This document shows positions 1-64,000 of a stretch of DNA of 64,000 bases, piece after piece (the stretch's first letter is position 1; the number at the start of each line of letters is the position of its first letter). The stretch covers positions 62,001-126,000 of the forward strand of contig JAFYBQ010000030.1 of assembly GCA_017540085.1 (NCBI GenBank), given 5' to 3'. The translations under genes and the position numbers were made by a program. This stretch comes from Synergistaceae bacterium. GTDB lineage: Bacteria; Synergistota; Synergistia; Synergistales; Aminobacteriaceae. A model generated the notes under the pieces. The model had not been told where the DNA came from, made no database searches, and saw nothing but the letters and a program-made list of their open reading frames with translations.

Positions 1-1
1 A

Positions 2-790
2 AAAGTTACGCCCGGTTTCTCAGGTGCTGACCTCGCAAATATCGCCAATGAAGCCTCGCTCTTAGCCGCAAGACGGAAGGCCGACAAGGTTTCAATGAAT
101 GATTTTGACCTCGCAATAGAACGAGTCGTAGCAGGACTCCAGCGCAAAACGCCATTAACGCCGGAAGTCCGCAAGAAAGTGGCCTATCATGAGTCCGGCC
201 ATGCCCTAGTGTCATGCTACCTTCCCGGCTCTGACCCAGTGCACAAAGTCAGCATAATTCCCACGACAAAAGGCGCACTGGGATATACGCTGAACATGCC
301 TGCGGAGGATAAGTATCTTGTTACGGAGGCTGAGTTACGCACCCGCATGGCTGTCATGTTAGGCGGAAGGGCGGCGGAGCTTCTGATTTTCGGGGAGGCT
401 TCAACGGGAGCGTCAAATGACCTCGAACGCGCTACCGAGACTGCCCGGAGAATGGTTACGGAGTTCGGCATGTCCGGCAAGCTCGGCCCCGTGCGCTATG
501 CGTCGCCGTCAATGATGTACCTTAACGGAAGCTCAGAAGTCCGCAATGACATCGGCGATGGTACAGCCGACATTATCGACAACGAAATCAAGCGGCTTGT
601 CATTGAGGCGCAGGAGAAAGCAGAGTCAATCCTCCGCGAGCATGAGAAAATACTTCATGAGGTCGCCGGAGTCCTTCAGGAAAAGGAAGTAATCAACAGC
701 GACGAGATTAAAGCCATTGTTGACCGGGAAAAATCACAGGCCGAGTCAGAATCAAAGTCAGCAGAAAAAGAAGCAGTGTCTCAAGAGTAA
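2..790 (+). CDS. ftsH: ATP-dependent zinc metalloprotease FtsH, C-terminal part
   Basis: The reading frame is open from base 2, so the gene begins outside the window and only about 262 C-terminal residues are present. They cover the end of the AAA+ helical lid (GFSGADLAN, NEASLLAARR) and the M41 peptidase domain. The zinc motif HESGH is encoded at about 188-202, and the later SNDLERAT segment carries the third metal ligand. FtsH is a membrane-anchored hexamer that pulls misfolded membrane proteins and short-lived regulators into its proteolytic chamber. The tail from about 690 on is rich in Lys, Glu and Ser, as is usual. A terminator follows directly. Family assignment is certain; the truncation is only due to the window edge. 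Confidence 0.97.
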   Translation, partial: KVTPGFSGADLANIANEASLLAARRKADKVSMNDFDLAIERVVAGLQRKTPLTPEVRKKVAYHESGHALVSCYLPGSDPVHKVSIIPTTKGALGYTLNMPAEDKYLVTEAELRTRMAVMLGGRAAELLIFGEASTGASNDLERATETARRMVTEFGMSGKLGPVRYASPSMMYLNGSSEVRNDIGDGTADIIDNEIKRLVIEAQEKAESILREHEKILHEVAGVLQEKEVINSDEIKAIVDREKSQAESESKSAEKEAVSQE

Positions 791-805
791 AGCGGAAATT
801 TTTAC

Positions 806-841
806 GGGGGGTATCTTAATCGGTACTCCCCTTTATTTTTG
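806..841 (+). terminator. Rho-independent terminator after ftsH
   Basis: A ten-pair stem (806-815 with 822-831, two G-T wobbles) with a six-base loop is followed by a T-rich run at 832-841. It lies 16 bases past the ftsH stop and overlaps the 3' end of the convergent pgeF gene. Confidence 0.8.
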
Positions 842-1469
842 CCGTCAATGTCATGCGCTCATGAATATCCCCGTTCCTGTACGAACAACAGCGCGAATCA
901 GTCAGCGTATTTATCCCTGAGACAATAATATTTTCCCGCCTCATACCCCCGTCAAGAAGCTGGCTCACAATCTCCCCGGCAAGGTCAAAATACACTCTCT
1001 CCCCGTCAATGTCGTAATTCTCACGGTGAAACGCCTCAATCCCTTTTTCTGTCCATTCCTCGCCCCGCTTCCTGAAATATTCACGCCCTATGCAAGGCCC
1101 AACCCACGCGCAAGCCCCGCCGATGTCAGCAAAAATTTCACGCGCAATCCTGAGTCCCGCGCCGGAAATGTTCAGGGCTGTACCCTTGTAGCCCGAATGC
1201 AGAATCATCACCCACGAATCTCCGCATATCATTACCGGGACGCAGTCAGCAAAACGCAATGAGGCCGTAACATTTGGGACGGTCAGCAAAATTCCGTCAG
1301 CCTCCGGGCGCAAAGGGAGCGCGTAATCTGAGACGTTCGAGGCATTGACGACAAGAATATTTTTCCCGTGAACCTGCGAGGGCATTATGTGAGGTGCTGA
1401 GACATGGCCGGAAGTCTCTCCCTTCATGAAGAAATTTGCGGAAATGTTTTCGGGGGTACGTATGAGCAT
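816..1469 (-). CDS. pgeF: Peptidoglycan editing factor / laccase-domain protein (YfiH family)
   Basis: This 217-residue protein carries the family landmarks in order: SQVHGKN (about 31-37), FADCVPVMI with the metal-binding Cys (about 73-81), HSGYKGTA in place of the usual HAGWRG, GPCIGREYF, and CCSYRNGD near the end. Family members are cytoplasmic zinc enzymes first called polyphenol oxidases; in E. coli the homologue removes wrongly incorporated amino acids from peptidoglycan precursors, and others act on purine nucleosides. The length is slightly below the usual 240. The start at 1469 has an AAAGGA ribosome site nine bases upstream. It converges on ftsH and diverges from the AEC transporter. 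Family is firm; the exact substrate is not readable from sequence. Confidence 0.85.
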   Translation of the reverse strand: MLIRTPENISANFFMKGETSGHVSAPHIMPSQVHGKNILVVNASNVSDYALPLRPEADGILLTVPNVTASLRFADCVPVMICGDSWVMILHSGYKGTALNISGAGLRIAREIFADIGGACAWVGPCIGREYFRKRGEEWTEKGIEAFHRENYDIDGERVYFDLAGEIVSQLLDGGMRRENIIVSGINTLTDSRCCSYRNGDIHERMTLTAKIKGSTD

Positions 1470-1531
1470 TATTATTCGTCCTTTGTGTGCTAAGATTGTC
1501 AGAAAAATTTTGTTGCGGGGGAAATTCTACA

Positions 1532-2476
1532 ATGAGCCTTGATTTTTTCACAGTAGCTTCTAACCTTGTCAGCCTTTTCGCGTTAATCGCCGCCGGATAT
1601 ATCGCCGTCAAAACAGGAGTCTTAAAGCCGGAAGCCTCTCCGCATTTCTCCGCGCTCCTGCTGAAAATCACGCTCCCATGTACTATATTTGTGTCTCTTG
1701 TTACACGTGAATATGATCCGGCGTTTGCACGGGACGGAGTAACTATCATCATTGCGGGGATTATAGCGTTCCCGGCCATGATGTATATATCGCGGGGGCT
1801 TTCGGGAGTCTTTCACGTGCCTGAAGGCAGGCGGGGAGTCTGGGCGTTCATTACGGCATACAGCAATTCCGGGTTCATGGGATTCCCGATTGCGCTGGCT
1901 CTTTTCGGGACTGAGGGACTTGCGCTGTCAGTCATGCTCAATGTAGCGTTCAACATTACGCTGTACACCCTCGGAGCTATGGAGCTTATCCGCGACAATC
2001 CCAATCACGACTCAGAAGGTTTTGACGTGAAATCAGTCATCTTCAGTAACATCAACATTGCTACATTTTTGAGCCTGATATTTTATTTCGGGCGTATCAG
2101 CGTTCCTTCAGCGGTGATTGTCCCGTTAAGCTATATTTCGGGCATAACGACTCCGCTTTCAATGGTAATAATCGGGATGGCTCTGGCTCACTCGAAAGCC
2201 TCTGACCTTTTCACGGACATACACGCTTGGACGGCCTCGGCGTTCCGTCTCATAATCTACCCCGTAATAATGTGCGTGATACTGCGAGTTTTCCCGCTGA
2301 GTGATAATCATCTTGTGGCGGCTGTGCTTGTCCTGATTAACGCCATGCCGGGGGCGAGCGTTACGGCGGTGCTGAGTGAGATGTACGGGGCTGATGTAGA
2401 TTTTGCGGCGCGGGCGATGTTCATTCAGAATGTGGCGTGCATGGTTACGATTCCGGCGGTGTGTATGCTGATTTAG
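1532..2476 (+). CDS. AEC-family (auxin efflux carrier) membrane transporter
   Basis: A 314-residue hydrophobic protein with about ten membrane segments in two halves, the membrane transport (PF03547) pattern. Typical features are the N-terminal segment with AAGYIAVKTGVL, the central SNSGFMGFPIALALFG motif with its conserved Asn, and the C-terminal NAMPGASVTAVLSEMYG with AxxAS-like small residues. Bacterial members export or exchange small carboxylates such as malate or malonate, but the substrate cannot be assigned here. I chose ATG 1532 over the GTG at 1487 because the extra residues are Cys-rich and non-hydrophobic and a G-rich ribosome site lies just upstream of 1532. It diverges from pgeF. 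Confidence 0.88.
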   Translation: MSLDFFTVASNLVSLFALIAAGYIAVKTGVLKPEASPHFSALLLKITLPCTIFVSLVTREYDPAFARDGVTIIIAGIIAFPAMMYISRGLSGVFHVPEGRRGVWAFITAYSNSGFMGFPIALALFGTEGLALSVMLNVAFNITLYTLGAMELIRDNPNHDSEGFDVKSVIFSNINIATFLSLIFYFGRISVPSAVIVPLSYISGITTPLSMVIIGMALAHSKASDLFTDIHAWTASAFRLIIYPVIMCVILRVFPLSDNHLVAAVLVLINAMPGASVTAVLSEMYGADVDFAARAMFIQNVACMVTIPAVCMLI

Positions 2477-2553
2477 GGATTCGGCCATGTAGTATAATTA
2501 GCACTGCAGGCGGGATGCTCCTTTTTAGACATTCTATGAAAAGGGGTATCGTA

Positions 2554-2892
2554 ATGGAAGAACTTACAAGCCTTTGGGAAGGTTACATTTTCGGCAAGTT
2601 AGTAGATATTCTAGTAGTAGATATTCTAGTATATATTGTATTAGGGTATATTAGCGAGCCGCCGTCCGCAAAAAAAGTTTTGTGTTGCACCGCGGTGCTT
2701 TTGTATGTAGCATTCTGTTTTAGCGTCATATTCGATTTTCCTCAACATACAGAACGGATTAATACGGTTTGGAACGATCCGTCGGCCTCAAGCCAGAAAA
2801 CATCGGGGCGTTTAGTAAAAGTAACGACACTGGTAGAAGTAACAGAATCAAGAATGGTAACAACTGTAACAACTATAACAGACTTGGACTAA
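2554..2892 (+). CDS. Small membrane protein of unknown function
   Basis: A 112-residue protein not recognised as any family. It has two hydrophobic segments (about residues 12-34 and 43-60) separated by a short polar loop, followed by a polar tail of about 50 residues that is rich in Ser, Thr and Val and ends in a VTTVTTITD-like run. The start at 2554 has AAGGGG seven bases upstream. The first membrane segment contains a perfect 15-base tandem duplication (2601-2630), giving VDILV twice. A terminator follows at 2922, so this is probably a single-gene unit. Coding status rests on length, ribosome site and terminator; it could be a lineage-specific protein. Confidence 0.5.
   Translation: MEELTSLWEGYIFGKLVDILVVDILVYIVLGYISEPPSAKKVLCCTAVLLYVAFCFSVIFDFPQHTERINTVWNDPSASSQKTSGRLVKVTTLVEVTESRMVTTVTTITDLD
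2601..2630. repeat. 15-bp perfect tandem duplication inside the small membrane-protein gene
   Basis: The unit AGTAGATATTCTAGT occurs twice in direct succession. Being a multiple of three it keeps the frame and duplicates five membrane-segment residues (VDILV). Confidence 0.85.
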
Positions 2893-2921
2893 ACATAATC
2901 CGGAGCATCCCGCAGCCAGCC

Positions 2922-2956
2922 CACCCCCAGAACACCGGGGGTACTTCTTTTTCTTG
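2922..2956 (+). terminator. Rho-independent terminator
   Basis: The stem ACCCCC (2923-2928) pairs with GGGGGT (2937-2942), and a T-rich run with the core TTCTTTTTCTT follows. It closes the small membrane-protein gene and insulates metH. Confidence 0.75.
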
Positions 2957-2968
2957 TGAATTTTGTCA

Positions 2969-2974
2969 TATAAT
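2969..2974 (+). promoter_or_regulatory. -10 box of a likely metH promoter
   Basis: A perfect TATAAT lies 29 bases before the metH start, right after the upstream terminator. No good -35 hexamer is seen 16-18 bases upstream. No riboswitch-like structure is apparent in the short leader. Confidence 0.4.
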
Positions 2975-3003
2975 GCCTCCCATACTCACAGGGGGGTGCG
3001 ATT

Positions 3004-5460
3004 ATGTTCACTTTCGACGATGGCAGAATATACTTCTTTGACGGCGCAATGGGATCTATGTTGCAGGCGCGGGGACTCAAGCTCCGTGAGATTCCCGAAA
3101 TCCTCAACCTTACTCGACCCGAATTAATCCGCTCAATTCACCGCGAATATTTGAACGCAGGCGCAGACTTCATCACCGCAAACACTTTCGGCGCAAACCG
3201 CTTCAAGCTCAAAGGCACATCACACACCGTAACAGAAATCATACAGGCCGGACTCACATTAGCCCGCGAAATTACAGCGGGGACTCCGGCACTTGTCGCG
3301 CTTGATATTGGCTCAACTGGGCGCGTTATGTACCCTTCCGGCGATGCTTCATTCAGCGAGATATACGATGCTGTTGCAGAGATGGTTATTGCCGGGAAAA
3401 ATTTATGTGATGTGATATTGCTTGAGACATTCACCGACTTGCACGAGCTAAAAGCGGCTGTGATTGCGGCGCGTGAAAATTCTGATCTTCCCATTTTCGC
3501 GACAATGAGCTTTGAGTCATCCGGGCGGACGTTTTTCGGGGCGAGTCCTGAGACAATGACGGCGGCTCTTGAGGGACTCGGCGTGAGTGCTCTCGGTGTG
3601 AACTGCTCACTAGGGCCGGGGCAGCTTGTGCCGATTGTGGAACGTTTCTGCGCCTGCTCGCATGTCCCTGTGATGGTTCAGCCTAACGCGGGGTTGCCTG
3701 TTATGCATGACGGGAAATCGCATTATGACGTTGAGCCGGGCGAGTTCGCAGAGATTTCGACTCGTTTCGCTGAAATGGGAGCTGTGATTCTCGGAGGCTG
3801 CTGCGGTACGACTCCTGAGCATATCGCCGTGATGAAACATGCAGTAACAGAAAGAATCGGCCATGCGGTAAAGCGTAATGTCCCGGATGACACTGTAGTG
3901 TGTTCGCCGTCAAAAATTGTAACATTCGGGCGGAAGTTTGTCGTAATCGGCGAGCGTCTGAATCCCACAGGCAAAAAGAAATTGCAGGCGGCACTGCGCG
4001 GGGGCGATACGGGGTATTTGCTTTCTGAGGCCGTAAAACAGCAGGAGCAGGGAGCAGACATCCTCGACATTAACGCCGGACTTCCTGACATTGACGAACC
4101 CGCCGTACTGACTCACGCACTGACCGAAATACAAGGCGCGGTGAATCTCCCGATACAGATAGACAGCTCGAATCCCATAGCGTTAGAGTCAGCCGCAAGA
4201 GTCTGCAATGGCAAGCCTATATTGAACTCGGTCAACGGGAAACCGTCAAGCCTTGAGTCCGTCCTCCCTGTCGCAAAGAAATACGGAGCCTGTGTTTTAG
4301 GGCTTACGCTTGACGACAGCGGAATACCAGAGTCAGCAGAAGACCGACTCAGAATTGCGCGTATTATTGTCGACATGGCCGAATCGATTGGCATTCCCCG
4401 CCGTAATATTCTGATTGACTGCCTGACATTGACGGCCTCGGCGCAGCAGAAACTTGTTCCCGAAACGTTAAGGGCTGTGCGTCTCGTTCATGATGAGTTA
4501 GGCGTGAAGACTGTACTGGGACTGAGCAATGTTTCATTCGGGCTTCCGCGTCGGCCACTTGTGAACCGCACAATGATGATGGCTGCGATAATGAGCGGTC
4601 TTGACGGGGCAATCATCAATCCGGGCGACAATGACATGAAGGAGACATTATGCGCGTGGAATCTCCTTTCAGGCGGTGAGCAGGAAATGCAAGACTACAT
4701 AGCCTACTGCGAGTCGCACCCGGAGGAAGCACCTCTCTCGGCAAGCCGTGTCCCCCCTAACTTAGGGGGGATACCGTTTACGGAGGGGGGTAACGCCTCA
4801 AAAGGGGGGATTAAGGGGGGGAACGACTCGGAGGGTAAGCCGCAGGACGCTCTGCAATCCGCAATAATTCGCGGCCTCAAAGACGAGTCAGCAAACATGA
4901 CGCGGGAAATGCTCAAGTCAGCAACACCCCTCGAAATCATAGAGAATAATATCGTTCCCGCGCTTGATTCTGTCGGCAAAAGCTACGAGTCCGGGGAATT
5001 ATTTCTCCCTCAGCTCATAAAGTCAGCGGAGGCGGCAAAATCTGCGTTTGAGGTATTATCGCTGAACATGGACAAAGCAGAGTCGGCAGGAAAAGCGAAA
5101 GGCCCTGTGATTCTTGCGACAGTCTACGGCGATATTCACGACATAGGCAAAAATATTGTGCGGACAATTTTCGAGAACTACAATTTTGATGTCGTTGACT
5201 TGGGCAAGGATGTCCCGCCGGAAAAAATCGTTGACGCTGTAATCTCGCGGGGTGCTAATGTCGTGGGCCTCAGTGCGCTTATGACAACGACCGTCGCAAG
5301 CATGAAGGAGACAATCACAAAGCTGAAGGAGTCCTGCCCCGCTGTGAAAGTCATTGCGGGGGGTGCTGTCCTGACTCCTGAGCTGGCCAATTACGCCGGG
5401 GCGGATTACTACGCCAAAGACGCTATGGAGGGCGTAAGGATAGTATCATCACTTCTGTAA
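3004..5460 (+). CDS. metH: Cobalamin-dependent methionine synthase, short form without reactivation domain
   Basis: An 818-residue protein that transfers a methyl group from methyltetrahydrofolate through cobalamin to homocysteine. Modules in order: homocysteine S-methyltransferase barrel (about 1-290; zinc Cys201 and Cys267/268 in NCS and GGCCGTTPE), pterin-binding barrel (about 305-575; starts with IGERLNPTG), a low-complexity linker, the helical cap and the B12-binding domain (about 690-818; DIHDIG with lower-ligand His712). The C-terminal AdoMet reactivation domain of the 1227-residue E. coli enzyme is missing, as is common in anaerobes, so a separate reactivase is needed. The linker holds G-rich inverted-repeat sequence (4752-4821). 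The G-rich ribosome site lies just before ATG 3004. The STAS-methyltransferase gene follows after 16 bases. Confidence 0.95.
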   Translation: MFTFDDGRIYFFDGAMGSMLQARGLKLREIPEILNLTRPELIRSIHREYLNAGADFITANTFGANRFKLKGTSHTVTEIIQAGLTLAREITAGTPALVALDIGSTGRVMYPSGDASFSEIYDAVAEMVIAGKNLCDVILLETFTDLHELKAAVIAARENSDLPIFATMSFESSGRTFFGASPETMTAALEGLGVSALGVNCSLGPGQLVPIVERFCACSHVPVMVQPNAGLPVMHDGKSHYDVEPGEFAEISTRFAEMGAVILGGCCGTTPEHIAVMKHAVTERIGHAVKRNVPDDTVVCSPSKIVTFGRKFVVIGERLNPTGKKKLQAALRGGDTGYLLSEAVKQQEQGADILDINAGLPDIDEPAVLTHALTEIQGAVNLPIQIDSSNPIALESAARVCNGKPILNSVNGKPSSLESVLPVAKKYGACVLGLTLDDSGIPESAEDRLRIARIIVDMAESIGIPRRNILIDCLTLTASAQQKLVPETLRAVRLVHDELGVKTVLGLSNVSFGLPRRPLVNRTMMMAAIMSGLDGAIINPGDNDMKETLCAWNLLSGGEQEMQDYIAYCESHPEEAPLSASRVPPNLGGIPFTEGGNASKGGIKGGNDSEGKPQDALQSAIIRGLKDESANMTREMLKSATPLEIIENNIVPALDSVGKSYESGELFLPQLIKSAEAAKSAFEVLSLNMDKAESAGKAKGPVILATVYGDIHDIGKNIVRTIFENYNFDVVDLGKDVPPEKIVDAVISRGANVVGLSALMTTTVASMKETITKLKESCPAVKVIAGGAVLTPELANYAGADYYAKDAMEGVRIVSSLL
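4752..4821. repeat. G/C-run inverted-repeat insertion translated within metH
   Basis: The stretch opens with a perfect palindrome (CCCCCCTAA, one base, TTAGGGGGG at 4752-4770) and continues with three further G5-G7 runs separated by AT-rich spacers. It keeps the frame and encodes a Gly/Asn/Pro-rich linker around residues 583-606, between the pterin and cobalamin modules. It resembles small repetitive elements rather than normal coding sequence. Confidence 0.65.
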
Positions 5461-5476
5461 CAGAAAGGTGAATTGC

Positions 5477-6775
5477 ATGGATAATCTCTTCAGGCAGGAC
5501 AAAATCAGCGTTAATATTGACGTTATGGAACGCGCCAATCCGATATTCAACACCGCAAAATCTACGCTGTACCTTCTCGGCGAGTCAGGCGACAGGGACG
5601 CAAAGCTCCTCGCGTCAGAGCTTGGACTCAGCTTTGACAGCACGCAGAATGCGAACACGAACAAGACAACGCCCGACACAGTCATCACAACAATGCTCGT
5701 GCTTGAGACACGATACAGGACTATGAGCAGGCTCGCCGAGAAAAGCGGCTGTGATGTTGATATTGATCTCCCCTGCGGATATACTCCGAGGGCATTGACT
5801 TACGCACGAAAAGGGAAAAGCTTCATAGGCTTAGACCTTCCGGCAGTGATACAGGAAATAGAGCCGGGAATTATGCGGTTAATCGGCGCGGGAAGTCGGG
5901 AATTTGTGAGATTTTCGGCTGTTGACGCTACGAATTATGACTCACTCGCAAAGGCTCTTGACGGCATTAACGGAACACTCTGCATAATGACTGAAGGGCT
6001 GATGATGTACTTCACTGAGTCCGAGCTTGAAGCCTTCACGGAAAACATCAGGAAAATACTTTCAGGGCGCGGGGGCTGCTGGCTAACGTCTGACCCCGAA
6101 CTGCTGAAGACTCACAGCCTCATGTCAAAGGCTCTATCAGGCGGAAAATCATACGGTGCTCCGTCCGGGACAGTCTCAATTCTTGAGCAGAAATCAGACA
6201 CTTCAATGTCAAAAACCGGAAACTCAGTCTGTCCGGGAGTCGCCTGCTCTGACTTTGAGGAGGCCGCAAGGAAGGGGATAAAGTTTTTTGAGGCTCACGG
6301 CTTCAATGTTGAGCGGCTGACATTCGCGGACAATATGCCGGAGCTTAACGCATATTCCCTCCTGAAGCCCGGACAGGTTACAGCGGTGAAAGAGGCCATG
6401 ACTCACGCGGCATGCTGGAAGCTGACACTTTCGGGGAACGCGGAGACTTCACGCGGCACATCAGCGGGGACAAAATTCGGCATTAACGCAAAAATCAGCG
6501 GGGATATTCTCTCGCTCACTCTTTCGGGGAGGCTTGACACAATCACCGCGCCGGAATTGCTTGCCTTCTGGGAAAAAATCAGGGCGGAACACGAAATCAG
6601 CTCCGTGAAAATCAACTGCGCCTCGCTGGACTATATTTCATCGGCGGGATTGCGGGTGCTTATGATTATGCACAAGAACAGCGCGGAGGGAGTCGGGCTT
6701 TCTGACATCAATAACACAGTAGGGGAAATTCTTTCGCAGACGGGATGCGATTCACTGCTGAAGATTTCTGACTGA
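5477..6775 (+). CDS. LCMT/TcmP-type SAM methyltransferase fused to a C-terminal STAS domain
   Basis: A 432-residue two-module protein. The N-terminal part (about 1-300) matches the leucine carboxyl methyltransferase (Ppm1/TcmP-like) family: AxxxxPIFNTAKSTLY-type entry, LPCGYTPRALTYARKG as the SAM-binding loop, GLDLPAVI, and MTEGLMMYFTESE. The C-terminal part (about 335-432) is a STAS domain (GRLDTITAPE, then DYISSAGLRVLM with the usual phosphorylatable serine position S388/S389), as in anti-sigma-factor antagonists. I read this as a methyltransferase controlled by, or reporting to, a partner-switch kinase or phosphatase. The start at 5477 has AAAGGTG seven bases upstream and lies 16 bases after metH, suggesting co-transcription. 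The methyl acceptor is unknown. Confidence 0.82.
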   Translation: MDNLFRQDKISVNIDVMERANPIFNTAKSTLYLLGESGDRDAKLLASELGLSFDSTQNANTNKTTPDTVITTMLVLETRYRTMSRLAEKSGCDVDIDLPCGYTPRALTYARKGKSFIGLDLPAVIQEIEPGIMRLIGAGSREFVRFSAVDATNYDSLAKALDGINGTLCIMTEGLMMYFTESELEAFTENIRKILSGRGGCWLTSDPELLKTHSLMSKALSGGKSYGAPSGTVSILEQKSDTSMSKTGNSVCPGVACSDFEEAARKGIKFFEAHGFNVERLTFADNMPELNAYSLLKPGQVTAVKEAMTHAACWKLTLSGNAETSRGTSAGTKFGINAKISGDILSLTLSGRLDTITAPELLAFWEKIRAEHEISSVKINCASLDYISSAGLRVLMIMHKNSAEGVGLSDINNTVGEILSQTGCDSLLKISD

Positions 6776-6778
6776 CGC

Positions 6779-6810
6779 GCAAAAAAATCCCCGTCATATT
6801 TCAGGCGGGG
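6779..6810 (-). terminator. Rho-independent terminator after the aminotransferase gene
   Basis: On the minus strand CCCCG (6810-6806) pairs with CGGGG (6793-6789) and is followed by ATTTTTTT. It may also stop transcripts arriving from the plus-strand methyltransferase gene, since an A/T-rich run lies on the other side as well. Confidence 0.75.
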
Positions 6811-6824
6811 AAAATATTTCGTAA

Positions 6825-8033
6825 TTATGCCTTTATCGCCTCAGCGCGGCCCGGGTAAACCGCAAGGGCGTTTTTGAGGATGTTCAATGCCTTCTCTAAG
6901 TCTTCCTTCTTGAGGACATATGCCATTCTCACCTCGTCCAAGCCTAAACCGGGTTCAGCGTAAAATCCGCTTCCGGGGGCGGCCATTGTCGTTTCTCCGT
7001 TGATGTCGAAATTCTGCAGCAGCCAGATGATGAACTTCTCGGAGTCGTCAACAGGCAATTTCACCATCGTGTAGAATGCCCCTTTAGGCTCGTGGCAGAC
7101 AACGCCGTCAATTTCCTTCAAGCCTTTGTACAGTACATCACGCCGCATTTTGTACTCTTTGTTGACTTCCTGAAGGTAGCTTTTCGGTGTGCGGTAAAGT
7201 GCCGCGGCTCCGACTTGCTCAACATGTGAGACGCTCAATCTTCCCTGACATAATTTCATGACTTCAGCGAGAAAAGGCTTGTTCTTTATGGCAATACAGC
7301 CTATACGCGCACCGCAGGCACTGAATCTTTTTGACACTGAGTCAACCATGATAACGCGGTCTCTTGCGTCCTCGACAGCCCCGAAACTCATGAAGCCGCC
7401 CGCCTCGTAGATAAATTCCCTGTAGACCTCATCGGCGATAATGAAGATGTCGTGCTTCTTTGCCAGACGGCACAGCGTGTGAATCTCGTCCGGCGTGTAG
7501 CTGACCCCGGTCGGGTTGCAGGGATGTGATACCCAGAATGCGCGGGTCTTTGAGGTGATGAGGCTCTCTATTACGTCTTCGGGCGGAAGGTGGAATCCTG
7601 TCTCGGCTTTTGTGGGAATGGGCTTGAGTTTTGCCAGCGCAAGTTTCGCGAACGTGTTGTAATTCGCGTAGAACGGTTCCGGGACTAAAATCTCGTCGCC
7701 CGGGTCGCAAAGTATCATCACGACAAACTGAAGTGCCTCGCTTCCTCCGCACGTAACGTACACTTCATCCGGCTCATACGGGACTCCCATCGCCTTGTAG
7801 TAGCCTGATATAGCCTCGCGGAGTTCTAATATACCCTGTGAGGGCTGATATGCCACTGTTCGCGGGTGAAAATTCCTGATAGCCTCGAAATATTCATCGG
7901 GTGTCCTTATGTCGGGCTGTCCGATATTGAGATGGTATACTTTCTTTCCCTTTGCTTTTGCCTCGTCAGCGTAGGGAATCAGCCGGCGTATTGGCGAGAT
8001 CTTGAGAGCCTTTATTCTGTCTGAAAGGTGCAT
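6825..8033 (-). CDS. Class I/II pyridoxal-phosphate aminotransferase (aspartate aminotransferase-like)
   Basis: A 402-residue fold-type I aminotransferase. The Schiff-base lysine is K235 in SVSKRFSACGARIG, the cofactor-stacking and binding residues lie in NPTG (173-176) and IADEVYREF (199-207), and LNIGQPD near residue 35 is the substrate-side motif. This subgroup (AspC/PatA-like of anaerobes and thermophiles) transfers amino groups from Asp, aromatic or branched residues to 2-oxoglutarate; the precise substrate is unclear. ATG 8033 has GGAGG eight bases upstream and lies 13 bases after gpmA, so the two form an operon. A terminator follows. Confidence 0.88.
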   Translation of the reverse strand: MHLSDRIKALKISPIRRLIPYADEAKAKGKKVYHLNIGQPDIRTPDEYFEAIRNFHPRTVAYQPSQGILELREAISGYYKAMGVPYEPDEVYVTCGGSEALQFVVMILCDPGDEILVPEPFYANYNTFAKLALAKLKPIPTKAETGFHLPPEDVIESLITSKTRAFWVSHPCNPTGVSYTPDEIHTLCRLAKKHDIFIIADEVYREFIYEAGGFMSFGAVEDARDRVIMVDSVSKRFSACGARIGCIAIKNKPFLAEVMKLCQGRLSVSHVEQVGAAALYRTPKSYLQEVNKEYKMRRDVLYKGLKEIDGVVCHEPKGAFYTMVKLPVDDSEKFIIWLLQNFDINGETTMAAPGSGFYAEPGLGLDEVRMAYVLKKEDLEKALNILKNALAVYPGRAEAIKA

Positions 8034-8046
8034 TGATTAGTCCTCC

Positions 8047-8796
8047 TTACTTTTTCGCGCTTCCCTGCGAGGCTACTGCGGCCTGTGCTTTTGCGATTGC
8101 TTCCGCGTCCCCTAAATAGCGGTGTGATACGGGCTTCATATTGTCGTCAAGCTCATAAACAAGCGGGACTCCTGTCGGGATGTTGAGTTCGAGAATGTCT
8201 TTCTCTGAAATGTTGTCGAGGTACTTAACTAATGCCCGCAGTGAATTTCCGTGAGCCGCGATGATAATCTTCTTCCCTGATTTTACAGCGGGGACTATTG
8301 ACTCCTGCCAGTATGGGACTACACGCGCTACAGTGTCAGCAAGGCATTCCGTGAGCGGCAATTCTGACTCGCTGAGTCCTGCGTATCTCGGATCATGGCC
8401 GGGGTAACGCTCATCATCTTTCGTGAGTACGGGCGGCTGAATGTCGTAGCTTCTGCGCCAGATTTTGACCTGGGCATCTCCGTATTTTGCGGCGGTGTCG
8501 GCCTTGTTGAGTCCCTGCAATGCTCCGTAGTGCCTCTCGTTGAGCTTCCACGAGTGCTGAATCGGTATCCACATCCTGTCCATTTCCTCAAGAACAAGCC
8601 ACAGCGTTTTGATTGCCCTCTTCAGCACGGACGTGAACGCATAATCGAACGCGAACCCCTCAGCTTTCAGGAGCTTTCCGGCGGAGCGGGCTTCCTCGAC
8701 TCCTTTTTCCGACAATGGGACATCAGTCCAGCCGGTGAATCTGTTCTCTTTGTTCCAAGCGGACTCGCCATGACGGATTAATACTATCTGAGGCAT
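8047..8796 (-). CDS. gpmA: 2,3-bisphosphoglycerate-dependent phosphoglycerate mutase
   Basis: A 249-residue protein, the normal length for the dPGM family. The phospho-histidine motif IRHGESAWN (H9) opens the protein, [13 protein letters not shown] follows, and [14 protein letters not shown] near residue 185 carries the second catalytic histidine. It interconverts 3- and 2-phosphoglycerate in glycolysis and gluconeogenesis. Although the frame stays open upstream to 8922, I take ATG 8796 because GGGAGGA lies just before it and the protein then starts exactly at the conserved N-terminus. It heads a two-gene operon with the aminotransferase. Confidence 0.96.
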
Positions 8797-8864
8797 GATA
8801 AAAAATTCCTCCCTTTTTGGATTTGGCGTTAGGTTAGCAGAAAATTCTAATTTTTCATAGCCTG

Positions 8865-8892
8865 TTGACATTAAATCTGATTGCTGTAAAAT
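8865..8892 (+). promoter_or_regulatory. Strong sigma-70 promoter of the tRNA-Val gene
   Basis: A perfect -35 TTGACA (8865-8870), a 16-base spacer and TAAAAT (8887-8892) lie 17 bases before the mature tRNA 5' end. This is the best-matching promoter in the window. Confidence 0.8.
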
Positions 8893-8909
8893 TTCTGCGT
8901 TAATCATTC

Positions 8910-8982
8910 GGGCAATTGGCACAGGGGTTAGCGCGCTTCCTTCACACGGAAGAGGTCACTGGTTCAAATCCAGTATTGCCCA
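8910..8982 (+). tRNA. tRNA-Val (anticodon CAC)
   Basis: A 73-base cloverleaf: acceptor GGGCAAT (8910-8916) with ATTGCCC (8975-8981), discriminator A8982; anticodon stem CTTCC/GGAAG enclosing TTCACAC, so the anticodon is CAC (reads GTG); T arm ACTGG-TTCAAAT-CCAGT. The D stem GCAC/GCGC contains an A-C mismatch. CCA is not encoded and must be added after transcription. No clear terminator follows; 8983-9157 holds only AT-rich spacer leading to rpoZ. Confidence 0.95.
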
Positions 8983-9157
8983 TCACTTTATACCCTTCAT
9001 TATTTCCATTCAACAGAGAGCAACAATAACGCCCATGTATTTCTGCCATTATACTTGCGTTGCTTGGCTTTCGCGGTGAAATTTCTGCGTCTCATGAGAA
9101 TTATATCAATGTCCCTCTGCTAAAATATTGCCCGTTAAAACAAAGGAGGAATATCCC

Positions 9158-9370
9158 ATGAAATTTTATGATCTTGAATGGCTCGCGGAGAAATGCGGAA
9201 CGGATAACAAGTACGAGATTACAGCCAAAGTCGCCGCAGAAGCCCGGCGCGAAAGTGAAGAGGACGCTACAGACAAGACTAACCCCGCAAACGAGCGGTA
9301 TATCTCTAATGTACTTCTTGAGATTGAAGAAGGCAAAAGTCCCCTCAACGCCCCCGAACCGATAATATAA
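9158..9370 (+). CDS. rpoZ: RNA polymerase omega subunit
   Basis: A 70-residue protein with the omega pattern: N-terminal DLEWLAEKCGTDNKYEITAKVAAEARR corresponding to the region that clamps the beta' C-terminus, and a C-terminal NVLLEIEEGK matching the usual ALxEIxxGKI. Omega helps fold and assemble beta' into core polymerase. The sequence is divergent, so neighbourhood matters: it sits directly before coaBC and the priA homologue, a classic rpoZ position. The start at 9158 has a near-perfect AAAGGAGGA site. Its stop overlaps the coaBC start (TAATG), so the two are translationally coupled. Confidence 0.8.
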   Translation: MKFYDLEWLAEKCGTDNKYEITAKVAAEARRESEEDATDKTNPANERYISNVLLEIEEGKSPLNAPEPII

Positions 9371-10545
9371 TGCAAAACTGGAAGCATGGCCGCAAAATTC
9401 TCCTCGGAATCACCGGGGGCATAGCGGCCTACAAGATTCCCGGATTAGTCCGGCTCATCACAAAATCAGGCAGCGAGTCAGAAATCATCATGACAGACTC
9501 CGCCCGGAATTTCGTTGCGCCTATGACTCTTGAGACTCTCTCAGGCCGAAAAGTTTTCACCGACTCCGATTTCGGCTCCTCGATTCCTCACATAAAGCTG
9601 TCTCAATGGGCTGAAGTTTTCGTGATTGCACCCTGCACCGCAAACACCCTCGCAAAAATCGCGCACGGAGTCGCCGACAATCTCCTAACCTCAGCAGTAA
9701 CAGCCGCAAGATGTCCCCTGCTCATATTTCCGGCCATGAATGAAGCAATGTACGACAATCCCGCGACACAGGCGAATATTTCCGCGCTCAAATCACGGGG
9801 CGTGAAAGTCATTGAGCCGTCATCCGGCGAGCTTGCCTGCGGGGACTCAGGACGCGGGAGAATGCCTGAACCCGCCGAAATCATGCGCGAGATTCACCGG
9901 GCTTTGTGCGTTCACGACATGGCCGGGAAAAATGTTCTTGTTACAGCCGGGCCGACTCATGAATATATTGACCCTGTGCGCTACATCTCGAACCCTTCAA
10001 GCGGGAAAATGGGACTCGCCGTTGCCCGTTCAGCGTGGTACATGGGCGCAAATGTTAGAGTGATTGCCGGGCCTGTTGATGTTGACGCTTACGGAATGGA
10101 CGTTATCCGCGTAACTTCAGCGCGTGATATGCTTGAGGCGGTGAGGGAAAATATTTCGTGGGCTGACTATATCGTGAAGGCCGCCGCTGTCGGTGATTAT
10201 CGTGTGAAAGAATTTTCCCCGCACAAGCTCAAACGCGGAGGGAAGGATACATTGACCCTCGAATTAGTGCAGAACCCGGACATTTCAGCAGAGGCAGGAA
10301 GGCTCAAGAGGGCCGGGCAGATTCTCATAGGCTTTGCGGCTGAAACCGACAACATCACAGCCAACGCCCGCGAAAAGTTAGCCCGCAAGAATCTTGATTA
10401 CATTCTCGCAAATGACGCGGCTAAAGGTTTCGGGACTGACACGAACACAATAACGCTAATTTCCCGAAACGGTGAAGAGGCTACATTCTCCGGCCTGAAG
10501 GAAGATATAGCGTTCGACATTTGGAGGCGGATAATTGCTCGTTGA
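9370..10545 (+). CDS. coaBC: Bifunctional phosphopantothenoylcysteine decarboxylase / phosphopantothenate-cysteine ligase
   Basis: A 391-residue fusion of normal size that carries out two steps of coenzyme A synthesis. The N-terminal CoaC flavin domain (about 1-180) shows GITGGIAAYK, the catalytic His in IPHIKLSQ and the PAMNEAMYDN substrate clamp. The C-terminal CoaB domain (about 190-391) shows TAGPTHEYIDPVR, NPSSGKMG and KLKRG, the CTP- and phosphate-binding elements. It starts at 9370 within the rpoZ stop and overlaps the priA-like gene by 11 bases, so the run is tightly coupled. Confidence 0.97.
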   Translation: MQNWKHGRKILLGITGGIAAYKIPGLVRLITKSGSESEIIMTDSARNFVAPMTLETLSGRKVFTDSDFGSSIPHIKLSQWAEVFVIAPCTANTLAKIAHGVADNLLTSAVTAARCPLLIFPAMNEAMYDNPATQANISALKSRGVKVIEPSSGELACGDSGRGRMPEPAEIMREIHRALCVHDMAGKNVLVTAGPTHEYIDPVRYISNPSSGKMGLAVARSAWYMGANVRVIAGPVDVDAYGMDVIRVTSARDMLEAVRENISWADYIVKAAAVGDYRVKEFSPHKLKRGGKDTLTLELVQNPDISAEAGRLKRAGQILIGFAAETDNITANAREKLARKNLDYILANDAAKGFGTDTNTITLISRNGEEATFSGLKEDIAFDIWRRIIAR

Positions 10546-12295
10546 TGTCGCTGTGCCTGAAATAGGGATTGACGCTCTGACGTATGAGACTGACTCAGAG
10601 ATTGACGCGGGCGCGAGGGTAATTGTTGACGTGAGGAAAACGAAATACGCCGGGTTCATTCTCGGAGAGTCCCTGAAGAAACTTCCGCGCGGAGTCAAGG
10701 CCAAGCCCGTAGAAGGAATAATAGACTCCGTGATGTCTGTTGACCGTGATATTTGGGACTTGTCGAGATGGGCGGCGAATGTCAGCATGTCGGGAATGTC
10801 GTCCGCCCTCAAAGCCGCGTTTCCGGCGCAAATCCTCACGGGCGAAAAGTTAGACCCTCCGCCGGAAGACGAGTCCCAGTCAGCAAGATTCACCGAGAGA
10901 GATTACTTTAACCCGTTTGACGCAGAGCGGGTTAATTTTTTTCTTGCCGAGCTTGATACGGACATTCGGACGCTGATACTATTTCCCCGGAAGGATGACG
11001 CTAAATCGTTCTTCATGAATCTTCCTGAGACCCTCAAAGCCGAGTCGGTCTTGTGGCAGTCAGCAGAAAAAGGCCCGAAATTTTTCGACACGTGGAAGGC
11101 GATTCATTCCGGCCATGTGCGAATCGTAATCGCTCCTCCGGGGGGAGTGTTCGCCCCTTTGAGGCCGGGAAAAATCATCGTTGAGGACGAATCCAGCCCC
11201 GCGCACGTTATCCCCTACACCCTGAACTTGTCCGCAAGAAGCCTCGCAGGACACCGCGCCGCGTTCCTTCAATCCGAGCTGATATTAGCCGGGCGTATTC
11301 CCTCGCTGAAGACGTTTGCCCGCGCTCATCCCCGCGAGACCGTCAAGCCTGACCGCCGTAATATTATCCTTGCTGACATTAACCGCTCGCGAATGGAGGA
11401 ATTACCCGGCATTGAGGGCAATATTCCGCTGACTCTCACTCTCACGAGCCGGACTCACATCGAAATCGGCAAGGGGAACAATGTAGTATGGATTCTGAAC
11501 CGAACGGGCGAGTCGTCTGAAGTCTTCTGCGAAAACTGCGGGGAGACCGTCAAATGTCCCAAATGCGGAGGAATAATGCAGTCCCGGAATGACGGCGCTA
11601 TGCTAAAGTGCAGGCGTTGCGGAATGATTCGGACTCTTCCGGAAGCCTGCGAGAAATGCGGGTATCATCTTCTTGTCGGGAAACGTCCGGGCATCGAGGC
11701 ATTAGCGAAAATCGCCGGGAGATATTTTTCTGACGTTCATATTTTGGTCGACGGTGTGAAGGTCTCAGACGTTCGCGGGCTTTTTCTGTCGACAGGGAAA
11801 GGACTCGCCCTGCTCGGAGAGATTCAGCCGTCATTAGTTGCGTGGCTTGACATTGACTCGGAATTGTGGCGAATGAATCACGATAACCGCTATAACGTCT
11901 ACAGCGCATTGTGCGAGTCATACTGGCGGGGGCGGACTCATGACTCCGGGCGGAAGATTCTCATTCAGGGGCGGAGAAAGGGACTCAGGCTCGCGGAATT
12001 TCTCGCGGGGGGATGGACTCGCTTTATCCCTGACGAACTGCGAGCGAGGGCGGAATTTCTGCTCCCTCCATACGGCTATATTGTCGAGATTGAAACAAGC
12101 GGGGGAAAACTGCGTGATGATATAATCAGCTCATTGACGGACGCGGGAATATTCGTGATGGATCCGGGGGACAGTTCACAGCCTCTGTACGTAAGCTGTG
12201 AATCGCTTGAGGCCGTCAGGAAAATTCTTGAGCCGGAAAAATTTCTCAGGAACACTAAATCACAGTACATAAAAATCACAGTAAGGAGCGACTAA
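10535..12295 (+). CDS. priA: PriA-like primosomal protein lacking the helicase Walker A motif
   Basis: A 586-residue protein in the usual priA position after coaBC, but about 150 residues short. An N-terminal DNA-binding domain (PEIGIDALTYE, GARVIVDVRKTKYAGFILG) is recognisable. Four CxxC pairs at 332/335, 341/344, 359/362 and 372/375 form the two-zinc binuclear domain, followed by GxEALAKIAGRYF and a C-terminal domain with EFLLPPYGYIVEIE. The expected GxTGSGKT nucleotide loop is absent, the DEEH box reads VEDESS (217-221), and no QVAGRAGR-like motif VI is seen. It is therefore probably unable to hydrolyse ATP and may only bind forks or recruit partners in replication restart. Start is TTG 10535 with GGAGG seven bases upstream. 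Confidence 0.85.
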   Translation: MLVDVAVPEIGIDALTYETDSEIDAGARVIVDVRKTKYAGFILGESLKKLPRGVKAKPVEGIIDSVMSVDRDIWDLSRWAANVSMSGMSSALKAAFPAQILTGEKLDPPPEDESQSARFTERDYFNPFDAERVNFFLAELDTDIRTLILFPRKDDAKSFFMNLPETLKAESVLWQSAEKGPKFFDTWKAIHSGHVRIVIAPPGGVFAPLRPGKIIVEDESSPAHVIPYTLNLSARSLAGHRAAFLQSELILAGRIPSLKTFARAHPRETVKPDRRNIILADINRSRMEELPGIEGNIPLTLTLTSRTHIEIGKGNNVVWILNRTGESSEVFCENCGETVKCPKCGGIMQSRNDGAMLKCRRCGMIRTLPEACEKCGYHLLVGKRPGIEALAKIAGRYFSDVHILVDGVKVSDVRGLFLSTGKGLALLGEIQPSLVAWLDIDSELWRMNHDNRYNVYSALCESYWRGRTHDSGRKILIQGRRKGLRLAEFLAGGWTRFIPDELRARAEFLLPPYGYIVEIETSGGKLRDDIISSLTDAGIFVMDPGDSSQPLYVSCESLEAVRKILEPEKFLRNTKSQYIKITVRSD

Positions 12296-12297
12296 TC

Positions 12298-12759
12298 ATA
12301 ATCACAAAGAAAATAGCAAGGGGCGCGATTATTGCGGCGGTATATGCGGCTCTGACGATACTCCTTGCGCCGATCTCATATGGCCCTGTTCAGTGCAGGG
12401 TGTCTGAGGCTCTGACTCTTCTGCCGTTCTACATGCCTGAAGCGATTCTGGGACTGTTAATCGGGTGCGTGTTCGCGAATTTCTACGGGGGTTTCGGGCT
12501 TCCTGATATGATATTCGGGAGTCTTGCGACACTAATCGCGGCCATTCTCACGCGGAAATCTCCGAATATATACATCGGGGCATTGTGGCCGATAGTCTCG
12601 AACATGATAATCATCGGGGCAATGCTTCATGTGCTAATTGATGTGCCGTTAATCGCGACATGTCTTTACGTGGGACTGGGCGAGGCGGGAGCGTGCTATA
12701 TTGTCGGTGTGCCTCTGATGAAAATTCTTGAGAAGCGCAATATCATTTGCAGGGATTAA
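12298..12759 (+). CDS. queT: QueT-family queuosine-precursor transporter subunit with a non-canonical start codon
   Basis: A roughly 153-residue membrane protein of the QueT (DUF988) family, substrate-binding S component of an energy-coupling-factor transporter for queuosine precursors such as preQ1. Landmarks: RGAIIAAVYAALT, LLAPISYGPVQCRVSEALTLLPF, and YGGFGLPDMIFGS, with about five membrane segments. Homology clearly starts upstream of the only GTG (12400), which would delete the first helix. In frame, no ATG, GTG or TTG exists between the priA stop and that point. AAGGAG at 12283-12288 sits nine bases before ATA 12298 and six before ATC 12295 (TAATC overlap with the priA stop), so initiation at ATA or ATC is inferred. 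No preQ1 riboswitch is seen, as expected inside an operon. Confidence 0.8.
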   Translation: MITKKIARGAIIAAVYAALTILLAPISYGPVQCRVSEALTLLPFYMPEAILGLLIGCVFANFYGGFGLPDMIFGSLATLIAAILTRKSPNIYIGALWPIVSNMIIIGAMLHVLIDVPLIATCLYVGLGEAGACYIVGVPLMKILEKRNIICRD

Positions 12760-12844
12760 TTAGTTATTTCTACGTTATTCCGCTCAAAGTTTGAATGTTA
12801 GAATGCACCGCGGATTTACATAAAACAGGAGGAATTTTACAGTA

Positions 12845-13318
12845 ATGTCATTTAAGAAAATCATCTTGCTTGCGCTTTCAGTCTCACTTCTCACAGTCAG
12901 CTTCACAATGTCAGCTTCAGCCGCGTCAAAGAAATCATCATCATCATCATCAGTCCCTGCCACGACCGATTTTGTCGGAGTTGTAGACATGGGAATGATT
13001 CTCGACAGCCATCCCAGACTCAATGAAGTGCGCCAGCAGATAGCGAACCTTTACCGGCAGAAAGAGAACGAAGCCAAAGCCGCCGCCGACAAAGAGACAG
13101 ACCAGCAGAAAAAAGCGCAGGCAGTTCAGGCCAAAAGGATGGAGCTTGCCCAGGAAGAGCAGAAACTCATGGCACCTATATACAGGGACTGCCAGCAGGC
13201 CGTGAGGGAGATAGCCGTCAAAAGGAAATTAACGCTTGTTCTGACAAATGCCGTTGTGTTAATCGGCGGAGTCGACATAACACAGGACGTAATACAGCAG
13301 CTATCCCGCCAAAAATAA
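12845..13318 (+). CDS. OmpH/Skp-family periplasmic chaperone
   Basis: A 157-residue exported protein. Residues 1-26 form a signal peptide ending in SASAAS, then a serine-rich stretch (about 29-37). The mature part shows the OmpH/Skp layout: a short strand VGVVDMGMILDSHP, a long charged helical hairpin (about 60-120, rich in Gln, Glu and Lys) and a C-terminal strand region LVLTNAVVLIGGVDITQDVI. Skp-like chaperones hold unfolded outer-membrane proteins in the periplasm and hand them to the BAM complex; bamA itself lies at 61667 in this window. AGGAGGA stands before ATG 12845. An AT-rich 85-base gap separates it from queT and probably contains its promoter. Confidence 0.85.
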   Translation: MSFKKIILLALSVSLLTVSFTMSASAASKKSSSSSSVPATTDFVGVVDMGMILDSHPRLNEVRQQIANLYRQKENEAKAAADKETDQQKKAQAVQAKRMELAQEEQKLMAPIYRDCQQAVREIAVKRKLTLVLTNAVVLIGGVDITQDVIQQLSRQK

Positions 13319-13336
13319 TTCCCCCGCAGAAAATTC

Positions 13337-14536
13337 ATGCGTAAAATTCTCGCGTTCCTCGTAATAATTTTATGCCTCATAACGAAAACTGAAAGGGCGT
13401 TCCCGCTTCAGCCCCCCGATGAAAGGGCGCATGACTGGGTGTGGAATGTCCTTGCTGTGCCGCCTTCAGGAGGCTGGGACAAAGAGCCGGGAAAGTCCAT
13501 AAAGACGGCTTTAACTTGGTGCGAGCGCGAAATCTCCGAGAGCAGTAACGGAATCGGAGGCCATGACGTGAAATTTGTCCTTTGGCCTGAAAGTGAAGAC
13601 CTCCCGTCAATGTCTGCCGCAAATGACCCTCACACAGCCGCAGTGATGAGCTTCACAAACTCAGCAGAGTCCGACAAGATACTAGTCTCGCGTTTCGGCG
13701 GTGCTTCTTTGCCGTTAATGCTTTCGGGGGGCGAGAACGTATTAATTGATTCGGGGGGCCGTCCCATCACGAATATATTTGCGCTTGACATGTACAGGGA
13801 TTACAGGTGCGGAGCGTTCACGGAGTATGCGCGGAGAATTTACGACAGGAACAAACGCATAGCACTTGCGGCGGGGCGTTTCACCGTCAATCAGGAAAGG
13901 GAAGCGAAAATATGCTATGCCCTTCTCGACAGTGCCGGGTTTATGCCCATGCCCTACTGGACGGACGCGTCAGCGCGGGACAGCTACTATATGATGTCGG
14001 AGGAAATCGAAAGCTACGAGGGCGAGGAAGCCGGGGTAGTGATTTCGTTTCTTGGGAGCATGGGAGCGCGTGAGATATGGCGGAACTTCATGCGTATCCG
14101 TTCAAACTGGCGGCTTTGGAATGTCTCTGAGCCTAGCGAATTATACCTGTCATGCCGGGGGATGATTTTCGCGGATCAGAATGTTCTTCTGTCGACTCTC
14201 GGAGGCTTCATTGAGACGCGCCGAATGTTGTGGAGGACTCGCGCTATGGCCGTAAGTGATACAGTTGCGGCGGGGAGGGCTATTGCTCTCTACGAGTGGT
14301 TCAAGCGGGCTGTTGACGCAATGCCTCAGCCTGTGGACAGAATGCCGCGGGGATTGCTGCTGCAGAATCTTGCGCGGACTCAGGGTATACCGTTCGGGAA
14401 TCAGGTGCTTGACATTTCGCCGACACTGCACAGGCCGTCAGCAAGAGATGTATACATAGTCGAGGTACGCAACAGGGAGTACTCAGCACTTGACACGGTG
14501 AGGACTCCTGCGCTTGTTTACGTTCCGGGATATTAG
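13337..14536 (+). CDS. Exported protein resembling a type 1 periplasmic binding protein; function unknown
   Basis: A 399-residue protein with an N-terminal signal segment (about 1-20). The start of the mature part resembles the first lobe of Leu/Ile/Val-type periplasmic binding proteins: NVLAVPPSGGWDKEPG, then a helix with SIKTALTWCEREI and GIGGHDVKFVLWP. Later parts alternate strands and helices as in that fold (ERRIYDRNKRIALAAGRF-like helix-strand pairs), but the usual ligand residues are not evident. No transporter genes are adjacent. It follows ompH after 18 bases and is closed by a terminator, so it probably belongs to the ompH unit. The fold assignment is tentative; it may be a degenerate binding protein with an envelope role. 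Confidence 0.6.
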   Translation: MRKILAFLVIILCLITKTERAFPLQPPDERAHDWVWNVLAVPPSGGWDKEPGKSIKTALTWCEREISESSNGIGGHDVKFVLWPESEDLPSMSAANDPHTAAVMSFTNSAESDKILVSRFGGASLPLMLSGGENVLIDSGGRPITNIFALDMYRDYRCGAFTEYARRIYDRNKRIALAAGRFTVNQEREAKICYALLDSAGFMPMPYWTDASARDSYYMMSEEIESYEGEEAGVVISFLGSMGAREIWRNFMRIRSNWRLWNVSEPSELYLSCRGMIFADQNVLLSTLGGFIETRRMLWRTRAMAVSDTVAAGRAIALYEWFKRAVDAMPQPVDRMPRGLLLQNLARTQGIPFGNQVLDISPTLHRPSARDVYIVEVRNREYSALDTVRTPALVYVPGY

Positions 14537-14554
14537 TATCGTGGAAAAATTGAA

Positions 14555-14588
14555 GGGAGATTCCTTTTTCGGGAGTCTCCCTTTTCTG
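14555..14588 (+). terminator. Rho-independent terminator
   Basis: GGGAGATTCC (14555-14564) pairs with GGxAGTCTCCC (14571-14581) through about ten pairs including one wobble, followed by TTTTCTGTTT. It ends the ompH-linked transcript and faces the minus-strand toxin remnant. Confidence 0.8.
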
Positions 14589-14589
14589 T

Positions 14590-14706
14590 TTACCGCAAAT
14601 GCTTGTAGATGTCGCCTCTTGAGCCTGCAAGAATTACGCTTACTATTACGATTTCGCCGTCCTCTATTCTGAATACTATTCTGTAAATTATCCGTAAAGG
14701 TCTCAT
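14590..14706 (-). pseudogene. C-terminal remnant of a RelE/ParE-type toxin
   Basis: Only about 38 codons remain from ATG 14706. The product reads MRPLRIIYRIVFRIEDGE and then IVIVSVILAGSRGDIYKHLR, which matches the last strands and helix of RelE/ParE-type mRNA interferases or gyrase toxins (YRI..RIEDxEIVIV...RxxYxxL). Reading a few codons further up gives EDRKKRDYFCL, also toxin-like, but three stops in a row then block the frame. About 50 N-terminal residues of a normal 85-95-residue toxin are missing. It overlaps the stop of the upstream small gene (TGATG), the usual antitoxin-toxin coupling. Confidence 0.6.
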
Positions 14707-14870
14707 CAGACAAAAATAATCTCGCTTCTTGCGGTCTTCAAGTCATCATCAGAGAGCCTCCCAAGAGCGCGCAGAATCTCTTCATTCTCCTCATCAGACA
14801 CTTCATTTTCAGGGTCATAAAGCCATGCGAAATTTGAAGTTGTGTACGTTTTCTCCGCTAAATTCTTCAT
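14706..14870 (-). CDS. Small acidic protein, possible orphan antitoxin
   Basis: A 54-residue acidic protein (MKNLAEKTYTTSNFAWLYDP at its start, then a Glu/Asp-rich segment and RALGRLSDDDLKTARSEIIFV-like end). No named antitoxin domain is recognised. Its position directly before and overlapping the RelE/ParE remnant, its size and its charge suggest it is the antitoxin half of a decayed module. It lies just downstream of the RND genes on the same strand. Confidence is limited because of the short length. Confidence 0.4.
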   Translation of the reverse strand: MKNLAEKTYTTSNFAWLYDPENEVSDEENEEILRALGRLSDDDLKTARSEIIFV

Positions 14871-14911
14871 ATGAACACACTTTCCTTTCCTGCATGGATT
14901 ATATCAGGCGG

Positions 14912-17900
14912 CTATTCATCCGGGCAGGGGACATTGTACGCAACAGCCGTAAGCACCGGGATAAATAACAGCGTCAGTATTGTGCTGACCGTAAGCCCGG
15001 CCATGATTGTTACAGCCATTGACCCGAACATTACATCCCACACAAGCGGGAGCATTCCCAATACTGTAGTAAGCGCAGACATTGCCACCGGCCTCAAGCG
15101 TGATATTCCGTCCTCGACAATAGCCTCGTACTTGTCGCGCCCCGCGGCGAAATCCGCGCTAACCTGGTCAAGAAGGACGATTGAATTTTTCGCCAGCATT
15201 CCCACAAGGCTCAATAATCCTACAATGGCCATGAAGCTAACATCCATTCCCGCGAGCCACAAGCCCATTACCATCCCGATTAATATCAATGGCAGCGACA
15301 GGAAAATTATCACCGTCTGCCGGAATCCGTTGAACAGGAAAATCATTATCACGAACATAATCAGCACCGCCGCCGGAAATGCCACAGCCATACCCGCTAT
15401 GGACTCGTCTGAGAGTTCGTGCTCCCCGCCCCATTCGAGAGAGTAGCCCAGCGGGAGCTTTATCGCCTCAATCGCGGGAGTTATGCGGGCTATCATTGCG
15501 TCGGCGTTTTGTCCGAGCTTAACCTCGCTCATGGCCGTAATCATTCTGCTTCTATCGCGGCGGATTATTATTCCGTCCTCGAATGAAGTCTCAAGTTTGG
15601 CGAATACAGTTCCAAGAGGCACCGCCCTGTTTGCTGTCGGCGACCACACAAGGAGCGAGCTTAGGAGGTCGATATTGTTGCGCTCCTCAGGAATGAATGC
15701 GGCGTAAATGGGCAATGACTTGTCCCCGTCCCTGAACGCCCCGACAGTGAAGCCCGTTGTCGCTGTCTGAACGGCCATGTTGATTAGCGGACGGCCCAGA
15801 CCAAGACTCTGCATTTGATCCTTCATGATTACCGGGCGTATTACTTCTACTTTCTCGCGCCAGTCAAGCCGGGTAAACTGCGAGGCCGGGTCATTCTCCA
15901 TTATCCGCCGGGCGTTTTCAGCCAGTCCGCGCAGAATTTCGGGGTCATTGCCGTAGAACCTGACTCCGATTTTCTCGGACATTCCGCTTCCCCTCGCAAA
16001 GAGCCTGCAATGCCCGGACATTTCCGGCATTCTGTCATTGATGTAGGCTTGAGTCTTCAGCAGAATTTGCCGTGTGTCTTTCGCGTCTTTCATTTCTACC
16101 ATCAGCTGCGAAAATGCGGTGTTTCCTTCAGGCGGGGAATATGTCAGCATGAAACGCAATCCCCCTCCGCCGATGAACTGCGAGACGTTTTTCACTTCAG
16201 GCTGTGAGGCTATATAGTCGGCCAGCTTTTGAGTCCGAGACTCCTGCGCCTCAATTGATGTTCCTTCCTGAGACCACAAATCAATGTTGAAATACACCGT
16301 CTCAGCGTCCGGGAAGAATGATGTATCCATTGTCGTGAAGATATACATTGACACCGCGAACATTCCCGCAACAATTCCGAGAGTCAGCACCCTATGACGC
16401 AGGCACCCTTCAAGCAACGCACGGTAAGCGCGGAACAGAAATCCGCCGTAGGGGTCTCCTTCCTGCTTTGAGGGCTTGAGGAGGGCTTTACCGAGAACGG
16501 GAGCGGCAACAAGTGCCATTACCCAGCTTAACATCATGGAGATTAATACGACCTGAAAGAGGCTCCGCAGAAATTCACCCGCCTGCATTTTCGACAGTCC
16601 GACAGGCGCGAACGCAAGAACCGAGATAAATGTCCCGCCGAGCATAGCCCATTTTGACCCCTCAACAGAGTCTGAAGCCGCGTCATCTATCGACATTCCC
16701 CGCTGTGAGCCTACAAGCATTCCTTCAGCAACAACAATCCCGTTGTCCACGAGCGAACCCAGCGCGATAATCAGGGCGGCAAGTGAGACAATCTGCAATG
16801 TTATTCCGCAGTAGTTCATGATGACGAATGTCCCGGCTACCGTAATCAACAGCACGAGACCGATAATCAGCCCGGAGCGCAGACCCATGAACACAAGCAG
16901 CACTCCAACGACAATGGCAAGCGATTCGAGAAGGTTAATGATGAAGTCGCCAATTGATTTTGTTACCTGCTCTGACTGCAAATATATCGGCTCAAGCTCA
17001 ATCCCTACAGGCCGGAATGCTTCAAGCTCCCGGAGTCGCGCCGACACTGCCCGGCCCATGTTGACGACATTCCCCCCTGCGACTGTTGAAATACCGATAG
17101 CCAGCGCGGGGCGGTCATTAAATTTCAGCCTGAAACTTTGCGGGACAGCATAATCACGCCTCACTGTCGCAATTTCACTCAGCCTTGTGAGATTTCCGCC
17201 TGAGCCGCCTATAACAAGGTCATCAATATCATCAACATCAAGTATCCCGCTTGTAGGTGATATTCGTATGTACCTGTCGCCTAATGTGATATTTCCTGTT
17301 GACGATAACATATTCTGCTGAGTCAGTGCCGCGAATACCAATAACGGCGAAATTCCGAGGGCTGACATTCTGCTTGCTGAGAACTCTATGTATATTGCCT
17401 CTGTCTGTTCTCCCAAAATTTTCACGCTTGCGACTTCAGGAACGAGGACGATATTTTTCTTGAGGAAGTCCGCGTAGTCGTAAAGCTCCTTCATTGTGTA
17501 GCCGTCCCCTATAAGCGCGTAATACTGCCCGTAGACCTCGCCGAAATCGTTATTGATGATTACCGTTGCCCCTGAAGGCATGTAGATTTGAGCGTCATTG
17601 ACTTTCTGCCGGAGCTTGTCCCAAACCTGCGGAAGCTCGTTTGATGTGTACTCGTCCTTAATGTCAACATAAATTATTGCCATTCCCGGAGTCGAACGCG
17701 AGCGGATATGCTTTATTTCGCCCATTGCCTGAATTGCGTCCTCAAGCCGCGATGTAACTTCCTGCTCGACTTCATACGCGCTTGCGCCCGGGTACACTGC
17801 GCTTACAACGGCTGTTTTTATCGTGAATGAAGGGTCTTCAAGTTTCCCTATCTCGGAATATGCCATAACCCCGCCGATTAGTGTCATAAGGCAGAGGAAT

Positions 17901-17944
17901 ATAACAACTCTGAAACGCTTTATGCTTTCTCTTGCTATGTCCAT
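14912..17944 (-). CDS. RND-family efflux transporter, inner-membrane pump
   Basis: A 1010-residue protein of the AcrB/CusA superfamily. It has twelve predicted membrane segments in the usual two halves, each with a large periplasmic loop. The first half holds the proton-relay segment GSLVDNGIVVAEGM (about 395-410), with one Asp and Asn in place of the paired Asp-Asp of AcrB, and GGTFISVLAFAPVGL. N-terminal IKRFRVVIFLCLM and SRSTPGMAIIYVDI are typical. These trimers export drugs, detergents or metabolites across the envelope using proton flow. The partner adaptor gene is directly upstream with a 3-base gap; no TolC-type channel gene is in the window. GGAGG precedes ATG 17944. Substrate unknown. 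Confidence 0.93.
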   Translation of the reverse strand: MDIARESIKRFRVVIFLCLMTLIGGVMAYSEIGKLEDPSFTIKTAVVSAVYPGASAYEVEQEVTSRLEDAIQAMGEIKHIRSRSTPGMAIIYVDIKDEYTSNELPQVWDKLRQKVNDAQIYMPSGATVIINNDFGEVYGQYYALIGDGYTMKELYDYADFLKKNIVLVPEVASVKILGEQTEAIYIEFSASRMSALGISPLLVFAALTQQNMLSSTGNITLGDRYIRISPTSGILDVDDIDDLVIGGSGGNLTRLSEIATVRRDYAVPQSFRLKFNDRPALAIGISTVAGGNVVNMGRAVSARLRELEAFRPVGIELEPIYLQSEQVTKSIGDFIINLLESLAIVVGVLLVFMGLRSGLIIGLVLLITVAGTFVIMNYCGITLQIVSLAALIIALGSLVDNGIVVAEGMLVGSQRGMSIDDAASDSVEGSKWAMLGGTFISVLAFAPVGLSKMQAGEFLRSLFQVVLISMMLSWVMALVAAPVLGKALLKPSKQEGDPYGGFLFRAYRALLEGCLRHRVLTLGIVAGMFAVSMYIFTTMDTSFFPDAETVYFNIDLWSQEGTSIEAQESRTQKLADYIASQPEVKNVSQFIGGGGLRFMLTYSPPEGNTAFSQLMVEMKDAKDTRQILLKTQAYINDRMPEMSGHCRLFARGSGMSEKIGVRFYGNDPEILRGLAENARRIMENDPASQFTRLDWREKVEVIRPVIMKDQMQSLGLGRPLINMAVQTATTGFTVGAFRDGDKSLPIYAAFIPEERNNIDLLSSLLVWSPTANRAVPLGTVFAKLETSFEDGIIIRRDRSRMITAMSEVKLGQNADAMIARITPAIEAIKLPLGYSLEWGGEHELSDESIAGMAVAFPAAVLIMFVIMIFLFNGFRQTVIIFLSLPLILIGMVMGLWLAGMDVSFMAIVGLLSLVGMLAKNSIVLLDQVSADFAAGRDKYEAIVEDGISRLRPVAMSALTTVLGMLPLVWDVMFGSMAVTIMAGLTVSTILTLLFIPVLTAVAYNVPCPDE

Positions 17945-17947
17945 GCG

Positions 17948-19096
17948 CTAATCCTCCGTGAGCCTGACTTTTTGCCCTTCATGCAGGAAATATACCCCTG
18001 CCGTAACAATCACATCGCCGCCGCTGAGTGTATCGCCGTCAATCTCGACATATCCGCCGTCATGGATCTGCCCGACATTAACGGGGACTCTTGAGACCTG
18101 CCCGACAGCGTACCGCCATACGTAATTATTCCCGCCCTCATTGCGTATTGCCGTGAGAGGGACAGAGAATTTCCCCTCCTCCGATGATTTGTCCGGCGCG
18201 AAATCTACAGCGACAGTTACGGACATTCCCGGAAGGATTCGTATTGAGTCCTGATGAGGCATAACGGCTGTAACGGGGTAAGTATTTGCGGCTGTGGCCT
18301 GCGTTGCGATTTCCTTTATGGACAGCGGGAAGACTTTTCCGGGTATCGCGTCGAATCTTGCGTTGAGCGTGAAATCCTGCGCGTGTGATTTGAGGTCCTG
18401 AATGCTGTGTACTTTCGGAATCGGGGCGGTTAGAACGTCATTGTCGGGAATGTTGAAGACTATCTCAAGCGATGACAAGTCCTGCAGCGTGAAAATAGTC
18501 TGCTTTGCTGTAACGTCCTGAAAATTCTCGACAGTCCGCGAGGCTATAACGCCGTCAAAGGGTGCGCGAAGCTCTGTGTCGCGGAGGGAGTCGCGGGCGG
18601 CTTTGAGGTTAGCCTGGGCTGAGTCGACTGCGGATTTTGCCACGTCAACATGAGTCTTGTAGGATTCATACTGCGCCCGTGCTATGACTTTCTGCCGGTA
18701 GAGATTCTCGTAGCGTCTGAAATCGGCCTCTGCGTTCTTGTGCTGTGCCTGAGCCTGTGAAAGTGCGCTCTGAGCCTGAGAGATTCTCGTGTTGAAGTCG
18801 CGGGGGTCAAGCGTTGCGAGGAGAGTCCCGCGCTTTACGCTGGCTCCGTTCTCGACGTTGATACGGCTTAATGTGCCTGAGACTCTGAACGAGAGATCCG
18901 CCCGCCTGCTTCCCTGTACTGTGCCGAAATACCTGCGTGTGAATGAGTCATGGCCGCCCGTGAGTGTTACTGTCCGCACCGGCCTGACAATTTCGGGCTG
19001 TGGTTCGGGCGTTTGGGATTGCCGGAACTCGCTTAGGCCGTAACATATTCCGGCGGTTATCGCGACTCCGAATATGATTTTGATGATTATCTTCAT
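17948..19096 (-). CDS. RND efflux periplasmic adaptor (membrane fusion protein)
   Basis: A 382-residue HlyD/AcrA-type adaptor. One N-terminal membrane anchor (about 4-22) is followed by the first beta-barrel and lipoyl half (GSRRADLSFRVSGTLSRINVENGASV), a helical hairpin (about 95-165, Ala/Gln/Lys-rich, with SQAQSALSQAQAQHKNAEAD), the second lipoyl half (LRAPFDGVIASR-like) and a C-terminal barrel. It links the inner-membrane pump to an outer-membrane channel. No lipobox is seen, so it is probably anchored by its N-terminal helix. It is the first gene of the two-gene efflux operon; GGGAG precedes ATG 19096. Confidence 0.92.
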   Translation of the reverse strand: MKIIIKIIFGVAITAGICYGLSEFRQSQTPEPQPEIVRPVRTVTLTGGHDSFTRRYFGTVQGSRRADLSFRVSGTLSRINVENGASVKRGTLLATLDPRDFNTRISQAQSALSQAQAQHKNAEADFRRYENLYRQKVIARAQYESYKTHVDVAKSAVDSAQANLKAARDSLRDTELRAPFDGVIASRTVENFQDVTAKQTIFTLQDLSSLEIVFNIPDNDVLTAPIPKVHSIQDLKSHAQDFTLNARFDAIPGKVFPLSIKEIATQATAANTYPVTAVMPHQDSIRILPGMSVTVAVDFAPDKSSEEGKFSVPLTAIRNEGGNNYVWRYAVGQVSRVPVNVGQIHDGGYVEIDGDTLSGGDVIVTAGVYFLHEGQKVRLTED

Positions 19097-19133
19097 TGAA
19101 TCGACTCCCTGTGAAAGTTTTGTGAATGCTAAT

Positions 19134-19139
19134 ATTATA
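19134..19139 (-). promoter_or_regulatory. -10 box of a likely RND-operon promoter
   Basis: TATAAT on the minus strand, 37 bases before the adaptor start, with no clear -35 hexamer. No TetR or MerR regulator gene is adjacent. Confidence 0.35.
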
Positions 19140-19143
19140 GGTC

Positions 19144-19178
19144 AAAAAAATTCCCCCCCTCACATAATAGCAGGGGGG
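19144..19178 (-). terminator. Rho-independent terminator after the YafQ-like toxin
   Basis: On the minus strand CCCCCC (19178-19173) pairs with GGGGGGG (19159-19153) across a 13-base loop, followed by AATTTTTTT. It lies eight bases past the toxin's restored stop codon at 19186. Confidence 0.8.
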
Positions 19179-19185
19179 ATTGTGA

Positions 19186-19484
19186 TTATATTCCGAAAAT
19201 GTCAGAGTGAGTCCCGGTACGGGTCAGGGCGAGGATTAGGTTGTTCCAGTCAATTCGGTAAACAAAATCCAGTTAGGAGTTATGTGGCATTCTCTCATCC
19301 CCTCAAAATTTCCGTGCAGGGGGTTATCTTCATAGCGCGGAGGAAGTGTATCGCCTGAAGCAAGAATGTCAATAACTTCTTCCAGCTTGCTGTCATCTTT
19401 TCCCCGGCTCAGTACCGTTTTCAGCTCGCGCCTATACCGCTTGGACGTGCGTACAGTGTATTTTCTTTTCTTCATCATCTTCAC
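19186..19484 (-). pseudogene. YafQ/RelE-type toxin gene with a frameshift near the C-terminus
   Basis: The open frame from 19484 (or the third ATG at 19475) gives a YafQ-like mRNA endonuclease: KYTVRTSKRYRRELKTVL, LPPRYEDNPLHGNFEGMRECHITPNW. After this tryptophan the frame runs into an unrelated ELTGTT end. Shifting frame at the four-T run (19264-19267) instead continues VYRIDWNNLILALTRTGTHS and then DIFGI to a stop at 19186, the standard YafQ ending with its catalytic-region His. A one-base loss in the T run explains this. The gene is either dead or expressed by slippage. The antitoxin gene overlaps its start by about 50 bases. Confidence 0.75.
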
Positions 19485-19701
19485 AGCTCAATGCGTCCTG
19501 CACCATTTCAGCAAAACTTTCATATGGCCCTAAAAGGTTATCCATGTCCATAGCCTCAATTAAATCGCGCTTTGTTTTCTCGTTGAACTCTAAAAGATTC
19601 TCAAGGTAAATTAATGCTTCCGTCAATTTCTCTTCAGGAATGTAATCAACAGTCAGCTTTATCTCATCGCGCAGTTCTTCAACCGTCTCAAGTCCGGGCA
19701 T
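19432..19701 (-). CDS. RelB/DinJ-like antitoxin
   Basis: An 89-residue acidic protein directly upstream of, and overlapping, the YafQ-like toxin. It has helical segments such as TVDYIPEEKLTEALIYLENL and the toxin-neutralising-type end YESFAEMVQDALSCEDDEEK. RelB/DinJ antitoxins bind and block RelE/YafQ toxins and repress their own operon. The N-terminal half is less like a ribbon-helix-helix domain than in DinJ, so the subfamily is uncertain. Since the toxin carries a frameshift, the antitoxin may now be a relic. Minus-strand order antitoxin-toxin and a shared terminator support the pairing. Confidence 0.6.
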   Translation of the reverse strand: MPGLETVEELRDEIKLTVDYIPEEKLTEALIYLENLLEFNEKTKRDLIEAMDMDNLLGPYESFAEMVQDALSCEDDEEKKIHCTHVQAV

Positions 19702-19716
19702 AATTATTCACCTCTC

Positions 19717-19750
19717 CAAAAATTTCCCCCCTCACAAAACGCAAGGGGGG
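19717..19750 (-). terminator. Rho-independent terminator after glgB
   Basis: Minus-strand CCCCCC (19750-19745) and GGGGGG (19731-19726) form a stem across a 13-base loop, followed by AAATTTTTGG. It lies 17 bases past the glgB stop and has the same form as the terminator at 19144-19178. Confidence 0.75.
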
Positions 19751-19766
19751 ACGCAATATTTCTCCG

Positions 19767-21701
19767 TTATTCCTGCTCCGGCTTTGTCGTGAAGTGGAAC
19801 ATCACAATTCCCAGCGGGGGCAGTGTCAGCGGCATTGAGTAGGGCATATTCTCCCACTCTTTCATTTCGGCCTCCATTCCTCCGCAGTTGCCGAGTCCTG
19901 AACCGCCGTATTTCGTTGCGTCGCTGTTGAGTATCTCGCGCCAGAATCCCGCACGGGGGACTCCTACCCTGTAGCCGAATCTCGGAACGGGCGTAAAGTT
20001 TGCCGCGCAGAGTATGTACTCGTCATCGCTTTTTCCCTTCCTCAGCCACACAATGACACTCTGCTGCCAGTCAGAACAGTCAACCCACCTGAAGCCCTCC
20101 GGCGAAAAGTCAAGCTCATAAAGCGGGGGATATTTCTTGTACGCCGCATTGAGATCCTTCACCCAGTCTTGAATCCCGCGGAAGTCTTCCTTCTGCAACA
20201 GCTGCCATTCACACGCCGAGTCGTGATTCCATTCGAGACCCTGCGCGAACTCACTGCCCATAAACAGCAGCTTTTTCCCCGGATGACCCCACATGTAGCC
20301 GTAAAGGAGTCGCAGGTTCGCTCTCTTCTGCCACCAGTCGCCGGACATCTTGTTGATGAGGGAGCCTTTGCCGTGAACGACCTCATCATGTGAAAGCGGG
20401 AGCATGAAGTTTTCGCTGAACGCGTACCATATCGAGAACGTGAGCTGATTCTGATGCCACGAACGATAGACAGGCTCAAGGCTCATATAGTCTAGCGTGT
20501 CATGCATCCATCCCATATTCCACTTCATGCCGAAACCGAGTCCGCCGAGGAATACAGGACGGGTTACCATAGGCCAGTCAGTAGACTCTTCCGCGATCGT
20601 CTGAATGTTCCCGAAACGCCCGAAAAGCTCGCTGTTCATGTCGCGCAGGAGTGAAATTGCCTCAAGATTCTCCCGGCCTCCGTAGATGTTCGGTATCCAT
20701 TCGCCATTTTTGCGGGAATAATCAAGATACAGCATTGAGGCTACCGCGTCGATCCTGAGTCCGTCTGCGTGGTACTGGTCAATCCAAAACGCCGCCGATG
20801 AGATGAGATAGCTCCGCACCTCGTTGCGCCCGTAGTTGAAGATGTAGCTGCCCCAGTCGGGATGATAGCCCTTGCGGGGGTCTTCATGCTCGTACAGTGC
20901 TGTGCCGTCATAGCGTGCGAGGCCGAAATCGTCAGTCGGGAAATGGCTCGGAACAAAGTCGAGGATTACCGCAATATTCTTCTTGTGGAGCGAGTCAATA
21001 AGGTACATCAGATCTTCCGGCGTTCCGTAGCGGGATGTCGGCGCGAAATATCCCAGTGTCTGATAGCCCCATGACCCGTAGAAAGGATGCTCCATTAACG
21101 GCAGGAACTCTACCGCGTTGAAGCCCATCTCCTCACAGTATGCGGGAAGCTCATCGGCCATCTCACGATACGAGAGGGAAAGCCCGTCATCCCAGTGCCT
21201 GCGCCATGATCCCATGTGAACCTCGTAAACGCTGAGGGGCGCGGACAAGTTCATTTTTTCCCCGCGGTGTGCGAGCCATTCGGAGTCGCCCCATTCGTAT
21301 TCGGGCCAGTGAGTTATTGATGACGTTCTCGGCGGAAGCTCAAACGCACGGCAGAACGGATCCATTTTCTCTTTGATTTCTCCGTGAGAGTTCTTTATGC
21401 AGAATTTGTACAGCTCCCATTTCTGCAAGCCCGGTACGAACCCTTCCCATATTCCGGAGCCGTCCCAGCGTGCTGCAAGAGGATGGGACTCCGTGTTCCA
21501 TCCGTTGAAGTTGCCCACTACGCTGACTGCCTGCGCGTTAGGCGCCCACACACTGAACGCGACTCCCTCGGCGTTGTCGGAAGGGTCTGTGAATTTCTGC
21601 GCTCCCATCTTTTCGTACAGATGGTAATGCGTTCCCTGCTTGAACAGGAATATGTCATAGTCGGTGATGGGTGATACACCGTGCCTTATGTTTTCTGCCA
21701 T
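19767..21701 (-). CDS. glgB: 1,4-alpha-glucan branching enzyme
   Basis: A 644-residue GH13 enzyme that makes alpha-1,6 branches in glycogen. It has an N-terminal CBM48 domain (VAFSVWAPNAQAVSVVGNFN), the catalytic barrel with DFVPSHFP, DGLRIDAVASMLYLD (nucleophile Asp), IAEESTDWP (acid/base Glu) and LPLSHDEVVHGK, and a C-terminal beta domain. The length fits the short GlgB class without the extra N-terminal module. AAGGAGG precedes ATG 21701. No other glycogen genes are adjacent and it appears to be transcribed alone, with its own terminator. Confidence 0.97.
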   Translation of the reverse strand: MAENIRHGVSPITDYDIFLFKQGTHYHLYEKMGAQKFTDPSDNAEGVAFSVWAPNAQAVSVVGNFNGWNTESHPLAARWDGSGIWEGFVPGLQKWELYKFCIKNSHGEIKEKMDPFCRAFELPPRTSSITHWPEYEWGDSEWLAHRGEKMNLSAPLSVYEVHMGSWRRHWDDGLSLSYREMADELPAYCEEMGFNAVEFLPLMEHPFYGSWGYQTLGYFAPTSRYGTPEDLMYLIDSLHKKNIAVILDFVPSHFPTDDFGLARYDGTALYEHEDPRKGYHPDWGSYIFNYGRNEVRSYLISSAAFWIDQYHADGLRIDAVASMLYLDYSRKNGEWIPNIYGGRENLEAISLLRDMNSELFGRFGNIQTIAEESTDWPMVTRPVFLGGLGFGMKWNMGWMHDTLDYMSLEPVYRSWHQNQLTFSIWYAFSENFMLPLSHDEVVHGKGSLINKMSGDWWQKRANLRLLYGYMWGHPGKKLLFMGSEFAQGLEWNHDSACEWQLLQKEDFRGIQDWVKDLNAAYKKYPPLYELDFSPEGFRWVDCSDWQQSVIVWLRKGKSDDEYILCAANFTPVPRFGYRVGVPRAGFWREILNSDATKYGGSGLGNCGGMEAEMKEWENMPYSMPLTLPPLGIVMFHFTTKPEQE

Positions 21702-21873
21702 GAAGGTATTACCTCCTTATTTTGTTTTGGGTTATTGTGATTTTTCTGCGTGAGTAAATTTTATGTGATAAGTGCGCTTAATTCAATTTCGGGAGCTGTA
21801 AATATTTCACGTTTTCATGTTAATCATCAGCGGAAGACTCTGAATTGTATCTGACATGAAGATTTCCCCGCGC

Positions 21874-21902
21874 TTGTGGCGCAAAAAATATTCTGTTATA
21901 TT
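21874..21902 (+). promoter_or_regulatory. Likely promoter of the metallo-beta-lactamase-fold gene
   Basis: TTGTGG (21874-21879), a 17-base spacer and TATATT (21897-21902). Transcription from here would begin near 21909, which supports translation from ATG 21955 rather than an upstream ATG at 21856. Confidence 0.5.
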
Positions 21903-21954
21903 TATCTGCATTCCGCGAAAACAGGCGAATATTTACACGGAAGAAGGCGGCACT

Positions 21955-22782
21955 ATGTTTCTTACTTTCGGCGAAAAGATTGCCCATTGGATGAAGAATC
22001 CCCGGCTGCTTTATCACAGGCCGTTCCATGTGATAGAGAATGTGTACTATGTCGGAAATGACTGGGTTTCGTCATACCTCATCGACACAAAAGAAGGGCT
22101 GCTCCTCATCAACGCCACAATGAACGAGACCGTAAGCATGTTGATTGACAGTATAAAGGCTCTCGGCTTTGACCCGGCGAATATCCGCAAACTTCTCATC
22201 ACTCACGGGCATTACGACAAATGCGGAGGCGCGAAAGCAATTCACGACATAAGCGGCTGTGAAATATGGCTCGGACAGCATGACGCATTTTTCTTCACAG
22301 ACAGAAGGGACATGATTATGTTCGAGGATCACGTTCCCGATTTCCCAATCACAAACTACTACGACTACAGCGGCGCAATAGATCTCGGCGGCGTTCACAT
22401 AAAGCCCGTACACTGTCCCGGCCACACTCCCGGAACAACCTCACTATTCTTTGACGTTAATCACAAAGGGAAGAGTCTCACATGCGCCCATCACGGCGGA
22501 ATAGGCTCTACATTCCTTGCGCGTGATAATCTCTCGAAAGTCGGAATCCCTCTGTCAGTCCGCGATATTTACCTCGAAAGCATCGACAAGGTCAGAAATA
22601 TGAAGGCTGATATTGTCCTGCCGAACTACCCGGGAATATTCATCGGCCATGACTTTTGGCGGATCGCTGATTCTGATGACGGAAGCGGGGATGGCTTCAT
22701 TGATTCTGAGGCGTGGGGGAGAATGCTTGACGCGAAAAAGCAGGAAATCCTCAACCTTATGCTTCAGGAAGAAGAATTGTAG
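21955..22782 (+). CDS. Metallo-beta-lactamase-fold hydrolase (B3-like) with a Lys in the metal motif
   Basis: A 275-residue cytoplasmic MBL-fold protein; no signal peptide. The layout matches the subclass B3-like branch: ENVYYVGNDWVSSYLIDT, then THGHYDKCGGAKAI, CPGHTPGTTSLFF and YPGIFIGHDFW. Metal ligands H84, H86, D88, H157 and H232 are present, but the position normally His after the Asp (B3 numbering 121) is K89. Secreted B3 lactamases have a signal peptide, so this is more likely a housekeeping hydrolase on an unknown ester, lactone or amide. AAGGCGG precedes ATG 21955. A perfect nine-pair terminator follows. Confidence 0.85.
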   Translation: MFLTFGEKIAHWMKNPRLLYHRPFHVIENVYYVGNDWVSSYLIDTKEGLLLINATMNETVSMLIDSIKALGFDPANIRKLLITHGHYDKCGGAKAIHDISGCEIWLGQHDAFFFTDRRDMIMFEDHVPDFPITNYYDYSGAIDLGGVHIKPVHCPGHTPGTTSLFFDVNHKGKSLTCAHHGGIGSTFLARDNLSKVGIPLSVRDIYLESIDKVRNMKADIVLPNYPGIFIGHDFWRIADSDDGSGDGFIDSEAWGRMLDAKKQEILNLMLQEEEL

Positions 22783-22792
22783 TCCCGCAGAA

Positions 22793-22832
22793 AATCCCGG
22801 AGACTCTCCGCGAATCTTCCGGGATTCTCTTT
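22793..22832. terminator. Bidirectional Rho-independent terminator
   Basis: AATCCCGGA (22793-22801) pairs perfectly with TCCGGGATT (22818-22826). A T-rich run follows on the plus strand (CTCTTTCT) and a TTTTC run on the minus strand. It separates the convergent MBL-fold and tctA genes. Confidence 0.75.
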
Positions 22833-22841
22833 CTGAGACGG

Positions 22842-24344
22842 TTAATTTTCCCCGCGGCGTTTGGCCTGCCAGTGCTTGTAGCCCTCTGTCTGAGTCACAA
22901 AAAGCACAACGAGAAGCACAAACAGCGCGATCGATATATAGCTCGTGAATATGCTGCCTAACATGCCCATCACTGAGCCGCCCTGAAGCATTACTCCACG
23001 CCGGTAATTTTCCTCGCACAGACGAGTCAGAATCACTCCCAGTACTATCGGTGCTATCGGATAATTGAACCGCTTGAGGAAGTATCCTATTATCCCGAAT
23101 CCGAACATCCACAGAATATCATACACGCTGTTGCGGATTGCGTATGCTCCGATTACCGAGAGTATTAATATCGTGGGCATTAGGATTCCTTTCGGGACTT
23201 CAACAATTTTCGTGAACGCCTTAATCCCCGTCAGCCCGAAAACTAACAGGAAGAATGACGCTACAAGCAGACTCGCCACAATCAGCCAGAATAAATCGGG
23301 AGTCTGTGAGATGAGATTCGGACCGGGGCGCAATCCGTGTATCGTTAGTGCGCTGATTAGCACCGCCGTAACAGCGTCGCCGGGAATGCCAAGAGTCAGC
23401 ATTGGGATAAACGCTCCTCCTATGGCGGCATTGTTCGCGGATTCGGGTGCTATTATTCCTTCTACAGCTCCTTTTCCGAACGGGGCAGAGGGCTTCTTGA
23501 CGCTCCTTTTTGCCTGATCGTAGCTCAGTAACGCGGCAATATCTCCGCCCGCACCCGGCAATGCTCCCACTAACACGCCGATTATTGATGACTTTATTGT
23601 GAGCCATAAATATTTTGCTGACTCAGCCCATGACGGCAAAATTTTGTCGACTCTCTGCTTTACGGGAGTTGCTTTCATGTCGGTGATTTGACTCAGTGCC
23701 TCAGACGCTCCGAAAAGTCCTATCATCGCCACAACGTAATCAACGCCCGAATTAAGGTACACGATTCCGAATGTGAATCGCTTGATCGCTGTCTGTCCGT
23801 CAACACCGACACAGCCCAAGAATATCCCTATGCACCCCGCAATGAGTCCGAACCTCACAGAACGCCCCGACAATGAGCCGACCATCATTAAGCCCATAAG
23901 CGATAACATAAGGTAGTCGATTGAGTGAAAGTTACGGGCTATGCCTGCAACAAGAGGAGCGCACGTAGCAAGCGCAAGAACACCCAATAGAGTCCCGATG
24001 ACTGATTGAGACGTAGCGAGTCCCATAGCTTCACCCGCCCGGCCTTTCTTGGCCAGCGCGTAACCGTCAAGAGCAGTTGCAACCGCAGCAGGTGCGCCGG
24101 GAATGTTCAGCAGTATCGCAGAACGTGAGCCGCCGAAAACTGACCCGACATAAACGCCTACCATCACCGCTAGTGCCATATGCTGTTCCCAGCCGAACGT
24201 GAACGACACAAGGAGCGATACCGCCATTGTTCCCGACAGCCCCGGAATCGCACCGACATATACCCCCGCGCATGTTCCCGCCGCGACAAGGGCAATCAGC
24301 CACGGTTCGCGAATCATTACGGCCATGTGTGATAATGCTTCCAT
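22842..24344 (-). CDS. tctA: Tripartite tricarboxylate transporter, large membrane subunit (TctA family)
   Basis: A 500-residue protein with about twelve membrane segments and the TctA signature GAIPGLSGTMAVSLL near residue 35 and its inverted partner GALPGAGGDIAALLSYDQAKR near residue 262. Later GGAFIPMLTLGIPGDAVTAVL is also characteristic. With TctB and the periplasmic TctC it imports carboxylates such as citrate, tartrate or related compounds, driven by ion gradients. GGAGG precedes ATG 24344, 15 bases past the tctB stop. It is the last gene of the tctC-tctB-tctA operon. Confidence 0.95.
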   Translation of the reverse strand: MEALSHMAVMIREPWLIALVAAGTCAGVYVGAIPGLSGTMAVSLLVSFTFGWEQHMALAVMVGVYVGSVFGGSRSAILLNIPGAPAAVATALDGYALAKKGRAGEAMGLATSQSVIGTLLGVLALATCAPLVAGIARNFHSIDYLMLSLMGLMMVGSLSGRSVRFGLIAGCIGIFLGCVGVDGQTAIKRFTFGIVYLNSGVDYVVAMIGLFGASEALSQITDMKATPVKQRVDKILPSWAESAKYLWLTIKSSIIGVLVGALPGAGGDIAALLSYDQAKRSVKKPSAPFGKGAVEGIIAPESANNAAIGGAFIPMLTLGIPGDAVTAVLISALTIHGLRPGPNLISQTPDLFWLIVASLLVASFFLLVFGLTGIKAFTKIVEVPKGILMPTILILSVIGAYAIRNSVYDILWMFGFGIIGYFLKRFNYPIAPIVLGVILTRLCEENYRRGVMLQGGSVMGMLGSIFTSYISIALFVLLVVLFVTQTEGYKHWQAKRRGEN

Positions 24345-24359
24345 GATTCAATCCTCCTT

Positions 24360-24926
24360 CTACGGAAATACGACGCTGAATAACATTCTGAAGACTACGA
24401 CAATAAACGCCATTACGATTCCCGTCCACAGAATATTTTTCACGTAATCTTTCCGCGTAAGGTAGCACATTGAGACGTAGAGGAACGCAGGAGTCGCAAT
24501 GTAGAAACTTACTCCCTCAACGAGTGCTACACAGTACGCAACAATAAGCGCAAGCATTATTACGATATTCAGCGGGAGGGCGTATGCGATTGCCTTTGTG
24601 ATTTTCTCCCACGTGCTTTTGACTTTCGACAGGGGGGTCGACAGCTTGAAGTTCTCGATGACCGTCCACAATGACATAATCACCCACAGCGTAGACACGA
24701 ACACAGGAACAGCCGCAGCGGACGCTATCCGGGGGCCTCGCCTCAATGATATACTGAACCACAAATCAACCGACAATTTCAGCGCAATCACTCCGAAAAC
24801 AAGAACGATGAACGAGAAAACTTTTTCCCCGGCCTCTAGTGAATGCTCCTTAACGACAATCATGTCATCAGTGTCGACTTCAAGCGCAGGATTCAAATCG
24901 GGATATTCTTTCTCAGTGTCAGCCAT
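24360..24926 (-). CDS. tctB: Tripartite tricarboxylate transporter, small membrane subunit (TctB family)
   Basis: A 188-residue protein with four membrane segments, the normal TctB topology (EKVFSFIVLVFGVIALKLSV; LVSTLWVIMSLW-like; LPLNIVIMLALIVAYCVAL; DYVKNILWTGIVMAFIVVV). It forms the membrane complex with TctA. The N-terminal tail is acidic and cytoplasmic. I chose ATG 24926 because AGAGGTG stands nine bases upstream; the GTG at 24938 lies inside that site. A terminator-like hairpin separates it from tctC, so tctBA may be made at a lower level than the binding protein. Confidence 0.85.
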   Translation of the reverse strand: MADTEKEYPDLNPALEVDTDDMIVVKEHSLEAGEKVFSFIVLVFGVIALKLSVDLWFSISLRRGPRIASAAAVPVFVSTLWVIMSLWTVIENFKLSTPLSKVKSTWEKITKAIAYALPLNIVIMLALIVAYCVALVEGVSFYIATPAFLYVSMCYLTRKDYVKNILWTGIVMAFIVVVFRMLFSVVFP

Positions 24927-24945
24927 TGAAATTTTCACCTCTTCA

Positions 24946-24980
24946 CAAAAAATTAATCCCCCCGAAATGACTCAGGGGGC
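24946..24980 (-). terminator. Intercistronic hairpin between tctC and tctB
   Basis: Minus-strand CCCCC (24979-24975) pairs with GGGGG (24962-24958), followed by ATTAATTTTTTG. Placed inside the operon, it probably acts as a partial terminator giving more TctC than TctBA. Confidence 0.7.
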
Positions 24981-24995
24981 AGATTTTGACACAGC

Positions 24996-25952
24996 TTAGT
25001 CGAACGCGCCGGATTTTTTCAGGGCATTGATTGTGTTTTCGCGCCACGAGGAAATATATTTTGCGGCCTCTTCTCCGCTGTAGCCCAAGAAATTAATGTT
25101 GAAGTTAGCCAAGACTTTCTGATAGCTTTCCTGCGGCCCTGCCTTTGTGAACGCCTCCGACAATTTCGCGGTGATTGCCGGGTCTGTTCCCTTCTTCACG
25201 AAAACGCCGTAGAAAGGCCCCCAGGGGAGATATTTGGCGAAATCGGGATATTCAGCCGTTACCAGCGGTATGTCGGGCATGACGGGTACGGGCTTTGGCG
25301 ACAACATGCAGAGGAACTTGAGATCCCCGGCTTTCCAGTCCTCGACTCCTGACTGTACTTTGCAGACCGTGAAATCACATTCCCCGTTCATGACGGCCGT
25401 TTTTGCGCTTGCGTCGCTGTCATAGGGAATCTGGTTGAACATTGCGCCGGTTATGTCAGTGATGAACGCTCCGACCTCCCAGGGGAGTCCGCCTGTGCCT
25501 GTCGTGGAAATTTTGAGCGTCCACGGAGCTTTTTTCGCGGCCTCGATGATTTCGGTGAAGGATTTGTACGGGGAATTTTTGCCGACAACGATTCCGACAA
25601 CCTCATCGCCGATCAAGTAAACGCAGTCGAAATTGTTGTACGTAAGCTCGGAGATTTCGAGAACGTCATAGAGCGCGGGGTTCTCTGCTCCCATCAAGAG
25701 CGTGTAGCCGTCAGCGGGTGCGTCAAAAACATACTGAGTTGCGATTGAGCCAGTTGCCCCGGTCATGTTCTGGATGATGATGGATTTTCCGAGATACTGT
25801 TCTGCGATTGCTGACAGCGGACGGACAAGCGAGTCAGTTCCTCCGCCTGCGCCCCATTGAACAACGCCCGTAACATTCTGCGCGGGATAGTCTGCGGCGA
25901 ATGAAGGTAAAGCGAAACAAAGCACGAGGAGTAACGCAAAAATTTTTCTCAT
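24996..25952 (-). CDS. tctC: Tripartite tricarboxylate transporter, periplasmic binding protein (TctC/Bug family)
   Basis: A 318-residue exported binding protein. Residues 1-19 are a signal peptide (MRKIFALLLVLCFALPSFA). The mature part shows the Bug fold: VTGVVQWGAGGGTDSLVRPL, NMTGATGSIATQYVFDAPADGYTLL and a second lobe with IPYDSDASAKTAVMNGECDFTV. The Asp usually contacting carboxylates in many Bug proteins sits in GTDSL. Substrate cannot be predicted. GGAGG precedes ATG 25952, with a promoter about 55 bases upstream. Operon with tctB and tctA. Confidence 0.93.
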   Translation of the reverse strand: MRKIFALLLVLCFALPSFAADYPAQNVTGVVQWGAGGGTDSLVRPLSAIAEQYLGKSIIIQNMTGATGSIATQYVFDAPADGYTLLMGAENPALYDVLEISELTYNNFDCVYLIGDEVVGIVVGKNSPYKSFTEIIEAAKKAPWTLKISTTGTGGLPWEVGAFITDITGAMFNQIPYDSDASAKTAVMNGECDFTVCKVQSGVEDWKAGDLKFLCMLSPKPVPVMPDIPLVTAEYPDFAKYLPWGPFYGVFVKKGTDPAITAKLSEAFTKAGPQESYQKVLANFNINFLGYSGEEAAKYISSWRENTINALKKSGAFD

Positions 25953-26010
25953 GATACTATGAGACCTCCTGTTGATGTAATTTTTGATTGTGTGAAAATT
26001 GGTTGACGAA

Positions 26011-26019
26011 ATTATAGCA
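26011..26019 (-). promoter_or_regulatory. Extended -10 promoter for tctC
   Basis: Minus-strand TGCTATAAT (extended -10 form) about 60 bases before the tctC start; no consensus -35. The same TGC-TATAAT form appears at the 59.87-kb divergent promoter. Confidence 0.5.
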
Positions 26020-26196
26020 TGATGAATTTTGTTATACTTTGCGTGATTTATGTATTTGGGAGGCTGAAATATTAATCCAGAAGATCGCCGACTTCATATA
26101 ATGTTGACGAATCATCAAAGGCCGCCTGAATTGTGATAATATATAGCGACATGTCAGCATTGTATTTTTCACCCGAAAGCAGAGGCTTAATCACAA

Positions 26197-27129
26197 ATGC
26201 AGGAAGTCAAAAAAGTAACCACTGAAGCCGGGACTAACGAATGGCAGCTAGTTGTGTTCGTTCTCGGAGATCAGTCTTTCGCAATCAACGTTGACAAGAC
26301 ACGGGAAATTCTGCGCTGGCCGGGAGTGCGCTCGATTCCTGACGCGCCTGTGGCGTTAATCGGAATAACATCTGTCCGCGGGGAGGTTCTCCCGATGGTA
26401 GACCTGAGAATATTCCTGGGCATTCCCCCTGTTACGCCTATGGAGCAGAGCAAAGTTATCATAGCGGAGTTCAACGAGGTGAAGTTAGGATTTGTCGTTG
26501 ACGCTGTAGAAAGGATATACCGCATAAAGTCAGAAGACCTTGACGCGAGCATGACGGGAAAATATTTAGGCGACTGGATACTCTACGTAATCAAGCGCGA
26601 CTCACGGAATGTATTGCTTCTCGACTATGAAGCCATCGTACAGACGATAAGCCCGCAGCTAGTCATTCAGCATTCGGGCGACCCAGGGAAGGCTGTCGCG
26701 ATGATGGAGGGAGTCGGACATCCAGGAGACTATCATATTATTGTCGCGGAGGACTCGCCGCTTATCCGAAAGCAGGTTGAGGACGCATTAATGGCAAGCG
26801 GCTTCACTGACCTTCATATTTGCCCGGATGGGAAAGTCGCCTATGACGCTATTGTCGGCGCGAATGAACACTGTGATTTGCTGATTACGGATGTCGAAAT
26901 GCCGCGGCTTGACGGACTCACGCTCACGAGGCGCATAAAGGAGAATCCCGAAACGAAATCTATCCCGATAATAGTCTTCTCGTCAATAATGGCCAACGAC
27001 ATAAAGAACAAGGCCGCCAGCGTCGGGGCAAATTATCAGGTAACAAAGCCGGAAATAACGCAGCTAGTTGAGTGCGTCGTGAAAGTAATCCGCGAGAAGC
27101 AGGACAAAGAATCGGAGGCAGCAAGCTGA
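26197..27129 (+). CDS. cheV: Chemotaxis coupling protein CheV (CheW domain plus receiver domain)
   Basis: A 310-residue two-domain protein. The CheW-like domain (about 12-160; WQLVVFVLGDQSFAIN, IPDAPVALIGITSVRGEVLPMVDLR) couples receptors to the CheA kinase. The receiver domain (about 180-305) has the phospho-acceptor Asp232 in LLITDVEMPRLDG, an acidic pair in VAEDSPL and Lys284 in VTKPEI. CheV adapts signalling gain when phosphorylated. No other chemotaxis gene is near. Unusually it is followed without gap by an unknown gene, rpoD and a channel gene. Only a weak ribosome site precedes ATG 26197; an extended -10 (TGTGATAAT) lies at about 26132. Confidence 0.93.
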   Translation: MQEVKKVTTEAGTNEWQLVVFVLGDQSFAINVDKTREILRWPGVRSIPDAPVALIGITSVRGEVLPMVDLRIFLGIPPVTPMEQSKVIIAEFNEVKLGFVVDAVERIYRIKSEDLDASMTGKYLGDWILYVIKRDSRNVLLLDYEAIVQTISPQLVIQHSGDPGKAVAMMEGVGHPGDYHIIVAEDSPLIRKQVEDALMASGFTDLHICPDGKVAYDAIVGANEHCDLLITDVEMPRLDGLTLTRRIKENPETKSIPIIVFSSIMANDIKNKAASVGANYQVTKPEITQLVECVVKVIREKQDKESEAAS

Positions 27130-27809
27130 TTTTACCTTTCTGGAACTCTGAACTATACGTAGAAATATCGCCGTGGTTTCCGTTCGGGAAGGACTATCAG
27201 CCCGTATCAGTCAATAGATTTTACGACTCAACCCTGAAGAGCATAGCAGGGTCATGTATTGATTTGGACAGCGAATTTTTCTTCATGGCCTCGCCGAAAA
27301 CGGGGTGTGTCGGCAATCTTCCGCGTGAAAATTTCTTCAGGTATCAGCCTGACGGGGCGTTTAATCTCGGCTTCCTGATGATACTGGGATATTCCGAGAA
27401 AGTCGAGCGTGCTGTGATATTGTCGCTGGGACTCCTCGGCCCTAAGAGCGGACTTAGCGCGGGTATTACGGCGTGTTCCATATGGCGCAGGGGAATATTC
27501 GAGGGTACTGCGAAAGTTATAGCTGTGGCGGGTGATGATCCGTTTTTTGACGGGAGCGCGTATCTTGAAGTTCTGTCGCGTGTTCTTAGTGATGTGAAGG
27601 GCTTTATAGGCTCGCCGGGGCAGTCATATTACGCTGAGAAATTCGGGTATGAGCGTTTTTTCATGAGCTGGGAGAACGACAGCCCGTATGACATAGCCGC
27701 AAGCCGGGTGATTTCGGAGTTTGAGCTTGACGGGACAAGGGAAATAGTCGGCGGCTCATCGCGTGAGGATTTTCCGCCGTTCATGGGAGCTTCAGTAAGC
27801 ATACAATGA
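27126..27809 (+). CDS. Conserved-looking protein of unknown function between cheV and rpoD, non-ATG start
   Basis: A protein of about 227 residues not recognised as a known family. It begins ILPFWNSELYVEISPWFPF, is soluble, has no signal peptide, and alternates hydrophobic strands with loops (GFLMILGYSEKVERAVILSL, KVIAVAGDDPFFD). GGAGG at 27114-27118 sits seven bases before CTG 27126, whose last two bases begin the cheV stop (CTGA), and ten before ATT 27129; no ATG or TTG lies nearby. The only GTG (27072) is 40 bases upstream of that site. A CTG or ATT start is therefore inferred. Tight placement between cheV and rpoD suggests co-expression but gives no clear role. Confidence 0.65.
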   Translation: MILPFWNSELYVEISPWFPFGKDYQPVSVNRFYDSTLKSIAGSCIDLDSEFFFMASPKTGCVGNLPRENFFRYQPDGAFNLGFLMILGYSEKVERAVILSLGLLGPKSGLSAGITACSIWRRGIFEGTAKVIAVAGDDPFFDGSAYLEVLSRVLSDVKGFIGSPGQSYYAEKFGYERFFMSWENDSPYDIAASRVISEFELDGTREIVGGSSREDFPPFMGASVSIQ

Positions 27810-27824
27810 GGGAGAGTGTGTAAT

Positions 27825-29042
27825 TTGGCCAAGAAGAAAGAGAATACAGCAGAGACAGAGACAAAGACAAAGAGCAGGAAAACCCCTAAGAGGCCGGGCA
27901 AAAATCCCGCTGAGGAAGAAAAACTCAAAGCCAATCCCGAATCAGCCGGGGAAATTTCCGGCGGGAAAAGCGGGGACGCAGTAGGGGATCTCTTAGACGA
28001 GGGAAGCGGACGCGGATATGTTACGCATGATGACATAGAGCGGCATATTCCTGTTGAGACTTGGGACGCAGACACGCTCGACAGGATATTCACGAACCTT
28101 CAGGAGATGGGCATTGATGTTGTCGACAAGTCCGAAATCGGGAAGATGCCCGCCCAGACTGATACACGCGAGGAATTTATCCCGACAGTAGACAGCGAGA
28201 TGGGAAAACTTGACGACATTCCGCTGACTGACCCTGTGAGGATGTACCTGCGCGAAATCGGAAAAGTGTCCCTGCTCACGGCCTCAGAGGAAGTAGAATT
28301 AGCGCAGAGGATGGAGAACGGAGACGTTGAGGCCAAGAAGAGACTCATTGACGCAAATTTGCGGCTTGTCGTGAGCATAGCGAAAAAATATATCGGGCGC
28401 GGAATGCTGTTTCTTGATTTGATTCAGGAGGGTAATTTAGGACTGATTCGCGCTGTTGAGAAATTCGACTACCGCAGGGGCTTCAAGTTCAGCACCTATG
28501 CTACATGGTGGATTAGGCAGGCCATAACGAGGGCGATTGCGGATCAGGCGCGGACGATTCGAGTCCCCGTCCACATGGTAGAGACGATAAACAAGATGGT
28601 GCGCGTGTCAAGATTGCTGGTCCAGGAATTGGGACGTGAGCCTTCAGACGAGGAAATAGCCGCGAAAATGGGTATTGAGCCTTCCCGTGTCGAGGAAATT
28701 CGGCGCATATCACAGTTACCCGTATCACTAGAGACACCCATAGGCGAGGAGGAAGACTCACAGCTCGGTGATTTCATTGAGGATCACGAGCTTCCGAGTC
28801 CTGACGAGGCCGCCGCGGGTCATTTGTTGCATGAACAGATAGAAGAAATGCTGTCGACTCTCTCAGACCGTGAAAGGGAGGTGCTTCACTTCCGTTTCGG
28901 GCTTGAAGACGGTCATTCGTACACGCTTGAGGAAGTCGGCAAAAAGTTCAACGTAACAAGAGAGAGAATCAGACAGATTGAGGCCAAAGCACTCCGCAAA
29001 TTACGACAGCCGAGCAAGAAGCTGAAAGATTTTCTCGACTGA
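27825..29042 (+). CDS. rpoD: Primary RNA polymerase sigma factor (sigma-70, RpoD)
   Basis: A protein of about 405 residues with the complete primary-sigma layout: Lys/Glu-rich N-terminus, a region 1.1-like segment (about 62-105), region 1.2 ([17 protein letters not shown]), region 2 ([40 protein letters not shown] with the -10-reading aromatic residues), region 3 ([10 protein letters not shown]) and region 4 ([20 protein letters not shown]). I chose TTG 27825, giving an AKKKEN start, because AGGGAG sits ten bases upstream; the GTG at 27816 overlaps the ribosome site. It directs housekeeping transcription. dnaG, its usual neighbour, is absent; here it follows cheV and an unknown gene. Confidence 0.96.
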
Positions 29043-29053
29043 GGGAGGCGGCA

Positions 29054-30139
29054 ATGTCTGCAAAAGGTTTCATTAAGACCGTAAAAGGTGCAAGGCGGGG
29101 AGTCTCACTCGCGCAGAAACTGCATTACAGGCTCGGCGCGGTATTGATGGTAATGGCCGGGCTTCTTTGCGGGAGTGCGTTTTTTGTGTGGTGGCTTGAG
29201 AAAGATTTTCGCGGGTCATACTTGGACTCGCTGTGGACGATAATGTTCACGCTCATAGGGCAGGGCGAATTTGCGTCATATCCTCACACATTCAGCGGAA
29301 AAATTATAGTGTTCGTGATTTCAATATTCGGCGTGGCGATTCTTGGAGTCGTTTTCGCCGAGGTTCTGCAAAGAATAATAAACAGCAAAATAAAGCAGCT
29401 AATAGGGGAGATGATGGGCATAAATACATGCAAGTTTGAAGGCCATGTGCTTGTCTGCGGATGGAACACGAAAGCGGCGTACATACTGCGGGAATTACTA
29501 GCGTCAGGCACACAGGCGGCATTAATCGCGAAAGAGAGACCCGACAACCTAGACAATAACGTGTTCTTCATACAGGGCAACCCTTCAGAGCGCGACACTC
29601 TCATACGCGGAGGAATACAGAAAGCACAGAGCGCGGTTATCCTGAAGGACCCGAATTTCGGCGAGGACGACTCACACTCAATACTAACGGCACTTGCAAT
29701 CGAGGACACAGCCCCGGACGTTTATACGGTAATGGAACTCTATAATCCCGACAATGAACGCTACGCAAGGTACGCCCATGTTGATGACATACTATATTCC
29801 GACAGCCTTGTGGCGAATATCACGGCCATGTGTACACAGAACGAGGGAATATCGCCCTTCATCCGGGATATTCTTTCTTCTGCTGACGAGGGGCATAGCT
29901 TTGCGGCGTTTGACGTTCCTGAAGATTACCGGGGCAGGACAATCCGCGACATGTTCGACTATCTCAGGAGCGAGGGCGGACTCCCTGTGGGCGTGATTAC
30001 TCCTCCTGCGGGAGCGGGGCATATTCCGTCGTCCGAATGGGTGTCGCAGGTCAACCCCCCGGAGAACATGACAATAACGCTTCCGATGAAGGTCGTGTGT
30101 ATTGTGAAAGACGCAGCAGGAAACTACAAGGGCAAGTAA
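29054..30139 (+). CDS. Two-TM ion channel with RCK/TrkA-N domain and atypical selectivity filter
   Basis: A 361-residue protein built like MthK-type K+ channels: membrane helix 1 (about 28-49), pore loop (55-77), helix 2 (82-106), then a cytoplasmic RCK domain (about 128-250; GHVLVCGWNTKAAYILREL Rossmann entry, VFFIQGNPSERDTL) and a C-terminal domain (about 285-361). The filter reads TLIGQGE (66-72) where K+ channels have T-x-G-Y-G-D; the Tyr is Gln. It may still pass K+ or have altered selectivity. It begins 11 bases after rpoD with GGGAGG upstream, so it is probably part of the cheV-rpoD transcript. Confidence 0.88.
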   Translation: MSAKGFIKTVKGARRGVSLAQKLHYRLGAVLMVMAGLLCGSAFFVWWLEKDFRGSYLDSLWTIMFTLIGQGEFASYPHTFSGKIIVFVISIFGVAILGVVFAEVLQRIINSKIKQLIGEMMGINTCKFEGHVLVCGWNTKAAYILRELLASGTQAALIAKERPDNLDNNVFFIQGNPSERDTLIRGGIQKAQSAVILKDPNFGEDDSHSILTALAIEDTAPDVYTVMELYNPDNERYARYAHVDDILYSDSLVANITAMCTQNEGISPFIRDILSSADEGHSFAAFDVPEDYRGRTIRDMFDYLRSEGGLPVGVITPPAGAGHIPSSEWVSQVNPPENMTITLPMKVVCIVKDAAGNYKGK

Positions 30140-30220
30140 AACGGCATTTCCGCAACCCTCCGCAAATTTTTCTGAGAATGCAGAAATTCTAGCAGACACA
30201 CGCAGATTTTTCACAAGCGC

Positions 30221-30256
30221 AAAAAAAAACAGACCGGGCAATTTCTCCCGGCCTGC
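30221..30256 (-). terminator. Rho-independent terminator after the aldehyde dehydrogenase gene
   Basis: Minus-strand CCGGG (30251-30247) and CCCGG (30238-30234) with flanking AGG/TCT pairs form the stem, followed by a nine-T run (30230-30222). Confidence 0.85.
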
Positions 30257-30276
30257 TGTGAATTTCGGACTGGCTA

Positions 30277-31758
30277 TTATTCCTCGTCCATTCCGTCCTG
30301 GTAGAACTCGCCGAAAAGCTCCTTCAGTGAGGGCATATCCTCAGGAATCGGACGCGCTACCCATGTCGTGTTCATGTAGTGCTTGAGGGTGATGTTCTCG
30401 CTGACGATGTTGCCGCCCCATGTGCCGCAGCCCATTGAGTTTGTCGGGGGCATTCCGTTTGTTGCGCTTCCTGCGTTGCCGCGGTTGTTCGGCTGGCGAA
30501 TCATGCAGCGTGATACGGGGGCGCACATTCCGAGACGGTGAATATGATCGTCATCGAACGAGTAGAGTCCGCATGAGTGTCCTTTTCCGCCGGACTTGTC
30601 GAAAATTTCCTGCATTATGTCGAGTGCGGTCTGGAACTCTCCGCCGTACTTGAAGAGCGTCAACAGTGTGGTAAGTTTCTCGGTGCTGAAGAAATGCTGC
30701 TTGCCGATGCACTTCTTGATGTCGTCAGCGTTGCGGATGGTGAAGCCTTCCTTCTGTCCGTTGTTGGGCACTGCGATAAATTTGCGGTCTGCGGGAATCT
30801 CAAATCCTGCTGCCTTTGCGAGTGCCTGCGCTGAAATCGCTACTGTGTCGGGAAGCCTGTGGCCGGTCTCGTCCCACATAACTTTCTTGATTGCCTCTGC
30901 CTGTTCCCATGTCGGAATATACGCGCCTTCCTTCACGAGTCCTTCTACGAAATTGTCATAGACATCCTCATGAACGATCAAATTTCCGTCGCATGAACAG
31001 CCTGAGCCGAAGTCAGCGCACTTTGAGATTCTCGTGTTCGTTGCGGCCTCGTATGCGCGCTCTTTCGTGTTGGCGGTGTTGTCAACGATTACTGTTGAGT
31101 TCCCCGCACCTGAGCCGTAAGCCGGAACGCCTGACGAATAAGCAGCCCTGACCATCGGACGGCCTCCCGTAGCGATTACGAGGTCTACCATCTTCATCAG
31201 TTCCTGCGTCAATGTGATGCTCGGCTCCTCAATGACCTGAATGATGTCAGCGGGCGCGCCTTCGCGGGCTAATACGTCGCGGATGATGTTGACGGTCTTG
31301 CAGGTTGTCTTCTTCGCTCTGGGATGAGGCGAGCAGATGAGAACGTCGCGGGCTTTGACGGCGTAAATTGCCTGCCCTGCGGGCGTTACACAGGGGTTTG
31401 TTGTGGGAACAAGGGTGGCAATGACTCCTACGGGCTTTGCGTACTTCACGAGTCCTTTTTCGGGAATCTCCTCGATGATTCCGACGCTCTTCTGTCTGAG
31501 GCAGTCGCGGAGAATCAGCTTCAGCTTGTTGCGCTTGTTGCGTTTGGTTACCTTGTCGCCGAGTCGTGTTTCGTCAACAGCTTCATCGCAGATCGGCCCC
31601 CAGACTTTGAGCGGGTAGAGCGCGGCGCAGATTGCGCGGGCGAGGCGGTCGACTCTTTCCTGGTCATATGTCGCGATAACTTCAGCGGCGGCTTTGGCCT
31701 TCTTCACCATTTCTTCAAGCATTGCGATTTCTTCAGGTGTTACTTCATGATGTGCCAT
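30277..31758 (-). CDS. CoA-acylating aldehyde dehydrogenase
   Basis: A 493-residue aldehyde dehydrogenase of the CoA-acylating branch (as in EutE/AdhE, succinate-semialdehyde and sulfoacetaldehyde dehydrogenases). It shows VGVIATLVPTTNPCVTPAG, PHPRAKKTTCKTV, an ATGGRPMVRAAYSSG nucleotide region and the catalytic Cys254 in GSGCSCDGNLIV. The general-base Glu of non-acylating enzymes is not evident, fitting a CoA-dependent mechanism with NAD+. It would convert an aldehyde plus CoA to acyl-CoA. The TPP enzyme upstream on the same strand could provide the aldehyde by decarboxylating a 2-oxoacid. The specific substrate cannot be read. No microcompartment shell genes or targeting peptide are evident. 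AAAGGAG precedes ATG 31758. Confidence 0.85.
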   Translation of the reverse strand: MAHHEVTPEEIAMLEEMVKKAKAAAEVIATYDQERVDRLARAICAALYPLKVWGPICDEAVDETRLGDKVTKRNKRNKLKLILRDCLRQKSVGIIEEIPEKGLVKYAKPVGVIATLVPTTNPCVTPAGQAIYAVKARDVLICSPHPRAKKTTCKTVNIIRDVLAREGAPADIIQVIEEPSITLTQELMKMVDLVIATGGRPMVRAAYSSGVPAYGSGAGNSTVIVDNTANTKERAYEAATNTRISKCADFGSGCSCDGNLIVHEDVYDNFVEGLVKEGAYIPTWEQAEAIKKVMWDETGHRLPDTVAISAQALAKAAGFEIPADRKFIAVPNNGQKEGFTIRNADDIKKCIGKQHFFSTEKLTTLLTLFKYGGEFQTALDIMQEIFDKSGGKGHSCGLYSFDDDHIHRLGMCAPVSRCMIRQPNNRGNAGSATNGMPPTNSMGCGTWGGNIVSENITLKHYMNTTWVARPIPEDMPSLKELFGEFYQDGMDEE

Positions 31759-31810
31759 TGTGTTTTTGCATTCTCCTTTTATTGTTGGTATTAATTTTAC
31801 TGCCCTGTTA

Positions 31811-31970
31811 CCCCTCTTCCGCTGACGCTCCCTCCTGTAAAGTTCACCCCCCTTCCGCTATCGCTCCCTCCCCCCTTGGCAGGGGGGAAGAGAGACTCTC
31901 CCGTGTTCTTGCCTCCCCTGCGCAAGGGGAGGTGTCAGCTTGCTGACGGAGGGGTCGCGGAGGGGTCAAC
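31811..31970. repeat. GC-run inverted-repeat element between the TPP enzyme and aldehyde dehydrogenase genes
   Basis: The 218-base gap holds several overlapping palindromes: CCCCCCTTGGCAGGGGGG near 31873-31890, CCTCCCCTGCGCAAGGGGAGG near 31913-31933, TCAGCTTGCTGA near 31936-31947, and repeated CCCTCCGC-type boxes. It resembles short dispersed repetitive elements and could fold into strong hairpins in the transcript joining the two genes. The 4752-4821 insertion in metH has the same G-run style but is not identical. Confidence 0.6.
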
Positions 31971-31976
31971 ACACGC

Positions 31977-33827
31977 TTATTTCGTGATGTGTGATTTCGC
32001 GTGACTCGGCGGAATGTATTTTCCGTTCGCGTCCTTCTTGACTAACTTGCCTTCCTTCACGAGGTCGCCAGGGGTATAGATGTCGTTGATGTTCCAGCAG
32101 CCGGGCGTAGGTACTGCGATATTCTCCATGATTGCCTCAACAAGGAAAGGCTTTCCGGCTTTGTTCGCCTCGACAGCTTTCTTCAGTGCGGGGCCTAACT
32201 CATCGGCGGAATTTACGCGGATTGAGTCGACTCCGTAACCCTCTGCGACTTTTGCCCAGTTCGGCGAATATGCTTCACCGTTCGGCGTGTGGAATTTCGT
32301 CCCGTACTGCGTGTGATAATTGGCGTTCTCAAGTCCTGCAATTGTCCCGAATGCCATATTGTTCATGACAAGCCATGTGCAGGCGATTCCCTCTTCAACA
32401 GCCGTAGCCATGCACGTAGGATTGACTCCGAATCCGCCATCACCGATTAACGCAACGCAGATTTTATCCGGGGCGGCTTTCTTTCCTCCGAGAACTGCTG
32501 AAGCTCCGAATCCCATTGTCGCGAGTCCTGATGAGTGATGTACGGTGCCGGGAATCGTTATGTCATACTGCTGTGCGACTCCGTTCTTGTTCCATCCCAC
32601 ATCGGTGAAGATTAATGCGTCTTCAGGGATTGCGCCTTTAAGCTCTTTGAGGATTCTCTGCGGGGTCATCGGGAATCTTCCGTCATTGGAGATTGCTACG
32701 TTGCTTGCTTTGAACTCCTCTTTTGCCTTTGCGATTTTCTCACGGAGTCCGGCGCGTTTGATTCCTTCCGGCTTGATTTCTTTTGCGGCTTCAAGAAGCT
32801 GTGCGAGGGCTAATTTCAGGTCTGCAATTGCTCCGATCTCAACGGGATAATTCCTGCCGATCTCTGTCGGGTCAATGTCGATCTGCATGAATTTTGTTGT
32901 TGACGGATCGAACGTTACGCCCTGATACCAGCTCGACGAGTCAGCCTCAGCGAAACGAGTCCCAAGCGCAAGAATCACATCAGCACCAAGCGTAAATTCA
33001 TGAGTGTGTGCCAGTCCCCAGAATCCCGTCTGACCTATCATTAACGGGTGAAGGTCGCTTACGCAGCCCTGTCCCATAAGTGTGCGAGAAATGGGAATGT
33101 CAAGAAATTCTGCGAGTGCTGCAAGTTCCGCCGATGCCTGAGCGAGAAGAACACCGCCACCGGCATGGATAACGGGTGCTTTTGCCTCAATGAGCCTCTT
33201 TGCGATTGCCTTAGCACATGCCGGGTCAAGCGCGGGCTTCACTGTTATGTGGCTGTCCTGATATGTGCGGGCGAAAAGATCCTCTTCAATTTCGCGGCTC
33301 CAAATGTCCATAGGCATATCGATTAACACCGGGCCGGGTCTGCCTGACTCCGCGAGCCTAAATGCCTTGTCGAGAATGTCCGGGAGGGCTTCTGCGTCAT
33401 CGACTCTCCAGCAGCGTTTGCACACTGGCTCAAGCAGTCTGTACTGTGTAGCATCGCCGTGCATGTTGACTTCCTGATGAGGGTGCTTGCCGTAATAGTA
33501 GCTCGGTACGTCTCCGGCGAATACGACCATCGGAATCGAATCGAATGCGGCATTTGCGACTCCTGTCAGCACGTTCGTGATTCCCGGCCCTAAGTGGCAC
33601 ATTACGACCGAGGCTTTGTGCGTGACTCTGGCGTAACCGTCAGCGGCTGTTGAGGCGACTGCTTCATGCCTGTTGGAGATGTAGCGCAGTTTTCCGCCCT
33701 TCTGTTCGTTGCGGTTGAGAGCGTCAAGCATTCCGATGACTGTATGACCGCAGAGGCCGAAAATGTACCTTACTTCCCGGCGTTCGAGGTAATCTACAAT
33801 GAGGTCTGCTACGAGTTTTTTGCTCAT
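31977..33827 (-). CDS. Thiamine-pyrophosphate enzyme of the acetolactate synthase-like family
   Basis: A 616-residue three-domain TPP enzyme. The N-terminal PYR domain has the catalytic Glu55 in SNRHEAVAST and ADGYARVT; the central Rossmann-like domain begins near KAPVIHAGGGVLLAQASAEL; the C-terminal domain has the TPP/Mg motif GDGGFGVNPT ending in MNN. The sequence is acetolactate-synthase-like overall, but the pairing with a CoA-acylating aldehyde dehydrogenase suggests a 2-oxoacid decarboxylase or aldehyde-forming lyase. No regulatory small subunit (IlvH) gene is adjacent, which argues against branched-chain synthesis. AAAGGAGG precedes ATG 33827. Substrate unknown. Confidence 0.82.
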   Translation of the reverse strand: MSKKLVADLIVDYLERREVRYIFGLCGHTVIGMLDALNRNEQKGGKLRYISNRHEAVASTAADGYARVTHKASVVMCHLGPGITNVLTGVANAAFDSIPMVVFAGDVPSYYYGKHPHQEVNMHGDATQYRLLEPVCKRCWRVDDAEALPDILDKAFRLAESGRPGPVLIDMPMDIWSREIEEDLFARTYQDSHITVKPALDPACAKAIAKRLIEAKAPVIHAGGGVLLAQASAELAALAEFLDIPISRTLMGQGCVSDLHPLMIGQTGFWGLAHTHEFTLGADVILALGTRFAEADSSSWYQGVTFDPSTTKFMQIDIDPTEIGRNYPVEIGAIADLKLALAQLLEAAKEIKPEGIKRAGLREKIAKAKEEFKASNVAISNDGRFPMTPQRILKELKGAIPEDALIFTDVGWNKNGVAQQYDITIPGTVHHSSGLATMGFGASAVLGGKKAAPDKICVALIGDGGFGVNPTCMATAVEEGIACTWLVMNNMAFGTIAGLENANYHTQYGTKFHTPNGEAYSPNWAKVAEGYGVDSIRVNSADELGPALKKAVEANKAGKPFLVEAIMENIAVPTPGCWNINDIYTPGDLVKEGKLVKKDANGKYIPPSHAKSHITK

Positions 33828-33907
33828 GCGTAAAACTTGCCTCCTTTAAGATTGATGATGATGATGAGAAATTTTCTAGTGAATTTTATTTTACTGGAAA
33901 CGAGGAT

Positions 33908-33936
33908 AATTTAATATAAATTCGCGGTTTCGTCAA
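33908..33936 (-). promoter_or_regulatory. Promoter of the TPP-enzyme gene
   Basis: Minus-strand TTGACG (33936-33931), 17 bases, then TAAATT (33913-33908; TTAAAT with a 16-base spacer). It leaves an 80-base leader containing a (CAT)n/ATG-like triplet run (33853-33866) with no clear structure. Confidence 0.5.
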
Positions 33937-33985
33937 TGAAAGATATACTGAACAAAAATTTTCCGTCAGCAATAATTTTCAGGCG

Positions 33986-33994
33986 TGATATTAT
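33986..33994 (+). promoter_or_regulatory. Extended -10 promoter of the flavin reductase gene
   Basis: TGATATTAT, an extended -10 element, 41 bases before ATG 34035; no consensus -35. Confidence 0.4.
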
Positions 33995-34034
33995 ATTCCC
34001 ATCCAAAAAATTTTAATGCAAAGAGGGATTCATC

Positions 34035-36539
34035 ATGAAAAAATTTCTCAGCGTTATTCTATGTGTAATGCTTCTCTCGTCGTGTGCTTACGGTGCATTC
34101 ACGCCCGGCACATATGAAGGAGAAGGCAAAGGCTACAGCGAGGGATCGCCCGTGAAAGTGAAGGTTACTGTTGACGCGGACAAAATCACCGCCGTAGAGA
34201 TTGACGCGCCGGAAGAAGTCCCGTTCGGCGTACAGAATTTCGAGAATTACGCGGGGCAGCTCATCGGAAAAAGTGAGGCAAAAATTGACGCAGTGTCAAA
34301 CGCAACAATGACACGCGATGGGATCGTTGAGGCCGTCAGCAAAGCACTCAAAGCCGCAAAAGGTGAGTCAGCCAGCAACAATGCCCCCGTATCATTCACG
34401 CCGGGAGAATACACCGCCGAGGCAATTGGCTATAACGGGCCTGTTCATGTCCGCGCAAGATTCACCGCCGACAAGATGACAGAGCTTGAGGTTACAGCAC
34501 ACACTGAGACTCCTCACGTAGGGGATATAGCGTTCAGCATAATGATTCCCGAAATGATAGAGGCTAACGGCTCAGGGGTAGACGCTGTATCGGGCGCAAC
34601 GTTCTCGACAAGGGCATTACGGAACGCCGTCAACAGTGCCGCAGAGAAAGCATCATGCACGAACATGGACGCGTTCAAGTCCGCAAAAGTCGAACACAAA
34701 GCAGGCAAGCCCGAAAAATATACGTATGACGTTGTAATCATCGGCGCGGGCGGAGCAGGAGTCGCGGCAGGAGCGCAGGCGGCTCAAGACGGGAATACAG
34801 TCCTAATCATCGAGAAAAACGCCGAGGCTGGCGGGAATACCCTCGTTTCCGGCGGTCAATATCAGTCTGTCATGCCCTATCTTGTGTGGGATCCGAAAAA
34901 CCCGGACGCTACAACGGGAATTTACGCTTTCACAGGGCAGGAGTATCCCAAAGTCAAAAGCGTTCCCGGCTGTATCAATGAGCTGAAGATGATTCTGAAT
35001 TGGAACGAAGCACCCTTTGACGAGAAATATTACGACACACATGAATATGTAGCAGGCGACGCGGCGGAACTCTCAAAGCACGGTGTTCACGCTGAATATT
35101 TGCCCGTCTTGAAGGCACTGAAGGACGAAATCCGCGAATATCTCGCATGGGCACAGCCTAAACTTGACGCGGGGACTCCTGAGAATCAGCTCGCGTTGTT
35201 CTCGACTCTCAATCTTCACATTTTCCAGACATATTACGGCGGACTCCGTCAGAGTGCAGACAAAAAGTCATGGATTTACGGCGATGTGAATCTCGTCAGC
35301 CAGTTCATAAATCAGGCGCAGGGTCTCAAAGAATGGCTTGAAGGAATGGGCGCAACTTTCCACGAGGACACACAGCAGACATTAATCGGCGCATTGTGGT
35401 ACCGTGAGAATGAGTTTATCGGCGCGGAAGTTGACACGAACAATGACGGCACAAAGGAGAGCTTCCCGGGGCGATGGGGTACATACTTTGTCGCACCCCT
35501 CACGGCCATGTACAAAGCCAATCCCGCAAACCGTCTCATGCTACGAACAACCGCAACCGAACTCATCAAAGACGGCGGGCGCGTTATCGGCGTGAAGGCA
35601 AAACGCTATGACGGCACGGAGATTACAGCGTACGCGGCAAAGGGTGTAATAGTTGCGACAGGAGGATTCGCGGCAAACCTGAAAGAAGTTGTGAATGATA
35701 ATGTCTACTGGTCGCCGGAATACGTAACAATGTCGACAAAGACAACGAACCGCTCATCGCTTCAGGGCGACGGAATCACGATGGCCGAGAAAGCCGGAGC
35801 TGCCTCGACGGGAATGGGCTTCACTCAGATGATGCCGATTGCGTGGATCGACAACGGAAATTTAGCGTTCGGCGGGGGAAATTATGCCTGCTGGATCTCA
35901 CCGATAACGGGACACAGGTTTGTTGACGAGGGATCAGAGCGCGATGTTCTGTCGCTTGCTGAGTTCAAAAACGGAATGGACTACAAGGGCAGCAAGGGAG
36001 TATTTCTTGAGTTCTACAACGTTGAGCAGAAGATGCCCGCGCCGACTCAGCTCCCCGAAACGGGCGACTACCCCGGACGCTACTACAGGCGCAAAATCTC
36101 GGAGCTTCCCGCATTGTTCGCGGAGTTGGGAGTGAAGGCAGATCCGAAAGTTGTGGAGGAGACAATCCGCAAATATGATCAGGCTGTAATGACCGGCTCA
36201 GAGTTTCCCGATGTCGGAAAAGCTATAGCCTCGCGCCCTGTCGGGAACGTTCAGAAGAATGCGGACGGCTCATATAACGTCAGCACCTACGACCTAGACA
36301 ACACGGTGATGACAATTCGCCTCATGGCACCGAGCACACATCACACTATGGGCGGGATTGTTGTTGACGAGGGAAGGCACGTACTCACGTCAGCGGGCAG
36401 AATCATTCCGGGACTTTACGCGGCGGGCGAGGTTACCGGGGGCATTCACGGCGGGAATCGTCTCGGCGGGAACGCAATCACCGAAATTTTCGTGTCAGGA
36501 AGAATCGCGGCTCAGACTTTGAACGCTGAGAACAAGTAA
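34035..36539 (+). CDS. Exported lipoprotein reductase with two FMN-binding domains and a FAD domain (fumarate-reductase-like)
   Basis: An 834-residue protein. The signal peptide ends in a lipobox (LSSC, Cys17), so it is probably a lipoprotein. Two FMN-bind domains follow (about 22-108 and 120-205), each with a flavinylation motif Dxx[ST]xAT: DAVSNAT (Thr91) and DAVSGAT (Thr189); covalent FMN would need an ApbE transferase, not in this window. The rest (about 230-834) is a FAD-binding-2 reductase like fumarate or urocanate reductase: VVIIGAGGAGVAAGAQAA, STHHTMGGIVVDEG-like active-site loop and PGLYAAGEVTGGIHGGNRLG. It likely passes electrons extracytoplasmically from a membrane donor to an unsaturated acid used as terminal acceptor. 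No haem motifs occur. AGAGGG precedes ATG 34035. Confidence 0.92.
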   Translation: MKKFLSVILCVMLLSSCAYGAFTPGTYEGEGKGYSEGSPVKVKVTVDADKITAVEIDAPEEVPFGVQNFENYAGQLIGKSEAKIDAVSNATMTRDGIVEAVSKALKAAKGESASNNAPVSFTPGEYTAEAIGYNGPVHVRARFTADKMTELEVTAHTETPHVGDIAFSIMIPEMIEANGSGVDAVSGATFSTRALRNAVNSAAEKASCTNMDAFKSAKVEHKAGKPEKYTYDVVIIGAGGAGVAAGAQAAQDGNTVLIIEKNAEAGGNTLVSGGQYQSVMPYLVWDPKNPDATTGIYAFTGQEYPKVKSVPGCINELKMILNWNEAPFDEKYYDTHEYVAGDAAELSKHGVHAEYLPVLKALKDEIREYLAWAQPKLDAGTPENQLALFSTLNLHIFQTYYGGLRQSADKKSWIYGDVNLVSQFINQAQGLKEWLEGMGATFHEDTQQTLIGALWYRENEFIGAEVDTNNDGTKESFPGRWGTYFVAPLTAMYKANPANRLMLRTTATELIKDGGRVIGVKAKRYDGTEITAYAAKGVIVATGGFAANLKEVVNDNVYWSPEYVTMSTKTTNRSSLQGDGITMAEKAGAASTGMGFTQMMPIAWIDNGNLAFGGGNYACWISPITGHRFVDEGSERDVLSLAEFKNGMDYKGSKGVFLEFYNVEQKMPAPTQLPETGDYPGRYYRRKISELPALFAELGVKADPKVVEETIRKYDQAVMTGSEFPDVGKAIASRPVGNVQKNADGSYNVSTYDLDNTVMTIRLMAPSTHHTMGGIVVDEGRHVLTSAGRIIPGLYAAGEVTGGIHGGNRLGGNAITEIFVSGRIAAQTLNAENK

Positions 36540-36560
36540 AAATTTCCGGCTATAATTTAG

Positions 36561-36596
36561 CGGTCAGGCTCATTGCGGGCTTGGCCGTTAATTTTT
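36561..36596 (+). terminator. Rho-independent terminator after the flavin reductase gene
   Basis: An 11-pair stem (36561-36571 with 36577-36587, several wobbles) and five-base loop are followed by TTAATTTTT. Confidence 0.65.
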
Positions 36597-36613
36597 CGGA
36601 GGGAGGGAATGAC

Positions 36614-39156
36614 ATGAAAAAGTTTGCGGCTATGATTATGTTATTGTTTTGATGTTCGGGCGCGTGGGCGACATGGAATTTATCCGGCAGTTCTGCTTCG
36701 ATTGCTGACATGTCGGACGGGAAATCGGATTATTCCAACGCAAGGTTTTTCAGGTTCGCAATTGAGCTTGAGGATCCGGAAGTTCCTGTAACGGAGGAGA
36801 TTGCGAAAGTCTCAGGAAGCCTCACAATTTCGGGAGGGAGATATTCATTCTGGAATGGGCGCGAAATGCAGAAAGTATCAGGCGATACAATGACATTCCC
36901 GTTTACGGAGGTTACCAACGTGCGTGACGGTTCAGTCATTTTCGAGATGCATGACAATAACGGCGATTTAGTGTATCTCATCCCTGAGAATGAGACAGGC
37001 TTGAACGGCGTAGATGTCTCGTGCCATTTCCCTGCGATGACTTCATTTGACGGAGCTGTGAATCTCGGAACTTTCCGCACGACTCAGGAGCAGCTGAATG
37101 AGTATGTACCCTACATTGAGTATGTCCGCGACGGCACAAAGGTAACGGGGCTTAAATATAGGTTAGTCGTAAGCTCTGACACTGAAACTGCGCTCCCTGC
37201 TGAAAATTACACAAACGTATTTTTCAACATATGGGGAACAAACTGGAACTTTCTCACATATACCAGCGAGGAGCCAAGTCCGGCGGATGGTAGGCTTTTG
37301 ACCCCGGCGACACTGTAGAAGGCACTGTATCATTTGATGAGCCTGTAGAGGAGTCAAACATATGGGCGGCTGAGATTGGGGGCACCGATGGGATAATCGG
37401 CGATTACAACAGTAAGGCTTATAACTGGTACTTCTTCGACAACAAGCTGACACCGAATATTTACCTCTGGCGGCCTCACGATACACAGGCGCGTTTCATA
37501 AACGGCAAATCTTACTACAGGGGCGCAAAGTTTGTTGAAGTCGACATGTACATTGAAGCCGAGAATATTATCGCTGAGGCAAAATATTTCACGGACGAGG
37601 GAACAATCAGCATACCCGGCGGAGGATATACGATTGTTTCAGACGATGCTTTAGACGGCGTGTCATCAAAAACAGTGCTTGACAATGTAGCGTCAGGAAG
37701 GGATATGACGTTCGGCCTGAAAGTACATCCGTCAGTAAATCATCCGTCAGTAAGCGGGGGCAGCAAGAATTATATCGGCTCAACATTTATGGAATATGAG
37801 GTAACAGACGACAGCGGAAAGGCTGTAGCATTCACGGGCGGAGCTGAGACCGGGCTTAACGGGAGAAATATATCATGGACATTCCCGGCTGATTTGAGCA
37901 TGGACGGAAGCGCAACACTGCCTAATTTCAAGTCTACAGCAGAACAGCTCGCGGGGATTGTTCCGTATGTTGAAGCAGTAAGCTCGGACGGAAATTTGAC
38001 GGCGTTAAACTACAGGCTTGTTGCGTCAAATGACACCTCAACAGCTGTAACTCCCTCATACAGGACGGATTTCAGGTTCTATATTGAGTCGCGGGACTTT
38101 GAAGCAGGAAAGGCAGTCAGAATTTTCCGGGGCGACTGGCTGAACAACAGCTACAGCGGGACATTCACATTCAGCGAGCCTATACCGATGGAGCAGATCT
38201 ACAACGTTCAAGTGAGACTGCGTTCATACGAGGACTCAAGGCGACCTGTTTACATCTGGCACTTCTTTATTGCTGAAGCCCTCGAAATCACAACAGCGAC
38301 TCTCCCCGCCGCAACACAGAACGCTCCCTATACAGCGACCCTCGCGGCTAATCTCACTGGCGCAACGTGGTCTGTAATTTCAGGCTCGCTCCCCGATGGA
38401 CTCACCCTCAGCACATCGGGGACAATCTCAGGCTCTCCCACGACGGCAGGGACATCAACATTCACCGTTAAGGCCGAGAAGGACTCACAGTCAGCGGAAA
38501 AACAGCTCTCAATCACCGTAAGCGCAACTCCCACAATCACAATCACGACAACGAGCCTTCCTTCAGGGACGCTGAACACGGCATACTCCGCAACACTCGC
38601 GGCAAGCATTACGGGCGCAAACTGGAGCGTGATTAGCGGGACTCTTCCTGCCGGATTATCGCTCAATTCCTCAACGGGCGTAATCTCAGGCACTCCGATA
38701 ACCGCAGGCACTTCAACATTCACCGTAAGAGCGACATACAGCACAGCGAGCGCGGAAAAACAGTTCACAATCACAATCTCAGATATAACTCCTGTACCTG
38801 TTACAACGCTCACAATTACGACATCGAGTCTTCCCGACGGCACAGCAGGCACGGCATATTCGGCGACTCTCGCGGCGAATCTTTCGGGCGTAACGTGGTC
38901 TGTGATTTCCGGGACACTTCCTGCGGGACTCACTCTCAATTCCTCAACGGGCGCGATTACGGGTACACCAACAGCAGAGGGGACATCATCATTCACCGTA
39001 AGGGCTGTATCAGGATCACAGAGCGCGGAAAAATCATTCACCGTCAACATAGCTCAGGGGGTAATCGGCATTGGAGGCGGCACAAGCGGAGGCTGTGAGT
39101 CAGGGCTTTCGGTTTGCGGCCTGCTGCTTCTCGCAATCTTCCTCAAGAAACGTTAG
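36614..39156 (+). pseudogene. Disrupted surface protein with Ig-like repeats and a Synerg-CTERM tail
   Basis: A good ribosome site (GGAGGGAGGG) precedes ATG 36614, but codon 13, inside the signal peptide (MKKFAAMIMLLF, stop, CSGAWA), is TGA. The frame then stays open to 37316, where the product is lost; from 37294 the next frame (AFDPGDTVEG) continues without break to 39156. One missing base near 37292-37294 explains this. The joined product would be about 847 residues: exported beta-rich domains resembling each other (VSGSLTISGGRYSFW; TISIPGGGYTIV), three He_PIG-type Ig-like repeats (about 38287-39050), and a tail GGGTSGGCESG, hydrophobic helix, LKKR. That tail matches Synerg-CTERM sorting signals. 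Two lesions suggest decay; assembly error at the indel is the alternative. Confidence 0.75.
38287..39050 (+). repeat. Three tandem He_PIG-like Ig modules
   Basis: Three modules of about 80-90 codons (38287-38527, 38539-38793, 38809-39050), each with the pattern SLPxGTxxTAYSATLAA, WSVISGxLPxGLxL, GxISGTPTTAGTSTFTV and SAEKxxxI. Protein and DNA similarity between modules is high, so intragenic recombination is likely. Confidence 0.85.
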
Positions 39157-39184
39157 CCCGCGCAGAGACATTACCCACAAAAAA

Positions 39185-39220
39185 CCGGGACTCCCGAAAA
39201 GGAATCCCGGCTTTCTTTTG
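39185..39220. terminator. Terminator between the Synerg-CTERM gene and the T2SS cluster
   Basis: CCGGGACTCC (39185-39194) pairs with GGAATCCCGG (39201-39210) apart from one internal mismatch; CTTTCTTTTG follows on the plus strand, and a TTTTTTGTGGG run on the minus strand, so it can serve both convergent transcripts. Confidence 0.75.
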
Positions 39221-39227
39221 CCTTCTG

Positions 39228-39752
39228 TTACTTCTTTTCGATCTTCATGCAGTAGCCCGTAACTGTCAGCGCATATTCATCCGCGTTACTCTCCGTAATA
39301 TTTCTGCCTGCCTGCGTGATTTTTGCGGGGGAGCAGGAGCCGTCAGCGTAGAAATATATTATCTCAGGCTCAAATTTCCAGCCGTCATCATCGGGGATAT
39401 TCTTCATGCTGACATTCTGCCATTCGAGAATCACGGGGCGTTCTTTGTCTGTTCCGAGAAACGCGCTTATGCTGTCTTCTGCGACTTCTTTCTGCATGAG
39501 GGCTTCTGCAGTGATTACTCCGCGCTTTGCGGAAATATTTTCAGTCTTCACCGACAATCTTACGGGCGTTCCTGACAAAGCCATGTCAGACGCTTCCTCT
39601 ATCAGCCGCTGTAATATTGCTGACGAAGGCTCAAAGTAAAACGAAATCCGCGGGAGCATTACTGACGCTGATATTCCTATGACCGCAAGAACTACGAGAA
39701 TTTCCGCGAGAGTGAAGCCGCTGTGATTAGTCCTCGTTCGTGATGTCGGCAT
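39228..39752 (-). CDS. gspH: Type II secretion minor pseudopilin GspH-like
   Basis: A 174-residue protein with a class III prepilin leader: short basic leader ending NHSG, cleavage before FTLAEILVVLAVIGISASV, with Glu5 of the mature protein present. The rest is beta-rich and polar, as in the GspH/FimT family. Minor pseudopilins cap or prime the short pilus that pushes substrates through the secretin. ATG 39752 has AAGGAG five bases upstream and overlaps the gspG end by 26 bases. It is the last gene of the long minus-strand run. Confidence 0.8.
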   Translation of the reverse strand: MPTSRTRTNHSGFTLAEILVVLAVIGISASVMLPRISFYFEPSSAILQRLIEEASDMALSGTPVRLSVKTENISAKRGVITAEALMQKEVAEDSISAFLGTDKERPVILEWQNVSMKNIPDDDGWKFEPEIIYFYADGSCSPAKITQAGRNITESNADEYALTVTGYCMKIEKK

Positions 39753-40161
39753 TGACTCCTTCTCCGCCTTCTTCACCGTCAGGGCCGTAGCTAGTTATTG
39801 TGATTCGTCCGTTCTGATTGCGGTATATGTACGGATTGCCCCATGGGTCATCGGGGACTTTCTTGAGGTAGCCGCCTTCCGCGTAACGTTTCGGGACTGG
39901 GCTTGTTGTCGGTGCTGTAACGAGAGCGTCAAGCCCCTGCTGTGTGGAGGGGTAGAAGCCGTTGTGCATCCTGTACATTTCGAGAGCGTCCTCAAGCGAG
40001 CGTATCTGAGTCGCCGCTGTAGTGCGCTGTGCTTCCGCTACCTGTGGGCCGATTCTGGGAACTACAAGAGCCGCAAGCAGTCCCAAAATTACAACGACAA
40101 CCATAATTTCAATCAGCGTAAATCCTGAACGCCGCACTAACATTAACTTTCTTTCTTTCAT
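39727..40161 (-). CDS. gspG: Type II secretion major pseudopilin GspG
   Basis: A 144-residue protein with prepilin site RRSG/FTLIEIMVVVVILGLLAALV and the GspG hallmark C-terminal calcium-loop region: MYRMHNGFYPSTQQGLDALV, GYLKKVPDDPWGNPYIY and SYGPDGEEGG. GspG forms the shaft of the pseudopilus. GGAGGA before ATG 40161 fixes the start. Clear family assignment. Confidence 0.96.
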   Translation of the reverse strand: MKERKLMLVRRSGFTLIEIMVVVVILGLLAALVVPRIGPQVAEAQRTTAATQIRSLEDALEMYRMHNGFYPSTQQGLDALVTAPTTSPVPKRYAEGGYLKKVPDDPWGNPYIYRNQNGRITITSYGPDGEEGGEGVNADITNED

Positions 40162-40182
40162 TATTATTCCTCCTGTCAATAT

Positions 40183-41340
40183 TTATCTCACTATACCAGC
40201 AAGGTCAAATACCGGCGTTAATATCGCAAGCACTATGAAGCCCACGCTGAAGCCCAGTATCAGAACCATCATCGGCTCCATCAATGTTGAAAGCCTTTCC
40301 ATTCTTGTCTGTGCAATTTCGCGAGACTGCTCGGAAACGTTCGTAAGTGCCTCGGCAAGCTCCCCGCCCATTTCGCCGACTCTCACAACTGCTACAGTTT
40401 CCTCCGGCATTCCGATTTTCTCAAGTGCTTTGTCGAAACGGTGTCCGGCCTTTACCATTTCGGCAGCGTCTAACCATCTCTGAGTCTGAACGTCCATTGA
40501 CGAGGCCATTTTCAGGGCTGATACAAGCGGTATTCCCGACTTCAGCAGGGTGCTTATGTGGGACATTACGAGGGCTAAATTAAGCTGGTCAGTTATCCCG
40601 CGCATGAACGGCAGTACTATTTTCCGCCCGGTGCGCTTCATCCATATGAACATCACCGCCAGCGCAAGCAATATCCAAAGGCCGTAACCGCTGAGGAAGT
40701 CCGACATTCCGATTAATATTCTTGTGGGCAGGGGCAGCGTCTGGTGCATGTCCTCGAAAAGCTCCGAAATTTTCGGCACAACATACGTAAGCATGAATGA
40801 CACAACGCCGATTCCGACAACCGCCATCACTATGGGATACGTCATAGCCCCGCGAATTTTGCGCCGCAGGTCGTCCTCTAGCTTGAACTCGTCAGCGGCC
40901 TCATTCAGGACTGATATTAGCGTCCCGGACTGCTCGCCCGATTCTGCCACGCGCCATAAACTTTCACGGAATGCGCCTGACTCGGACAATGCTGTGTGGA
41001 ATTTGCGCCCTCCCTCAACTTCGGCAAGCAATTTTTCCATCACCGGCTTCATGTTCCTGTCTCTTGCCTGCCGAGACATTATGCGGAGGCAGTCTGCTAA
41101 CGGGAGTCCCGATTTCAGGTAAGACGCAAGGCTCCGGCAGAAAAATATATGCTGGTCTAACGGAAGGAGCTTGATTTTTGCGGTTCGCCCGCTCTTTTTG
41201 TCCTCAGCTATTTTCACGTCAACAACAACAATCCCGCGTTCTGTGAGGCGGTCAACAGCCTGAATTGATGAGGCGGCCTCTATTGTTCCCTTTGCTGTTT
41301 TGCCCTTTGCGTCATATCCTGTGTAGCTGAAATATGGCAT
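40183..41340 (-). CDS. gspF: Type II secretion inner-membrane platform protein GspF
   Basis: A 385-residue protein with two repeated GspF/PilC cytoplasmic domains (about 50-170 and 255-370), each ending near membrane helices (VMAVVGIGVVSFMLTYVVPK; MMVLILGFSVGFIVLAIL). N-terminal MPYFSYTGYDAKGKTAKGTIEA and the LPLADCLRIMSRQ and SGIPLVSALKMAS motifs are typical. It couples the GspE ATPase to pseudopilus growth. Its start lies three bases after the gspE stop. Confidence 0.96.
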   Translation of the reverse strand: MPYFSYTGYDAKGKTAKGTIEAASSIQAVDRLTERGIVVVDVKIAEDKKSGRTAKIKLLPLDQHIFFCRSLASYLKSGLPLADCLRIMSRQARDRNMKPVMEKLLAEVEGGRKFHTALSESGAFRESLWRVAESGEQSGTLISVLNEAADEFKLEDDLRRKIRGAMTYPIVMAVVGIGVVSFMLTYVVPKISELFEDMHQTLPLPTRILIGMSDFLSGYGLWILLALAVMFIWMKRTGRKIVLPFMRGITDQLNLALVMSHISTLLKSGIPLVSALKMASSMDVQTQRWLDAAEMVKAGHRFDKALEKIGMPEETVAVVRVGEMGGELAEALTNVSEQSREIAQTRMERLSTLMEPMMVLILGFSVGFIVLAILTPVFDLAGIVR

Positions 41341-41342
41341 GT

Positions 41343-42896
41343 CTAATCCTCTCCGGCAACCCGTGCAAGCTCATCGGGGGAAGTCAGCCCGGACTGAACA
41401 GCGGAAAGCCCGATTTCCCACAGCGTTTTGAACCCTGACTCACGCGCTATTTCACGGAGCTTTGAAGCAGGTGCGCCGGATACAAATGCTTCCTGTATAG
41501 CCTCATTTATCACAAACTGCTCGTAAAGTCCCACGCGCCCGCGGTAGCCGGTATTATGACACTCAGAACACCCCACAGGCTCAAACGCCCGCGACAATCC
41601 CTGTTTCTGCATCATGGCCGGGGGAGTAATCTCGCGCCTGCAGTGAGGGCATAATCTCCGGGCAAGTCTCTGCGCCACTGTGCCAATCATACAGCTTGCG
41701 GCCAAGTACGGCTCTATTCCCATGTCTACAAGACGGATTATCGCGCTGATTGAGTCATTCGTGTGAAGGGTTGACAGCACTAAATGCCCCGTCAGTGATG
41801 CCTGAACGCCGATATGCGCCGTCTCAAAGTCTCTCATCTCTCCTATCATCACGATGTCGGGATCTTGTCTCAGGATTGAGCGCAATGCTGACGCGAATGT
41901 TACGCCGGCTTTCTCGTTCACCTGTATCTGACTTACTCCGGGGAGGGCATATTCTACGGGGTCTTCTACTGTGATTATGTTTACCTGCGGGCTTGCGAGT
42001 GCCTGAAGTATAGCGTAAAGGCTGGTTGACTTCCCGCTTCCTGTAGGGCCGGTGAACAGTATCATTCCGTGAGGGTGATGGATTAATTCGTTCATGATTT
42101 CACGCTCGCGCTTCTCCATGCCCAAATCTGAGAGCGTCAATAATCCGTGTCCTTTGTCTAAGAGCCTCATAGCTATGCGCTCCCCGTACTGTGTCGGCAC
42201 AAGCCCTACGCGGACATCAACCGCCCTGTCCCCTACTGTTATTCCTATTCTGCCGTCCTGCGGGGACATGTGTTCGGCTATGTCCATTCGGCTCATGACT
42301 TTTATTCGGCTCGTCAGCGGTGCCTGATTCGAGCGGGGAAGCCTCAGCCTGTCCTGCAATACTCCGTCTATCCTGAAGCGGATTAACACCTCATCTTCAT
42401 ACGGTTCTACGTGAATATCTGTAGCACGCTGCCTCAATGCGTCAACAAAAAGACCGTTCACAAGGCGTATGACAGGAACGTCAACAGAGTCGCTCAAAAC
42501 ATCCTCGCGGGTTAGGTCGTCAATGTCGTCTATCCCCTCGATATTCTTGGCGGCCTCATCAGCTGCAACGCTCCGCAAGTCGTACAATGTCCGCAGAAGC
42601 TCGCTGATTTCCTTCTCGTCTCGGATTTCAACATCTACAGGGTATCCCAGCGCAACGCCTAACATCTGCGCTTTCGGGTATGCGTCAAAATTCACAGCCC
42701 CGATTATCATAACGCCGTCTTCTATTCGGAGAGGGACTATTTTCGCCTGCCGCAATATATCAAGTCCCATTCCTTCAGGAAGGAGGCTTGAGACCTCTTT
42801 AGCTTCAGGCAAAGGAGGCAGGGTCTCAGCTCCGGGATTTTCACCTGCGTGTGAGGCTTCTTCTGTTACGGGGGATTTCTCCAGTTCAGCGGGCAT
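41343..42896 (-). CDS. gspE: Type II secretion ATPase GspE
   Basis: A 517-residue hexameric ATPase. The N-terminal domain carries LLPEGMGLDILRQAKIVPL; the core has the Walker A GPTGSGKST, an Asp box (TVEDPVEYALPGVSQ), Walker B (DPDIVMIGEMRDFETA) and the His box LTGHLVLSTLHTND; a tetra-Cys zinc site (CPHC ... CSEC) lies near the end. It powers pseudopilus assembly. The frame is open to 42959, but GGAGGA just before ATG 42896 and the position one base past the gspD stop support this start. Confidence 0.97.
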   Translation of the reverse strand: MPAELEKSPVTEEASHAGENPGAETLPPLPEAKEVSSLLPEGMGLDILRQAKIVPLRIEDGVMIIGAVNFDAYPKAQMLGVALGYPVDVEIRDEKEISELLRTLYDLRSVAADEAAKNIEGIDDIDDLTREDVLSDSVDVPVIRLVNGLFVDALRQRATDIHVEPYEDEVLIRFRIDGVLQDRLRLPRSNQAPLTSRIKVMSRMDIAEHMSPQDGRIGITVGDRAVDVRVGLVPTQYGERIAMRLLDKGHGLLTLSDLGMEKREREIMNELIHHPHGMILFTGPTGSGKSTSLYAILQALASPQVNIITVEDPVEYALPGVSQIQVNEKAGVTFASALRSILRQDPDIVMIGEMRDFETAHIGVQASLTGHLVLSTLHTNDSISAIIRLVDMGIEPYLAASCMIGTVAQRLARRLCPHCRREITPPAMMQKQGLSRAFEPVGCSECHNTGYRGRVGLYEQFVINEAIQEAFVSGAPASKLREIARESGFKTLWEIGLSAVQSGLTSPDELARVAGED

Positions 42897-42897
42897 T

Positions 42898-44949
42898 TTA
42901 CTTCCTCCGCAAACTTTTCTGATACAACTGCCGGAAGCGTATATCAACGTCCGCTTCAACAGGGCTTACATCAACGCTCAATAACTCGCGCCGGGCTTTT
43001 TCCGGCATGACGCTGGCAAATCCCAAGTCCCCGGAAACATACACTGACGCAAATCCGGAGGCCGACATTGTAGCGTGCCTCATCTCTGAGGGGTCTTCTA
43101 TTATCTGCGGTGTAAGGAATATAACAAAGTCTATTTTCTCCTTTTCCTTTGAGATACTTTTGAACAGCCCCCCGATTAACGGAATGTATGCGAGTCCCGG
43201 CACTTTCTTTGTGAGTGAGCGTTCTGTCTCCTTTATCATTCCGCCGAGAATTATTGTCTCGCCGTCTCCGACTACTACAGACGTATTCACCTCACGCTTT
43301 GACGTGCGCGGGGTAGGGTCTCCGGGAGCTGTCAATACGTCCTCAGTAGTCTGCTTTATGTCCATCGCTACAAGGTTTCCGCTTCTGATGTGAGGCGTTA
43401 CCGTCAGGGTTAATCCTGTGTCCTTGTAGTCTACATTCGTCTGCACCGCTGAAGGGTTCGACAAGTCAGATGTCGTGCCTTTCATTACGGGGATAACCTG
43501 CCCGACTTGGAACGAGCTTTCTTTGTTGTCCGTACACATCAAACGGGGGACTGAGAGAACATTAACCGCGTTATACTTCTTCAGCATGTTGATTGTCGCG
43601 TACATTAACGCCATAGGGTTATAGTTCGTAACGCTGTAGGTTGAGCCGCCTCGCTCTAAAAGCTCCTCGCGCTTTGACAGGTCATTGAACCACTGCATGA
43701 ATGTTGAAGGCACTGAGCTTTCTCCGAGCGACATATTTCCGCCTATCAATAAATCATCAAACATCATGCCGCCGACCATGTTCCAATCTATGCCCTGATT
43801 TTCGAGGTTGGTAACGTTGATTTCAGCGATAAAGCCGCGCAGTAATATCTGCTTGGGCTGAATGTCGATTGCGTCAAGAATGGGAACAAGGCTGTCAAAT
43901 TGCCTCTGTGTCGCCGCAAATATGAGGCTGTTTGTGGCAACGTCAGGTACTACCGTAGCCGGGAATCTCGCCGCGTCAGCTCCCAGCATTGTGGCTGTTG
44001 AGGTTAATACTTTGGCGACCTGCTCGGAGGCGGCTGTAGCGTCAATGTTCTTGAGCCTGTATATATGGAAGTCGCCTATTTTGCTGTCCACGTCCAAATC
44101 GGTTATGATTTTCGCTGCTCTGTCCACTGCCGCGGAGCTTCCCACGACAACAACCTTCTTGCTTGGCGCGTCGGCTATGGCGTTTACCCCTTGTAGAGGC
44201 CCGTTTGCCCCTGCTATGGCGTTTAGCTGGGCGGCGACTGTGGCGGGGTCTCCGTATTTCAGCTCAAACGTACGCGATATTCTCGCGCTTCCGGGAGTGT
44301 CAAGTCGGCGGATAAGCTCCATTCCCTTGCGGACATCCGTAGCACGTCCCTGAAGCAGTATGTCGCGCCCGTTTCCCACGGGGATTGCCATCAATGAAGG
44401 GCCAAATGACTGCTGGAGAGCCGGCACTATGCTTTCAAGAGTTACATAATCTATCGGCACTATATATGTTACTGTCTCCTCGCCGAAACTTGGGCCGGAC
44501 TTGCTTCGGTATACATTCGGGGAAGGGCTGTTCCCTCCCTGCCTCACTATTGAGTAGCTGCCCATGTTCTGAAGCGAGAAATTATACATCTGCAAGGTTG
44601 ACAGCATTATTTCGCGGCTTTCGCGGACTGTTACGGGGTGAGGGGAAATTATTGTTATCTTGCTTGAAATATTTGGAGGCACTATAAAATTCTCCTGCAA
44701 TACTTCCGACATGAAGCGCATGAAACGCACTAAATCCATGTCTTTGAAGTTGAACTGCACAAGCCCTGAACGCCTCATTTCCTGTGCCGCCAATAATAAG
44801 TCCTGCTCCTCTTCAGCGGTCATTGTATTTCCTGAGCCTGACTGCGCCGGGGTGTTAGCCTGTGCGGGAACTCGCCTTGTCGCCCCGTCCGCGTTTGATG
44901 ACAGCATTAATATTAACGCGCATATATATATACTTTTCCTGACGTACAA
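42898..44949 (-). CDS. gspD: Type II secretion outer-membrane secretin GspD
   Basis: A protein of about 683 residues. A signal peptide (RKSIYICALILMLSSNADGA) is followed by N-domains (VQFNFKDMDLVRFMRFMSEVL; YVTLESIVPALQQSFG; GDFHIYRLKNIDATAASEQV-type) and the secretin core (QILLRGFIAEINVTNLE, VLSVPRLMCTDNKESSFQVG, TLTVTPHIRSGN, GETIILGGMIKE, VPGLAYIPLIGGLF). It forms the gated outer-membrane channel. The ATG at 44970 has no ribosome site; GGGAG lies upstream of ATA 44952 and TTG 44949, which would put the basic residues of the signal peptide at the very start. I therefore prefer TTG 44949. Confidence 0.93.
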   Translation of the reverse strand: MYVRKSIYICALILMLSSNADGATRRVPAQANTPAQSGSGNTMTAEEEQDLLLAAQEMRRSGLVQFNFKDMDLVRFMRFMSEVLQENFIVPPNISSKITIISPHPVTVRESREIMLSTLQMYNFSLQNMGSYSIVRQGGNSPSPNVYRSKSGPSFGEETVTYIVPIDYVTLESIVPALQQSFGPSLMAIPVGNGRDILLQGRATDVRKGMELIRRLDTPGSARISRTFELKYGDPATVAAQLNAIAGANGPLQGVNAIADAPSKKVVVVGSSAAVDRAAKIITDLDVDSKIGDFHIYRLKNIDATAASEQVAKVLTSTATMLGADAARFPATVVPDVATNSLIFAATQRQFDSLVPILDAIDIQPKQILLRGFIAEINVTNLENQGIDWNMVGGMMFDDLLIGGNMSLGESSVPSTFMQWFNDLSKREELLERGGSTYSVTNYNPMALMYATINMLKKYNAVNVLSVPRLMCTDNKESSFQVGQVIPVMKGTTSDLSNPSAVQTNVDYKDTGLTLTVTPHIRSGNLVAMDIKQTTEDVLTAPGDPTPRTSKREVNTSVVVGDGETIILGGMIKETERSLTKKVPGLAYIPLIGGLFKSISKEKEKIDFVIFLTPQIIEDPSEMRHATMSASGFASVYVSGDLGFASVMPEKARRELLSVDVSPVEADVDIRFRQLYQKSLRRK

Positions 44950-44995
44950 TATCTCAGCATCTCCCGTCATGTTATTGCGGTTATTGTAACATGCT

Positions 44996-45328
44996 TCACT
45001 CTGTTACGTAGATTTCCGCGCTCCGTCCTCCGTCTGTTGTTACTGTAACTTTCCTGTATTTAAGCTCGAAATCACCTATCGGGACTGAGTCATCTTCAGC
45101 GCGCCAAGAGTAGCCCTTCTTGTCATCAGTTCCGCTTGAAGGCATTTCCGCGTCTATCCTGAAACGCAGCCATACTTCCTGAGCGGCGGAAAGGAGTTCG
45201 CGCTCACCCTCTATTTCACCGAGCAGCCTGTATGACATCGCTATGAGCCGGAAACCCGCAGTAATCACAAGGCCGGCTACGGCAGTCGCAACAAGCACTT
45301 CCATCAGCGTGAAGGCTTTTCGGCGCAT
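44996..45328 (-). CDS. gspI: Type II secretion minor pseudopilin, GspI-like
   Basis: A 110-residue protein with prepilin leader MRRKA/FTLMEVLVATAVAGLVITAG (Glu5 present) and a small beta-rich C-terminal domain, the size range of GspI. Minor pseudopilins I, J and K form the tip complex. It overlaps the gspC stop by one base and precedes gspD; GGTGA lies before the ATG. GspI versus another small pseudopilin cannot be fully settled. Confidence 0.75.
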   Translation of the reverse strand: MRRKAFTLMEVLVATAVAGLVITAGFRLIAMSYRLLGEIEGERELLSAAQEVWLRFRIDAEMPSSGTDDKKGYSWRAEDDSVPIGDFELKYRKVTVTTDGGRSAEIYVTE

Positions 45329-46248
45329 TATTTCACCACGTAGCGCAGGGCTGTGTTCTTTCCCCCGCGTGTTACTTCAACGTCAAAGCGTTCGCTTGAC
45401 ATCAGGGAGTTTATGGAGTTAGCTATGTCTCCCATGTTCGTAAACGGTATGCCGTTCACTGAGCGGATTATGTCTCCGCGCTGGACTCCCAGGCGTTTTA
45501 GCAGGCTGTCGTTCTGTATCCACTGAACCTCTAATCCTCCGGCTTTCTCATTTGGGCGCATTCGTATTCGTTTCAGCTCGTCAAATGGATTCTGGACGAG
45601 GTTGCTGACCATTTCGCCGGGTATCTGCCCTTCCTGATCCGGGGCGGCGGCTACGATATTCCCGGTCTGTTTCGGCTCTTCAGGCTTTCGGAACGGTGTC
45701 GGCTGCTTAGGGGCGGTAACTTTGGGCTGTCCTGCGTCAGCTATAGGGCCGTAGATTATGTATTTCTTCACGGGTGGTTCGTCTCCCCTCCTGAAGGTCG
45801 CGTCAGTGTAAGAGACTGCGGCCAGCTTGTAGCCCTCTGTCTGTCGGCCTATGAGGATAAGTTTCAGGCTTCCGTTGAGTTCGCACCATGCACCTATGCC
45901 GGGAAGAGTCCCGCGCAGGATTAAGCCGGCTAACTTTGTGTCAGTCTCCTCTGCGGGGGCGGGGTCAGCGGGCGGGGTATCTGGTGCGGGCGGGGCAGGA
46001 GTGTCAGTTTTCTGCGGTGAAATCTTGAACGGGTTAGACGACAGGAATTTTTCGAGGCTTCGGGCTTCGGGGGCTGTCCTGTCCGCCTGTCGGGGGGCTG
46101 TTACTGCTGAATTGCTCTGCCCAACGGAGCCGGAAAGATACTCAAAGAGATATGACAGTCCTGCGTCGGCGAGGCTTCCCGATGAAAATCCAAGCACTGC
46201 GGGAAGTAATATCATCCATAGAGCATTGAGCTTAGGGGATTTGTTCAT
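45328..46248 (-). CDS. gspC: Type II secretion coupling protein GspC with PDZ domain
   Basis: A 306-residue bitopic protein. One N-terminal membrane helix (about 10-30), a Pro/Ala-rich periplasmic linker (about 85-110), an HR domain (LAGLILRGTLPGIGAWCELN ... KYIIYGPI) that contacts GspD, and a C-terminal PDZ domain (LKRLGVQRGDIIRSVNGIPF). GspC links the inner-membrane platform to the secretin and helps choose substrates. GAGGAGGA six bases before ATG 46248 decides the start; it lies just past the gspN stop. Confidence 0.88.
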   Translation of the reverse strand: MNKSPKLNALWMILLPAVLGFSSGSLADAGLSYLFEYLSGSVGQSNSAVTAPRQADRTAPEARSLEKFLSSNPFKISPQKTDTPAPPAPDTPPADPAPAEETDTKLAGLILRGTLPGIGAWCELNGSLKLILIGRQTEGYKLAAVSYTDATFRRGDEPPVKKYIIYGPIADAGQPKVTAPKQPTPFRKPEEPKQTGNIVAAAPDQEGQIPGEMVSNLVQNPFDELKRIRMRPNEKAGGLEVQWIQNDSLLKRLGVQRGDIIRSVNGIPFTNMGDIANSINSLMSSERFDVEVTRGGKNTALRYVVK

Positions 46249-46250
46249 TC

Positions 46251-46826
46251 TCAATTCCTCCTCAGATACCATTTATCGCCCTCCTGCACAAGCGGGAGAA
46301 AGTTGCGGAGAAGACTCATGTTCCTCGACATCTCTTCAGGGACATCAAAGCGGGCATTAGCGCGGGTTATTCTCATGTTTGAAGGGCTGACCGCTATATA
46401 GCCGTCAAGTGATATTTCGCCGTCTGTGTGCAGGTTCTCCAGCGTTATTTCACGTCCAGCAGTCAGAAGAAAACCCCCTGAGCCGAAATTCATTGCAGAG
46501 CCTAAACGCGCCCCCGCCCCCTTGAAGGTTATATCACATACAGGGGCTATACTCAGGAGGCTTGACGCTATATCGGGCTTTATTGTTACTGAGCCGGCAG
46601 AGATATTCACCATCCCGGACAGAGCTAGGTTTGAGACTGTGAAGCCGCCGTTTTCACCTGAGACATCAGAATATGACAGCCTCATTCCCATGCGCTGAAG
46701 ACGGTCTGCCGCCATTGACAGCGCGAAAGTCCCGGCCTCCCGCCACGGAAGAAATATGTACAATGATATTATGAATGCCGCTGTGAATATTATTGCTTTT
46801 ATTGATGTTGTTATTATGCGTTTCAT
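46251..46826 (-). CDS. gspN: Type II secretion protein GspN-like
   Basis: A 191-residue protein with one N-terminal membrane helix (about 8-27, ending FLPW) and a periplasmic domain of repeated short strands (NLALSGMVNISAGSVTIKP, EITLENLHTDGEISLDGYI) ending in EEMSRNMSLLRNFLPLVQEG. This matches the GspN/AsmA-like layout, an accessory protein present only in some type II systems. Placement between gspM and gspC supports it. The function of GspN is poorly known. Confidence 0.72.
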   Translation of the reverse strand: MKRIITTSIKAIIFTAAFIISLYIFLPWREAGTFALSMAADRLQRMGMRLSYSDVSGENGGFTVSNLALSGMVNISAGSVTIKPDIASSLLSIAPVCDITFKGAGARLGSAMNFGSGGFLLTAGREITLENLHTDGEISLDGYIAVSPSNMRITRANARFDVPEEMSRNMSLLRNFLPLVQEGDKWYLRRN

Positions 46827-46828
46827 GA

Positions 46829-47317
46829 TTATTTTGACGGTCCTATTATTGCTGACACTGTGAGCAGTCTTTCTTTTCCGCTCGGCATTGCTCTTATCTC
46901 GGCGGCTATGAATTTCACGCCTCTTGAGGACAACTGTTTCTGAAGCTCGGCTAACTCTTCTGCGTAGAGCCTATTTATCTCTACTGACTGATTGCGGCCG
47001 TCAGGGGTTATCCTGTTTACGCGGCTTCCGAGAGACATAGCCTCTGACACTGCTGCAAACACTGCCGCCACATCGATATTACCGCCGGACATATCAGCCC
47101 GCGGGGACAGCGATTTGTACTCATCTGCGAGAGTCAACAGAGTCCCGAATCTATCCTGAGCCGATTTAAGCCGGGACTGTGCGCCTGAGTTAAGCACCCA
47201 TACCTGCCACACTGACAGCCATATCACCGCCGCCGCAAAAAACAGCACCGCAAATTTCACGCTCCCGGCAGCCTCCCCGCGCATTACACTGCGTACATCA
47301 GCAAAAATTCTGTCCAT
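46829..47317 (-). CDS. gspM: Type II secretion assembly protein GspM-like
   Basis: A protein of about 162 residues with one membrane helix (FAVLFFAAAVIWLSVWQVWV) after a short cytoplasmic stretch, a periplasmic helix (QSRLKSAQDRFGTLLTLADEYKSL-like) and a C-terminal ferredoxin-like part (GVKFIAAEIRAMPSG). GspM pairs with GspL in the platform. The frame opens at GTG 47332/47329, overlapping the gspL stop (GTGA); ATG 47317 is the first methionine. Either start is possible. Position directly after gspL supports the name. Confidence 0.75.
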   Translation of the reverse strand: MDRIFADVRSVMRGEAAGSVKFAVLFFAAAVIWLSVWQVWVLNSGAQSRLKSAQDRFGTLLTLADEYKSLSPRADMSGGNIDVAAVFAAVSEAMSLGSRVNRITPDGRNQSVEINRLYAEELAELQKQLSSRGVKFIAAEIRAMPSGKERLLTVSAIIGPSK

Positions 47318-47325
47318 AATATAAT

Positions 47326-48537
47326 TCACCACCTTATACGCAAATCAAAACGATAACCAATCCCGGAAACAAATTGAGTGTTGTCGACCTGAACCATGTT
47401 AGCACGTTCCTCCCATGCCCGGCGGAAATTCAGTGCCGCTGTCATGTCTGAGGCTGTCCCGGTGCAGTCTATGCCGTCAGCATTGTAGCGCATAATATCG
47501 ACTGTAATCCCCTCTGATGATGAGTACACCGCGCCCATGTCCGATAATACTTCCTCAAGACTGTGCCCGCTGTCCTCAGTGCCTCGGAGTGAGGCTATCC
47601 TGTCCCGCGCCAAAGTTACGGGGTTAGATATGCGCCCCTGCCGCGAAGGGTCGAATGTCTCGCGGTAAAACGTCTCGGCTCTGACCCGCTCACGGTCAAT
47701 CACGGATTCGGAATGATACCATCTCAGGAGCTGCCCGCAAAGCATTATCACGCCGGAAACTGACAGCCACAACAATATACGGCTGAAGCGCGACAATGTA
47801 CGCTCAAGATCCCGCGCTCCCTCAAGAACAGAACGCGAAAGATTTACACCTGCTATCCACGGGCATATTCTCACGCTCTCGGTGATAATGTCTGCTATAT
47901 CGTAACCGCCTGCCGCGGCATTGATGACAAAATTCCCGCCTCGGTTAAAATTTTGGGCGGCGCAGTATGAGTCGTAAAATGACATCTCCCGCAGCTCGGA
48001 ATCGTCATCTGAACGTTTTTTCCATCGGTACATCACCGGGATAAAATTCTGCCACAGAATCGAGCATATATTCTCCTCGTCAGCCCACATTGTAACGCCA
48101 AAGCCGCCGAAATCTGAAAGCCCCGACACAAGCGGCAAGGGTGAAGGCCATGTGTTTCCTGACGGGGGGAAGTCAAGCTCCGACGGGGACACGTACCACG
48201 CAATGCCATCGGAGGAACGCCCTTTTTGCGACAATGTTACCGGGAATATTTCGACTCCTCCGCCGGCTGTGTAGGGCTGTGCCTGAAGCCTGAGAGCGTC
48301 CGATATTTTTCCGGCGTTCTGGAACGGAAAAGAAAACTCTTCTACGGCCAATGATTTCATAGGAGCTAGGGTTACGGAATTTTTTGCACCGTTTCCGGCC
48401 ATGATACGGACAGTCGGCCCGGGTGCTTGGCCGGGGGATGTGTCATCAGGATTCGGGGCCGATGACGGATATATAACGCGCCGTATTTCCGCTGAGGAAT
48501 AATCACGCACCCTGCTCCCTAATGAAAATATATTCAT
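47326..48537 (-). CDS. gspL: Type II secretion platform protein GspL-like
   Basis: A 403-residue protein. The N-terminal cytoplasmic part (about 1-250) corresponds to the actin-like domain that binds GspE, a single membrane helix follows (ILLWLSVSGVIMLCGQLLRW), then a periplasmic helix and ferredoxin-like domain (SLEEVLSDMGAVYSSSEGITVDI). Sequence conservation is weak, as is normal for GspL, so architecture and order (K-L-M) support the call. GGGAGGAG precedes ATG 48537; only two bases separate it from gspK. Confidence 0.8.
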   Translation of the reverse strand: MNIFSLGSRVRDYSSAEIRRVIYPSSAPNPDDTSPGQAPGPTVRIMAGNGAKNSVTLAPMKSLAVEEFSFPFQNAGKISDALRLQAQPYTAGGGVEIFPVTLSQKGRSSDGIAWYVSPSELDFPPSGNTWPSPLPLVSGLSDFGGFGVTMWADEENICSILWQNFIPVMYRWKKRSDDDSELREMSFYDSYCAAQNFNRGGNFVINAAAGGYDIADIITESVRICPWIAGVNLSRSVLEGARDLERTLSRFSRILLWLSVSGVIMLCGQLLRWYHSESVIDRERVRAETFYRETFDPSRQGRISNPVTLARDRIASLRGTEDSGHSLEEVLSDMGAVYSSSEGITVDIMRYNADGIDCTGTASDMTAALNFRRAWEERANMVQVDNTQFVSGIGYRFDLRIRW

Positions 48538-48539
48538 GT

Positions 48540-49466
48540 CTAAGACTCCTCCCATTTCACTATCTGCTTTGCTGTGCGGTCATATATAACGCTGAAGGAC
48601 ATTGCCCCGCCGTTTTCACTGCCGCCTGCGCTCTCAAGCCTTATGGAAAAATAGCGGCTCTTGAACCCTGCTATGTTCATTATCTGGTTTGATGTCCTTG
48701 CACTTGCTCCGGGGATTTTGCGTATATCACTGAGGCTGGTTATTGCATTCTCCGTGCGATGTTCGGCTATGCTCTGTGCGACTCCGCCTGCGTCAAGTCC
48801 GGGTATAAGCTCCATCACATGAACGGGGGCTACATTGAGGTTTATTTTGCCGTCGCTGTACACGGTGCAATAGTCAGCAAGACCCATTTCACCGCCTGAG
48901 CCGTAAAGTATCTCCGGCGTTATGTCAGGGCTTAATATTAACATTTCGGAGAGGTCATAGGGGGGGCGGTTGAGGTAATATTTCTCCTCGCGGCTTCCTA
49001 CGCGGGGGCGTGTGTTCTTGTCGAGGAAATCAAGCGTAATCATCTCAAGATCGCGGTGATGGAGCTTGTCCCACATCTGCCGCCAAGGCTCTGATAATTC
49101 GCGGCGCATTGTGTTTCCGTCAGGCAGGAATATATTACGCAGGGGGATTTTGTCATCGAGCGGCGTTACCTGTACAACCCATATACCCATTCCGGGGAGA
49201 GCGAACACAAAGGGCTGATACCATCTGTGCGCGGGGCTGTCGCTGTTGGCCTGTGAGCTTAACTCGGCTGTCAGTGATATTATTGACGACACTATTACAT
49301 GAGCCATGCTCCGGGCTGAGAGCTTCATTAGCTGGCCGCCTGACGAACGAGCCTGCCTGCGTACAAAAAGCGTGAAGGCTGTCGCGCATGATATGAGCAG
49401 AACGCCAAGCATAAGAACGCTCACAAGAATGAAGCCTTTACGGGAATGTGATATATGTCCGGGCAT
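48540..49466 (-). CDS. gspK: Type II secretion minor pseudopilin GspK
   Basis: A 308-residue large pseudopilin: leader ending SRKG before FILVSVLMLGVLLISCATAF, then the GspK helical insert with NLNVAPVHVMELIPGLDAGG and LSDIRKIPGASARTSNQI (helix-hairpin-helix-like). The usual Glu5 is replaced (FILVS), a known trait of GspK at the pilus tip. GAGGTGA before ATG 49466; overlaps gspJ by 29 bases. Confidence 0.88.
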   Translation of the reverse strand: MPGHISHSRKGFILVSVLMLGVLLISCATAFTLFVRRQARSSGGQLMKLSARSMAHVIVSSIISLTAELSSQANSDSPAHRWYQPFVFALPGMGIWVVQVTPLDDKIPLRNIFLPDGNTMRRELSEPWRQMWDKLHHRDLEMITLDFLDKNTRPRVGSREEKYYLNRPPYDLSEMLILSPDITPEILYGSGGEMGLADYCTVYSDGKINLNVAPVHVMELIPGLDAGGVAQSIAEHRTENAITSLSDIRKIPGASARTSNQIMNIAGFKSRYFSIRLESAGGSENGGAMSFSVIYDRTAKQIVKWEES

Positions 49467-50043
49467 TACTGCTTTCACCTCTGCCAATCTCTATGAATAC
49501 GCCTGCGGGAAGAGAGCCGGAATATTCTTTCCTGTTGTCATCCTCGCGCTCATTTGTCGGTATCTCAACGCGGAACTCATTTACACCGGGAAGCACTAAC
49601 TGAGCTTCTTCGGGGTTCAGCTTTTCCGGGTCAATCTCTGATGGCTCGGCATTGGGAATTATCCATCTGTAAAGTCCCGGGATAATATCGCCGTGAAGAA
49701 TGCCGCCCTCCGCAACCTTGTAGACTGCCGCACCGGAGGTCATATTCTGCATGGCCGGGGCAGTTGTCATTACCATCAAAATATCGTCAGCGTTGCCGCC
49801 GGGAGCCTCATGATCTTTCACCGTCAGCGCGGAAGGACTCAGCCTCATTGCGGAAAACATATCACGCGCCATGAAGTCAATCGCAAGAGACATTGCAGCA
49901 GTATCAGTGTATTCCCGCCTCGCGTCAATAACACGTCTCACCGTAACAGCAACAGGCGCAAGAGCCAGAGCTGAGAGAATGCCCGCAATCATAACGGCGA
50001 CAAGTATCTCAATCAGTGTAAAGCCGCGCTTACTTGTCATCAC
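49438..50043 (-). CDS. gspJ: Type II secretion minor pseudopilin GspJ-like
   Basis: A 201-residue pseudopilin: leader MMTSKRG/FTLIEILVAVMIAGILSALAL with Glu5, then a mixed domain with MARDMFSAMRLSP, the region typical of GspJ (where 'DL' strand-helix elements follow the N-terminal helix). With I and K it forms the tip. It overlaps the preceding O-antigen-ligase-like gene by 14 bases, so this non-secretion gene is tightly coupled to the cluster. Confidence 0.8.
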   Translation of the reverse strand: MMTSKRGFTLIEILVAVMIAGILSALALAPVAVTVRRVIDARREYTDTAAMSLAIDFMARDMFSAMRLSPSALTVKDHEAPGGNADDILMVMTTAPAMQNMTSGAAVYKVAEGGILHGDIIPGLYRWIIPNAEPSEIDPEKLNPEEAQLVLPGVNEFRVEIPTNEREDDNRKEYSGSLPAGVFIEIGRGESSNARTYITFP

Positions 50044-52090
50044 TGCCGGGACCGTTCAGCAAAAGAAGGGCGCGCACTGTCCTTCCGGATGCATCTCGCT
50101 GAGGAATACGCTTGAGATGATATTCACCCGGACGGAAATATGACGCTATTTCACGCAGGGCCGGCTCTATCTGGTAACGCTGTGCAAAATTCAGCAGGCG
50201 CGATATGTCTTCCGAGTGAGGCTCTCTCTGGAACTGAGACCACAATATATTGAAGCCGCGCAGTAGCATTTCAGGGTTATTTCTCTGTTCGCCTGCCTGC
50301 ATATAGTGCCAGCCTATGTTACGCATTGTGTCTTCCCTCACTATAGGGTGCTTTTCCGCCTCGTTAAGGTAATGCAGCTGAAGATGCTCATTGTTTGTGG
50401 AAAGTGCCTGCCTCAATACGTAGTTTCCGTAAATGCCGCTTGATATGTATATACAGCCTGCTATTGACGAGACTATGCAGAATGCTCCGGTTAATTTTCT
50501 TGCTGACGGAGATTTGAGAATGCTGAATGATAATCTCTCAGGGAAAAATTCACGGTTCGACAGCGCAAAAGCTAGGGCAAGCCATACCATATTTTCAATG
50601 CGGTGAAAAGGACGGGTGAAAACGGCGCAGAATGTTATCAAAGTTACAAGCGATACAGCCCATACCCAATTTGTATCAGGCTCAGAATTTCCGCCCGCAG
50701 TTATGGAATGTCTGCCGCGTATCAGCCCTCTTAGTGCCGGGATTAGCCACACAACCCACATCAGCAGAAGCAACATTCCTCCGATTACGCCGCCTTCGCA
50801 GAAAAATTGCAGGAACTCATTATGCGCCCAGTGAGTATATTGCCACCTGTACCACAACGGAGCATTAAAACGCCTGAAGCCCTCGCGCTGTCCTTCAAGA
50901 TAATGCCATTTGTACTGGCCTATTCCGACTCCTTCGGGGTGTTCGAGGAACATTGCGTAGCTTGTCGCCCAAATTCCGCGCCTGTTTCCGATGTTCTCGG
51001 CGTTGCGGATTATGTCGGCGGTCTTGTCGACTATCTGCTCTGACCGGGGGGAATAAAGCGAGGCCCAGAAAACGCACAATATTACCATCAGCACAGCAGT
51101 GAAACGGATTGCGTATGAGCGGGCGAACTTCCACAGAGTAACAGAAAGCATTACCAGCAGACCTAGTGTCAGTGCTATTGTGGCTGAACGGCTCGTGGAG
51201 TTCATAAGCCCCCAGAAATTTACGGCGGTCATAATCAGTACTGAGACCGAGAATATATTGCGCCTTCCTGTTACCAATGCCGCCGCTAGGAGAAGTGCCG
51301 CTGCTATTCCGAGAAGGACGCTTGAGAGGGTTACGGCATACTTCAGGATGATTACGGAAAGGGAGACGAAAACGGCAGGGAGTATCGCTTTCCGGCCATG
51401 CTCTGAAGGATCATGCCTCCATGCGTCATAGGCGTACAGGTAAACGCCCCCTAAGACTGCCACCGCAACCCAAAGACCGAACATATTTTGCTGGGCTGTA
51501 TTGCCGATGTAGTTTCCCGGCGTAGGAAGAATTATATTGCTGAAACGCCGAAAATCCGCGAACATTGTCCCGTCAAGAAAGGAAAAATTATTCAGGCCGC
51601 GTATTTGAAGCTCGGCAAAAAGCACATTCACAGAGGCATTTATACTCCCTATAAGAAGGACAGGGCGAAGACCCCATTCAGGGAATGATGACGCGCTCAG
51701 GACATAGAACACCCACACAGTAGCAAAGCACACCATCTCAAGACACCATGCTGTAGGCGACATTATATTTACCCACAGGGGCATCAGCAAGCAGTAAACC
51801 AGAATCGCAAGCCATATCAACGCGAAAAGGTCAAGCCTTACGCGCACTCTTTCAGAGCCGTAGCGCATTACTCTCCAGCCTGCGATTAACAGAGCAATGG
51901 CTGCGGGGACTCCGGCGGCTGTCCATTTCAGAATGTGCAGTGTGTCAGCGAAAAGAATACCCGAATATATCAGGTTAGGCGCACCGAGAGACACTAGCCA
52001 CAGAGGAAGCAAAATATATTCAGGCACAAGCGGCAGGGGCTTGTATTTCTCCGGCACTTTTTTCGCGGGGGGAAAATTGTCTTTCTTCAT
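50030..52090 (-). CDS. O-antigen ligase/Wzy-family membrane protein with C-terminal helical domain
   Basis: A 686-residue protein with about twelve membrane segments (about 25-525) and a large periplasmic loop carrying RRGIWATSYAMFLEHPEGVGIG and the Wzy_C hallmark HWAHNEFLQFFCEGGVIGG. This family covers WaaL O-antigen ligases, Wzy polymerases and PglL/PilO-type protein O-glycosyltransferases. The C-terminal 130 residues look helical and TPR-like (NEAEKHPIVREDTMRNIGWHY). Overlap with gspJ and distance from any polysaccharide locus favour a protein-glycosylating or surface-anchoring role linked to secretion, but this is inference. AAGGAG precedes ATG 52090. Confidence 0.8.
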   Translation of the reverse strand: MKKDNFPPAKKVPEKYKPLPLVPEYILLPLWLVSLGAPNLIYSGILFADTLHILKWTAAGVPAAIALLIAGWRVMRYGSERVRVRLDLFALIWLAILVYCLLMPLWVNIMSPTAWCLEMVCFATVWVFYVLSASSFPEWGLRPVLLIGSINASVNVLFAELQIRGLNNFSFLDGTMFADFRRFSNIILPTPGNYIGNTAQQNMFGLWVAVAVLGGVYLYAYDAWRHDPSEHGRKAILPAVFVSLSVIILKYAVTLSSVLLGIAAALLLAAALVTGRRNIFSVSVLIMTAVNFWGLMNSTSRSATIALTLGLLVMLSVTLWKFARSYAIRFTAVLMVILCVFWASLYSPRSEQIVDKTADIIRNAENIGNRRGIWATSYAMFLEHPEGVGIGQYKWHYLEGQREGFRRFNAPLWYRWQYTHWAHNEFLQFFCEGGVIGGMLLLLMWVVWLIPALRGLIRGRHSITAGGNSEPDTNWVWAVSLVTLITFCAVFTRPFHRIENMVWLALAFALSNREFFPERLSFSILKSPSARKLTGAFCIVSSIAGCIYISSGIYGNYVLRQALSTNNEHLQLHYLNEAEKHPIVREDTMRNIGWHYMQAGEQRNNPEMLLRGFNILWSQFQREPHSEDISRLLNFAQRYQIEPALREIASYFRPGEYHLKRIPQRDASGRTVRALLLLNGPGSDDK

Positions 52091-52105
52091 TATTGTGAGG
52101 TCTCC

Positions 52106-53620
52106 TTACTGGATTAAAGCATATCTCTCAACGGGGGCAAAGCTGTCTGTGAACGCGGGAACAACGCTGTCCGGCGTGAAAGGCTGAAGCCACTGGTGCG
52201 ACAGAAGAGAGGAATATTTGCCGTTCGGCTCTGACGTTGAAGGTACGAAATCCCCGGCCACAAGCATTATGTTCTGCAAGGCTCCGGCGTATTTCGGCTC
52301 CGGGGCATTGGCGGGGAATATCATCATTGTTCCGAACGACTGCGAGAACGCTTTGTATATTCCGTGAAACACCCCTGATTTAGGGCCGTATACTGACGAT
52401 ATTATATTGACGACAAGAACGCCCCCCGGCTTCAGGAGGGAATGCAGTCTTTCTCCTGCTTCTACTGTGGCGAGCTGAAACGGTATCACCGTCGCCGAGT
52501 TGAACGTGTCCATGAATATAACATCGTATGATTCTATTCCGCTGTACTGTGAGCGGTTCAGGAATGTGCGTGCGTCCTCATGGTAAATTCTCATGCGCGG
52601 ATGGTCTTCGAGGGCAAAATATTTCCGGGCTGTCTCGGTTACTCCGGGGTCAAGCTCCACAACATCAATCGATGCTCCAGGGCGTTCTGATATTATGTGC
52701 TTGGGAACGCAGTACCCCCCTCCGCCGAGCATTAATACTCTTGTTGCTGACGGATTGTAGTGAAACGCGAGGTCATAAAATTTCGTGTAATCGCTCACTA
52801 ATTCATTCGGGCTGTCGACATACATCAAAGACTGCGCCGCGTCAGGATCAGTTATCATTATGCGGACGCGCCTGCCGTTTCTGCGGTCTATGCTCTCGGC
52901 TATGGTTATGTGATTATACTGCGTGTCTATATGCTCGCCTACGGGCGAATATGGAAGGCCGAGCTTCAGCGCGCACACTGTGCTGCCGGAAACAGCGAAA
53001 AACACTATCCCCGCTATGATTTTGCGCCATGCCCCCGTGTAGACAAGAACAGAAAGAAGAGCCGCTATACTTGCCACTATCATTAGTATCACGCCGGAAG
53101 GGAAAAGCGATATAAGCACGAACCCGCCTAGGAATGTACCCAGTATGCTCCCGGCACTGTTCAGGGCTGACAGCCGACCCACAACAGCCCCCGAACCGCT
53201 CACGCTCTGAAGTGCGAGTCGGGCGCAGAAGGGCTGAACCATCCCGAAAAGAAGGCTTGAAGGCGCGAATATCGACACGGCTGAATATACGCTTGAGACG
53301 TACAAATTAACCCGCATGTCCTGTATCCCGGTGAGTATGTAGTTGCTGGCGAATGCTGTTGACGCTGTTATGACCGCCGCCGCCATCAGTATGCGCCCAA
53401 GAATTTTGGCCTCCGGGCGTTTGTCCGCCAAAGCTCCGCCCAGCCAGCTGCCCAGACAAAGCGAGGTCATTATTATTCCTATTAAGGCTGTCCACACGAT
53501 TAACGATGTGCCGAAAAACGGTGCCACGAGTCTTGAGCCGGCCAGCTCCAATATCATTGTGGCACATCCGCTCATGAATGATACGGCCTGAAGGCGGGCT
53601 TGTATTTTCGTTCGGTTTAT
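52106..53620 (-). CDS. Membrane-anchored spermidine/spermine synthase-like protein, non-ATG start
   Basis: A protein of about 504 residues. The N-terminal half has about seven membrane helices (FMSGCATMILELAGSRLVAP, FPSGVILMIVASIAALLSVL), the C-terminal half (about 240-460) is an aminopropyltransferase-type Rossmann fold: YNHITIAES, VLMLGGGGYCVPKHI, IDVVELDPGV, DVIFMDTFNSA. Such fused proteins are usually not proven polyamine makers. The ATG at 53575 lacks a ribosome site and cuts the first helix. The frame stays open upstream, and AGGGAG (53635-53630) lies nine bases before ATA 53620 and three before ATT 53626; no ATG, GTG or TTG is available, so an ATA or ATT start is inferred. Confidence 0.75.
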   Translation of the reverse strand: MNRTKIQARLQAVSFMSGCATMILELAGSRLVAPFFGTSLIVWTALIGIIMTSLCLGSWLGGALADKRPEAKILGRILMAAAVITASTAFASNYILTGIQDMRVNLYVSSVYSAVSIFAPSSLLFGMVQPFCARLALQSVSGSGAVVGRLSALNSAGSILGTFLGGFVLISLFPSGVILMIVASIAALLSVLVYTGAWRKIIAGIVFFAVSGSTVCALKLGLPYSPVGEHIDTQYNHITIAESIDRRNGRRVRIMITDPDAAQSLMYVDSPNELVSDYTKFYDLAFHYNPSATRVLMLGGGGYCVPKHIISERPGASIDVVELDPGVTETARKYFALEDHPRMRIYHEDARTFLNRSQYSGIESYDVIFMDTFNSATVIPFQLATVEAGERLHSLLKPGGVLVVNIISSVYGPKSGVFHGIYKAFSQSFGTMMIFPANAPEPKYAGALQNIMLVAGDFVPSTSEPNGKYSSLLSHQWLQPFTPDSVVPAFTDSFAPVERYALIQ

Positions 53621-53650
53621 TGTAATCAGCTCCCTTTTTTGATGTCTATT

Positions 53651-55102
53651 TTACTTCTTGTAAGTATCAGGCATAAACAGCAGAAATACCGCGAATAATT
53701 CAAGTCGCCCCGCAAGCATACAGAATGACATTAGCCACTTCACGCCCTCAGGAAGCCAGGCGAAATTCTCCACAGCACCGAGACGCGACAATCCCGGGCC
53801 TACATTGCTTAGGCAGGTTAGTATCCCGGTGAACGCTGTCAGAAGGTCTATTCCGTATGCCGCTGTGATTAATGTCCCGGCGAAAAGTGTCGCCATGTAC
53901 AGCGCAAAGAATGCCACAGATGAGCCTATTGTCGCCAATGGAATCGGACGGCCGTCCATGCGCGGAGTGATTACCGCCCTAGGATGGAGCAGCTTGCGGG
54001 CTTCCGCTTTCATTACACGTGCTATTATGATGAATCTTGAGACTTTGCACCCGCCCCCGGTTGAACCTCCCGACGCGCCTATGAACATTAGTATTATTAT
54101 TATGCACTTTGCTGCCTCCGGCCATTTGTCGTAGTCATCAACAATAAATCCCGTTGTTGTCATCACGCTCACGACATGAAACGCCGCACTCCTCAAAATA
54201 TTCTCAAACCCGGAAAGACTGCCGGACAAATAAAGGCATAAGGCTATGGCAAATGCTGAAAGAACAGCCGCTGACACGTAGCCCCTAAGCTCCTCATCAG
54301 AAAATATTTCATGAAATTTTTTCTGCGGCAGAAGAAAGTACAGCGAGAAGTTTATCCCGGAGAGAAACATGAATATTATTATCACCCATTGAATATAAGG
54401 GCTTGTGAAATATGCTATGGAGTTGTCCTTTGTCGAAAATCCCCCTGTAGCAATAGTACTGCATGAATGACAGAATGCGTCAAACAATGACATTCCCCCG
54501 GCCATGAGCAATATTGTTTCCGAGACTGTCAGGAATATATACGCGCTCCATAAATATATTGCTGTCTGATGAAGTCTAGGTGTTAATTTCCCGGCAGTTA
54601 CTCCGGGGACTTCAGCCTTGTACATTTCCATTCCCGAAACGCCGAGAAACGGAAACACCGCTAGGCTTAGGACTATAATACCCATTCCGCCCATCCAGTG
54701 AGTGAGAGACCGCCACAGCAATATACCGCGGGGCAGGGATTCTATTTCCGAGAAGATTGTCGCGCCCGTTGTCGTGAAGCCGCTCATCGTCTCAAAGAAT
54801 GCATCAGCAAATGAAGGAACACAGCCCGATATATAGAACGGCAAAGCACCTATCACAGAAGCCGCCGCCCATGAATAGCCCGTAACGCAAAGGCCCTCGC
54901 GTATTCCCATGTCCCCGGGATTCGGGTCGTGTGTCATGAAAATTATCACTGTGCTAAAAGTTATGCCAACGAAAAACGACAGGGCAAAGTCGTCAGCGTC
55001 ATGCGTACCGTCATAAATAGCCGTCAATAGGGGAAGTACCATCATACATGACACCGTGAGGCACACATACGCCAGTGAACGCAGTACGGGCTTAACCTTC
55101 AT
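53651..55102 (-). CDS. trkH: Trk-type potassium uptake membrane protein TrkH
   Basis: A 483-residue K+ transporter subunit with four pore-loop repeats: GFTTTGATI, TGGFSTKD, MTTTGFIVDD and LSNVGPGLS, and about ten membrane segments (SLTHWMGGMGIIVLSLAVFPFLG is typical). It takes up K+ together with the NAD-binding gate TrkA, encoded just upstream with an 11-base overlap. The frame is open to 55219, but ATG 55102 gives the normal N-terminus. Part of the long his-to-gsp run. Confidence 0.94.
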   Translation of the reverse strand: MKVKPVLRSLAYVCLTVSCMMVLPLLTAIYDGTHDADDFALSFFVGITFSTVIIFMTHDPNPGDMGIREGLCVTGYSWAAASVIGALPFYISGCVPSFADAFFETMSGFTTTGATIFSEIESLPRGILLWRSLTHWMGGMGIIVLSLAVFPFLGVSGMEMYKAEVPGVTAGKLTPRLHQTAIYLWSAYIFLTVSETILLMAGGMSLFDAFCHSCSTIATGGFSTKDNSIAYFTSPYIQWVIIIFMFLSGINFSLYFLLPQKKFHEIFSDEELRGYVSAAVLSAFAIALCLYLSGSLSGFENILRSAAFHVVSVMTTTGFIVDDYDKWPEAAKCIIIILMFIGASGGSTGGGCKVSRFIIIARVMKAEARKLLHPRAVITPRMDGRPIPLATIGSSVAFFALYMATLFAGTLITAAYGIDLLTAFTGILTCLSNVGPGLSRLGAVENFAWLPEGVKWLMSFCMLAGRLELFAVFLLFMPDTYKK

Positions 55103-56486
55103 GGCTGTAACTTGCTCCGAACAAAACCGCCGCGGCGGGCATAATCTCAGTGAGCGCGAACAAAATAACATGGTCGCCGGGTAACAGCTCGGTAGCTCCT
55201 GTAGGCAGGAGAACGTCATTACCCCGCCCGATTAACGCGACTACAGCACCCTTTCGGAGTTTTATCTGTGCAAGCGTCCGGCCGCAAAGGGGGACTTCAG
55301 GAGACAATACCGCTTCAAGCATTTCAGCTCCGATTTTCTCTATCATGCTGTAGGCTGAGGCATGATCTTTGTACCTTACGTACCTAAGTATTACATTGGC
55401 GAGTGAAATATTTGGGTCAACTATCGCGTCTACGGGTATTATTTCGCTGAGTGCCTGATAATCTCTGCGCCGTGCAACCGCTATTGATTTCTTAGCTCCC
55501 ATCTTCCGCGCCATAGCTGAGTATATTATGTTAATCTCGTCAGAGTCGGTAGCGCATATATATGCCTCCGCGCCGTCTATGCCTTCCTCGGCGAGAGTCC
55601 TGCTGTCCGCTCCGTCAGTGTTCAGCACTAAATATTCACCGAACTGTTCGGAAAGCCTTTCGCATCGCTGCCTGTCGCTGTCGATAATACGCAGGCTCAT
55701 TCCGCTGAAATCACGCTTTATCATCAGTGCTATCTGAGTACCCAGTTTTCCGCCGCCGACTATGAATATTTTTCCCTCATCACGCTTTGCGGTGCTTCCG
55801 GGCTGGAAAAGCTCCTGCATACGCGCAAGACTCTTCTTGTACGTTACAGCCCAGCAGACATCGCCGGAATGAAGCACTGTTGCGCCGTTGGGAACGCCTG
55901 ATGTCCCGCCGTCATGCTCAACATAAACCAAAACGGCCATGAGGTCAGGGAACTTAGTCCGCAAATCCTTCAGCATTACGCCGTCAAGCGGGGAGTTCTG
56001 CGCTATTCTTAGGGTGTACAGCGCGGCGCGTCCTCCGAGAAGCTCCGCCGTATGCGTGGCACCCCGGACTTCTATCAACCCCGTTATTTCACGCGCTATT
56101 GATCGTTCAGGGGAAATCATCGCGTCTATTCCCAGCTTCCGCCCCCAGTCCAATGTGTCAGTAAACTCTAGGCTTCTTGCTCTGGCTATCACCTGCGGGA
56201 CTCCCGCTGAATGTGCTATCCAGCAGGAAAGCATATTTACTTCATCACGGTTTGTGCAGGCTATGAGCATGTCGACAGAGCCGCCCGGCACAATTCCGGC
56301 CTGAGCCAAAACCTGCGGGCGCGCACCGTTCCCGCGAATTATTACAGCGTCTAACTCCTCTCCTGCCGCTTCTGCTGAGGCAGGATTGTTTTCCACAAGC
56401 CATATGTTGAACCCATCAGAAGATAATCTCCTTGCCACGCTCCGGCCGACTTCACCGGCTCCAACGATTACGATATTCCCGGGCAC
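55092..56486 (-). CDS. trkA: Trk system potassium uptake regulator TrkA
   Basis: A 464-residue cytoplasmic protein made of two halves, each a TrkA-N Rossmann domain plus TrkA-C: NIVIVGAGEVGRSVARRL (residue 4 on) and KIFIVGGGKLGTQIALMIKRD (about 240 on), with IDGAEAYICATDSDEINI. It binds nucleotides and gates TrkH. GTG 56486 is the start, seven bases after the thioesterase stop. Family certain. Confidence 0.95.
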   Translation of the reverse strand: MPGNIVIVGAGEVGRSVARRLSSDGFNIWLVENNPASAEAAGEELDAVIIRGNGARPQVLAQAGIVPGGSVDMLIACTNRDEVNMLSCWIAHSAGVPQVIARARSLEFTDTLDWGRKLGIDAMISPERSIAREITGLIEVRGATHTAELLGGRAALYTLRIAQNSPLDGVMLKDLRTKFPDLMAVLVYVEHDGGTSGVPNGATVLHSGDVCWAVTYKKSLARMQELFQPGSTAKRDEGKIFIVGGGKLGTQIALMIKRDFSGMSLRIIDSDRQRCERLSEQFGEYLVLNTDGADSRTLAEEGIDGAEAYICATDSDEINIIYSAMARKMGAKKSIAVARRRDYQALSEIIPVDAIVDPNISLANVILRYVRYKDHASAYSMIEKIGAEMLEAVLSPEVPLCGRTLAQIKLRKGAVVALIGRGNDVLLPTGATELLPGDHVILFALTEIMPAAAVLFGASYSHEG

Positions 56487-56492
56487 TGACTC

Positions 56493-57209
56493 TCATCTCC
56501 ATTCACATAAAAATCTTGCTGACGGTTTTTTTGTTGACGGGGAAGACTGCCGCTTAACCTCGTACAATAAAATATTTCTCTCCTCGTCTGACTGTGCCTC
56601 AAGCGTTATTGTCTCGCCGAGTCTGGCACCTGAACGGAAAGAGGCGCATACTGTCTTCAGCGGACGGGCTAACATTTCTGCGGGCGACATGTCATATATC
56701 CACTCGAAATATGCCGCGTTGTTTGCGTGGCCGTTATAATCTGCGTCATGATACCTTACGGGGAAAATTTCGGTATGCGTTATTGCCGAAAGGGGCGGAA
56801 TTTCCATAAAGTCCGGGGATATTTCCTGATTGTCGCGGGATGTTATGCCGGGGATATGCGCCAAGGGTTTCACGGGGCGGCCGCTTCTAACGTCAGCAAG
56901 AAGCCAGCTTGTTTTAGCCGCAGCAAAATCAGTCTCAAACATTCTCAGCGTGTTATAGCCGTGATTAGGGTCATGATATGTCCGCAGGGTAAACGTATCA
57001 TCAAGCATGGGCATATTACCCGTGAAATTTATCTCGTACCTTGCCACTACCCACGCATAGCCCCTCGAATATAATTCCGTCGCTGTACCTTCAATATCTT
57101 CAACAGCCATCCCGGCCGTGTCCTGAAAGTAATCAAGAAGGCTGCGCAGCTTTATGCGCCCGTCAGCAGACACATCAGACGGCATCACCTTTATGTCGCG
57201 GGCGTACAT
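56493..57209 (-). CDS. Acyl-ACP thioesterase (FatA/FatB-like double hot-dog)
   Basis: A 238-residue protein of the acyl-ACP thioesterase family. Two hot-dog domains: the first with RSLLDYFQDTAGMAVEDI and YAWVVARYEINFTG, the second with the catalytic region VRYHDADYNGHANNAAYFEWI. It releases fatty acids from acyl carrier protein. Bacterial members occur mainly in anaerobes and set chain length or supply free fatty acids for lipids. GGAGGG precedes ATG 57209, which directly abuts the hisD stop (TAAATG). No lipid genes are adjacent. Confidence 0.88.
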   Translation of the reverse strand: MYARDIKVMPSDVSADGRIKLRSLLDYFQDTAGMAVEDIEGTATELYSRGYAWVVARYEINFTGNMPMLDDTFTLRTYHDPNHGYNTLRMFETDFAAAKTSWLLADVRSGRPVKPLAHIPGITSRDNQEISPDFMEIPPLSAITHTEIFPVRYHDADYNGHANNAAYFEWIYDMSPAEMLARPLKTVCASFRSGARLGETITLEAQSDEERNILLYEVKRQSSPSTKKPSARFLCEWR

Positions 57210-58463
57210 TTATTCCCTCCGTATTGAGATGCTCTCAGCGTGGCCGGACAAACCCTCAGAAGCCGCAAAGCTCTCTATGCTCCGGGAAACACGCGATAAT
57301 TCAGCCTCAGAATAATATACATACTGCTGTCTTGTTACGAAATCGCTGACGGAAAGAGGGCTTGAGAAACGCGCCGTACCCATCGTAGGAAGTATATGAT
57401 TCACTCCCGCCCAATAATCGCCAAGTGCCTCCGGGGAATTGCGCCCTATGAATATGCTTCCGGCTCTGCGAATGTATGTCATGTACTCGAACGGATTATC
57501 CACGCAAAGTTCAAGATGTTCGGGAGCGTAATCATTAGCGATGTCCGCCGCGTCATATATATTTTTCACGAGGATTATTGCTCCATTGCTGTCGATTGAT
57601 TTGCGCGCTGTGTCATAGCGGGGTAGTTTCGGGAGACGGTTTTCTATCTCACAGCTTACTGCCTGAGCCATTCTGCGCGAGGGTGTTAGGAGAACCGCTG
57701 AGGCGTTCGGGTCGTGTTCGGCCTGTGCTAACATGTCGGCGGCTATATGCGCGGGGTAATTATTCTTGTCGGCTATTATCATTATTTCGCTTGGGCCGGC
57801 TGTCATGTCTATTCCTACGTCGCCGGATACCTGCCGTTTTGCCTCTGCAACGTATATATTTCCCGGCCCGGTGATTTTGTCTGCGCTTGGTACTGTCTCC
57901 GTTCCGTAGGCCATAGCCGCTATTGCCTGCGCTCCTCCTATGCGGAAAACGCGGGACACTCCGGCGATTTTTGCCGCGGCTAATATTTCGGCTGACGGGT
58001 TCGGCGTTGACATTATTATTTCCTCTACTCCTGCTACACGGGCGGGGATTGCGTTCATCAATACGCTTGAAGGGTAAGCCGCAGTTCCTCCAGGAACATA
58101 TATTCCTGCCCGCTTAATGGGAATGGCTCTTTGCCCTAGTATTATTCCGGGGCGGGGCGAATACATGAACTCTCCGGATTTCTGACGCTCATGGAAATTC
58201 TTGATGTTTTCCGCCGCGTCTGACAGTATGCGGATGTATTCACTGCTTACGGACTCCGCTAAACGTGATATTTCCGCAGGGTCAACCTCGATTTCCTCAA
58301 GCCGCACTCCGTCAAACTCAAGTGCGTAATCCCTTAATGCCGCGTCTCCGTGTTCCTTTACGCGGGCTATTATTGCGCTTACTTTTTCTGATACATCAGG
58401 CAAAGGGCTTTTCACTATCTTTGAACGTCCGCTATATTCTCCTGAAGTCATTATTCTTATCAC
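57210..58463 (-). CDS. hisD: Histidinol dehydrogenase
   Basis: A 417-residue enzyme that oxidises histidinol to histidine in the last two steps of the pathway, using zinc and NAD. Landmarks: PGGTAAYPSSVLMNAIPARVAG, AIAAMAYGTETVPSADKITGPGN, DMTAGPSEIMIIAD, AQAEHDPNASAVLLT (zinc ligands Gln/His) and DYAPEHLELCV with VNHILPTMGTARF. Slightly short of the usual 430. GTG 58463 is the start (GAGGAGG eight bases upstream), overlapping the hisG stop as GTGA. Confidence 0.96.
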   Translation of the reverse strand: MIRIMTSGEYSGRSKIVKSPLPDVSEKVSAIIARVKEHGDAALRDYALEFDGVRLEEIEVDPAEISRLAESVSSEYIRILSDAAENIKNFHERQKSGEFMYSPRPGIILGQRAIPIKRAGIYVPGGTAAYPSSVLMNAIPARVAGVEEIIMSTPNPSAEILAAAKIAGVSRVFRIGGAQAIAAMAYGTETVPSADKITGPGNIYVAEAKRQVSGDVGIDMTAGPSEIMIIADKNNYPAHIAADMLAQAEHDPNASAVLLTPSRRMAQAVSCEIENRLPKLPRYDTARKSIDSNGAIILVKNIYDAADIANDYAPEHLELCVDNPFEYMTYIRRAGSIFIGRNSPEALGDYWAGVNHILPTMGTARFSSPLSVSDFVTRQQYVYYSEAELSRVSRSIESFAASEGLSGHAESISIRRE

Positions 58464-59071
58464 AGAGAAAACCTCCTCAGCATTTCGTTTATCCTCTCTC
58501 CTTTGAATTTGTATGAGGACTTATTCACAGTCATGCGCGCACTTATTCGGGCTATTGTGGCTATCACTTCTAGACTGTTCTCGCGCAGTGTCGTGCCAGT
58601 CTCTACTATGTCAACAATAACATCTGACAGTCCCAGCAGGGGCGCAAGCTCAACAGACCCCCTCAGCGTTATAATGTCTATCTCTCGGCTCATTGAGGCG
58701 TAATATTCACGGGCGGCATTCGGAAATTCTGTCGCAACACGAAGCGTTTTCACTCCGTCATCAGAGAAGCCCGACATGGCCGCAACACACAATGAGCATA
58801 TCCCCGTTTCTAGGTCAGCAATTTCATACACATCGGGTTTAAGCTCCATGAGAATATCTTTGCCGCACACGCCTATGTCAGCCGCGCCCCGCTCAACATA
58901 CACGGGAACGTCAAACGGCTTCACCCAGAAAACACGCATATCCTCAGCCTCATTCACAAAAACAAGCCGCCTTGTGTCGTCAAGCAGGCCGGGAAAATCA
59001 TATCCCGCTTCTGACAGCAAGACGGCTATTTTCCTGCCTAAGCGCCCCTTGGGAAGTGCTATGCTTATCAT
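58460..59071 (-). CDS. hisG: ATP phosphoribosyltransferase, short form
   Basis: A 203-residue protein that starts histidine synthesis by joining ATP and PRPP. It begins MISIALPKGRLGRKIAVLL and has RGAADIGVCGKDIL, LRVATEFPNAAREYY and the PRPP loop IVDIVETGTTLREN. It lacks the C-terminal regulatory domain of the long form, so it needs HisZ, which is encoded directly upstream with an ATGA overlap. His feedback would act on the HisG-HisZ complex. Confidence 0.96.
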   Translation of the reverse strand: MISIALPKGRLGRKIAVLLSEAGYDFPGLLDDTRRLVFVNEAEDMRVFWVKPFDVPVYVERGAADIGVCGKDILMELKPDVYEIADLETGICSLCVAAMSGFSDDGVKTLRVATEFPNAAREYYASMSREIDIITLRGSVELAPLLGLSDVIVDIVETGTTLRENSLEVIATIARISARMTVNKSSYKFKGERINEMLRRFSL

Positions 59072-59829
59072 ATCCGCTCCACCCCTGCCACAGCGTCAAT
59101 ATAAACCGCAAACCCCGCGCCCCTCACGCCGTCAACGCAGTACTGCCCGCCGGAAAGAACCGCTTCGGGGATGCCTTCAATATAGCCCTTGAACACTATC
59201 CCGTCATAGTAGCCCAGACTCGTAACCGCTGAATAGTCCGTATGTATCTCTTCTTGGTACTCAGTCAATCCGCAGGGGTATTCTCCGCTCATTGAGGCAA
59301 GGTCTATTATCTCTGAGGGTGCATTGATTTCATGCAGGCCGTGTATGTTCTTAGCGGAGAGACAGCGCAGTATTTCCGGCTTCAGCTCATCGGGCGAAAG
59401 GGCCGACACTTTCCCGGCATCGGCGACATCAATCGCACACTTCCTGCCTTCCGAGACTGCGTGAAGACTCATCACCGCAAGCCGAAGAATCTCGCCTGAT
59501 TCGCAGGGGGGGATACATTCTATTCCGCACTGGGAAATTTCGCGGTACGATCCTCCTTTAGGGCGGTAGACTTTCTCATCATAATAATATTTTCCCGGCT
59601 CTCTGCTGCGGATTATCGACAGCGTAACATCAGGACGCAGTGCCATTAGTCGCCCGTCTGTATCTGTGAACGTCAGAATAGACCCTGCTGTGAGAAATCC
59701 TTTCTTCCCGGCGTAAAAGTCATACTCTTCAAAGCGGCTCATGCGGTAAAATTTGAAGCCGTAGGAAGCGTAAAGCTCTCTAAGTTTCAGGGCGCATTTC
59801 TCCTGAGCTGTGAGTATAGAATCATTCAT
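59068..59829 (-). CDS. hisZ: ATP phosphoribosyltransferase regulatory subunit HisZ
   Basis: A 253-residue paralogue of the histidyl-tRNA synthetase catalytic domain: LRELYASYGFKFYRMSRFEEYDFY, the motif-2-like TFTDTDGRLMALRPDVTLSI, and C-terminal VLSGGQYCVDGVRGAGFAVYID. No anticodon-binding domain, and it is short even for HisZ (usually 300-400). The frame is open to 60009 but ATG 59829 gives the conserved start. First gene of the 20-kb minus run. Confidence 0.85.
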   Translation of the reverse strand: MNDSILTAQEKCALKLRELYASYGFKFYRMSRFEEYDFYAGKKGFLTAGSILTFTDTDGRLMALRPDVTLSIIRSREPGKYYYDEKVYRPKGGSYREISQCGIECIPPCESGEILRLAVMSLHAVSEGRKCAIDVADAGKVSALSPDELKPEILRCLSAKNIHGLHEINAPSEIIDLASMSGEYPCGLTEYQEEIHTDYSAVTSLGYYDGIVFKGYIEGIPEAVLSGGQYCVDGVRGAGFAVYIDAVAGVERI

Positions 59830-59850
59830 AGGGATAAAAATCTCCGTTTT

Positions 59851-59880
59851 TGCTGTAATAATAGCACATGCTATAATTGC
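59851..59880. promoter_or_regulatory. Divergent promoter region with an overlapping palindrome
   Basis: Plus-strand TGCTATAAT (59869-59877) and minus-strand TGCTATTAT (59866-59858) are extended -10 boxes facing opposite ways. They form the two arms of a palindrome, ATAGCA (59861-59866) - CA - TGCTAT (59869-59874), extendable to nine of ten pairs. One protein or one supercoiling state could control both the hisZ run and the plus-strand phosphatase/sigma/bamA run. Confidence 0.5.
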
Positions 59881-59924
59881 CTGCGATAAATCCGCAGAAT
59901 AAAAGTCAGAAAGGTGAGCTGAAT

Positions 59925-60578
59925 ATGAGCCTGTCAGACCGCCGTATAATCTTAGTGAGGCATGGCCAAACCCTATGGAACAAGCAGTACCGTTTTCAGG
60001 GCCGCACAAATATACAGCTTACGGAAGCAGGAAAAAAACAGGCCGGAGATTTGGCGGTGCGTTTATCTTCATGGCCGCCGGATGTAATTTTCACAAGCCC
60101 TCTCGACCGGGCTGTCTTTACCGCAGGGACTATAGCATCTCAGTTCAACATGTCGCCCGTAATTATCCCGGAGCTTGAAGAGATTAATTTCGGCTCGTGG
60201 GAGGGCAAGTCTTTCGATTATCTCAGGGCTGAACATTATGAGCAATATTCCCGGTGGCTTGAGGATCCGTTCTTCAACCCTCCGCAGGATGCTGAGACAT
60301 GGCCACAGATTGAAGCACGTCTCACTGTTGCCGCCAATATTCTTATGACATGCCCGCAGAAACGTATCATAGCCGTAACACACGGGGGCGTTATTCGGGC
60401 TATGTGGTCTGTCATCTTGGGCAGAGACCCTCATGAGGCTTGGTTCTCTGACATTCCGAACTGCTCTATGACCGGTATAGCTGTCCGTGAGGGGCGTATA
60501 TATCTGTCGTTCGCAAATGACAATCTCCACGCCGCGCCGGGCGGAACTGCCATGCCTGTATGGAGGGATGAGATATGA
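59925..60578 (+). CDS. Histidine phosphatase family protein (phosphoglycerate mutase/CobC-like)
   Basis: A 217-residue protein of the RHG superfamily: ILVRHGQTLWN (His14 phospho-acceptor), FTSPLDRAVFTAGTIA, EINFGSWEGKSFDYL and VTHGGVIRAMW with the second His. The GSWEGKS element and short length suit alpha-ribazole phosphatase (CobC) or a general phosphatase rather than glycolytic mutase, whose gene is elsewhere in this window. AAAGGTGA precedes ATG 59925. Its stop overlaps the sigma-factor start (ATGA). Confidence 0.82.
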   Translation: MSLSDRRIILVRHGQTLWNKQYRFQGRTNIQLTEAGKKQAGDLAVRLSSWPPDVIFTSPLDRAVFTAGTIASQFNMSPVIIPELEEINFGSWEGKSFDYLRAEHYEQYSRWLEDPFFNPPQDAETWPQIEARLTVAANILMTCPQKRIIAVTHGGVIRAMWSVILGRDPHEAWFSDIPNCSMTGIAVREGRIYLSFANDNLHAAPGGTAMPVWRDEI

Positions 60579-61120
60579 GCATTGACCGTGATTATGAGCG
60601 GGGGCTTTGGCTCAGGCTTGCTGACGGTGATGTTTCCGCACGCGAGGAGCTTATCGTGTCATATCGGCCTCTTGTGTTCTGGATTGCCCGCAAAATTTAT
60701 GTCTCCGATGACAATCTCAGGCAGGATATTATTCAGGAGGGGATGTTAGCGTTAATTAAGGCTGTGGACAGCTTTGACCCTCAGAAACAATGCCGCTTCA
60801 CAACATACGCCTATCACAAAATACACGGTGCTGTGATAAACCTGTTGGAGCGTTCCGAGAAGAGAGCGCCTATTCCTGTGCCGGATGAATATCTCTGCGC
60901 TGATTATGAGCAGCAGGGCGGCGATGATTGGATTGACGCAGAGCAGGCCGTCTCACGACTTCAGGGACGCGAGGCCGATATAGTGCGCGGACTTTTCTTT
61001 GACGGCAAACGCCCGAAGGACATTGCCCGCGAAAAGTCTCTCGATGTCAGCCATATTTACAGACTCCGGCGTAGTGCGCTGGCTAAATTAAGGGGGTGGC
61101 TCGGCATTGAGGGTGCTTAA
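60575..61120 (+). CDS. Small sigma-70 family RNA polymerase sigma factor
   Basis: A 181-residue alternative sigma factor with region 2 (SYRPLVFWIARKIYVSDDNLRQ, IIQEGMLALIKAVDSFDPQKQ, FTTYAYHKIHGAVINLL) and region 4 (LQGREADIVRGLFFDGKRPKDI, SLDVSHIYRLRRSALAKL) but only a short linker in place of region 3. It resembles sporulation/flagellar-type sigma factors more than ECF ones. It overlaps the phosphatase gene (ATGA) and the following membrane-protein gene by 14 bases, so all are translated together. Its target genes are unknown; an envelope role is suggested by position before bamA. Confidence 0.85.
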   Translation: MSIDRDYERGLWLRLADGDVSAREELIVSYRPLVFWIARKIYVSDDNLRQDIIQEGMLALIKAVDSFDPQKQCRFTTYAYHKIHGAVINLLERSEKRAPIPVPDEYLCADYEQQGGDDWIDAEQAVSRLQGREADIVRGLFFDGKRPKDIAREKSLDVSHIYRLRRSALAKLRGWLGIEGA

Positions 61121-61655
61121 TGTTTCCGCAAGAATTGACGCTGTAATTCACTGGCTTGAACGAATGAAGACATCATACACTTCAGGCCATGCGGAGTGTG
61201 CTTATCTTGACGCTGAATGTGCCAGGGCAGATTTGGAGGTTCTGCGCCGCGAGGCTTTCTGCTCCATACGCCCCCGAAAGACTCACATTGCCGCAAATAT
61301 TATCCGCTCCGTATTCCTCTGCGCTGTGTTTGTGCTGTCCATTGCCAGCCCGGTATCTATGCCGCAGCCATCAGCACCCGTCCCCGCGTCGGAAGTCCAT
61401 AGCCAGAGTCAACCGACCCCCGCGCCTGTTGTCCGTGCGGATTCTCCTGCTACAGTCCCGCAAAAATCGCGCAAGACTTCACGCCGGACTATAGCCAAGA
61501 AACAGAGCCAAAAGAATGCTAGAATACAGCCCGCTGAAAAAGTATCTTCCACAGCAACTACTCAGAAATCGCCTGCGCATGACAAAATTTTTTCTCTTGT
61601 TCGTACAGGGCGCAGGGCTTTGGACAATGATAAATCTGTCATTTTCATTAAGTGA
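61107..61655 (+). CDS. Single-pass membrane protein of unknown function next to a sigma factor
   Basis: A 182-residue protein not recognised as a family. A helical, Glu/Arg-rich N-terminal part (about 1-60; ECAYLDAECARADLEVLRREA) precedes one membrane helix (about 66-84; RSVFLCAVFVLSIASPV) and a Pro/Ser/Ala-rich then Lys-rich tail outside the membrane. N-inside topology and gene coupling (14-base overlap with the sigma gene) are like anti-sigma factors, but no known anti-sigma motif (such as ZAS His-Cys) is present. Start TTG 61107 with GGGGGTGG seven bases upstream; GTG 61113 is possible. Confidence 0.6.
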   Translation: MRVLNVSARIDAVIHWLERMKTSYTSGHAECAYLDAECARADLEVLRREAFCSIRPRKTHIAANIIRSVFLCAVFVLSIASPVSMPQPSAPVPASEVHSQSQPTPAPVVRADSPATVPQKSRKTSRRTIAKKQSQKNARIQPAEKVSSTATTQKSPAHDKIFSLVRTGRRALDNDKSVIFIK

Positions 61656-61666
61656 AAGGAGTTATT

Positions 61667-63394
61667 ATGAGAAAATTTTTCTTGCCGATTATCCTTGCGC
61701 TTCTGTTGTCGACACCGCTTTATTCCGCTGAACTCGCCCGTCAGGTTACAAGCGTCAATATCTCAGGCAACAGCCACATTGCCTCGGAATATATCCTTAA
61801 CGTTATCGACACAAAGCCGGGTACGCCTTTAAGCAGGGATATTATCTTGTCTGATATTGAGGCCGTCTACAATCAGGGCTTTTTTTCTTTCGTTGACGCT
61901 GATTTTACTGACGAAGGCGGCGGAGTCAGCGTAACATTCACCGTACAGGAGAACCCTGTTATACGCAGCATTACATTTTCAGGCAACACATTGTTTACGT
62001 CAAAGCAGCTTATGGACGAAGTTTTTTCGCATGAAGGTACGGTCTTCAACAGGCAATTTTTCCGCAATGACCTAGACCGCATACAGGAAAAATATCACAA
62101 AGCAGGCTATGTTATGGTTCGTGTGTCTGATGTTCAGATTGAGGGGGGAAATATATACGTCAGCATTCTTGAGCCGCGTGTCAAAGATGTGCTGATACAG
62201 GGCAACACAAAGACAAAGACATATGTTATCCGGCGTGAAATAAAGCTCAAAGAAGGGGATATATTCAACGTAACGCGCTTCCGCCATGAGCTTGGGAAAT
62301 TGCAGGGGCTGGGATATTTTGAGGATGTCAATGTTGCGTTCGATGTCCCGGAGGATGATGACAGCATTGTTGATTTGATTTTGACGGTAAAGGAGAAGCG
62401 CACGGCCTCCGTAGGTTTGAATCTGGGCTACGGTACGGAGAGCGGTTTGTCGGGGGGACTGACATACAGCAACACAAATTTATTCGGAAGGGGAATAACG
62501 TTTGAGGCTGGCTTCAACGCGGGCGATGAGTCTACATACTGGACTACGCTGTCAAGCACGTACATGGACGCAAACACATGGGGATGGCGTATCGGTGCGC
62601 GCTACAGGACATATGACGGCAGATATTATTACCGTCAGAATCGCAGGCAGTTTGACTATGACGAAAAAGTATTCACCCTATTCGCCGGAGCCGGAAAGAA
62701 ATTCAGCAATGAGGATTGGAGCTGGTTCGTAACCCTGCGGCGCGAGGACGCAGAGTACAGCAACATACAGCGGGCGATACCCGGATATGTGGACGATCTT
62801 ACGCCGTGGGACGGAGTGAATCAGACTGTAGAATTTCAGCTTATGTGGGACAAGCGCGACGAATATTCGCCCTACCCTAAAGGATTTGTGTGGGATACGA
62901 ATTTGGAGCAGGCGGTAAAAGTTCTCGGCGGCGAGTATGATTACTTCAAGTACTGGACGCAGGCAAGATTATATGTCCCTCTGAACAAACTTATTGAGGG
63001 ATTTGCTGATGTCGGGGGAATGTGGAGCGATGAGAACCCGTTTCTTTTTGCCGCACGGCTCCGCATAGGCTCATCGACTGCTGACGAGCTTCCCGCGTTC
63101 GCCCGTTACAGTCTCGGCGGAATGAACTCTCTCAGGGGATATAATTCACGGTCATTTGAGGGCAGCAATTTTTATCTGGGAAATTTTGAGCTGCGAGTCC
63201 CGGTAGCAAGTGCTGTATCAATCGTGGGATTTTACGACATAGGAAACGCGGACATCACTATGGACTGGAGCAACTATCACGATGATTACGGCATAGGTCT
63301 GCGTGTTAAAACGCCGTTCGGGAATCTGCGTGTGGATTATGCCAAAGGTGAGGACGAGAACAGGACATATTTCGGATTTGGCGAGATGTTTTAG
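61667..63394 (+). CDS. bamA: Outer-membrane assembly protein BamA (Omp85 family), three POTRA domains
   Basis: A 575-residue outer-membrane protein. A signal peptide (about 1-21, ending LYSA) is followed by three POTRA domains (about 25-97, 98-172, 173-250; each with the SGNxxxxxxxL / GYF-type pattern) and a 16-strand barrel. The loop-6 motif reads LRGYNSRSFEG in place of VRGF, and the chain ends in phenylalanine (FGFGEMF), the usual beta signal. It folds and inserts outer-membrane proteins; E. coli BamA has five POTRA domains. AAAGGAG six bases before ATG 61667 fixes the start. Confidence 0.93.
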   Translation: MRKFFLPIILALLLSTPLYSAELARQVTSVNISGNSHIASEYILNVIDTKPGTPLSRDIILSDIEAVYNQGFFSFVDADFTDEGGGVSVTFTVQENPVIRSITFSGNTLFTSKQLMDEVFSHEGTVFNRQFFRNDLDRIQEKYHKAGYVMVRVSDVQIEGGNIYVSILEPRVKDVLIQGNTKTKTYVIRREIKLKEGDIFNVTRFRHELGKLQGLGYFEDVNVAFDVPEDDDSIVDLILTVKEKRTASVGLNLGYGTESGLSGGLTYSNTNLFGRGITFEAGFNAGDESTYWTTLSSTYMDANTWGWRIGARYRTYDGRYYYRQNRRQFDYDEKVFTLFAGAGKKFSNEDWSWFVTLRREDAEYSNIQRAIPGYVDDLTPWDGVNQTVEFQLMWDKRDEYSPYPKGFVWDTNLEQAVKVLGGEYDYFKYWTQARLYVPLNKLIEGFADVGGMWSDENPFLFAARLRIGSSTADELPAFARYSLGGMNSLRGYNSRSFEGSNFYLGNFELRVPVASAVSIVGFYDIGNADITMDWSNYHDDYGIGLRVKTPFGNLRVDYAKGEDENRTYFGFGEMF

Positions 63395-64000
63395 CGCGTT
63401 TTGCCTGTGCCTGATGATAATATTCCTGCCCGCAGAAAAATCCCATGCTGTTACAGTCTCAGGGCTTCCATCATGGCTTTCCCCTGCGGCTTTGCGCGCC
63501 CTCAGTGCTGTATGGAGTGAGATACCCGATGACGGCAGTACAGACCGTGAGGCAACATTAGAGCTTGTAGCGGCGGGACTATTTTCCGGCTATGTCGTGA
63601 AAGTCAAGCCCGGCAGGACAGGCCCGGCGGTGATTTTTACCTGCGCCCAGACTCCAACGCGGCCTGAAACGCGCATAACATTACCGCTTTTGCGCGGCCT
63701 TCCGCTGTCATGGTTCAGTCAAGACATAACCGGGCTTTCGGAGGAAGTTTCCGCCCTTGCCGGAGAAGTCCCCCCTGCGGCTTTGTCGTGGGCTGACGGG
63801 GCTTTGCGTGAATGTGTAGAATCTGAGGTAAAGCACCGCCTGCCCGGATGGGATTTCACCCAGCAGATATATATATCAGACACAACAGCGGCAATAAATC
63901 TTTCATTCCGTCCGTCAGGTGATATGATACTCGCCCTGAAGCCTGTAATACTCTCGCGCACAATCCCTGTAATGTTCCGCTCAGACATGGAGGCCAAAAT
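63378..64000 (+). CDS. Exported protein of unknown function, 5' part
   Basis: The frame is open from TTG 63378 (first methionine at 63414) to the window end, at least 207 codons, so the gene continues outside. The start overlaps the bamA 3' end by 17 bases. The N-terminus looks like a signal peptide (FSAFCLCLMIIFLPAEKSHA), and the following region (VTVSGLPSWLSPAALRALSA) is regular alpha/beta. No family recognised. Its position directly after bamA and its export signal suggest a role in the envelope. The opposite strand shows only a shorter shadow frame. Confidence 0.65.
   Translation, partial: MARCFSAFCLCLMIIFLPAEKSHAVTVSGLPSWLSPAALRALSAVWSEIPDDGSTDREATLELVAAGLFSGYVVKVKPGRTGPAVIFTCAQTPTRPETRITLPLLRGLPLSWFSQDITGLSEEVSALAGEVPPAALSWADGALRECVESEVKHRLPGWDFTQQIYISDTTAAINLSFRPSGDMILALKPVILSRTIPVMFRSDMEAK

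Follow-up and report, generated by a model that had tools for sequence, protein, structure and literature searches.

A PriA orthologue with a degenerate helicase core in the Synergistota

PriA is usually described as a helicase that opens forks so that the replisome can be reloaded. The PriA orthologue of the Synergistota, described here from a stretch of 64,000 nucleotides of a Synergistaceae genome (the window) and followed through the phylum, shares with the canonical helicase (E. coli, Klebsiella, Bacillus; TIGR00595/PRK05580) its 3'-end binding domain (3'BD), RecA-like lobes, eight-cysteine zinc domain and C-terminal domain (CTD) fold, but it is without the winged helix, the P-loop, the DEEH histidine, GSATP and GRAGR. 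It is very unlikely that the window protein works as a helicase. We consider it likely that Synergistota PriA is a pseudohelicase, an ATP-independent, fork-binding scaffold that aids the reloading of DnaB, probably together with DciA.

Orthology and domain architecture

The window gene is an uninterrupted frame of 586 codons whose product is 146 residues shorter than E. coli PriA, in agreement with the unbroken frame and the shortfall of about 150 residues noted by an earlier, sequence-only reading of this DNA. Its features and its conserved neighbour are as follows:

9370..10545, plus strand: coaBC, the conserved neighbour upstream of priA
10535..12295, plus strand: priA-like gene (probable pseudohelicase PriA), 586 aa, TTG start overlapping the coaBC stop
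10535..10852, plus strand: 3'BD, residues 1-106 (Pfam PF17764, column counts)
10853..10888, plus strand: short linker replacing the E. coli winged-helix domain, E. coli 119-212 being absent (alignment; closest structure 6dcr)
10889..11434, plus strand: degenerate RecA-like helicase lobe 1 (HD1), about residues 119-300 (AF2 model, Foldseek and VIA matches to PriA structures)
10910..10930, plus strand: Walker A remnant N126-P-F-D-A-E-R132 replacing the GVTGSGK loop, with R132 aligned to E. coli K230
11183..11194, plus strand: motif II remnant EDES (DEEH in E. coli)
11435..12070, plus strand: degenerate helicase lobe 2 (HD2) carrying the inserted zinc domain, about residues 301-512 (hhalign, model, structure matches)
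11528..11659, plus strand: cysteine-rich region (CRR), eight Cys in four CxxC pairs, residues 332-375 (invariant in 78/78)
11915..11935, plus strand: ESYWRGR replacing motif VI QVAGRAGR, with ES..RG conserved across Synergistales
12071..12292, plus strand: shortened CTD, about residues 513-586, SSB-tail Arg not conserved (alignment, column counts)

The product of 10535-12295 is a PriA orthologue, with full-length homology, an eight-cysteine zinc region in lobe 2 and an N-terminal 3'-end binding domain. Its matches to the NCBIfam models PRK05580 (E 6.9e-34) and TIGR00595 (E 1.3e-30) lie well below cut-off (117 bits vs. a cut-off of 763), the Pfam 3'BD model PF17764 is matched above cut-off (E 7.9e-11), and the only clear phmmer matches are PriA entries of the PDB. 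When 20 diverse Synergistales PriAs were aligned as a profile with seven canonical PriAs, hhalign returned a probability of 100 (E 2.8e-60) over 590 columns. Moreover, an AlphaFold2 model of the window protein built with 52 Synergistota sequences (pLDDT 87.2, pTM 0.85) aligns over its full length with the canonical PriA structures 8fak, 6dgd and 4nl4. PriA entries fill the first nine places in Foldseek. By VIA-align the closest structure is 6dcr (6dcr_B; Z 29.5, 3.5 Å, 483 residues), followed by other PriA entries at Z 25.9-26.6, with Mfd as the first non-PriA protein at Z 16.6.

Relative to E. coli PriA, the window protein has 11 inserted and 157 absent residues. As many as 94 of the latter form one block, E. 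coli 119-212, which is the winged-helix domain, and the remainder comprises small loops and part of the CTD. The shortness of the protein is therefore mostly a deleted domain, and the sequence-only reading erred in calling the flanking domains intact, the CTD being trimmed as well. The winged-helix domain is absent from every Synergistota PriA aligned, with E. coli 121-200 empty in all rows. The closest structure, 6dcr, is an E. coli PriA engineered to lack the same domain, its helicase core being otherwise wild type; it is a laboratory deletion, whereas Synergistota PriA is a natural protein. The zinc domain had been read correctly, as all eight cysteines are present in the window protein and invariant in 78/78 Synergistota PriAs. 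Within the 3'BD, E. coli Tyr18, Gly29 and Arg31 are kept (Tyr18 in 78/78) and Asp17 is replaced by Thr.

Helicase motifs

Motifs were counted in 78 Synergistota PriAs aligned with E. coli PriA. GxTGSGKT, reported as missing from the window protein, is indeed absent both there and from 78/78, the P-loop glycines and Thr having been lost, and the column of the Walker Lys (E. coli K230) is Arg in 78/78. The same register of Arg with the Walker Lys was given by hhalign for the Synergistales and, separately, for the deep families f11 and f12. Another set, of 52 sequences with the window protein among them, has 51 Arg and 1 Gln in this column. Motif II is a more qualified case. The EDES described for the window is there, and the DEEH His is lost in 78/78; the third acidic residue, however, is still Glu in 77/78, such that this motif is only partly lost. 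GSATP has become GGRxPS, and GRAGR, the motif VI core that had not been seen in the window protein, is lost across the phylum, with ESYWRGR in its place in the window and a conserved ES..RG in the Synergistales. The motif IV Arg is kept in 78/78 and Asp560 in 76/78. Among ten canonical controls from the Bacillota, Pseudomonadota, Bacteroidota, Cyanobacteriota and Fusobacteriota, GRAGR is intact in 10/10 and GxTGSGKT in 9/10.

Six residues near the old motif VI (window 11915-11974) are invariant and new to Synergistales PriA: E461, S462, G466, R473, Q478 and R480. These residues suggest that a new interface has formed, or that a lock spans the former ATP cleft.

At the P-loop site, the model places a strand (120-125), a three-residue loop (N-P-F) and a helix (129-139) that contains R132. 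The structure prediction that the sequence-only reading had proposed as a check thus yields a PriA fold with a shortened strand-loop-helix and no P-loop. That reading had left room for a degenerate but complete nucleotide loop; the predicted structure retains the site of the loop without the nucleotide loop itself, and therefore such a loop appears to be absent. It could be argued that the lobes still bind nucleotide in some degenerate fashion, as a conformational switch or with slow hydrolysis, since the invariant Arg, the motif II Glu and Asp560 would by homology lie near the would-be ATP cleft. We regard this as quite improbable. The P-loop glycines and Thr are gone, just three residues precede the helix, and K230R alone abolishes the ATPase of E. 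coli PriA, while the Arg-bearing PriA of Deinococcus radiodurans has none (PMC4504706). Loss of the ATPase is the preferred reading, and the window protein is predicted not to bind and hydrolyse ATP normally.

Experiments have already established a helicase-dead PriA in Deinococcus, and the concept has been published for the Deinococcota. The D. radiodurans protein carries Arg at the Walker Lys and has neither ATPase nor helicase activity, yet it interacts with DnaB and binds forks, the latter at about 109 nM (PMC4504706). Like Synergistota PriA, it is a PriA orthologue with a Walker Lys-to-Arg change and a degenerate motif II. The Deinococcota are described, however, as having poor matches to motifs I and II and a Lys-to-Arg change in GKT, whereas the Synergistota have erased the whole glycine loop; helicase motifs are otherwise well conserved in an alignment of 100 PriAs from 18 phyla (PMC4504706). 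Synergistota PriA has also lost the winged helix. Our literature search, with most subscription journals beyond its reach, found no paper on a helicase-dead PriA in the Synergistota. What is novel here is the phylum-wide combination of the Walker Lys-to-Arg change, the erased P-loop and the winged-helix deletion. Against the NCBIfam PRK14873 models of actinobacterial PriA (about 650-760 aa) the window protein scores at best 80.2 bits (cut-off 812), so it falls outside that subfamily. Actinobacterial PriA is annotated as probable PriA, with undetectable helicase motifs, and occurs in bacteria that bear DciA too.

Distribution, locus and selection

A priA-like gene was found in 146 of 151 Synergistota genomes and in 115 of the 116 of high quality, coding mostly for proteins of about 580-650 aa, and none of the 151 has a canonical PriA. 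The loss, which might have proved unique to one assembly, is thus a trait of the phylum. Synergistota PriAs fall below the NCBIfam cut-offs, save for TIGR00595 in four deep-branching genomes of f11 and f12, where Walker A is absent too. The named matches of a profile scan over genome contigs were all Synergistota, isolate or complete genomes among them, and include Acetomicrobium hydrogeniformans ATCC BAA-1850, Pyramidobacter sp. C12-8 and Synergistota bacterium L-13. No relative is encoded on viral contigs, and the 60 plasmid records listed of 74 with a priA match include none from the Deinococcota, Thermotogota or Actinomycetota.

In our tree the canonical PriAs form one group (support 100/99), and hence the Synergistota PriAs lie on the other side. 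The deepest families, f11 and f12, do not come out as one clade. The pattern is compatible with one loss before the crown of the phylum. The Walker Lys-to-Arg change might go back further still, to a single ancient event shared with the Deinococcota, which one phylogenomic study places near the Synergistota (PMC10356935). Their common ancestor would then already have restarted forks with a motorless PriA, from which the Synergistota later erased the P-loop and the winged helix. We think this unlikely, the alternative being convergence; were it true, whole phyla could have done without the PriA helicase for very long spans of time.

The gene is single-copy in the window's genome, which is 99.8% complete. 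A search for a second, complete priA, as the sequence-only reading had advised, or for a PriA-like helicase that might compensate, turned up none: elsewhere in this genome the TIGR00595 matches are UvrB and RecG, recognised from the translated frames, and a frame of 1022 aa taken by its length to be Mfd. The place of the gene after coaBC had been called canonical, and rightly so. Under a strict gap rule coaBC lies immediately 5' of priA on the same strand in 43 of the 50 loci examined, and this order is common to the Synergistota and Bacillus.

Pairwise dN/dS is 0.15-0.19 for the whole gene and 0.10-0.14 for the dead lobe 1. Because the more divergent pairs approach saturation at synonymous sites, most trust should go to the values of the closest pair, 0.148 for the whole gene and 0.128 for lobe 1. 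At a dN/dS of about 0.15, Synergistota PriA is a maintained pseudoenzyme, and its dead helicase core is not decaying. A decaying gene, or an artefact of assembly or frameshift, might have been suspected from the short protein and its low scores against PriA models. Its presence in so many genomes, isolates and complete ones among them, with the same motif losses throughout, and this dN/dS leave such an explanation virtually no credence. The earlier interpretation of an evolved loss rather than a frameshift is borne out by the uniform motif loss (78/78), the lack of a canonical PriA, strong purifying selection that extends to the dead lobe, and the coaBC-priA order.

A congeneric genome carries, directly downstream of its full-length priA, a partial second copy of the PriA C-terminal region (L007:1163-1519; G013:C8:74234-74587, minus strand). 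It is a tandem partial duplication that covers residues 469-585 with one stop, and is about 67-70% identical to the window protein.

Replication restart and its partners

ATPase-dead PriA of E. coli can still assemble primosomes, and alleles of the K230R type are viable; the K230R protein itself has no ATPase but assembles primosomes (reviewed in PMC4504706). DnaB-loading assays are run with K230A PriA (PMC10175261). In complex with a fork, E. coli PriA touches the leading strand with its 3'-end pocket and CTD and the parental duplex with HD1, the 3'BD and the winged helix, and it surrounds lagging-strand single-stranded DNA with a pore made of the CRR, HD2 and CTD (PMC10175261). Compared with this complex, Synergistota PriA keeps the domains that serve the leading strand and the pore; the winged-helix grip is gone, and so is the motor. 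As the motor and one DNA-gripping domain have been lost under continuing selection, restart in the Synergistota probably works without DNA unwinding by PriA.

How such a protein might act can be pictured from the predicted fold, which retains the 3'-end pocket, the two RecA-like lobes, the zinc domain and the CTD. The grip on the parental duplex would have gone with the winged helix, and abandoned forks or D-loops would most likely be recognised through the nascent 3' end and the fork arms, with the lagging-strand template held in the pore of zinc domain, HD2 and CTD. On this passive scaffold DnaB could be loaded again, probably with the help of DciA, the loader of the phylum. Where the lagging arm is still duplex, its opening would fall to other enzymes; RecG and UvrD/PcrA are present. 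Two E. coli residues, Asp17 (3'-nucleotide recognition) and the CTD Arg (SSB-tail binding), are not conserved, so the details of fork recognition must differ from E. coli.

The protein might alternatively have left replication restart for another job, such as a DNA repair scaffold or a regulator, with other factors taking over restart. Such a departure would fit the new conserved motifs (ES..RG replacing motif VI, W-D-D-E in lobe 2) and the fact that several residues contacting the fork or SSB in E. coli have been lost. On the other hand, all PriA domains but the winged helix are kept, down to the eight Cys and the 3'BD Tyr18; this is the sole PriA of the genome, and like its Bacillus counterpart it adjoins coaBC; and PriC had no match above cut-off in any of the 61 Synergistota genomes searched. 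We therefore hold a change of job to be improbable and prefer a scaffold for DnaB reloading. We found no biochemistry on any Synergistota PriA in the literature.

That an entire phylum lives with a PriA lacking motor motifs and winged helix, and keeps it under strong purifying selection, indicates that what cannot be dispensed with in PriA is the recognition of structures and the recruitment of partners, not unwinding. It offers a natural minimal PriA with which to test DnaB reloading in bacteria that use DciA, not DnaC/DnaT; according to PMC5720831, replication restart had not been studied in mycobacteria, another DciA group. The annotation "primosomal protein N-prime / PriA helicase" in the Synergistota should not be taken to imply helicase activity.

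As for partners, the window's genome encodes one full-length DnaB, an SSB with an IPF tip, and RecG, UvrB and UvrD/PcrA-type helicases; no DnaC/DnaI-type loader was matched above cut-off in it. The Pfam model finds DciA in 136 of the 151 Synergistota genomes, and a control search found it in Thermus and Deinobacterium as well. The proposed link between DciA and PriA is one of co-occurrence, DciA being common in bacteria. The window genome's own DciA (L174, G000:C41:327-776) was found via a relative's protein, at 55% identity; DciA of this genus is so divergent that Pfam PF05258 misses that copy. A DnaD-type protein occurs in one of the 151 genomes, as a lone PF07261 domain (L175, G108:C131:16090-16302).
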